Assembly (NCBI GenBank): GCA_018003315.1
Contig: JAGNEJ010000058.1
Span: 1-32,462, forward strand
From: Verrucomicrobiales bacterium
GTDB lineage: Bacteria > Verrucomicrobiota > Verrucomicrobiia > Verrucomicrobiales > V1-33
Direction: 5' to 3'
DNA: 32,462 nucleotides
Position 1 is the first letter of the stretch. Each line of letters starts with the position of its first letter. The position numbers were made by a program, and so were the translations under genes. Shown here in pieces: positions 1-32,462 of this stretch. Under the pieces are notes generated by a model, which was not told where the DNA came from, made no database searches, and saw only the letters and a program-made list of their open reading frames with translations.

Positions 1-793
1 GGACATAGGCATGTTCTGCCACGGTTTTCTGGAAAAACTCCAGCGGACGCAACCCGCCGGCCTTGAAGCGTTCCACATCGCACACCAGTCCGACGCTGAG
101 CTTCTCCAGCGTCAGCGGGATCAGCCAGAACCAGCCGTCCTCCAACCGGGCCACAACGACATCTCCACAGCGTTCACCCTCCTTCGGCCAGGCCACTCCG
201 TGGAAGTGACCGAAAATGGCGATTTTGCGGTGCCCCTCGCACCCCTCGCGCAGCTTCTCGCTGTTGCCGGTAAAATTGGCCTGCCCGGTGGCGTCGATCA
301 AAAATTTTCCGTTTACGGTTTCCCGCCCCGCCGCCTCGGATTCCACCCCCACCTCCACCCGGTCGGCCAGCACTTGGTAGGAGACAACCTTTGTGAGCTG
401 ACGGACCTCCGCCCCCTGTTTGGCGGCGTTTTCTAGGAGCAGGGTGTCGAACTCACTGCGCTCCACTTGAAAGGAGGTGATTTCCTCGTTGTAGGTGCCT
501 TCACGGAAGAGCAGTTGAATGTTTTTCCGGCCATTGCCCAGCCAGAATTGCGCCCCCTGCTTCACCATGAATCCGCGCCGTTCCACCTCCTCCAAAATTC
601 CCATTTCCGCAAAGATCCGCCGGTTGTAGGGGAGCAGCGATTCTCCCACATGGAACCTCGGAAAACTCTCCCGCTCCAAAACCAGCACCCGGTGCCCCGC
701 CTTTGCCAGAAAGGCCGCCGCCGTGCTGCCCGCAGGGCCGCCTCCAACGATGACCGCGTCGCAAGTGGGAGAGTTTGGGTCGGGCGTATTCAC
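1..793 (-). CDS. FAD-dependent oxidoreductase, flavin-dependent halogenase-like (partial, C-terminus outside window)
   Basis: About 264 residues are visible, read from a GTG start at 793. A dinucleotide-binding motif GGGPAGS lies at about residues 17-23, followed by the ERESFPRFHVGESLLP stretch typical of tryptophan-halogenase-like flavoproteins. Near residue 225 is WFWLIP, which fits the WxWxIP motif of flavin-dependent halogenases. The family binds FAD and uses reduced flavin to halogenate, or in relatives to reduce or hydroxylate, aromatic or polyene substrates. The catalytic Lys of true halogenases was not confirmed. No ATG is available: an in-frame stop lies a few codons upstream of the GTG. 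No other biosynthetic gene lies on this side, so the substrate cannot be guessed. Geranylgeranyl-reductase-like oxidoreductases are an alternative. The reading frame runs off the left edge. Confidence 0.85.
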   Translation of the reverse strand, partial: MNTPDPNSPTCDAVIVGGGPAGSTAAAFLAKAGHRVLVLERESFPRFHVGESLLPYNRRIFAEMGILEEVERRGFMVKQGAQFWLGNGRKNIQLLFREGTYNEEITSFQVERSEFDTLLLENAAKQGAEVRQLTKVVSYQVLADRVEVGVESEAAGRETVNGKFLIDATGQANFTGNSEKLREGCEGHRKIAIFGHFHGVAWPKEGERCGDVVVARLEDGWFWLIPLTLEKLSVGLVCDVERFKAGGLRPLEFFQKTVAEHAYV

Positions 794-1094
794 CCGCCAA
801 CCTGTGCAAAACCGTCAAGCCCGGTCAAGGACGAGGTTTGGGGATTCGGGCAAACCGCTGGATGCCGTCCAGTGCCGACCTGCCTCCCCTTCCCTCCTTT
901 GAAAAATTCGGAACTCCGTCAGTGCGTGGTGGTGATGGGTAACTGGTGAGTGGTGCGCGATCATTGGTGATGGCCTCAGTGGTTACGTTTTTGCATTGGC
1001 CTCCATGCGTGCGTTAGGCAACACCGATATTTGTGCCTCCCCTCGGCGTTGCATCCGGGGAGCCGCACTCGCCCGGAGTTCCTGGAGCAGCGAA
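794..1094. other. Intergenic region with GTGGT-rich low-complexity stretch
   Basis: About 300 bases separate the DIP1984 gene from the oxidoreductase. No convincing reading frame was found. Around 921-983 the + strand is enriched in GTGGT/GGTGATGG/GGTGAG words, a short degenerate low-complexity tract. On the minus strand the sequence just before the oxidoreductase start contains two CTTGAC words about ten bases apart (about 811-828). These could be part of a promoter, but no matching -10 box is clear. Confidence 0.4.
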
Positions 1095-1550
1095 CTACCC
1101 CAAATCTGTTTTCCAGTTGGTTTCCTGGATCATCAAGTTCAATTCCCGAATCCTTTTGGACACATCTTCCAATTGCTTTTGCAGCTTTTTGACCTCAATG
1201 CAGGCCACCCACTTGATCTCCCTCAGCCCGTATCGTTCCGGTTCATGGCCGGAACTGTCGATGGCGTGACGGATCAGGGAGTGCTGCTGCGTCAGCTCGT
1301 CGCGCTGGGCGATGGCCTCGGTCAGCGTCCGTCCATCCGACAGCCGGTTGGCGGTGTTGGCGGCATTGATTTTTTGAACGAGTTCCCGCAGTTCGGTCAG
1401 CACGCCGAACGCCTCCTTCATCAGTTGGGCAGGGTCCTCGTGGGGCTTGCTCCCCTCCTGGACAACCGCATTTTTGCCAATGCGCTGGCGCAGGGATTCC
1501 AGCTTTTTCTGGATGTCCGCTCTCAGAACGAGGGCTTCGGCGAGTTTCAT
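1095..1550 (-). CDS. DIP1984 family protein
   Basis: This 151-residue soluble protein is almost entirely helical. It begins MKLAEALVLRADIQKKLE and continues with a KVQEG-like segment (VVQEGSKPHEDP), a conserved INAANTANRLSDGRTLT block, the RYGLREIKW block and a C-terminal ELNLMIQETNWKTDL. These blocks match the DIP1984 family, sometimes labelled septicolysin-like, over its full usual length. The biochemical role of the family is not established. The heptad-like charge pattern suggests a coiled-coil bundle. It lies 87 bp downstream of gtrA on the same strand and may be co-transcribed. The ATG at 1550 has no Shine-Dalgarno sequence before it. Confidence 0.92.
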   Translation of the reverse strand: MKLAEALVLRADIQKKLESLRQRIGKNAVVQEGSKPHEDPAQLMKEAFGVLTELRELVQKINAANTANRLSDGRTLTEAIAQRDELTQQHSLIRHAIDSSGHEPERYGLREIKWVACIEVKKLQKQLEDVSKRIRELNLMIQETNWKTDLG

Positions 1551-1637
1551 GATTCGTGCACAGGGTTGAAGGACTGCAGATTATCCGCTTCCAGGAATTT
1601 ACAAGCAGCGAAAACGCCTCCAGCAACGATCTCAGCC

Positions 1638-2201
1638 CTAACTTTTGAAAACCAGGAACTTTCGGCAGAGGAAATTGACCAACGCGGAAGTGATGACAAA
1701 TCCGCCCTCTGCGAGGTGGTGGGAGATGCCGAAGTGCTTGATGAGGAAGGGTCCTCCCAAAATGCCTGCAAGGAAACTGACCAGGGCGATTCCGGTGAAG
1801 AGGAGGAATTCCACCCAGCGGGAATGACGCCCGCCGTTGAAGACCCACAGGGCGTTGGTCACGTAGGCGACCAGGTTGCTCAGTGGGAAGGCGAGCAGGT
1901 TGGAGGTGAAGGCATTCCAGGCCCGCTGTTCGTCCGGCAGTCCGCTAGCCTTGCTGGCGGGGAACCAAATCATGAAAAGATAGGCGAAGGCCACCTGCAC
2001 GGTCACCGCAGCCACGCCGCAGAGGCCATATTTGCAGAACTGCACCAGCGGATGGACCTCGCGGGAGTTGACCGCCTTCCAGGTGGCGCGGAGTCCGTGG
2101 GTGCGCAGGTAGCGCCAGCCGGTCGGCAGGGCCATGGGGACGGTTTTCAGCAGTGCCAGAATGCCGCCAGAGGCGGAGGGGGCGGTGTCTTTTGTTTCCA
2201 T
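1638..2201 (-). CDS. GtrA family membrane protein
   Basis: This 187-residue integral membrane protein has a soluble N-terminus of about 50 residues. It is followed by four hydrophobic segments (about 53-75, 95-115, 130-150 and 160-180). The pattern QFCKYGLCGVAAVTVQVAF...LSNLVAYVTNALWVF...FLCRKFLVF is the GtrA-like fold, in which a first helix KF/KYxxVGxxx and a terminal FLxxRxxVF motif are typical. GtrA proteins are thought to flip or present polyprenyl-linked sugars, or to assist cell-wall glycosyltransferases. The gene starts 18 bp after the stop of the nucleotidyltransferase, so the two very likely form an operon in envelope sugar metabolism. The ATG is preceded by CTTTACTCC rather than a Shine-Dalgarno sequence. 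Confidence 0.9.
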   Translation of the reverse strand: METKDTAPSASGGILALLKTVPMALPTGWRYLRTHGLRATWKAVNSREVHPLVQFCKYGLCGVAAVTVQVAFAYLFMIWFPASKASGLPDEQRAWNAFTSNLLAFPLSNLVAYVTNALWVFNGGRHSRWVEFLLFTGIALVSFLAGILGGPFLIKHFGISHHLAEGGFVITSALVNFLCRKFLVFKS

Positions 2202-2219
2202 GGAGTAAAGGACGGTCGT

Positions 2220-3131
2220 TTACCAAAGTGGCTCCGGGTAGGCGCCGGAGCGCACCAAGTCCGCCAGTTCCTGCTGAACTCGAGGCTTGTCCTCCTGATA
2301 GGTGACGCCAAACCACCGACTGGCGGTCTCCAGCACCTGCACTTTTTCAGCGCCAGAGCGGATGAGCCGGTCAATCCCCAGTGGAATGTAGTATTCGGTT
2401 GCTGCGCTGTTCCCGTGTTCCAACAAAAACGTGCGGAATCCATCCATGAGCCCCGCAAAAATCCCAGCGGTGAACCCCCACATGTTCATGGAGACGATTT
2501 CGCCCCCCGTGAGTGAACGCACCGGCAGCGTGGCAGGCCGGTTTTCGGCACCAGCGGGCGTTTTGTAGATGTCTGTCAACTCCTCGACGCGTTCGAGGTA
2601 GCCTTGGGCGTTTACGGAACAAAGCCCCCGTGCTACCCGGCCATGTTCGGACAGGGTGTTGCGCAGGACAAATCCCACCATGCACCCGCGGCAAGGTCGG
2701 GTGCTCAGGCCCGGTGTCTGTAGGAACGCGGCCATCTGCCGGAAGGAATCACGCCCGTAGAAATCATCGGCATTGATGACGGCAAAAGGTTCCTGAATCG
2801 CGTTCCTGGCCGCCAGCACGGCATGGCCGGTGCCCCAGGGCTTGGTGCGGTTTTCCGGTGGTTTCAGTCCGTCGGGCAGGTCGTGCATTTCCTGATGCAC
2901 GAGGGTCACCGGCAAGTGTCGCTCCAGCCGCGCCACCACCCGCTCGCGAAAACCGACCTCCCCCTCGCGTCGGATGACAAAGACCGCCCGGCCAAATCCG
3001 GCCCGGCGTGCATCGAACACGCTGTAGTCCAGCAGGGTTTCACCCGCAGGCCCCATGGCATCCGTCTGTTTCGCCGTGCCTCCGTAACGAGTGCTCATGC
3101 CGGCGGCCAGAACAAGAAGTGTCGGGGTCAT
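2220..3131 (-). CDS. Sugar-phosphate nucleotidyltransferase-like protein
   Basis: This 303-residue protein has a Rossmann-like NTP-transferase fold. The N-terminal signature LAAGMSTRYGG (residues 8-18), followed by Lys21, is a variant of LAAGxGTRxxPxTK, which binds the nucleotide phosphates. WGTGHAV (99-105) is the base-binding loop, and NADDFYG (120-126) carries the Mg-binding Asp pair. The family joins a sugar 1-phosphate to an NTP to give an NDP-sugar and pyrophosphate. The exact sugar cannot be read from the sequence. The C-terminal part (about 200-303) is a family-specific alpha/beta extension rather than a left-handed beta-helix. It is the first gene of a pair with gtrA, 18 bp downstream. 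The ATG is preceded by CTTTGATCC, the same non-Shine-Dalgarno leader form as its partner. Confidence 0.85.
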   Translation of the reverse strand: MTPTLLVLAAGMSTRYGGTAKQTDAMGPAGETLLDYSVFDARRAGFGRAVFVIRREGEVGFRERVVARLERHLPVTLVHQEMHDLPDGLKPPENRTKPWGTGHAVLAARNAIQEPFAVINADDFYGRDSFRQMAAFLQTPGLSTRPCRGCMVGFVLRNTLSEHGRVARGLCSVNAQGYLERVEELTDIYKTPAGAENRPATLPVRSLTGGEIVSMNMWGFTAGIFAGLMDGFRTFLLEHGNSAATEYYIPLGIDRLIRSGAEKVQVLETASRWFGVTYQEDKPRVQQELADLVRSGAYPEPLW

Positions 3132-3255
3132 GGATCAAAGGGCGAGACGAAAGGCAGTGAAGAAAAAAAAATCAAGACCGGCCAATCAGTGCCGCACTTC
3201 CCTTCCCCGGCAACGGTGGATTTTTCAGTTCAGCCGGTTTTTTTCTCGTGCCTGG

Positions 3256-3271
3256 GATGCCGCGCGGCATC
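3256..3271. repeat. Perfect 16-bp palindrome GATGCCGCGCGGCATC
   Basis: The 16 bases read identically on both strands and lie between the membrane-protein gene that ends at 3312 and the nucleotidyltransferase start at 3131. They could act as a hairpin (without a T-run, so not a classical terminator) or as a dimeric protein binding site about 125 bp upstream of the nucleotidyltransferase-gtrA operon. Confidence 0.4.
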
Positions 3272-3311
3272 GAATCCGGGAGAATGCAACACCCGCTGCC
3301 GCCTGCTCGTG

Positions 3312-3875
3312 TCAGGAACAGGAAGCACCTGGTTTCACCACAAATTTACCCACGATCGCTGCCGCCAGCAGACCCTGCAGGACATGATCTGCCAGAAACG
3401 GTCCCCAGTAACTGAACGGATATTCATACCAGTTGGCCGCCGGAAGCCAGCCTGCCAGTGCGGAAAACAGTCCGATGGCACCCCCCATTTTGACCATGCA
3501 GGGATAGCCGAGCTTGGTCCTGCCGAGGATGAATCCGAGCAGGAGGGCCAGCCCCACGTTCAGCACCAGGCCTGCGGCCAGAAAGGAAACCATCGGTCGC
3601 TTGCTGGCACCGGGACGGATCACGGCCAGCATGTAGGGGCCATCAGCCGAAGCGTGCATCCATTCCTCGCTGCTGCGGTGCGTGCCGTCCGGCTTCACCT
3701 GGCCGGGGATCATGTAAACACCCTTCTCACGAACCGTAGATGTGATCGCTTTTGCCAGGGCCGCTTCATCCTCTACGGGCTTGGGATGATGCCAGCGCAG
3801 CACCGCAAACGAAACAAAACCGTACAGAAACAGGGCCAAACCGGCCAATAGCGAGCCAAGGAGAAGTTTTTTCAT
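3312..3875 (-). CDS. Conserved-looking membrane protein of unknown function
   Basis: The protein has 187 residues. The start was set at 3875 (MKKLLLGSLLAGLALFLYG), because that methionine begins a clear signal-anchor helix; the longer reading frame to 4028 only adds a low-complexity charged stretch. Four hydrophobic segments are visible: about 3-25, 93-113, 124-142 and 155-175. Between the first and second lies an extracytoplasmic loop of about 65 residues that includes YMIPGQVKPDG and GPYMLAVIRPG. The later half has a YEYPFSYWGPFLADHVLQGLL stretch. I have the impression of related bacterial proteins that share this helix-loop-three-helix plan, but I cannot name a family or a function. It stands alone between the response regulator and the nucleotidyltransferase. 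Confidence 0.7.
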   Translation of the reverse strand: MKKLLLGSLLAGLALFLYGFVSFAVLRWHHPKPVEDEAALAKAITSTVREKGVYMIPGQVKPDGTHRSSEEWMHASADGPYMLAVIRPGASKRPMVSFLAAGLVLNVGLALLLGFILGRTKLGYPCMVKMGGAIGLFSALAGWLPAANWYEYPFSYWGPFLADHVLQGLLAAAIVGKFVVKPGASCS

Positions 3876-4114
3876 GCGAGAGAGACTGTGCGATTTCCGT
3901 CCGTGCTGGCAAGGCAAGAATTCAACCATCTCGGAATTTCCCCCGGCTTCCGTCTCCACCGCACCAGCTGTGGCCCGCGGGCCATGCTGCCGACCCATTC
4001 CTTTCCGTCCCGCCGTGCGGCATTCCACCGGATGTCACCAGAAATGGCTGCCGTTCTGGGTGAAGAGGCAGAATGTCTCCGGCGTCACCGGCAAATACCC
4101 AGCCGGTTTTCCAG

Positions 4115-4690
4115 CTACACGGCACTTGGTTTCACCGCCAGGTCCATCCCTCGGTGGCCGAGTTGTTTGAACGTGCGGTTGAGTTCCTCCAACTCAATGG
4201 GCTTCTGCATCACGGTCACTGACCCCTTGATGAGAATTTTGTGAAGGATTTCACTGTCGGGATAGCCGGTGATGATGACGATGGGCATCTCGGGATGGAT
4301 TTCCTTGATGCGCACATACACTTCGTCGCCCGGAATGTCGGGGAGCTGGAGGTCGAGAAACACCATGTCAAACCGCTGCTTTTCTGCGTGCTGGATGGCT
4401 TCGGCGCCCTTCCCGACCACGATGCGCCCAAAACCGGCTTTTTTCAGGAACTGTTTGAAAACGTTTTGCAGTTGGATGTCGTCGTCCACCACCAGTACCG
4501 TGGGTTGTCCGGGCTGGTTGTTGCGAAGAATGTCCCGGTCCAGCAGACTGCGTTTAATGCGCCACCGGCCTCCGATTTGCACCGCCGGAAGCTGCCCGCG
4601 CTGCACAAGGTAATAAACAGTGGGCAGGGGAATCCGCAGGTATTCCGCAGTTTCCTTGACGGTCATGAGTTCGGGTATTTCGTCGGCCAT
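4115..4690 (-). CDS. Excisionase-type HTH fused to response-regulator receiver domain
   Basis: The 191-residue protein has two domains. Residues 8-55 (LMTVKETAEYLRIPLPTVYYLVQRGQLPAVQIGGRWRI) form a winged helix-turn-helix of the excisionase/MerR-like HTH_17 type, which binds DNA. Residues 63-185 form a CheY-like receiver. Acidic residues D69-D71 bind Mg, D113 (FLDLQLPD) is the expected phosphate acceptor, and T141 and K163 (MQKP) are the conserved switch residues. All key residues are intact, so phosphorylation by a histidine kinase is likely. The domain order (DNA-binding first, receiver second) is the reverse of most response regulators. No kinase gene lies in the window, so it is an orphan regulator here. 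Its targets are unknown. A long AT-rich upstream region precedes it. Confidence 0.9.
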   Translation of the reverse strand: MADEIPELMTVKETAEYLRIPLPTVYYLVQRGQLPAVQIGGRWRIKRSLLDRDILRNNQPGQPTVLVVDDDIQLQNVFKQFLKKAGFGRIVVGKGAEAIQHAEKQRFDMVFLDLQLPDIPGDEVYVRIKEIHPEMPIVIITGYPDSEILHKILIKGSVTVMQKPIELEELNRTFKQLGHRGMDLAVKPSAV

Positions 4691-5015
4691 AGCGCTGTGT
4701 TGGGGAAAAGTGAGGGACGTTGGGATGAGTTACATGGTTGATTCCCCTGCGTCAGGAAGGCGAACCGGGTGAATAAGGAGAACCATGTCAGATTGATTTT
4801 CTGGAACAGAAATTTCGTGGATTTCAGAGTCTTTACAGGAATTCTCGCGAGTTTGCAAGTTTTTTCATAAATGGAATTTATTTTTATTACTTCTGAGAAT
4901 GGCGGACTCGAAAATTTCGTTAAACTCTAGCTGGAACCCAATATTGTCAGAGATACTGAAAATATAAAGTTTTCGAAAGTGAATCCCATCACCCCGACCA
5001 CCGTTGGTCATTGGA
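4691..5015. promoter_or_regulatory. AT-rich intergenic region upstream of the HTH-receiver gene
   Basis: About 325 bases without a credible gene, clearly richer in A and T than the surrounding genes, especially 4790-4985. The word AATTTCGT occurs twice (about 4811-4818 and 4912-4919). CGAAAATTTCG (about 4909-4919) is an odd-length palindrome, and a TCGCGA core lies in 4845-4852. It separates the 3' end of the gene at 5016 from the HTH-receiver start at 4690. It therefore probably holds the promoter of the latter and the transcript end of the former. No clear -35/-10 pair is claimed. Confidence 0.35.
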
Positions 5016-6251
5016 TCACAGGCGTCGAGCCCACAGGAGCGCGGACTGTCCGGCTTCAAATTTATACCCGATGCCGAAGTCGATGGTTTGCACTTCCGGC
5101 CCGCCTGAATGATAGACCGCAGCGAGATCCGGCTGGTAATACTCCGAGAAAATGTCCAGGACACCCGAGTAGTTCCCGTAATGGAGCACGGACCACTGGC
5201 CGGGTTTGAAGTAACGAAAGGGAATTCCGCTGTCGTCCTCCAGTATGGCGAGACTGTTTTCCAGAATATGTCGGCGAATCAGGGAGAACTCTCCGGTATG
5301 CATCAGGTAGGAGGCGCTCTTGAGGTAAGTGACACTCGGTCCCAGGGAGCGAGTGAACTGGAGCATCCTTGCATCGCGGGCCAAATTTCCATCGGCCAGG
5401 TTTTCCTGAAAATAGTAAACCTGGTGCGTCGGCCCAAAGCCACTGCGACAGCGGACCCGGTAACCCGGGCAGCCGGCATTGGCCAATCCAGCCTCCAAAA
5501 TCCCCGCAGGCGTGAGGGAAACCGGGGCGACGGCCTCAATGTCCATGCCCAGCCGCGCCATAAAAGCCAAGACCAGAGGCAGCGTTCCCCGGTATTGGGT
5601 CCGCTGTAAATCCACCCGCATGTCCTTGGTAATGAAAAAACTGCAGTTCAAGGCGGTGGTGAGCGAGGTGTAGATGCCATCGAGCCCCGCCTCCCGCTGT
5701 TGCGCCGTCAGCGACTGAGGCGGCGGCACCATTTCACTCCCCTCCAATCCACCGAGCACATAATTTTGCGCACCTGGGAAAAAGGCATGAACAAACAGAA
5801 AATCAGGTCCTCCAAACGGATAAAAGACGGTTTTTGCATCACGATAGCCTCCGAGTTCACTGCGGGAAAAAGCCTCAATGCGTGGCATTCGGGAACTGGA
5901 GAATCGGTGCCAGAGTTCGTTCATGTTCGCCTGGTGGAGTCGCCAGTGGTCCGTGCGGCGGAACTCCCCCAGTTGCGAGTTGGCTCCGCCCTGCATTCCC
6001 GCCAGATAGCGCGCCGTGTCGTTCAGATCGCTCATCAGCATCCCCGTTTCGGCAGCCATTCCCGGAAGCTCCGCCCGTCGCACGGTCTCCCCGCCCGGCA
6101 ATCGCTGCTCGCTCCCAGGTTGCACCACCCAAGTCGATGGCAGCCGACATTGACTGAGGAACATCACCAGAGCGCCAATCCCAAGCGCTGCCTTCCAAAA
6201 ATTCCAATGTTTAAGAAGCAAGCGTGCTGGATTTTTCAAAACTGGGAGCAT
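5016..6251 (-). CDS. Unrecognised exported or membrane-anchored protein
   Basis: The protein is about 411 residues, starting at MLPVLKNPARLLLKHWNFW. The frame is open 18 codons further up to 6305, but those residues look unlike an N-terminus. A single hydrophobic segment LGIGALVMFLSQC at about 21-35 follows basic residues, so it is a signal anchor or signal peptide. The Cys has Gln at -1, which does not fit a lipobox. The remainder looks like a globular extracytoplasmic domain with aromatic-rich blocks: FYPFGGPDFLFVHAFFPGAQNYVLGGLEG at about 140-170, YFQENLADG and RYFKPGQWSVLHYGNYSGVLDIF near 350-375. I do not recognise the family. It is a single gene with about 890 non-coding bases upstream and an AT-rich spacer downstream. 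Confidence 0.65.
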   Translation of the reverse strand: MLPVLKNPARLLLKHWNFWKAALGIGALVMFLSQCRLPSTWVVQPGSEQRLPGGETVRRAELPGMAAETGMLMSDLNDTARYLAGMQGGANSQLGEFRRTDHWRLHQANMNELWHRFSSSRMPRIEAFSRSELGGYRDAKTVFYPFGGPDFLFVHAFFPGAQNYVLGGLEGSEMVPPPQSLTAQQREAGLDGIYTSLTTALNCSFFITKDMRVDLQRTQYRGTLPLVLAFMARLGMDIEAVAPVSLTPAGILEAGLANAGCPGYRVRCRSGFGPTHQVYYFQENLADGNLARDARMLQFTRSLGPSVTYLKSASYLMHTGEFSLIRRHILENSLAILEDDSGIPFRYFKPGQWSVLHYGNYSGVLDIFSEYYQPDLAAVYHSGGPEVQTIDFGIGYKFEAGQSALLWARRL

Positions 6252-6756
6252 GCAGTCAGATATCCGATAATTTCCGTTCTGGCAATAGCAATTCCCGCGC
6301 CTCACTGATCCGATTCAGGACTTCCAGCGACAAGCAACCACGCGAGTGTTTGACCACCCCCCATCGGATTGGCGCGGCGGATTTTTCCGACTCTCTGCAC
6401 CATGCCCTCACACAACGGGAATTCGCGACGACCGACGCTCTGCTCCTGCTCATGCTGGATACGAATTTCAAGACATAGGAAGCGCACGGCCTGCAACGAA
6501 TGCATCTCGTTTCCGGCTCCTCCCCCGCCCGGGAGAATGATGGAATCACCGGGCGTGACAATCTGATGCCGCCATTTGACTGCAAGGCAAGGCACCCCAC
6601 ACCGCTCACCCTGCCGTTGGCGGCTTCATTCCAAGGCGCGATCAAGGCGATCATTCTGAACGCGAATTAGAGTCAAACCGCCGCTTCCAGTGAGGCTAGG
6701 CAATCCTGTCGGGTCGGTGTGAGTGCAGGCAGTCATTGCGGCGGAACTGCGGCTCC
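6252..6756. other. Gene-free region upstream of the exported protein
   Basis: Short open frames on the minus strand here (about 97 and 132 codons) overlap each other, have no recognisable domain and look like chance frames. The stretch should contain the promoter of the minus-strand gene starting at 6251. At 6644-6668 there is a 25-base piece resembling the CTCATTTTGAACGCGCATTGG end of the dispersed repeat seen at 12097 and 26948, perhaps a decayed fragment of a further copy. Nothing else is supported. Confidence 0.35.
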
Positions 6757-6966
6757 AAGTGGTCCGCACAGTCCTCTGTGCAGTCGGGCACGAACCATCC
6801 CCAACCCCCCGCACAGGGGACTGTGCGGACCACTTTCCCGGCTCAGCGCACCGTCACCTGTCCATTCATCAACAGAGGCAGCAACTCGGCTCCAAGTGGT
6901 CCGCACAGTCCTCTGTGCGGCCGGGCACGAACCATCCCCACCCCCCCCGCACAGGGGACTGTGCGG
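6757..6966. repeat. Two tandem BIME-like units (four near-identical hairpins)
   Basis: Four hairpins with stem CCGCACAG/CTGTGCGG lie at 6764-6783 (one stem mismatch), 6809-6828, 6901-6920 and 6947-6966. Their four-base loops alternate TCCT, GGGA, TCCT, GGGA, so they form two inverted pairs. In the first pair the arms extend to 25 bases (6757-6781 against 6811-6835) with one mismatch. The spacer CGGGCACGAACCATCCCC is shared by both pairs, and the unit repeats with a period of 137 bp. The second copy loses homology just after its last stem. This is the architecture of bacterial interspersed mosaic elements made from REP sequences. Such elements are usually spread by a RAYT transposase, and none is encoded in the window. 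Confidence 0.85.
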
Positions 6967-7055
6967 CGAGGGATTTGACTTCCATCTGCAGATCGTCATC
7001 CAGATCGAGGGTGGTCTTTTTATGGGGGGCGAAATGGTTTTATGGCTGCGGCACC

Positions 7056-7123
7056 AACGACTTGAGTCTTGCGCTCAAGTCTCCGGCTTGCCCATTGCGC
7101 TCATCCTGGTTGCGAAATGGAAT
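7056..7123. repeat. Dispersed hairpin repeat, copy C (divergent)
   Basis: This 68-base stretch aligns end to end with the copies at 12097-12164 and 26948-27015, at roughly 60 percent identity by eye. Shared blocks include CAAG-CTCCG, GCTCAT and TGGAAT. It contains a perfect 8-bp stem GACTTGAG/CTCAAGTC (7059-7066 with 7074-7081) and a 7-base loop at the position where the other copies also have a hairpin. It lies 19 bp beyond the 3' end of the lamin-tail/CotH gene and could also act on its transcript end. Confidence 0.55.
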
Positions 7124-7142
7124 CCAGCCCAGCGAGAAAATG

Positions 7143-10100
7143 CTAGGGCACCAGATGGGCGCGCAATTTGATGAAGAGGCGGGGAAGGGCGGCTGCAGGG
7201 GCATGCCAGAGGAGGGTGGCGCGTCCGTTGAGGGCGGGGGTGTCACTGGTCAGGGGGACGGGCGTCCATGTGGTGATGTCGGAGCTGGTGACGGCTTCGA
7301 GGATCACGTCTTCGACGCCGGTGTGGCGCTCCGTCGTGATGGCAATGGTGCCGTCGGCATCGGCTGTTGCCATGAAGAACGGAACGCTGTGAGGGTCGGA
7401 GTCGCTGGAGCCGAGTGCGTGCTCGATGAGTGCGGGCCAGCCGTCGCTGTCGGAGTCGGCGCTGCTGTTTCCCGCAAAGGAGATGGCATCGGTGCCGCCG
7501 GGGTTGCCGCCGGAAGCGGTGCTGGCCCGCCAGTTGGCGGCGTCGCCGTGGTTGACGACGGACTGCGGCCGCATGAGCACCAGTGAGCCACCGTCACCGT
7601 CTGCAAGCGGCGTCCACGGTGCGCTGTCGCCGTAGGTGACCGCCGTGATGAGATTGCCGACGAGGTCCACGAGGGTCAGGGTGTCAGCGGAATTTTTGAG
7701 TCCGCCCGCGAAAACGCCTGCGGGGATGACTCCGGAATAGGCGGCGGCAAAAGCGGCGGCATCTTTCACGACCACGGTGCGCTGGCCGGGGGCGAGGGTG
7801 AGATCGGGAAAGGTGAACACGATGCCGCTGGTGAAGGATGCCCCGTTGAGTGAGGCGCTGCTCCCGCCAACATTCATCAGCTCGACAAATTCGGTGAGGT
7901 CATCGGGACCGGGCGGGTTGTAGTTGATCTCAGTGATGAGCACCCGAGGCGGCGGAGGTGCGAAGCCGGCTTCGGCGAGCGGACTCCACTCGCCGCCGTT
8001 GAGCACGCGGGCCTTGATCGTCACCGGTTGCGTCACGGAAAGCGGTGTGCTGTAGATGCTGGCCGCAGCTCCCACGGCACCGCCCACGGCACGGGGGTCC
8101 GTGCCGTCGGTGGTCAGGTAGAGGGTGCCGACGCCGTTGGGATTGGTGAGGGTGACGGTGCCGCCGACCACGACCGTGCCGCCGAAGGGGGCGATGCCCG
8201 GTGCGGCGGTCACCGGCCAGAGGCCCTGCGCACGACACTGATTGAGGAAGGTGGGCGTGCGGCTCAACCAGTTGGTCCAGTGGCCCTCGTAATACCCTGA
8301 GCCGTGAATGGCACTGACGGCATCCTTCACCTGATCGCGCAGGCTGTTCCAGCGGGCCTGGGTGTTGGCGGCAGTCATCACGCCGTTGTTGAAGAAATGC
8401 CGCTGGATGCGGTCCGCAAAAAGCAGCCGCCATTCGGGGCTCTGAATGAACCGCTGGATGCACAACTTTCCCATGAGTGTTTCCGTGGCAGGAGAGGTGT
8501 TGAGCAGGTCGGTGGTGAAGCTGTCGTGGGTATTCGCCTGACCAAACATTCCCAGCGCCCCTTCGGCGTCCCACATGCTGAAGCGCCAGAGTTTGCCCGC
8601 CGCGCGTTCGCGGCAGAAGGCGTAGTTGTTGTGCGGCCAGTCCTGGGTGGCACCCCAGGCATTGGCGATGTAGTAGTCCGCAGCATTCACCGGATCCCAC
8701 AAGGCCGCCCCGGTCTGGTAGTTGGCCAGCACGGAAAAGTCATTGCCGCGGAAAAATGCGCGCATGGTGTTGAAGGCGGTGCTGTCGCCGCTCTCCCATT
8801 CGCCGGTGACGTTTACGTCCCATTCATTCTCCGAATCGTAAAATTCCCGGAAGAAGCTGTCGCGGGGGCGCTCGGTTGGGTTGAAGTAGCCTTTGAGCTT
8901 TCCGTTCAGAAAGACCGTGGCGAAGAATCCGATGGGCGACGGGTGGTTGCCCATGAAACGAAACGTGCGGCGCATCCACTCATCGATGATGAAGGGATTG
9001 TAAGCGTCGTTCTTGCCGGCACGCAGGCGCAAGGTATCCCACTCGTGGACATGGGAACCGGGGATGAAACCGTCGCTGCGCAGGCGATCCATGCCCAACT
9101 CGCCGCGGAAGAAGAGATTCATTTGAGGTTTGGTGAGCCAACTGGCGTTCCAGTCGGCGTTCTCAATGTCTTCCAGGCGGTATTTGGGGCGACTCCACGG
9201 GCTACCGGCGAAACGCACGCCCAACTCCGTGCGCAACTGCACGGAATTGTCAGTGCGCACCATTTCCAGCACGGCGGGGCGCTCCACCGTGCGGCCGCTT
9301 TGCAGACAGAAGTTGTAGTCGGTGGTGGTATTTGTCGGCACCCAGTCATTGCCGGGCCATGATCCGCCGACGGTGGAGAAAATGCCGTTGGGCTTGTAAA
9401 ACGTGCGCTCATTTTGACCTGTCAGGAAAATGGCGGGCAGGCTGCGCACGCCAGCGCTGAAGTTGAGCGCATAGTTTCGCGTGAGGATGGCGGATGGCAG
9501 CATCCCTGGGGCGAACGTGCGGGCACGCAGCGTGCTGCCGGATGCCTGGGTGAAAACGAAACTGGTGCCATCCGGGGGCGAGAGCAGGCTGCCGGGAATG
9601 ACAGTGATGGAAGGATAGCCAGGACCAGTCCAGCCCACGGCCAGATTGTCCCCGCCGGAGCCTTCGGCCTGGCGCGCCTCGATGTAATAGCGCTGTCCGG
9701 CCACCAGATTCTGCGGCGCGCTGCGCTGGCTGGGGAACTTGGTCCACTCCCGCGGGGCGGCCCAGTTTCCCTGGATGTAGGCGATGCGCACGCGGCTGGC
9801 CACCTGGTCGTTAGGGCTGAGCCAGAGTTCGCCACCGTCGTCAGTGGCGAGATAGAACGTGTAGTCCCCGCTCTGCGTCACCTGGACATGGCCGCTCACC
9901 CGCTGGCCGTACCAGTCGGCCACATGCGATGGGGATTCGAAGGTGGCAAGCCCGCCGACGCCCGACGGCGCGGTGCCCACCGGCAGGCTGGCCGGTGGAA
10001 CGAAGGTATTCGCCGGGCTGTTCCACACCTCGCGGAGAATCCAGCCCGCACCGGGTCCGTTGCTCAAGGGCGGCGGTTGCGCTGCCACCGGGCCGGTGTA

Positions 10101-12008
10101 GAGCGGGCTGGATGGCGTCGGCTCCGAACCGTCCAGCGTGTAGCGAATCTGCGCACCCGGCGCGGCCGCGCCCAGCGTCACCAGCACCGGGCTGTCATAG
10201 AAGCCAGTTTCCTTGTCCGCAGCAGGCTGGTCCGCCTTGGCGGAGAAAACGCTTCCACTATTTGCCGCACCGGGCGTGGCGGTGTCAAAATACCGCCACT
10301 GGCCGCTGGTGCCGTCGAGTCCCCAGGTATGGTGGAAATTCTGCTCGGGCACCTGCGTCGCTTCATGCACCAGCAAGCCGCTCGCATCGCGCAAGCGCAC
10401 CGATTCGCCCTCATCTTTCAGATCGAAATTGGTGTGCAGCAATCCCGATGCGGGCTTCCGGTCGCGTCCGCTGCAGGCCACCACCAGATAGCCATCCGCG
10501 GGGATCACCGCGCCTGCTGGAAACGTCCATTTCGCAGGCGCATTGTTGTCATCCGTCAGCGCCCAGCCGCCGATGTTTACCGGCGCGGAGGTGGTGTTCC
10601 TGAGTTCGATCCAGTCGAAAAACTGGGGCCCCTGGAGGATGCCCGGCGGGGGCATGACGGCAAATTCCGCCGTGGGTATGAAGTAGCGCCAGAGCGAGTT
10701 CTTGGTTGCAAAAGTCAGCGGTTGGGAGCCGGAAGCGGAGAACTGCACGTCGAGCATGAGATCGCTGCTGCCGGTGCCGGCATTGTGCAGTTGCGCGGCG
10801 ATCACGTTGGCACCCACACGCAGATGATTTTTCACCAGCGGAATGGCCGCCGCCACTCCGGGCAGAGGATTGCCGAAACGCCCGTTGTCGGTGCTGGCAT
10901 TGTGGACAGTGGCGGCAGTGTTGAACGCCACCAGGGTGCCGGGAGCGCCGGGGAGATTGGCGCGGGAGATTTCATGGCCGTTGAGAAAGAGCACGTAGCC
11001 GTCATCCCAATCCACCGTGAGATTTAGTGCGGAAATGCCGTCGATCTGGGCCTGGGTCAGGTCGAACGTGCGGCGCATGTACACCGACATGCGGGAGTTG
11101 TACATGGAACCCAGGTTGGTGCTGCACTGGCTGCCTGCCACATTGGAAGCGCGGTAGAAATCGCCGGTGGTGGTATTGGAATCATAGCCCAGAGCCCCAG
11201 GCGCCTCCGTCCACGCGGAGGCGGGGGCGTAGTCCACCTGTGTCCAGTCCGGACCGGGGATTTGCGGACCGATGATGTCTGCTGCATCCAGCAACCCGCC
11301 GCTGGGCTCGTGCACCCCCACCATGTAATGCCACACGGCGTTCGGAGCGATCAATGCCTGCGGCGCGGCGCCGCCAATACGCAGCGTCGTGTCGCACCGG
11401 AAGCGTCCGCCGCCCTGCGCCGTCTGGGGTGGATCATTCGCCCCCTCGGCCAGCGCGTTGTTCTGGCATTGCAGGGCGATCGTGTTCACGCCCTCATGCA
11501 GCAGGGCGTTCACTGCACCGAGGATGATCGTTTCCGCCGCACCGGCATCATGCAGATTGAAGGCTGGCTGGTCGTGAAAGACGAAACTGCCCACCGGACC
11601 CAGGTTGCGCCGCGCCACCTCGACGCCGTTGATGTAAACCAGGAGCCCATCCGCATAGCTGGCCACCAGTTCCAGCGGATCGGTCAGTGCCGCCTGGGCC
11701 GCCGTGAGCGTGATTTCGGTGCGCAAATACAATCCTGGCGTGATTCCTAACATTCGGGTGGAGAGATTGGTCCACTCGCCGCCAACCCCGAATCCAAACG
11801 GTCCCGGCCCCATCGACACAAAGCACGCAGGCAGCGGCCCCGGATCGCACCAGCGTTGGCCCAGCGGCCCCAGACGCGGCGGGGATCCGGCTGGAAACTG
11901 CAGAACGCGGTCCGAATGGGCGGCTGAAAATTCGTTGATGACGACGGACTGAGCCGCAGCGGCTGCCGCTGTTAGGCTCAGCGCGAAGAGGAAGCGTAGG
12001 GGTTTCAT
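7143..12008 (-). CDS. Secreted lamin-tail / PA14 / CotH multidomain protein
   Basis: This 1621-residue protein starts at MKPLRFLFALSLTAAAAAAQ, a clear signal peptide; the frame stays open upstream to 12548 but only through the intergenic repeat. Order of parts: INEF lamin-tail start (about 22); two related beta-sandwich modules (about 90-176 with DGLLVYINGVEVARRNL and about 305-423 with DGYVLFLNGHEISRANL); a lamin-tail domain (about 456-530); a chitobiase-type C-terminal module (614-645, RYTLDGSEPTPSSPLYTG); PA14 (653-800); a CotH-kinase-like domain (about 863-1200, with NPTERPRDSFF and WDAEGALG, D1147/E1149 as likely metal ligands); a second chitobiase-type module (about 1290-1340); a second lamin-tail domain (1356-1456); and a tail with DSDSDGWPALIEHALGSSDSDP. 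PA14 and lamin-tail domains bind carbohydrate or surfaces in other proteins; CotH proteins phosphorylate protein substrates. The combination suggests a surface or matrix protein. It is probably the last gene of the left-running unit. Confidence 0.88.
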   Translation of the reverse strand: MKPLRFLFALSLTAAAAAAQSVVINEFSAAHSDRVLQFPAGSPPRLGPLGQRWCDPGPLPACFVSMGPGPFGFGVGGEWTNLSTRMLGITPGLYLRTEITLTAAQAALTDPLELVASYADGLLVYINGVEVARRNLGPVGSFVFHDQPAFNLHDAGAAETIILGAVNALLHEGVNTIALQCQNNALAEGANDPPQTAQGGGRFRCDTTLRIGGAAPQALIAPNAVWHYMVGVHEPSGGLLDAADIIGPQIPGPDWTQVDYAPASAWTEAPGALGYDSNTTTGDFYRASNVAGSQCSTNLGSMYNSRMSVYMRRTFDLTQAQIDGISALNLTVDWDDGYVLFLNGHEISRANLPGAPGTLVAFNTAATVHNASTDNGRFGNPLPGVAAAIPLVKNHLRVGANVIAAQLHNAGTGSSDLMLDVQFSASGSQPLTFATKNSLWRYFIPTAEFAVMPPPGILQGPQFFDWIELRNTTSAPVNIGGWALTDDNNAPAKWTFPAGAVIPADGYLVVACSGRDRKPASGLLHTNFDLKDEGESVRLRDASGLLVHEATQVPEQNFHHTWGLDGTSGQWRYFDTATPGAANSGSVFSAKADQPAADKETGFYDSPVLVTLGAAAPGAQIRYTLDGSEPTPSSPLYTGPVAAQPPPLSNGPGAGWILREVWNSPANTFVPPASLPVGTAPSGVGGLATFESPSHVADWYGQRVSGHVQVTQSGDYTFYLATDDGGELWLSPNDQVASRVRIAYIQGNWAAPREWTKFPSQRSAPQNLVAGQRYYIEARQAEGSGGDNLAVGWTGPGYPSITVIPGSLLSPPDGTSFVFTQASGSTLRARTFAPGMLPSAILTRNYALNFSAGVRSLPAIFLTGQNERTFYKPNGIFSTVGGSWPGNDWVPTNTTTDYNFCLQSGRTVERPAVLEMVRTDNSVQLRTELGVRFAGSPWSRPKYRLEDIENADWNASWLTKPQMNLFFRGELGMDRLRSDGFIPGSHVHEWDTLRLRAGKNDAYNPFIIDEWMRRTFRFMGNHPSPIGFFATVFLNGKLKGYFNPTERPRDSFFREFYDSENEWDVNVTGEWESGDSTAFNTMRAFFRGNDFSVLANYQTGAALWDPVNAADYYIANAWGATQDWPHNNYAFCRERAAGKLWRFSMWDAEGALGMFGQANTHDSFTTDLLNTSPATETLMGKLCIQRFIQSPEWRLLFADRIQRHFFNNGVMTAANTQARWNSLRDQVKDAVSAIHGSGYYEGHWTNWLSRTPTFLNQCRAQGLWPVTAAPGIAPFGGTVVVGGTVTLTNPNGVGTLYLTTDGTDPRAVGGAVGAAASIYSTPLSVTQPVTIKARVLNGGEWSPLAEAGFAPPPPRVLITEINYNPPGPDDLTEFVELMNVGGSSASLNGASFTSGIVFTFPDLTLAPGQRTVVVKDAAAFAAAYSGVIPAGVFAGGLKNSADTLTLVDLVGNLITAVTYGDSAPWTPLADGDGGSLVLMRPQSVVNHGDAANWRASTASGGNPGGTDAISFAGNSSADSDSDGWPALIEHALGSSDSDPHSVPFFMATADADGTIAITTERHTGVEDVILEAVTSSDITTWTPVPLTSDTPALNGRATLLWHAPAAALPRLFIKLRAHLVP

Positions 12009-12096
12009 CCGGGGAGAATCGGGAAACTTTACCTGCCCGCGCCGTGAGGCGTCGAGGGATTTTTTCCCCGGCGAGGATCTCGCGCGTCCCTCGCTG

Positions 12097-12164
12097 AACC
12101 ACCGGTTGCCGGTCGGCAAGCCTCCCGCTTGATCATGCCGCTCATTTTGACCGCGCACTGGAAT
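12097..12164. repeat. Dispersed hairpin repeat, copy A
   Basis: These 68 bases match 26948-27015 at 57 of 68 positions without a gap. Identical blocks include AACCACCGG, GGCAAGCCTCC and TGCCGCTCATTTTGA. A hairpin TTGCC/GGCAA with a 4-base loop sits at 12106-12119. It occupies most of the 166-bp gap between the glycosidase and the lamin-tail/CotH gene. Similarity fades upstream toward about 12070. Confidence 0.8.
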
Positions 12165-12174
12165 AAACGGCAGG

Positions 12175-14793
12175 CTAGTTTTCTTCGACCTCATACCACA
12201 GCGTACGCCAGCGTGGACCGATTTCGAAGGCAGCACCGGAATCGGCAGCCACGATCGGCACCGGCTCGCGGCGCTGGCCGCGCTCGTCGAGCGCCCACAC
12301 GGCGACGCCGGCAGTGCGCGGGAAGACGATGCGCGCAGGAACGCCTTCCACGAGTGACGGCGCACCGCCCCAGTCACGGCCGACGGTCGAATGCTCCGCG
12401 TTTTTCCACTGCATGCCGGTGTTTGCAGCAGAGCCTGCGGCGGTGAGCAGCCAGCTGCGCGGCGCACCATCCCGCGCCGTGAGGGTGATTGCCGACCATC
12501 CGTTCTGCGCGCCTGCGCCGGGTTCGATCGAAATCTCGCCGAGCGCAAACCGCTTCCCGCCGCCGAAGCCGATCACGCCTTTGCTCCGGGGAGTGTCGAT
12601 CGTCACGACGCCGCGCTTCGCGTTGCTAACATCCCACACGAGTTCGCCCGTGTCGGAGACGAAACGGTCGGTCGCGAGCCGCAGGTCAACCGGGCGCAGC
12701 GCCTCAGCCGGGGCGTTGCGCCCTTCAGTGGCCAGCGCGATGCGATGCACGAGCGCCGCAGTCTCCGGCACGCCTGCATGGGTGGCATCCACGAGCTTCC
12801 ATGCGCTGGCCCGGCGCAGAATGTCGATTTCCTGCTCCCGCCCGAGCGGCGCGACCACGAGCCTCACCGCTGCGTGCACATCGCCACGCAGGAATATCGC
12901 GGCGGCGGCGGGGAAAGTCACCATTTTCACCGGGTGCTGATCCACATCGAAAAAGCCGCAGATTTGCCGTGCGTCCCAACCCTGCTGCGGACGGCCATGC
13001 GCGTAGGTGTAGGCGTAGATGGCATCCCAATCCTGCAGCGCGCCGTAGGCCGCGAGCAGCAGGAAGCCCTCGCCCGAATAGGTGTTCGGCGCGGGATGAT
13101 TGTATTCGGTGACCGCGTGCGGACGGCCGAGCACGCGGCGTGCGGCCAGGCCGGGCAGCGTGCCTCCGCGTTCATTGACCATCGTGCGGTTGTCCACAAA
13201 CCAGTTGCCCAGGTCCCATGAGCGGCCCGGAAAACGCGGATGCTGCCAGTAGGCGTGCGTGTCCGCCCATTCCATTTTCGCCATCATGTTAGGCGGCGCA
13301 CAGCCGATGATCGTCCCGGTGACGAGTCCTTTCACCGCGAGATCGACTTTCAAGAAACCGCGCATTGCCTGCCAGTAGGCGTCCTCGGTTTCCCACAGAA
13401 ACTGCATCCAGTCGCGCTGCGCGGTGGGCGTGCGTTCGCCAATGCGGTTGTGGGCAAAGACCGGAACCGCACCATTCTCAGTCTGTTCCTGCGCTGCGAG
13501 TCCGAAGACGCCGCCAGGCCGCAGCGTGATGGCCGTCAGTTCGACAACCGCGCCTGTGTTGCCGAGTGATGAGAAGCAGAGGCGCGCATTTTCGTCGCTC
13601 GCGGGTGCGTTGAAGACAAAGCTCTGTTCGCGCCAGGCCGGCGTCACCTCGGCGGCGGTGGCCAGGCCGAGATTGCTCCACGGCTCATGCGCCTGCTCGA
13701 CGCTCACGCGCACCGTCTGCGCCCGGTTTGCTCTCGCGCGAAAACGCAGCGTGCACGGCTGCCCCGCCGCCAGGCGCAATGCGCGTTGATTGAACTGCAC
13801 ATGCCAGGATTCTGCGCCGGCCTTGTCCACAGAAATGCGGACGCCGTTTCCGCTGCCGCTCACGTTGAAGGTCTCCGCCCGCGCGGCAGCGCCGCCGTGC
13901 TGTTCGAGCGTCCAGCCGTCGAGCCGAGCGGCGAAATCCGCATTGCGCAGCATCTCCGCGCCGAGCGGTTCCTCCTTCACACCCCACGCCGTCTTGAGCT
14001 TGGCCGTCGAGCCGTGCCGCACGAGCAGCCACGCGTTCCACTGCGCGCGCAGCTCGGTGCGGAAAATCTCCGGAAGCTTGTCCACGTCGCCACCGAGCCA
14101 CGAGTGGATGAGGCCGTTCTCGTTGTTGATCTCGACGAAGGCGACCGCGGGTTCTTCGGCAAAGGTGAGTCCCGTGTGCGGATTGCGGTGCGTGAGCAGT
14201 CGGCGCGCGTAATCCTTCTGCAGCGCGAGGTGTTTCGCATCGAAGAATCCGGGGATGTGGCTCTCTTTCCAGTCCAGTTTGTCGATCTCCGCCGGCAGTC
14301 CCTCGGCGCTTTTGAAATGGCGTCCGACCAGCAGATTGATGTTCGAGTAAATGCCATGCGCCTTGAGTTGCGCGATGAAATAGCCGAGCCGGTCTAGCGC
14401 GCCAGGGTCGAGTTCACCTGGTGCGCCCTTGCGCCAGATGGTGTCGCCCCACGTCGCATCCATGAAATGGAACCGCACCACGTTGATGCCGAACTTCGCC
14501 ATGCGCCCGGCGATTTTTTCCGCAGCTTCGTGTGACGGCAGCCCGGCGGAATTGGTGACATTCACTCCGAAAAAGCGAATGCGCCGCGGACCGGCGTAAA
14601 AATGCCCGTCGTCGCCGAGGCGGATGTGACCGTGCTTGCCCGCAGGCGCATCGAGCAGGTGCGCGCAGTCGGTGACGCCCGGCGAAGCATCGTCCCACGG
14701 CAGGACAAAGGGGAACAGAGCGCCAGGGGATTGGGCGGGAGCCGAAGCGGCTGCTAACGTCGCAGCAACGGCGAGGACAGGGGCAAGGTTCAT
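12175..14793 (-). CDS. Secreted clan GH-A-like glycoside hydrolase with inserted carbohydrate-binding module
   Basis: The protein has 872 residues with a signal peptide (MNLAPVLAVAATLAAASAPAQ). A TIM-barrel start is visible at about 50-240: RIRFFGVNVTNSAGLP, NVVRFHFMDATWG, then VEINNENG. E225 in the NEN motif fits the acid/base after strand 4. The second half holds WADTHAYW and AVTEYNHP, where E563 fits the strand-7 nucleophile. Between them, residues about 285-430 (MLRNADFAARLDGW ... AITLRPGG) look like a jelly-roll carbohydrate-binding module of the CBM4/9 type. The C-terminal 250 residues are beta-rich accessory domains. GH-A enzymes are retaining beta-glycosidases; the substrate is not evident. 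The ATG overlaps the DUF488 stop (ATGA, 14790-14793), so translation is probably coupled. Relatives in GH5, GH42 and GH35 share parts of the pattern. Confidence 0.8.
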   Translation of the reverse strand: MNLAPVLAVAATLAAASAPAQSPGALFPFVLPWDDASPGVTDCAHLLDAPAGKHGHIRLGDDGHFYAGPRRIRFFGVNVTNSAGLPSHEAAEKIAGRMAKFGINVVRFHFMDATWGDTIWRKGAPGELDPGALDRLGYFIAQLKAHGIYSNINLLVGRHFKSAEGLPAEIDKLDWKESHIPGFFDAKHLALQKDYARRLLTHRNPHTGLTFAEEPAVAFVEINNENGLIHSWLGGDVDKLPEIFRTELRAQWNAWLLVRHGSTAKLKTAWGVKEEPLGAEMLRNADFAARLDGWTLEQHGGAAARAETFNVSGSGNGVRISVDKAGAESWHVQFNQRALRLAAGQPCTLRFRARANRAQTVRVSVEQAHEPWSNLGLATAAEVTPAWREQSFVFNAPASDENARLCFSSLGNTGAVVELTAITLRPGGVFGLAAQEQTENGAVPVFAHNRIGERTPTAQRDWMQFLWETEDAYWQAMRGFLKVDLAVKGLVTGTIIGCAPPNMMAKMEWADTHAYWQHPRFPGRSWDLGNWFVDNRTMVNERGGTLPGLAARRVLGRPHAVTEYNHPAPNTYSGEGFLLLAAYGALQDWDAIYAYTYAHGRPQQGWDARQICGFFDVDQHPVKMVTFPAAAAIFLRGDVHAAVRLVVAPLGREQEIDILRRASAWKLVDATHAGVPETAALVHRIALATEGRNAPAEALRPVDLRLATDRFVSDTGELVWDVSNAKRGVVTIDTPRSKGVIGFGGGKRFALGEISIEPGAGAQNGWSAITLTARDGAPRSWLLTAAGSAANTGMQWKNAEHSTVGRDWGGAPSLVEGVPARIVFPRTAGVAVWALDERGQRREPVPIVAADSGAAFEIGPRWRTLWYEVEEN

Positions 14794-15236
14794 CGGCCGA
14801 TTGCTTTGGACGGTTTCACTCCGGCGCGGGGTGGAGTGGCTTGTTTGGCTGCGGTCTTGCGGGTTTTCCGCACCGCAGGCGATGGCTTCCGGAGAAAATC
14901 ACGCAGCACCACCGCCTGGTTGTGCGCTTCGTCGTGCGCGGAATAGACCAGCGTCACCGGTCCGCGCTCCAGCGCGTCGCGCAACGGCTGTAATGCGGCC
15001 TGCTGCGATTTCAGCTCATCCAGATAGCGGCGGCGGAACTCCTCCCAGCGCTCGGTCTCGTGTCCGAACCAGCGCCGCAGCGCATCGCTCGGCGCGATCT
15101 CCTTGAGCCATGCGCTCAGGTGCAACGCCTCTTTTTTCACCCCGCGCGGCCAGAGGCGGTCCACCAGGAAGCGTTCGCCGTCCTCCGGCGCGGCAGGTGT
15201 GTAGGCGCGTTTGATTTGCAGTGGATGGGATGACAT
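14790..15236 (-). CDS. DUF488 (YeaO-like) protein
   Basis: This 148-residue cytoplasmic protein carries the family hallmarks: IKRAYTPAAPEDGERFLVDRLWPRGVKKE (residues 8-36), a WLKEIAPSDALRRWFGHETERWEEFRRRY block (43-71), and VTLVYSAHDEAHNQAVVL near 92-110. The family, represented by YeaO of E. coli, is conserved but has no firmly known reaction. The last 33 residues are an added Lys/Arg/Pro/Ala-rich tail (about KPSPAVRKTRKTAAKQATPP), beyond the usual length of about 115-120, which may bind nucleic acid or acidic partners. Its stop overlaps the glycosidase start by four bases, an odd pairing of a cytosolic protein with an exported enzyme. Confidence 0.9.
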   Translation of the reverse strand: MSSHPLQIKRAYTPAAPEDGERFLVDRLWPRGVKKEALHLSAWLKEIAPSDALRRWFGHETERWEEFRRRYLDELKSQQAALQPLRDALERGPVTLVYSAHDEAHNQAVVLRDFLRKPSPAVRKTRKTAAKQATPPRAGVKPSKAIGR

Positions 15237-15416
15237 GGCGGGCAGGATCAGGTTGAAGTTGGCTGCCGCTGAATGCTGGCGCAGTCACGGCGGGCTGATG
15301 ATCGCATGTTGCGCGATGGTGCGCGTTTCATTTTCCGCTGCGCATCTGCGGTCCCGAAAGGCGCACTATTCTCAAACTAGCATTTGCTGGACAACTAGAG
15401 ACCGGCTCTTTACCAC
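15237..15416. promoter_or_regulatory. Divergent promoter region of the secreted-protein locus
   Basis: These 180 bases separate the left-running DUF488-glycosidase unit from the right-running BNR-LamG unit, so both promoters should lie here. The part near the BNR start (about 15355-15410) is less GC-rich than the rest. No sigma-factor box or operator palindrome was clear enough to claim. Confidence 0.4.
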
Positions 15417-18029
15417 ATGCACAAACTTGCCTTCCTGTTCGTGTTCTCTGCGTGCGGTGCTGCTCCCGCAGCCTCCACGGTGGGGGCCTCGCAGCCGGGG
15501 GCATTCCGCCAGACGGATCTGGATGCGGGCGGGTGGCTGACGGGCTTTGCGTCGCACTCGTCAGGGCGACTGTATGCGCGGACGGATGTGGGCGGGGTGT
15601 ATCGCAGCGATGATCAGGGCGGGAGCTGGCGGTTCCTTTCGGGCGGGATGACGAGTTCGGCGGGGCTTTATGTGCAGGGGTTGACGGTGGCGGAAGGTTC
15701 GGCGGATGTGGTGTTTGAAGCGGTGGGGACGAGCTATGCCGCGACGGATGCGAATCGGGGCGTGTGGCGTTCAGCAGATGGTGGCACGTCGTGGACGCAG
15801 GTGCTCGCGAATGTGAATTTTTCCGGCAATGACGATCTGCGCTGGCAGGGCGAGTGCCTGGCGATCACGCCTGGATCCGGCGATGCGGAAATCTTTGCCA
15901 TCAGCCGAAAAAACGGCCTGTGGCGCAGCACGACGGGCGGTGGTGCGGGCACCTGGAGCAAGCAGGGCGGCACGTTGTTCGATGGCATGATCGGGCATGT
16001 GGTCCACCTGCACCCGGCATTTCCCAATGACATCTTCGTGGGCGGGGTGAAGGACACCGGCACCAGCGCGCTCTACAAAGGAACGCGCGGCAACGGCGGC
16101 AGCATCACCTGGAGTGCGGTGACGGTAAACGCGGCGACGACTTCAGTGACGCGTCTGGTGCGGCTGCCGTCCGGCGTGATGTTTGCCGCGGTGCAGGACG
16201 GGGCGAGCAATCGCTTTTACAAATCGGACGCCACCGGCACGACCTGGACGAACATCACCACGACGGTGCTTGGCGGGTTGACGGCCAACGGCCCGGTGGG
16301 CATGTGCCATGTCTTGCGCGACGGCGTGACCATCGTGCTGGGCTGGATCGGCGGGCCGACGCGCAAAAGCACGAACGGCGGCGCTTCATGGAGCACGCTG
16401 CCGCTGGCGATCACAGGCACACGCCCCGCGGCGATGCTCACGAGTGACACGAGCCCCGGCTGGTCGCGCGGCTCGTTGCACCAGGATCCGCTGGATGCGA
16501 ACCGCTGGTATTTCCCGAATGGTTTCGGCCCGTTTGTGAGCACGGACGCGGGTGCGACGGTGAGTTACATGACGCGCGGCATCGGCGAGGTGGTGACGTG
16601 GAAGCCCTCGTGGCATCCGAATGATGCACAGCGTGTCTATATGCCGGTGGCGGACTTGATCGGCTTCATCGCCACGGATGGCAGCGAAACGGGTCTCGCG
16701 CCGCGCAATCCGCGCCGCAGCCTGCCGGTGAGCAATGGCAATGTGGGCATGACTTATGCCACGGAGGCGCTGGTGGGGCCGGTGACAGGTCAAGCGCCGC
16801 CGAAGGTGTATTTCGTCGGCGGATCGTTCTTCGGGCCGAATGCGGGCCGTGCCTCCATTGTGACGACGACTGATGATGGCCTGAACTGGTCGCTGGTGCA
16901 TGTGGCGGGTGTTACCGGCACCGGCTTGCCCGCAGGCAGCGAAATTATCAGCGGCTGCGTGGCGCCGGATGATGCGAATGAAATCCTCGTGGCCGTGCAT
17001 GATACCGCGAACACCAACTCCGGCATTTTTCGCAGCACCGACGGCGGCGTAAGCTTCACGAAATCCACCGGTGTGCCCGCGGGCGGCAACTGGGGCGATG
17101 AGTTCAGCCACTTCGTCTTCATGGAGGCGGACGCGGGCAACGGGGCTCGGCGCTTTGCGTGGTTGAACGGTATCGGCTTCCTGATCTCAAATGATCGCGG
17201 CGTGACCTGGGCCAAAACGGGACACTCCAGCAGCGGCCCGACCAACACGAAGCTCTATGATTGGAACTCGTGGGGCTGCTTTGTCCGCGATCATGCCACG
17301 GGCCGTCTATGGTTCGGCGGCATGAACGGCCACCTCGGCCTGGCCTATTCGACGAACCGCGGTACGAACTGGACTTACCTCGATGCGCCGTTTTCAAACA
17401 CCGGCTTTTCCGATGTGCGCGCCCTCGACGCGCACGACGGGCAGGTGCTGGTGTGCGCGAAACGCTTCGGCGACACCTTTTTCAAAATCTACTACTCCGA
17501 CGACAACGGCGCGGTATGGCATGAGTGCACCAAACCCGGCCACCGGCTGTCGAACGCGACCCATGTGGCGCTCAACCCGCATCGGCGCGGGCACTTCTGG
17601 GTGGCGACCAACGGGCGCTCCTATGCCCGCTTCACACCGGGCGCGCTGGGCGCGTGGCAACAGCAGCACTTTTCCGCGCTCATGTTGAACGATCCGCTCA
17701 TCTCCGGTGCCGCCGCCGACCCCGATGGCGACGGGCAGAACAATGAGTTTGAGTTCACCGCTGGCCTCTCGCCGCTCAATGCGCAGTCGCGCTTTGTGCA
17801 AACGATGCAAAGCGTCCCCGCCCAGCCCGCGCAGATGAATGTGCAAATCTCTCCGCGCTTCGGTGATCGAAACTACACTGTCGAGGCCAGCCATTCGCTG
17901 GGCATTTCCGATGATTGGCTGCCATTGACGAACTTCACCACGAGCGACACGGGCGATGTGCGCACCTTCACCGATCTGAATGCAGGCGACAGCAGGAAGT
18001 TTTATCGCGTCACCATCACGCTGCCGTAA
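15417..18029 (+). CDS. Secreted BNR/Asp-box beta-propeller protein, GH74/sialidase-like
   Basis: The protein has 870 residues with a short signal peptide (MHKLAFLFVFSACGAAPAAS). Repeated Asp-boxes of the form SxDxGxxW are visible: SDDQGGSW (64-71), SADGGTSW (119-126), and further on STNGGASW, TTDDGLNW, STDGGVSF, SNDRGVTW, STNRGTNW and SDDNGAVW. The opening GGWLTGFASHSSGRLYARTDVGGVYRSDD resembles the first blade of GH74 endo-glucanases/xyloglucanases, which consist of two seven-bladed propellers; the length fits that. The paired catalytic Asp residues of GH74 were not confirmed, so a non-enzymatic or sialidase-type role remains possible. A Ca-binding-like DPDGDGQNNEFEF segment (about 768) and a beta-rich tail end the protein. 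It starts the right-running unit and lies 47 bp before the LamG protein. The ATG is preceded by CTTTACCAC. Confidence 0.82.
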   Translation: MHKLAFLFVFSACGAAPAASTVGASQPGAFRQTDLDAGGWLTGFASHSSGRLYARTDVGGVYRSDDQGGSWRFLSGGMTSSAGLYVQGLTVAEGSADVVFEAVGTSYAATDANRGVWRSADGGTSWTQVLANVNFSGNDDLRWQGECLAITPGSGDAEIFAISRKNGLWRSTTGGGAGTWSKQGGTLFDGMIGHVVHLHPAFPNDIFVGGVKDTGTSALYKGTRGNGGSITWSAVTVNAATTSVTRLVRLPSGVMFAAVQDGASNRFYKSDATGTTWTNITTTVLGGLTANGPVGMCHVLRDGVTIVLGWIGGPTRKSTNGGASWSTLPLAITGTRPAAMLTSDTSPGWSRGSLHQDPLDANRWYFPNGFGPFVSTDAGATVSYMTRGIGEVVTWKPSWHPNDAQRVYMPVADLIGFIATDGSETGLAPRNPRRSLPVSNGNVGMTYATEALVGPVTGQAPPKVYFVGGSFFGPNAGRASIVTTTDDGLNWSLVHVAGVTGTGLPAGSEIISGCVAPDDANEILVAVHDTANTNSGIFRSTDGGVSFTKSTGVPAGGNWGDEFSHFVFMEADAGNGARRFAWLNGIGFLISNDRGVTWAKTGHSSSGPTNTKLYDWNSWGCFVRDHATGRLWFGGMNGHLGLAYSTNRGTNWTYLDAPFSNTGFSDVRALDAHDGQVLVCAKRFGDTFFKIYYSDDNGAVWHECTKPGHRLSNATHVALNPHRRGHFWVATNGRSYARFTPGALGAWQQQHFSALMLNDPLISGAAADPDGDGQNNEFEFTAGLSPLNAQSRFVQTMQSVPAQPAQMNVQISPRFGDRNYTVEASHSLGISDDWLPLTNFTTSDTGDVRTFTDLNAGDSRKFYRVTITLP

Positions 18030-18076
18030 ATGAACTCGTCGCGTTGCAGGCTGAGTTTTCTGAAAACCAAACTCCC

Positions 18077-21000
18077 ATGCCGTCATTGATCAAAATCTTC
18101 ACCGTTCTTTTTTTCACCATGTTCTGCGGCTTTTCATTCGCCGCCGAACAGGAACCGTCGCTGCGGCTTTGGCTGCCGATGGAGGAAGGCGTGGGGGCGA
18201 TCACGGCGGATCAGTCGCCGAGCCGGCTCGAGGGCGAGATGGCAGGCGTGCGGTGGGCGAAGGGTGCGTTCGGCACGGCGGCGTATTTCGGCGGCGCGGA
18301 GGCGTCGATCGAACTGCCGCCGGTGCCGGGGCTTGATGGCGCGAAGCAGTTCACGCTTTCGCTTTGGGCCACCTGGGAGGGCACGGGGCGCTATCCGAAT
18401 CTCGTCAGCACGCGCACCTGGAGTCCGGGCGGGCTGATGCTCTTCGTGCGAGACGACACGCTTTCCTTTCGCATGGGAATGCCCGGACAGAGCGCCGGTG
18501 CGCCGGGCAGCACCTGGAGCGAGACGAGCGTGCCGTTGTTCTCCACGCTGCCGCACGGAAAATGGACGCACGTCTGCGTCGTCTTCGCACTGCCGGAGAT
18601 CACGACGTATGTGAATGGAAAGCAGGTTGGCAAAGGTAAATGGACTCATCCCGTCGCCGCTGACGGGCTGCGCATCGGTGCATGGGCCGGTGAAGTCAGC
18701 CATCACGGGTTGATCGACGACGTGCGGCTCCATGCGCGGGCCTTTTCCGCAGCGGAAGTGGCCGCGCTGGCGCACGATCCCACCCGCGCCGATGCGGCTT
18801 ACACGCTGGTGGATGAGTCGAAGATCGCGCCATCGCTCGCGGCGACCTTCGAGAACCGCCGCGCGGCGCTCCAGATCGATACACGCGGGCGGGTCGTCTC
18901 GCTGCGAAGCAAGGCATCGGGACGCGAGCTGCTGGCGCGGGCGCAGGAGATGGTCTCCGCACGGCTCGCGGATGGTCGTCAGGTCACCGCGCGCAAATCA
19001 TCCTTCGCCGACGGCGCGCTCACCTTCGCATTCCCGCATGGCGAAGGCGCGGCGGTGCTCGGCGTGGAGACGCGCGATGACTTTTTCACCTTCACGCTGC
19101 GCTCGCTGACGCTGCCCGGCGTGAAGGAACTCACCTTCGTGAACTTGCCCGTCGCGCCCGCGAAATATCGCGGCGGCATGGCCAACATGCTCTCCGACGA
19201 CGAGGATGCCGTCTGCCTGCGCGGCTACGAGCTGCCGGTGGAGATGAGCATCGCCGGCAAACCCGTCGCGCTGCGCGTGGGGACGACGGCGGAGCACGGG
19301 CTCACCGGCTGGCGGGCCGGACTCGCCGCCGGGCCGAAGGGCGAGATGCCCGCGATGCTGCGGGCGATGGCGGACGCGGCCGGCGTGCCCGTGTCAAAGC
19401 TCGGCGGGCCGTGGTCGCTGGGCGCGAAGGCAAATCGCGGCTCGTATCTCTTCGCCGATCTTTCGCTCGCCTCGGTGGACGACTGGATCGCGCTGGCGCA
19501 ACGCGGCGGCTTCACCCACCTCCACCTGCACGGATGGTGGAGCACGCTCGGCCACTACGAGGTGAACCGCGGTTACTTCCCGCGCGGTCTCGATGACATG
19601 AAGGCCGCCGTGGACCGCATCCACGCGGCGGGATTGAAAGTCGGCATCCACACGCTCACCGGCTGCATCGACACGCGCGACCCGTGGGTGACGCCCGAGG
19701 CCAGCCCGCAGCTCATCGCGACGGACACCTACACGCTCGCGCAGCCGCTGAGTCCGACGGACACAGTCGTGGTGGTGAATGAAAAACCGGCAGCCAATCA
19801 CGACGTCGTCTTCACCTACTCCGGCCGCGGCAACGTCCTGCGCATCGGCACGGAGCTGGTGCAATACAGCGAGGTCAGCGCCACGCCGCCGTTCGCCTTC
19901 AAAGGCTGCACACGCGGCGCGTTCAAGACCCGCCCCGCCGCGCACGCTGCCGGAGCAAAGGCCGGTTACCTCCAGCAGCACTACCTCGCGTTTTATCCCG
20001 AGCCGGATTCACCGCTGGCCGGCGAACTCGCCGACCGCATCGCGAATGTCTTCAACACCTGCGGCCTCGATCAGATCTACTTCGACGGCTCCGAGGGCAT
20101 GGGCAGCCGCTACGGCATCGACTTCATGCGCCACGCCATTTTCAAGCGCCTGCGCGGCGAGGTGCTCGTCGAGGCGAGCTGCCACGGCGAGCACAACTGG
20201 TGGTTTCACTCGCGGCTCGGCGCGTGGGATCATCCCGTCTGGGCGGCGAAGCGATTCCATGACAAGCACATCGCCATCGCGGCGGAGTATCGTCACACCG
20301 ACTTGATCGAGCCGCAGCTCGGCTGGTGGGCGCCGCGCGATCCGGGGCCGCAGGCGCGCGGGCATTTCCTCGATGAGATGGAGTATTTCGCCGCGAAAAA
20401 TCTCGGCCTCGGCGCGGCGATGTCGGTGCAGGGCGTGAACGTCACGCACAAACCGGCGCGCTACCACATCGAGCGGCAGTTCACCGTGCTCGGCTGGCAC
20501 GAGCGGCTGCGGCTGGCGCGCTACTTCGACGACGCCACCACGAAACGCGTCGCCGTGCCGGGCGATGAGTTCCGCCTGCGGCAGGAGCGCGATGGCGCGT
20601 GGCGTTTCACGCCGGTGAAGATGGCCGCGCATCGCATCAGCGCGCTGGGCAACGGCTCGGAGCAATGGACGGGCCGCAATCCCTTCGCCGCGCAGCCGCT
20701 GGCCGCGCGCATCGAGGCGCTCTACGCCGTCGCGCCCTACGACAGCGCCCAGCGCAAGATCGTCAGCGACTTCGCCGACCTCGCCGCTTTCCAGCAGGCG
20801 ACCGTTTCGCGCGATGTGAGTCTCCGACTCGCCGCCGAGACCGCCGACACACGCGGCGGCGCAGGCAATCTGCGGCTGCACGCCGAAAACAAAGGCACCA
20901 CGAAAGACGGCGCGTGGGCCAGGGCCGCGCTCACCTTTCCCGCGCCCTACCGCGATCTCACCGGCACCGGCGCGTTCGGCGTGTGGGTGAAGGGCGACGG

Positions 21001-22003
21001 CTCCGGCGCGCTGCTCAACATCCAGCTCGCCACGCCGCGCGAATACATGCACGCGCTCTCCGACCACTACATCACGCTCGACTTCACCGGCTGGCGCTAC
21101 GTCGAGCTGCTGCTGCGCGAGCGCGATGTCGAGCGCATGACCGATCACCAGTGGCCCTACGGCGGCGCTTACGACATCTACCGGAATCCGATCGATCTCG
21201 CACACGTCTCCGGCCTCAACCTCTACCTCAACGACGTGCCCGCGGGCGGTGCCGCCGAAGTCGTCCTCGGCCCTGTCGTCGCGCTTCCCGTGCAGCCCGC
21301 CGAATTGAAGAATCCCGCGCTCACCGTCAACGGCGCGGCGCTCGCGCTGCCCGTCACGCTGAAGTCGGGACAGTTCATCGAGATCGAACCCGGCGGCGAA
21401 TGCGTTCACTATGATGAAAAGGGCGAGCCGCTCGCGCGAGTCCGCCCCGCCGGCCCCGTCCCCGCGCTGCGAGCGGGCGACAACGCGCTCGCTTTCTTTT
21501 GCGAAAAACCGCCCGGCGTCAGCGCCCGCGCCGAAGTCACCGTGAACGCCTTCGGCGAACCCTTCGGCACACCGCGACCACGCGAGCAGACCGACTGGAA
21601 AAAACTCGCCCGCGAATACGACATGCCGCGCTGGATCACCGCGCCCGACGGCGAGGCAAACACCTGGGATCTGCCCGTGCGCCCCGGCGAAACCGCGAAG
21701 CTGGAAATAGAAATCTCCGGCGCGATGGAAAACCCCGCGCTGACCGTGAACGGCCACGCCATCCGCTTCCCCGTGACGTTGAAAGTCGGCGAGCGCCTCT
21801 CCTGCCGCGACCAGCGCCACTGGATCGTGCGCGACGCCGCCCGCGCCACCGTCGCCCAAGGCGACCTCACCGAACCGCTCCCCGTCCTCTCCTCCGGCGC
21901 GAACCGCGCCACCTTCACCTGCGCCGCCTCCGACCACGCCATCGTCCGGGTTGTCAAAGTTTATGAATCGCAGAGCGCCCCTGGCGACTCGCCACGGAAA
22001 TAA
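18077..22003 (+). CDS. Secreted LamG domain plus TIM-barrel protein, probable glycosidase of unassigned family
   Basis: The protein has 1308 residues. The start was placed at MPSLIKIFTVLFFTMFCGFSFA, a signal peptide; the frame open from 17915 overlaps the previous gene. Residues about 29-238 are a concanavalin-like LamG domain (LRLWLPMEEG ... GLIDDVRLHARAFSAAEV). Residues 245-415 look like an N-terminal beta-supersandwich. From about 455 a barrel begins (FTHLHLHGWW, GLKVGIHTLTG). It holds LDQIYFDGSEG with D670/E673 and, 29 residues later, VEASCHGEHNWW with E699; these are candidate catalytic acids and resemble the strand ends of alpha-galactosidase-like barrels. A beta insertion with FKGCTRGAFKTRP interrupts the barrel. 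Residues about 930-1080 resemble a CBM-like jelly roll (GVWVKGDGSGALLNIQL). The C-terminus is a further beta-rich linker. Enzyme class and substrate are inferred, not shown. Confidence 0.75.
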   Translation: MPSLIKIFTVLFFTMFCGFSFAAEQEPSLRLWLPMEEGVGAITADQSPSRLEGEMAGVRWAKGAFGTAAYFGGAEASIELPPVPGLDGAKQFTLSLWATWEGTGRYPNLVSTRTWSPGGLMLFVRDDTLSFRMGMPGQSAGAPGSTWSETSVPLFSTLPHGKWTHVCVVFALPEITTYVNGKQVGKGKWTHPVAADGLRIGAWAGEVSHHGLIDDVRLHARAFSAAEVAALAHDPTRADAAYTLVDESKIAPSLAATFENRRAALQIDTRGRVVSLRSKASGRELLARAQEMVSARLADGRQVTARKSSFADGALTFAFPHGEGAAVLGVETRDDFFTFTLRSLTLPGVKELTFVNLPVAPAKYRGGMANMLSDDEDAVCLRGYELPVEMSIAGKPVALRVGTTAEHGLTGWRAGLAAGPKGEMPAMLRAMADAAGVPVSKLGGPWSLGAKANRGSYLFADLSLASVDDWIALAQRGGFTHLHLHGWWSTLGHYEVNRGYFPRGLDDMKAAVDRIHAAGLKVGIHTLTGCIDTRDPWVTPEASPQLIATDTYTLAQPLSPTDTVVVVNEKPAANHDVVFTYSGRGNVLRIGTELVQYSEVSATPPFAFKGCTRGAFKTRPAAHAAGAKAGYLQQHYLAFYPEPDSPLAGELADRIANVFNTCGLDQIYFDGSEGMGSRYGIDFMRHAIFKRLRGEVLVEASCHGEHNWWFHSRLGAWDHPVWAAKRFHDKHIAIAAEYRHTDLIEPQLGWWAPRDPGPQARGHFLDEMEYFAAKNLGLGAAMSVQGVNVTHKPARYHIERQFTVLGWHERLRLARYFDDATTKRVAVPGDEFRLRQERDGAWRFTPVKMAAHRISALGNGSEQWTGRNPFAAQPLAARIEALYAVAPYDSAQRKIVSDFADLAAFQQATVSRDVSLRLAAETADTRGGAGNLRLHAENKGTTKDGAWARAALTFPAPYRDLTGTGAFGVWVKGDGSGALLNIQLATPREYMHALSDHYITLDFTGWRYVELLLRERDVERMTDHQWPYGGAYDIYRNPIDLAHVSGLNLYLNDVPAGGAAEVVLGPVVALPVQPAELKNPALTVNGAALALPVTLKSGQFIEIEPGGECVHYDEKGEPLARVRPAGPVPALRAGDNALAFFCEKPPGVSARAEVTVNAFGEPFGTPRPREQTDWKKLAREYDMPRWITAPDGEANTWDLPVRPGETAKLEIEISGAMENPALTVNGHAIRFPVTLKVGERLSCRDQRHWIVRDAARATVAQGDLTEPLPVLSSGANRATFTCAASDHAIVRVVKVYESQSAPGDSPRK

Positions 22004-22167
22004 GGGTCAGAAGTGGCGTCAGAGGATTTACAATCCTGCCGCTGACTGGCATGGAGCAGGCGCCCGGTGGCCATCATGTCCAGACACATGAGCAGGCGCT
22101 CCGCAGGCGTCCGACGCATCATCGCGGCAAACAGCCGGGCGTTGACCTCGGGCGGCGTGTCTTTCAC
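21961..22167 (-). CDS. Small helical partner of the adjacent nucleotidyltransferase
   Basis: This 68-residue protein is read from a GTG at 22167 that overlaps the stop of the upstream gene (GTGA). The core DTPPEVNARLFAAMMRRTPAERLLMCLDMMATGRLLHAS resembles a type of short protein found next to AbiEii-like nucleotidyltransferases, with the layout DTxPExxxxxxxxxxxxxxxERLxMxxxMxxxAR. I know this pattern only by resemblance, and no function is established. The last 24 residues are not helical in character and overlap the 3' end of the LamG gene by 43 bases on the opposite strand, so this C-terminus may be a later extension. The start choice rests on the 4-base overlap and on where the conserved core begins. 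Confidence 0.65.
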   Translation of the reverse strand: MKDTPPEVNARLFAAMMRRTPAERLLMCLDMMATGRLLHASQRQDCKSSDATSDPYFRGESPGALCDS

Positions 22168-22703
22168 GGCAAAACCCGTGTCAGCATATCTGTCAGGTGC
22201 AATGCGGCTGACCATGTGTGCAGATACGCCACGTCACAGCCGGTGGCAATCAGGTTCTCCACATCCGCGAGCTGACGCTCCGAATGAGATTCCCGCGCCC
22301 AATCCAGTTTGGAGAGAATGAGATCCTCCTTGCTCACCACCCACAGGTCAAAGTCCGCCACCTTCATGCGCATGCGCCGGGTGAACTCATTCAGCCGGTA
22401 GTCCTCCCGCTTCCGCACCATGAAGTCCACCTTGATCAACGTACTTTCGTGAATCGCGTTGAAGCTGCTCTGATGCACCACTGCTTCCCGAGCGGCCTCG
22501 GCGGAGACGTAATAGTCTGCACCGAGCACCTCCGCGATGCGCCCGGCATCCTTCAAATCAAACGCCACCACCAAGTCAATGTCGCGAGTCATGCGCGGCT
22601 GGGCATGGCAGGCCAGGGCCACCGATCCTGTCAGCATGTAGTCAATCCCGGCCGATTCCAGTCGGATGGTGATGTCACGCAGGACTACGAGTTCTTCGGT
22701 CAT
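22164..22703 (-). CDS. AbiEii-type nucleotidyltransferase family protein
   Basis: The protein has 179 residues with the minimal DNA-polymerase-beta-type nucleotidyltransferase fold. Gly26-Ser27 (MLTGSVALACH) is the GS signature, TRDIDLVV carries the Asp41/Asp43 pair and KVDFMV gives the third acidic residue D93. KEDLILSKL (125-133) and the helical C-terminus with RQLADVENLIAT are typical of the AbiEii/AbiGii-like group. All catalytic carboxylates are present, so the enzyme should be active. Relatives transfer NMP to protein or tRNA, and some act as toxins of type IV toxin-antitoxin or phage-defence pairs. Here the gene comes first and is followed with a 4-base overlap by a 68-residue partner. 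No classical AbiEi antitoxin is present, so a defence role is only a possibility. Confidence 0.82.
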   Translation of the reverse strand: MTEELVVLRDITIRLESAGIDYMLTGSVALACHAQPRMTRDIDLVVAFDLKDAGRIAEVLGADYYVSAEAAREAVVHQSSFNAIHESTLIKVDFMVRKREDYRLNEFTRRMRMKVADFDLWVVSKEDLILSKLDWARESHSERQLADVENLIATGCDVAYLHTWSAALHLTDMLTRVLP

Positions 22704-22907
22704 GATTTTGGGACATAACTACCACCTTCTGCTTTCGCCTCAATCTCATTGGTTCGGCTGTCCCTATTGCAACGCCAACTTCTCCAGCCCCCCCCCAAAG
22801 GGAACCTGTTCCAAGCCCCCATCCATCCTCCGTTGCCCTGCGGCATCCAGAATCTTGCGACAAACCAGGCCACACCGCTCAAGCGCGTTTCACCAGATCA
22901 TCGCCGA
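22704..22907. other. Gene-free stretch next to the decay zone
   Basis: The sequence contains C-rich tracts (for example near 22790-22797) and no frame with recognisable content. It probably includes the promoter of the minus-strand nucleotidyltransferase starting at 22703. The bases 22800-22900 may belong to the 5' flank of the broken gene that follows. Confidence 0.3.
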
Positions 22908-23100
22908 ATGCCCCCCCTTGAAACATCTGCCCGCCATCCTGTTCGCGATCGCACAAACCGTTGCTGCCGACGGGCGGCACTCTGTGGAGAACCTCGCGCT
23001 CGGCAAGCCTTGCACGCTCGACCCGAAGCCGAATGACGCCCTCTGCTCCGACCCCGGCGACCAGGCGCAACTCACCGACGGCGTTTACCCGAATGTGCCA
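22908..23100 (+). pseudogene. 5' remnant of a secreted protein gene (NLALGKPCTL-type N-terminus), frameshifted and truncated
   Basis: The translation NLALGKPCTLDPKPNDALCSDPGDQAQLTDGVY is the kind of N-terminus found on large secreted proteins of Verrucomicrobia and Planctomycetes with a discoidin-like fold. A signal-like segment, LKHLPAILFAIAQTVAADG, precedes it. An ATG at 22908 is followed by seven C residues (22911-22917). With six, the ATG would be in frame with the signal segment; with seven it is not. Homology stops near 23087, and the following codons make no sense. The gene therefore lacks a clean start and nearly all of its 3' part. A TTG at 22918 in frame could be a start if the gene were still read, but the product would be a stub. 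Confidence 0.55.
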
Positions 23101-23146
23101 CCCGGAGTTGTCAGGAAGCGGTGCAACGCGGCAGTGGACTTCCGTC

Positions 23147-23890
23147 TCAGTGGCGGATGTCCACCGGTTTATAGCCGCCCTTGGATTTGAAATAGACGAG
23201 CAGGACCAGGTAAAAGGCGAGCATCAGCACTGGCAGCACGGCGATGACGGCCAGGGTGCTTTTCTGGGTGTCGTCCTTGATGGAGGCGAACTGTTTCTGA
23301 TCCGTCTCGGGCGTATTGCCTCAGCAAAAAATGACACCGGAGGGTGGCGTTAGGTAGGGGGGCGTTGCCTCACATTCGATGACACCGGTGGCTTTCGAAA
23401 GGAAGACCAAGCCCGCCGCCGCCACGGCGGCGCTGAGGGCCAGCAGCCCCAGGGGCGAAAGGCGGTGGACAATGGGTCCGGCAAAGAAACGCAGGACCAT
23501 CATGATCAGCGAGGTGTAAACCAGCAGGTGGCCTCCGCCCAGGTGTTCATTGATCGCCTTCATTTGTGATTCCATGAGGGAACTGATGGCCCCGTCGGTT
23601 CCGAGTTCCGTGGTGGCCAGCGGCAGCATGATGAGCATGAGGAAAACAAACAGCGGTTGGCCCAACGAGCGGGTGAAGAGCAGGAAGAGCACCGCAGCCA
23701 CGCCTCCGGCGATCACGCTGGGAACATCCAGGCAGCCGAGCAGGATTTTGTCGCTACCGGGAACCTCAAACACGCGGCTCAATTCACGGGCAATGAAGCC
23801 AAAGATGACAAAGGCCCCGATGGCACCGACTTCACCCAGCATGTCCTTGTAGCTGACGCCGGCGGCCACGCGTTCATTGACGGGCCGTTT
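23147..23890 (-). pseudogene. MFS transporter remnant (N-terminal half and an internal segment lost)
   Basis: The minus strand encodes NERVAAGVSYKDMLGEVGAIGAFVIFGF ... FVFLMLIMLPLATTELGTDG ... LLVYTSLIMMVLRFFAGPIVHRLSPLGLLALSA, a typical second half of a major facilitator transporter. There is no start codon with a normal N-terminus: similarity begins abruptly at about 23890. After SKATGV (about 23380) the frame enters a short repeat, reaches SGVIFC and a TGA at 23321-23323. It then continues in the same frame with GNTPETDQKQFASIKDDTQKSTLAVIAVLPVLMLAFYLVLLVYFKSKGGY, a normal MFS C-terminal helix and tail ending at 23147. The intervening helices that should follow GVIF are absent. The gene therefore carries a 5' truncation and an internal deletion with a stop at the joint. 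Confidence 0.8.
23308..23392. repeat. Imperfect direct repeat, 48-bp period, at the MFS deletion joint
   Basis: On the minus strand two copies of CCGGTGTCAT, each followed after 6-7 bases by TGAGGCAA and a CGCCC word, lie 48 bp apart: GACACCGG at 23333-23340 and 23381-23388 on the + strand. The copy at 23308-23342 flows into the MFS C-terminal exon-like segment, and the other into the upstream MFS segment. The repeat coincides with the missing portion of the transporter. Confidence 0.6.
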
Positions 23891-24008
23891 GCCGCAAACT
23901 ATCCGGCCGCCGCAGTCCCTGGTCCGGGCAGGTGTCGTTTTCCCTTGCCGGGGCATGGCGGCAACCCTATCGAAGTGCGATGAATCCATTCCTTTCCCTG
24001 CCTGTCTG

Positions 24009-25673
24009 ATGCGGTTTCTCCCCTCATTGCTGCTGGTGCTCCTGTTCTGGAGTGCCATCTACCTGCCCGGGTTGGGCGATGCCGAACTCAAGGGCGAGGA
24101 AGGACGGCGCATCCTGCCGGCGCGGGAAATGCTGCGCCGCGGAGACTATCTGCTGCCCTATTCGGAAGGCCGCCCCTATCACCGCAAGCCGCCCGGCATC
24201 AACTGGGCGATCGCTGCCAGTTTCACACTCACCGGAAGCCAGAGTGAATGGTCGGCCCGGCTGCCCTCGGTCCTGGCGGTGCTGGCCCTGGCGGTGACCG
24301 GACTGTGGGCTGGCAGGCGGCTGCTGGGGCCGGAATGGGGGCTGGCGCTGGGGCTGGCTTGCCTGGCGAACCTGGGCATGATCGAAAAGGGAAGGCTCGC
24401 GGAGATCGAAGCCCTCTACGTCTCGCTGGCTGGCATGGGGTTGTTCCTCTGGGCCGCGTGGTGGGTGGAGGGGAAAAGCTCTTGGCTAGTGTGGCTGCCT
24501 GCGGCGGTTCCGTTTGCGCTGGCCAACCTGGTGAAGGGTCCGGTCTTCATGGCGTTTGTCTGTCCGGTCATGGTCCTGACGCTGTGGCGGGCGAAACGCC
24601 TGCGGGAACTGCTGCATCCGGCGGCATGGTTGAGTTTGGCGGCAGCGCTGGGACCGATGATTGCCTGGGGGATGATGATCCAGGGTCACATGGCGGAATT
24701 GAGTTCCGGCCTGGTGCTGGACGATGACGACGCACCCGTGGCGGACCGGACCGCTCAGGAGGTCTGGTGGCAGCAGATCGCCGGGCGGCTCAGCTACGCC
24801 AGCATCGACTGGGGAGACTGGCTGGCGCTGCCGTTCCGCAGTGCGCTGCTGTTCGCGCCCTGGCTGGTGCTGGCCCTGGTGCTGTGGGTTCGTTTGCGCA
24901 AGGCGCAGTCGGCGGCGACACCGGAGCGCATGGACGCCCTGTTCCGCGGGCTGGGCCTGGGATCGCTGCTCAGCGCTGCTTTGTTCTGTCTGCTGCCGGC
25001 CACGCGCTCCCGCTACCTGTTTCCCCTGCTGGCATCCGTCACCCTCTGGTCGGTGATGGTGGTCCGCCGTGCCACGCAAACTCCGGAATCTGCGGCACGC
25101 GTGTGGCGCATCTGGCGGTGGATCGTCGCCTTCCTCGGCACGGTGGCTGCGGGGGCCGGCCTCGCGCTGCCATGGATCCTGCACGGCGGCAATCCCTGGT
25201 GCTTTTTCCTGACAAATCTCGCCGTGGCTGCGGCGCTGCTGGCGTGGCTTGGCCTGGCATGGCGCGGCCGCCTGCCCGCGCCTATTTTTACCAGTACCGC
25301 CGGCGTGGCCGCGGCAGTGGCACTGGTGGCGGCGACCACGGTCCTGCCCTGGAGCCGGTCGGTGGACAACATCCGGCCCCTGGCGGCAACCCTCACCGCA
25401 CACGCCACGAAGCCGGGCATCATCGTCGCCATCAATCCGGGACCGCAGCCGTTTCTATATTACTTGGGAACCCGCTGCGTGGAGGCGGCAAAAATCACGG
25501 ACTTTCCAGAGGAAGTTGACTACATCCTCATTCGTCCGCGCGACTGGGCGGACGCGGACTGGCGGGACCGCCTGGAATGGCGCGGATTCCGCCGCATCGT
25601 AACCACGGTCAAGGATGCCCGCAGCAGCCCCCAACGGGAATATCTGCTGATAGACCGGCCGGATGACCCCTGA
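24009..25673 (+). CDS. ArnT/PMT-type membrane glycosyltransferase (GT39/GT83-like)
   Basis: The protein has 554 residues. It starts at MRFLPSLLLVLLFWSAIYLP, which is the first membrane helix; the frame open from 23877 runs back through the MFS remnant. The first outside loop DAELKGEEGRRILPAREMLRRGDYLLPYSEGRPYHRKPPGINW (residues 24-66) matches the conserved loop of polyprenyl-phosphate-sugar-dependent transferases such as ArnT, in which acidic residues bind metal and donor and KPP is typical. About eleven further hydrophobic segments follow, and the last about 100 residues form a soluble periplasmic domain. Such enzymes transfer a lipid-linked sugar to lipid A, proteins or other acceptors on the outer face of the inner membrane. 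The acceptor is unknown. It is likely expressed alone; hisG follows after 88 bp. Confidence 0.85.
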   Translation: MRFLPSLLLVLLFWSAIYLPGLGDAELKGEEGRRILPAREMLRRGDYLLPYSEGRPYHRKPPGINWAIAASFTLTGSQSEWSARLPSVLAVLALAVTGLWAGRRLLGPEWGLALGLACLANLGMIEKGRLAEIEALYVSLAGMGLFLWAAWWVEGKSSWLVWLPAAVPFALANLVKGPVFMAFVCPVMVLTLWRAKRLRELLHPAAWLSLAAALGPMIAWGMMIQGHMAELSSGLVLDDDDAPVADRTAQEVWWQQIAGRLSYASIDWGDWLALPFRSALLFAPWLVLALVLWVRLRKAQSAATPERMDALFRGLGLGSLLSAALFCLLPATRSRYLFPLLASVTLWSVMVVRRATQTPESAARVWRIWRWIVAFLGTVAAGAGLALPWILHGGNPWCFFLTNLAVAAALLAWLGLAWRGRLPAPIFTSTAGVAAAVALVAATTVLPWSRSVDNIRPLAATLTAHATKPGIIVAINPGPQPFLYYLGTRCVEAAKITDFPEEVDYILIRPRDWADADWRDRLEWRGFRRIVTTVKDARSSPQREYLLIDRPDDP

Positions 25674-25761
25674 TGGCCGCAACCCGGTTGCCGGTTGACA
25701 CCCTGCTGCTTTGCCCCACTGATACCCCTTCCCCGCGCCTTCCGCCGGTACGCTTTCCGCC

Positions 25762-26643
25762 ATGTCCAGCCCCCAGAAACTAAAACTTGGCCTGCCCAGC
25801 GGCAGCCTGCAGGAACCGACGCTTGCCCTCTTTGAGCGGGCGGGATTTTCCATTCAGGGCGTCTCCCGCAGCTACCGTCCGACGGTCGATGACTCCGATC
25901 TCGAAATCCGCCTGCTCCGCGCCCAGGAAATTGGACGCTATGTCAACCATGGCTTTCTCGACTGCGGGGTGACCGGGCGGGACTGGATCATCGAAAACGC
26001 CGCGGATGTGGAGTTTGTCTGTGAACTGCCCTACAGCAAGGCCACTCCCAGGCCGACCCGCTGGGTGCTGGTGGTGCCGGAGGATTCGCCTGTCCAGACC
26101 GTGCAGGACCTGCAGGGAAAACGCATCGCCGCAGAAGCCGTGGGACTAACCAAACAGTATCTGGCAAAACAGGGCGTCGAGGCAGAAGTGGAATTCAGCT
26201 GGGGCGCGACGGAAGTGAAAGTCCCGGAACTGGTGGATGCCATCGTGGACGTGACGGAAACGGGAAGCAGCCTGCGGGCCAACAAGCTGCGCATCGTGGA
26301 CACGCTCCTGGAAAGTTATCCCCAGTTCATCGCCAGCCATGCCGCCTGGGCCGATGACTGGAAGCGCAAAAAGATCGAGCGGATCGCCCTGCTGCTCAAT
26401 GGAGCCATCCAGGCCCGCGGCAAGGTGGTGTTGAAGCTCAATCTCCCTGCTTCCGGACTTTCTGCGCTGGTCACACACCTACCCTCACTGCGCCGCCCTA
26501 CCATTTCACCCTTGTCGGATCCGGACTGGGTCGCGGTGGAAACAGTGATCGACGAACGGATCGTCCGGGACATCATCCCCCGGTTGAAGGAACTCGGCGC
26601 GGAAGGAATCATCGAGTATTCCATCAACAAGCTGGTGTACTGA
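25762..26643 (+). CDS. hisG: ATP phosphoribosyltransferase, long form
   Basis: The protein has 293 residues and catalyses the first committed step of histidine synthesis, ATP plus PRPP to phosphoribosyl-ATP, in the cytoplasm. [15 protein letters not shown] (7-21) is the usual N-terminus, and CGVTGRDWI (68-76) belongs to the substrate-binding core. [18 protein letters not shown] (159-176) is the PRPP-binding signature. The C-terminal domain (about 213-293), with [10 protein letters not shown] and [27 protein letters not shown], is the ferredoxin-like regulatory domain of the long form, which binds histidine for feedback inhibition and does not need HisZ. Length and motifs are complete. No other his gene lies in the window. 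The ATG is preceded by CTTTCCGCC. Confidence 0.96.
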
Positions 26644-26771
26644 GGACGCGTTCCCGGAGAGCGGCCCTTCCCCGGCATCCCCCCACTCTGCTTGTCGAGC
26701 CGTTGCGGGATGCCATTGGCAGTCGCCCCTGCCCATGCGCGGTCAGGGTGATCATGATCCCGGTGGTATCA
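26644..26771. other. Spacer downstream of hisG
   Basis: No gene and no clear intrinsic terminator (no stem followed by a T-run) was seen between the hisG stop and the inverted repeat that follows. Confidence 0.3.
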
Positions 26772-26966
26772 CAGCCGGCAGCCGGTGGTTGAGCGCGGCG
26801 ACGCCACCGGGAAACGAATCCCCTGGCCTTGGCCCAAGCCGGAGGCATGGCCGCGCATCCCGGTGCCGCAGCAGGGGTCTGCCATGCCTCCGGGATTGAG
26901 AAATAATTTGGGGCCATCGTTCCGGAGGTGTCGCTCGGTTCCCGCTCAACCACCGGCTTTCGGCTG
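26772..26966. repeat. Large imperfect inverted repeat
   Basis: The outer arms at 26772-26795 and 26943-26966 are complementary at 22 of 24 positions, including an uninterrupted 15-bp run (26781-26795 with 26943-26957). The inner arms CCGGAGGCATGGC (26839-26851) and GCCATGCCTCCGG (26881-26893) are a perfect 13-bp match around a 29-base loop. The sequence between outer and inner arms is partly alignable (GCGAC...CC...GG...ACGA), so the element probably derives from one long palindrome of about 195 bp. Its right end merges into dispersed-repeat copy B. It encodes no protein and looks like a non-autonomous REP/BIME-like or miniature inverted-repeat element. Confidence 0.75.
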
Positions 26967-27015
26967 GCAAGCCTCCGGCCTTATCCTGCCGCTCATTTTG
27001 AACGCGCATTGGAAT
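26948..27015. repeat. Dispersed hairpin repeat, copy B
   Basis: The 68 bases match copy A (12097-12164) at 57 of 68 positions without gaps. A hairpin GGCTT/AAGCC with a 9-base loop lies at 26955-26973. The copy overlaps the right arm of the large inverted repeat and sits about 165 bp before the start of the giant surface-protein gene. Confidence 0.8.
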
Positions 27016-27178
27016 CAGCAGATGGAAACAATGGGATGCGCGTGCATCTCGCGCTTGAGAAATTTTGCCGATTTCTGTTGCGGAGGACGCTGGCCATTTT
27101 GTAAAACACCGTCAACTCCGCTCGGACTGACGATGCCAATATTCAGCCGGAGGAACAGCATCAACCCGCACACCCCGC
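27016..27178. promoter_or_regulatory. Leader region of the giant surface-protein gene
   Basis: These 163 bases lie between repeat copy B and the ATG at 27179 and should contain the promoter. A GGAGGA word occurs at 27150-27155, but it is more than 20 bases from the start, too far for a ribosome binding site. No convincing -35/-10 pair is claimed. Confidence 0.3.
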
Positions 27179-30100
27179 ATGAAACGCTCCGCATTCTATC
27201 ACTGGATTCCCGTCCGTTTGACCGCGTTTGTCGCTCCGCTTCTCGCCGCTTCGCCGCAGGTGAGCCGCGCGCAGACATGGAACCAGGCACCCGGTGCCGC
27301 GGCGACCTACAGTTGGTCGCTGCCCTCCAATTGGACGGGCATCCTGCCCGATGCTCCCGGTGCCTTCGCCAATTTCGGCACGGTGAATCCCGCGGGCAAT
27401 GTCACCATCAATGTGGACGGCACCCGCACGGTGGGTTCCATGCTGGTGGGCGACATCAACGGCGCGCAGAGTTACAGCATCATCAGCGCGGGCACGGGAG
27501 GCGGCCTCATTTGGGACAATGGCGGGCTGACCGCGCAGTTGGACCTGCGGGCGAATGACAATGCGGGGGCCTTGATCAACACGTTCGGCCTCGGTGGTCT
27601 GGGGAACCCAGCCAATACGTTCGCACTGCCGATGGAATTGCGCAGCAGTCTGAACATCTCCACCAACACCACCTCGCAGCACGTTTTCCGCGGTCCCATT
27701 ACCGGCAGCGGGGCGCTCTCGTTTGACAGTTTTGGTGCCCACACCGTGGGGACGCAGAATCTCATCGGTCAGATTTCCCTCCAGGGGCTGAACCGCTACA
27801 CCGGCGGCACCACCATCGGGGAAGGGGTGCGGGTGGTTGTGGAAGGCGGTGTCGGCACGGGCACGGCGATGAGCTTCGGCACCGGCACCGTGACCGTGGA
27901 CAACGGCGGTCAGGCGTTGCTGTCCGGCGACCTCCGCGCCGACTACCGGAATGATTTTGTGCTCAGCGGCCTGGGCTGGAACGAGCCCACGCACGGGCAA
28001 CTGGGCGCATTGCGCTCGGATGCCAATGCCGTATTCACCGGGACCATCACCCTGGCAACGGATTCCCGCCTGGCCAGCAACCAGGGCGCAGGGGGAGTCG
28101 GCAGCATTCTCAATGGCGTCATCGGTGAATTTGGCGGTGGGCCGCCGCGCAGTCTGGAGTTTGGCCGGGCCGTGCCTCCCGGCGGCGCGGCCATGGCGGG
28201 CAGTTTCAATATCAACCACACCGCGGCCTACACGGGTGCGACCACCGTGAGCACCGGTACGCTGCGCATCGGGGCGGGCGACACCTTCGGCAGCATTGAC
28301 GCATCCAGCGGCGTCACCGTGGCTGCGGGTGCCAATTTGGCGTGGAACCGCCGGGATTTCGTAGCCCCCACCATCGCGATTAGCGGCGCAGGCAACTTTG
28401 CCCAGAACGGCATCGGTATATTGCTGCTCAACAACGGCGCGGGCTACCTCGGCACCACGACGGTCAATGGCCAGAGCAACACCTTCAATCAGCAGGGGGC
28501 CCTCGTCATCGGCAACGGCGGTGCAGTAACATACGCCCCCACCGGGAATGTTGCCCTGTCCGGCGGTGCAGACCTCATGCTCAATACCTCCAGCACCGTA
28601 CAGTTTGGCGGCGGTGGTACCGTGGGGGACCCCACTCTGCCAGTCACGCAAACGGTGGTGGGTGCTGGCAATACCAGTTCTTTCCTCATCCAACAAGGTA
28701 CGGGGACCACCATTCTCTCCGGCAGCAGTGACAACGGATCGAACAAGGCGATGGTGAATGGTGGCACCCTCATCCTCAACAAGCACACCACCGGCACCAG
28801 TCGCGCCCTGGGTGCCGGCAACGAACTTGGCCTGATCATTCGCGGCGGCACCGTGCAGTATGGTGCCGATGCCCACGGCGATCAGATTTACTCCCAGACC
28901 GATGTTGAAATCAACGGGGGGGTGCTGGACCTCAACGGAAAGTCCGACAGCTTCGACGTGCTCACCGGCGGCGGCGGCAACGTCACCGGCAGCGCCGGCA
29001 CGCTCACGCTCGGTGAGCACAACTCCACGGTGAACAACCGGCACGGTGCGCTGGGCACCGGCTTCATCCACAACGGCACCGGCACCTACCCGGCGAACTA
29101 TGGCGGGGCAATTGGGGGCGGGCTGGGTCTCACCAAAATCGGCACCGGAGCGCAGACCCTTTCCGGGACCAACACCTATACCGGCGCCACCACCATCAAT
29201 GGCGGCACCCTCGTCATCAACGGGAGCACCGCCGCGGGCGGAGTGGTGGACGTGAATGCCGCCACGCTCTCAGGCATGGGCAGCGTGGGCACGGTGAACA
29301 TGAACAACGCCGCCACCAGCATCCGTCCCGGGGCTGACGCCGGGGACATGACCATCGGCACGCTCACCGCGGCCAATATCAATGTGGTCACCGGCGGCGA
29401 CTACCGCGCCACTGTCAACGGAAGCGTCAGCGACCTGTTGAACATCACCGGAAACATCGCTCTCAACGCCGCCTCCACCGTCACGCCGGTCTTCGCCTCC
29501 GCCCCCGTCGCCGGCAGCAATGTCCTCGTGCAGTTCGCCACGGCCAGTGGCGTCTTTATTCCCACGCTGAATGCCCCGGCCGCCAACTCCACCCGCAACA
29601 CCTACGCCCTGACGCCCGGAGCCAACACCCTGAGCCTCGACATCACCGGTGCCAACCAGAACAAGACTTGGGTGGGCAACACCGGCACTTGGAGCATCGG
29701 CCTGCTGGCTGGCACCAACAACTGGTCCACCGGCGGCGGCGACAACGAGTTCGGCAACTTCGACGCCACCCGCTTTGACGACACCGGCATCACGAAAGCC
29801 GTCACCGTCCCTGCCGGAGCCATCTCCGCCATCATCATGAACAACAGCGGAGCGGGACTCGGCCAGCGGTTCAACACCCAGACCGCCTTCGCCAACGACT
29901 ACACCTTCACCGGCGGGGCCATCGTCGGCTACAGCAGCGTCGCCAAGACGGGCAGCGGCGTCTTTGTGCTAAACTCGGCCGGCAACACCTTCGAGGGTGC
30001 GGTTAGCATCAACGACGGCATCCTCCGCACCGGCAACAACACCGCGCTGGGCACCGGCACCGGGCAGACTTTTGTCAGCGGCACCGGCACGCTCGATTTC

Positions 30101-32462
30101 AACGGCCAGAGCGGCTTCAACACCGAGGTCATCAACATCGCCGGCGACGGCTACCTCAACATCGGCGCGCTCATCAATACCGGCGCGGGCCAGGTGGACG
30201 CATCCCGCTTCGTTGCTCTTACCGGTGACGCCCGCGTGGCCACCTACGCCGGCGGGCGTTTCGATGTGCGGGACAACGCCGCCGCCGTCGGGGAATATGC
30301 CGACATCGGCAACCACACGCTGACCAAAGTGGGCGCGGGGCAGATCAGCCTCGTCGGTGTAGAAGTTCGCGGGAATGGCGGCATCAACATCGCCGAGGGC
30401 ATCTTGGGCGTCGAGACCACTTCCGTAGCCCAAGGACTGAGCCGCATCACCGTCAACGGCGGCAACGGCATCCACAATCCCGGCATCCTGGGACTCTATA
30501 ACAACAACAACGGCTTGTTCACCAGTCCGGTGAGCGTGATGAACAACGGATCCATCCGCGAGATGGGCAGCAATAACTTGGCCTACCTCAACTCACCGGT
30601 CACGCTCAACGGTGGACGGGCCTTCCTTGAGACCTTCGGCAATACGAGCACCGTGCTGAACCTCACCGGAGGCATCGTTGATGCCGGTGGAACCAGCCTG
30701 GTCAAATCCGGTTCCGGACGCGCGGTCATTCTGAACAACGCCTCCTTTTCATCGCTCACGGTCACCGGGGGCACTATTGACGTGGGAGACAGTTCTCTGC
30801 TCAACACCCAAACCGGCAATCTGCTGAGCAATGCAGCCGGTCACAACATCACCGCGGTGCAGAACACCATCAGCCCGTGGGCGGGTCAGGGGTCCCTTGG
30901 TGCCGCACCGCAAGTACTCCACGGCGGCAACATCCGCTACCTCGTGGACGGCAACGTCACCGCCCCCTCCGTGGACTTCACCCAGGCCGGCGGACGCTGG
31001 GCATGGTCTCCACCCACCGGCGGCACCGCTCTCGACGGCGGCGGCAACCTCTCCGCCTCCGGCAGCAACGGCATCCTGACCGTTACCGGACAAATGGGCA
31101 CCAACCCCACCGTGGGCACCGTCGCCATTGAGCGCGGCATCGCCCATTTCAACTCCGGGGCCGCGGTGAGCGCCAACACGCTCCAGGTCGGCTATATCGG
31201 CATCTCCAGCGGCTCCGCACCCTGGGTCACCGTGAACGACGGCGCGAAGCTCAATGTCCTCAATCTCATGATCGCGGATAACAATACCAACGGCGGCTAC
31301 TCCGGCTTTATCAGCCAGACCGGCGGCAGTGTGACCGTGCTCGGCTCCGACACGCAGAGCGGTAATGCCGACGGCCCGTTCCGCATCGGACACTGGCCTG
31401 GGGTCGGCTCCACCTACGACATCTCGGGCGGTGCGCTCAACGTGCCTCACGGTTCCATTGACATCGGCACCGATCAAACCGCTCCCGCCTTCAACGTCAG
31501 CAAAACCGCCAGTGTCATGGCCTATGGCCTCGAAGTGGACGGCCGCGGGGCTCACGGCCCGCCGGGCGGAATGCTGAATCTCAGTGGCGGCGCCACCATC
31601 GCCGTCGGACCCGGCGGCATCCGCCGCGGCAATGGCGGTGCCACCAACAGTGTGGTCAATGTTTCCGGCGGCACCATCCGCCAGTGGGGCAATGATGCCA
31701 CCTGGGGCGCAGGGGCTGCATTTGCCAACTCCGTCGGCACTCTGGACACCAACGGCTACGACGTGAACGTCACTGGCGGACTCGTGGAAAGCGAACCGGG
31801 CAGCGGCTTCACCAAAGCCGGAGCCGGCCACCTCATTCTCAGCCAACTCACCTCCGCCACCACTCCGCAGACGCCCGGCAATACCGTGAATTCCATCCTC
31901 GTCAGGGCGGGCACCCTCTCCGTTGTTGGGAATGTGACCAACACGGGGACCATTACCGTCACTCCCGGCGGCACGCTCTCCGGCAGCGGCAATGGCACCA
32001 CCACTGGCACTGCCGGGAATGTCACCGTAGCCGCCGGTGCCACCATCGCTCCCGGACGCCTCAGCCATGCCGGACCCTCGGTCGCCGCCCCGGCAGCTGC
32101 GGACTTCATTGGCACGGTCGGGCTGAACTCCCTCGCCATGAACGGAGACGGACGCTTCAACCTCAGCCCTAACAATACCGTCATCGGCGTCGTCAACGAC
32201 CTCGTGAACATGACCGGCACAACCCCCGGCAACCTCACCTTCAGCGCGTTTAGCACCGTCACTCCGGTCTTTAACGCTGCACCCACCATCGGCAACAACT
32301 ACGTCGTCTTCCAAAACGCAGCCGGTGGCACCACCTTGGGTCTGCCTGGCCTTTCCCCGGAAGCCGCCAACTCCGGCTATACCTTCGCCGTCGCTGCGGG
32401 TGGCGGACTATTACCCGGCACGGTCAATGACGTCGTCCTTTCGGTCACCGGCGGGGCCAACC
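27179..32462 (+). CDS. Giant surface protein with autotransporter-associated beta-strand repeats (3' end outside window)
   Basis: At least 1761 residues are read from ATG 27179, whose N-terminus MKRSAFYHWIPVRLTAFVAPLLAASPQVSRAQ is a signal peptide; the frame is open to the window end. Repeats of the autotransporter-associated type (xLxKxGxGxxxLxxxNTYTGxTTxxxGTL) are frequent, for example LTKIGTGAQTLSGTNTYTG with ATTINGGTLVING at about 650-685, AAYTGATTVSTGTLRIG, VAKTGSGVFVLNSAGNTFEG and LTKVGAGQISLVG. These fold as a right-handed beta-helix, as in secreted adhesin passengers. The composition is rich in Gly, Asn, Thr and Ser with few Lys and almost no Cys. Residues about 33-825 and 828-1761 are two homologous modules with matching starts and caps. 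An anchor (PEP-CTERM tail or beta-barrel) would lie beyond the edge. Long frames on the opposite strand are artefacts of GC-rich codon use. Confidence 0.9.
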   Translation, partial: MKRSAFYHWIPVRLTAFVAPLLAASPQVSRAQTWNQAPGAAATYSWSLPSNWTGILPDAPGAFANFGTVNPAGNVTINVDGTRTVGSMLVGDINGAQSYSIISAGTGGGLIWDNGGLTAQLDLRANDNAGALINTFGLGGLGNPANTFALPMELRSSLNISTNTTSQHVFRGPITGSGALSFDSFGAHTVGTQNLIGQISLQGLNRYTGGTTIGEGVRVVVEGGVGTGTAMSFGTGTVTVDNGGQALLSGDLRADYRNDFVLSGLGWNEPTHGQLGALRSDANAVFTGTITLATDSRLASNQGAGGVGSILNGVIGEFGGGPPRSLEFGRAVPPGGAAMAGSFNINHTAAYTGATTVSTGTLRIGAGDTFGSIDASSGVTVAAGANLAWNRRDFVAPTIAISGAGNFAQNGIGILLLNNGAGYLGTTTVNGQSNTFNQQGALVIGNGGAVTYAPTGNVALSGGADLMLNTSSTVQFGGGGTVGDPTLPVTQTVVGAGNTSSFLIQQGTGTTILSGSSDNGSNKAMVNGGTLILNKHTTGTSRALGAGNELGLIIRGGTVQYGADAHGDQIYSQTDVEINGGVLDLNGKSDSFDVLTGGGGNVTGSAGTLTLGEHNSTVNNRHGALGTGFIHNGTGTYPANYGGAIGGGLGLTKIGTGAQTLSGTNTYTGATTINGGTLVINGSTAAGGVVDVNAATLSGMGSVGTVNMNNAATSIRPGADAGDMTIGTLTAANINVVTGGDYRATVNGSVSDLLNITGNIALNAASTVTPVFASAPVAGSNVLVQFATASGVFIPTLNAPAANSTRNTYALTPGANTLSLDITGANQNKTWVGNTGTWSIGLLAGTNNWSTGGGDNEFGNFDATRFDDTGITKAVTVPAGAISAIIMNNSGAGLGQRFNTQTAFANDYTFTGGAIVGYSSVAKTGSGVFVLNSAGNTFEGAVSINDGILRTGNNTALGTGTGQTFVSGTGTLDFNGQSGFNTEVINIAGDGYLNIGALINTGAGQVDASRFVALTGDARVATYAGGRFDVRDNAAAVGEYADIGNHTLTKVGAGQISLVGVEVRGNGGINIAEGILGVETTSVAQGLSRITVNGGNGIHNPGILGLYNNNNGLFTSPVSVMNNGSIREMGSNNLAYLNSPVTLNGGRAFLETFGNTSTVLNLTGGIVDAGGTSLVKSGSGRAVILNNASFSSLTVTGGTIDVGDSSLLNTQTGNLLSNAAGHNITAVQNTISPWAGQGSLGAAPQVLHGGNIRYLVDGNVTAPSVDFTQAGGRWAWSPPTGGTALDGGGNLSASGSNGILTVTGQMGTNPTVGTVAIERGIAHFNSGAAVSANTLQVGYIGISSGSAPWVTVNDGAKLNVLNLMIADNNTNGGYSGFISQTGGSVTVLGSDTQSGNADGPFRIGHWPGVGSTYDISGGALNVPHGSIDIGTDQTAPAFNVSKTASVMAYGLEVDGRGAHGPPGGMLNLSGGATIAVGPGGIRRGNGGATNSVVNVSGGTIRQWGNDATWGAGAAFANSVGTLDTNGYDVNVTGGLVESEPGSGFTKAGAGHLILSQLTSATTPQTPGNTVNSILVRAGTLSVVGNVTNTGTITVTPGGTLSGSGNGTTTGTAGNVTVAAGATIAPGRLSHAGPSVAAPAAADFIGTVGLNSLAMNGDGRFNLSPNNTVIGVVNDLVNMTGTTPGNLTFSAFSTVTPVFNAAPTIGNNYVVFQNAAGGTTLGLPGLSPEAANSGYTFAVAAGGGLLPGTVNDVVLSVTGGAN

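What the first reader, a model, noticed from the sequence alone, without database searches (positions are those of the whole stretch)
27179..32462. Giant surface protein is a tandem array of about 800-930-residue passenger modules
The cap DLLNITG...STVTPVFASAP...VLVQFATASG at about 752-800 recurs as DLVNMTG...STVTPVFNAAP...YVVFQNAAGG at about 1674-1725. After the first cap, the sequence QNKTWVGNTGTW...NNWSTG (about 828-850) mirrors the N-terminus AQTWNQAPGAAATYSW...SNWTG. The window stops at SVTGGAN, where the next module would begin by analogy with ITGANQNKTW. This points to whole-passenger duplication beyond the short beta-strand repeats.
Basis: seen in the sequence. Interest (0 to 1): 0.5.

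Follow-up and report, generated by a model that had tools for sequence, protein, structure and literature searches.

The report
Three-part beta-helix surface protein
A large bacterial surface protein seems to be built from three autotransporter-like stalk units in a row, the first two closed by clearly related end-caps; the caps, not the whole units, look duplicated, and many related genomes carry the same kind of joint.

Summary
The observation largely holds and the predicted next module exists, but 'whole-passenger duplication' is not what the sequence shows. The cap at residues 735-826 recurs at 1656-1759 (42 of 84 aligned residues identical; z 12.4 against shuffles; each the other's best match). 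The window is a whole contig that breaks inside the gene. Contig C18 of the same genome overlaps its end (last 126 bases identical) and continues in frame into a third module; after one frame change it ends in a sub-threshold PEP-CTERM-like tail (about 2,373 aa expected). Without the caps, modules 1 and 2 are no more alike than modules of other proteins (rank 56 and 51 of 58), and each of the three matches modules of other proteins better. The N-terminal 'mirror' is not detectable. The shared grammar, a cap followed by a ~66-residue W...NW...F.N.D.V.FDD segment, occurs in 58 of 112 genomes (own included), in many listed ORFs two or three times, ahead of PEP-CTERM-like, 'FxRLxV' or autotransporter-barrel ends in the loci read. 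I read it as an exported, PEP-CTERM-sorted stalk of serial beta-helix units, made by old cap duplication plus exchange or deep divergence of interiors: a new member of a known kind.

The parts
27179..32462 (+). gene for the modular surface protein, 1761 residues in the window, cut by the end of contig C139
   Evidence: window = whole contig
27179..27271 (+). probable Sec signal peptide, residues 1-31 (MKRSAFYHWIPVRLTAFVAPLLAASPQVSRA)
   Evidence: read by eye; no predictor was run
27272..29656 (+). module 1, residues 32-826
   Evidence: bounded by the signal peptide and the second start segment
29129..29218 (+). PATR / TIGR02601 repeat, residues 651-680, the best of four stretches
29381..29656 (+). 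cap 1, residues 735-826
   Evidence: matches cap 2; comparable caps of relatives
29657..29854 (+). start segment of module 2, residues 827-892
   Evidence: 23.8 bits in a model without window rows
29657..32455 (+). module 2, residues 827-1759
   Evidence: bounded by start 2 and the end of cap 2
32144..32455 (+). cap 2, residues 1656-1759
32285..32462 (+). overlap with contig G000:C18:1-178 (97%; last 126 bases identical), beyond which the third module begins
   Evidence: C18 translation

Best explanation
The gene encodes an exported, surface-anchored stalk of about 2,373 residues: a signal peptide, three serial PATR/beta-helix units (about 795, 933 and 612 residues) and a PEP-CTERM-like tail. 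Units 1 and 2 end in a cap like the end of an autotransporter passenger, and the next unit starts at once with a W...NW...F.N.D.V.FDD segment; unit 3 ends in a more distant cap before the tail. Most likely the Sec system exports the chain, each unit folds as its own beta-helix and its cap closes it, so that a long rod is made from units folded separately. An exosortase then processes the tail and the rod stays at the surface, probably for adhesion or matrix contact. Shown: cap repeat, junction grammar, PATR repeats, exosortase genes, no barrel found, a third module on an overlapping contig. Inferred: the contig join, beta-helix fold, capping role, processing, adhesion. The array arose by old cap duplication plus exchange or deep divergence of interiors, not by recent copying of whole passengers.
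For: PATR and TIGR02601 hits over cut-off in the window protein and on C18. The end of module 1 (residues 642-724) aligns to the PATR/beta-helix stalk of the solved autotransporter Ssp, PDB 8e7f, E 9.4e-7 (4.9e-8 with a shorter query). The end of module 3 matches positions 453-567 of the 988 of the autotransporter EprS profile, E 6.5e-13, 47.6 bits, far below that whole-protein model's cut-off of 1700. Third module on C18. Junction model in 58 of 112 genomes, own included. In the loci I chose, 61 start segments in 32 ORFs, 22 ORFs with two or more, median spacing 601 aa. Two exosortase matches and 19 PEP-CTERM matches in the genome; no autotransporter barrel. Modules no more alike than modules of other proteins outside the caps.
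Against: The PEP-CTERM-like tail on C18 scores below both curated cut-offs (11.9 bits against 20.7 in Pfam; 14.9 against 16 in NCBIfam) and is not among the 19. It lies behind one frame change; if that is real, the first frame ends at C18:1359 without the tail. C18's first 52 bases differ from the window at 5 places. The third cap is not detectably like caps 1 and 2 (z 1.8 and 0.4). No usable structure: both AlphaFold2 runs on single sequences had mean pLDDT 36.8 and 35.8. The junction alignment matched no solved structure. Middle of module 1 against middle of module 2 is slightly above shuffles (score 172, z 3.3, best of 200 shuffles 168).
Confidence: 0.66

Rival explanations
1. Whole-passenger tandem duplication, the first reader's view: modules 1 and 2 are copies of one ancestral passenger whose interiors have since diverged beyond recognition while the caps stayed alike.
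For: The two caps are each other's best match, and a model of this cap pair matched only the own genome of 288 in the order. Modules that look wholly duplicated do occur in relatives (L106, L108). The duplication is old, which leaves time for interiors to diverge.
Against: Without caps the pair ranks 56 and 51 of 58. The stretches just upstream of the caps are no more alike than shuffles (z -0.1), nor are starts 1 and 2 (z -0.9). Module 2's front half matches L116 module 1 (33% over 343 aa) and module 1 matches L124 module 1 (29% over 613 aa).
Confidence: 0.16
2. The array is broken or mis-assembled: the frame change on C18 is real, or C18 is another locus, so no anchored three-module protein is made.
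For: One frame change near C18:715-722; 5 mismatches in C18's first 52 bases. In the five stretches read from four relatives (G001, G003, G010, G011) no ORF of 120 aa or more beside hisG or beside the C18 efflux gene matched this protein (E up to 1e-8), so synteny does not support the join; in G001 only about 1.1 kb lies beyond the efflux gene before the contig ends.
Against: End-to-end overlap with 126 identical bases, the only second match of the window's end in the genome, frame kept across it, and the far side is a start segment as predicted.
Confidence: 0.15
3. A classical type Va autotransporter whose barrel lies beyond the contig end.
For: PATR repeats; relatives L110 and L111 do end in an autotransporter barrel.
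Against: No PF03797 match in the genome, 96% complete; C18 ends in a PEP-CTERM-like tail.
Confidence: 0.03

Closest known systems
PATR (PF12951) / TIGR02601 'autotransporter beta strand repeat' proteins
   Same: four repeat stretches in the window protein and further ones on C18
   Different: several passenger-like units, with caps between them, in one chain
PEP-CTERM/exosortase surface proteins
   Same: tail with PEP, hydrophobic stretch and RRRR on C18; two exosortase matches in the genome
   Different: the tail is below the curated cut-offs
Serratia Ssp, a subtilase autotransporter (PDB 8e7f)
   Same: its PATR/beta-helix stalk aligns to residues 642-724, near the end of module 1; [quoted passage not shown]
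   Different: no protease domain and no barrel found; the unit recurs in one chain; the cap itself did not match 8e7f
Multi-module proteins L106, L108 and L122 of related genomes
   Same: same cap-start junctions, PEP-CTERM-like ends
   Different: modules 1 and 2 of L106 and of L108 are 57-62% identical and L122 has two start segments instead of three, which I read as whole-module copy-number change

Membership tests
PATR / TIGR02601 repeat proteins | repeat hits over the curated cut-off | tested here: met
   47.6 bits against 27; 49.2 against 19.85
PEP-CTERM proteins | C-terminal PEP-CTERM domain over cut-off | tested here: not met
   motif visible but 11.9 against 20.7 bits and 14.9 against 16; tail lies on C18 behind a frame change
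PEP-CTERM proteins | exosortase encoded in the genome | tested here: met
   two matches, E 3.6e-57 and 9.7e-46
PEP-CTERM proteins | N-terminal signal peptide | not tested
   seen by eye; no predictor run
Type Va autotransporters | C-terminal beta-barrel PF03797 | tested here: not met
   0 matches in the genome, none in the window protein or the C18 parts
Type Va autotransporters | beta-helical passenger | tested here: inconclusive
   sequence match to 8e7f; AlphaFold2 models unusable
Tandem whole-passenger duplication | modules of one protein are each other's closest relatives over their length | tested here: not met

The most novel reading that the evidence does not exclude
Autotransporter passengers, each with its own terminal cap, act as free building units: strung in series and plugged onto any of several ends (exosortase tail, autotransporter barrel, FxRLxV end), with interiors swapped between proteins. 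If so, the cap would be a folding end-stop that works without a barrel, and surface diversity across the order would come from shuffling passengers between conserved cap-start joints.
Probability: 0.3. Interest if true: 0.5.

Novelty: new member of a known kind. Interest (0 to 1): 0.3.

Why it matters
It suggests that 'beta strand repeat' proteins of this bacterial order have a second level of order: passenger-sized units with a recognisable end and beginning. That gives a way to cut such large proteins into units for structure work, and a natural test of whether an autotransporter-type cap can work without its barrel.

Tried and rejected
A two-sequence junction model found only the gene itself and C18 at E up to 1; it was replaced by ten aligned junctions. 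Whole-protein self-BLAST with composition correction listed only the self-match; without correction the halves gave 26% identity, E 1e-31, so that figure owes at least part to composition and generic repeats (the cap fragment alone does match its partner with correction, E 7e-7). The first profile comparison failed to build its profiles (a missing file), so the ranks are from single sequences; it was repeated, where module 2 still had no homologue rows. Both structure predictions were unusable (mean pLDDT 36.8 and 35.8), so I ran no fold search. Scans of named genomes: none confirmed for the window protein (17 stretches examined); two loci with another module set (20 stretches examined, L129 and L130), carrying three and one start segments; I do not trust their record titles enough to name the order. 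A 16S gene was found but there was no collection to name it by. Synteny for the join gave no help. Neighbours give no functional hint: hisG next upstream, Laminin-G and carbohydrate-binding proteins further off. Limits: one search scored at most 30 and at most 16 candidates per genome, and their lists are cut, so counts are lower bounds; the loci were picked because they had hits, and modules were defined only in ORFs with a start segment (the C48 ORF, whose cap is the best match of the third cap is therefore missing from the module comparison), so 22 of 32 and 8 of 53 are not population frequencies. The rows of the window-free model had been collected with a model seeded by the window. On rechecking I lowered the best explanation from 0.68 to 0.66 and raised the first rival from 0.15 to 0.16, because the third cap is unlike the other two and the PEP-CTERM cut-off was not met.

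Full report
WHAT IS THERE. The window is one whole contig (C139) of a 155-contig genome. A frame of 1761 residues starts at 27179 and runs off its end. Pfam and NCBIfam see only the short beta-strand repeat: PATR, four stretches, and TIGR02601, four stretches. The genome has 70 PATR matches in all.

THE CAP REPEAT IS REAL. Residues 735-826 and 1656-1759 align with a local score of 128 against a shuffle mean of 37.8 (sd 7.3, best of 500 shuffles 72). Among ORFs of 400 aa or more from 50 loci plus the window protein, each cap is the other's best match apart from itself and the C18 overlap (cap 1: E 4e-8, next other ORF 0.016; cap 2: 1.8e-7, next other ORF 0.11). A model of the two caps matched 1 of 288 genomes of the order, the window's own, at E up to 0.001; it has two rows and at most 16 candidates per genome were scored, so distant caps would be missed. 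At conserved residues with fourfold codons, 16 of 32 third bases agree against 14.2 expected from codon bias, so the duplication is old.

THE NEXT MODULE EXISTS. The last 200 bases of the window match one other place in the genome, C18:1-178, at 97%; the last 126 bases are identical and the five differences lie in C18's first 52 bases. After about 180 more residues the module-like reading moves to another frame near C18:715-722, then runs 431 residues to a stop, ending ...IPEPSGALLTGGVVLLALLRRRRGVA. The expected total is about 2,373 residues if the frame change is an assembly error; if it is real, the first frame ends at C18:1359 without this tail. The tail is below curated cut-offs and not among the genome's 19 PEP-CTERM matches. 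The genome has two exosortase matches and no autotransporter barrel match.

MODULE GRAMMAR. Iterating from five starts, three of them from this gene, gave a start-segment model of about 66 residues; the best reversed or shuffled control had E about 0.6. With the window and C18 rows left out, the third start scores 42.4 bits, the second 23.8 and the N-terminal one 4.9, against a best of 5.8 in 200 block-shuffled controls; with the own genome left out, 39.2, 20.6 and 1.9 against 7.6. So the N-terminal 'mirror' is no better than chance here. Of the eleven internal starts printed, ten follow a stretch that I judge cap-like by eye; L034 at 661 does not. A model of ten such junctions matched 58 of 112 related genomes. 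Four of these (G000, G005, G010, G022) gave rows to the model, which leaves 54 of 108. The own genome has six matches, in C105 (two ORFs), C142, C139, C13 and C18. In the loci I then chose, 61 start segments lay in 32 ORFs, 22 of them with two or more, spaced 273-1402 aa, median 601. By a pattern on the last 45 residues, 13 of 32 ORFs end PEP-CTERM-like, 8 'FxRLxV', 2 barrel-like, 5 otherwise, and 4 run off; a Pfam scan confirmed the autotransporter barrel in the two.

NOT WHOLE-PASSENGER COPIES. Among modules cut at start segments, the window's module 1 matched L124 best (63 bits), module 2 matched L116 (97 bits), the front of module 3 L124 (95 bits) and its end L115 (125 bits); siblings reached 39-45 bits, the module 1-2 match being the cap. 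The third cap's best match is the C48 ORF of the own genome, 49% over 153 aa, which has no start segment and is not in the module set. Caps 1 and 2 are not detectably like cap 3 (z 1.8 and 0.4). Over all 53 modules with a sibling, window module 3 counted as two pieces, the sibling was best for 8; orthologues of whole proteins in the set take many of the other places. In profile comparison module 2 ranks 53 of 58 for module 1, and 56 of 58 without caps; the reverse 39 and 51 of 58 (module 2's profile had no homologue rows). Middle against middle is z 3.3, which generic repeats can give. By contrast L106 and L108 each hold two modules 57-62% identical, and L122 has one start fewer.

FOLD AND FUNCTION. 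Residues 642-724 match the stalk of Ssp (8e7f) at E 9.4e-7 and 4.9e-8; the match stops short of the cap. From passages of PMC9977779: Ssp's stalk has a PATR, last rungs like an autochaperone domain, and a beta-hairpin cap. From passages of PMC5767081: autochaperones sit at the passenger's C-terminal end and are required for secretion and folding in several tested autotransporters. My inference is that each module is a passenger-like beta-helix closed by a cap. The junction alignment itself matched no solved structure. AlphaFold2 on single sequences was useless. Adhesion is a guess from the class.

KNOWN OR NEW. Passages of PMC4960237 report both autotransporters and PEP-CTERM proteins in Akkermansia muciniphila. 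Nine searches for PATR, PF12951, TIGR02601, PEP-CTERM with autotransporter, and Verrucomicrobi or Akkermansia with autotransporter and related words listed no title or abstract opening that describes this cap-start grammar. I saw listings only, apart from passages of the three papers named; two searches listed 15 of 157 and 15 of 182 papers, and many papers are not in the library. That the organism is a verrucomicrobium is my recollection of where such proteins are common; no call names it.

Noticed in passing
L106, L108, L122 (related genomes): L106 and L108 have three start segments with two modules 57-62% identical; L122 has two. Module copy number seems to change between related species.
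   Followed up: partly
L110, L111: Proteins of 3178 and 3907 aa carry the same kind of start segments ahead of a true autotransporter barrel, so similar units occur with two kinds of C-terminal end.
   Followed up: partly
L025 (G000:C48), ORF of 3471 aa: Longest PATR-bearing frame listed for the genome; its last cap is 49% identical over 153 aa to the cap of the third module.
   Followed up: no
window 7143-12548 (-) and 12175-14793 (-): Large ORFs with Lamin-tail, CotH kinase and PA14 domains, and with a carbohydrate-binding domain; possibly further surface proteins.
   Followed up: no
window 22164-22703 (-): Nucleotidyltransferase-like ORF, over Pfam cut-off for AbiEii, DUF6036 and Aminoglyc_resit; the three models may all reflect one nucleotidyltransferase fold.
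   Followed up: no
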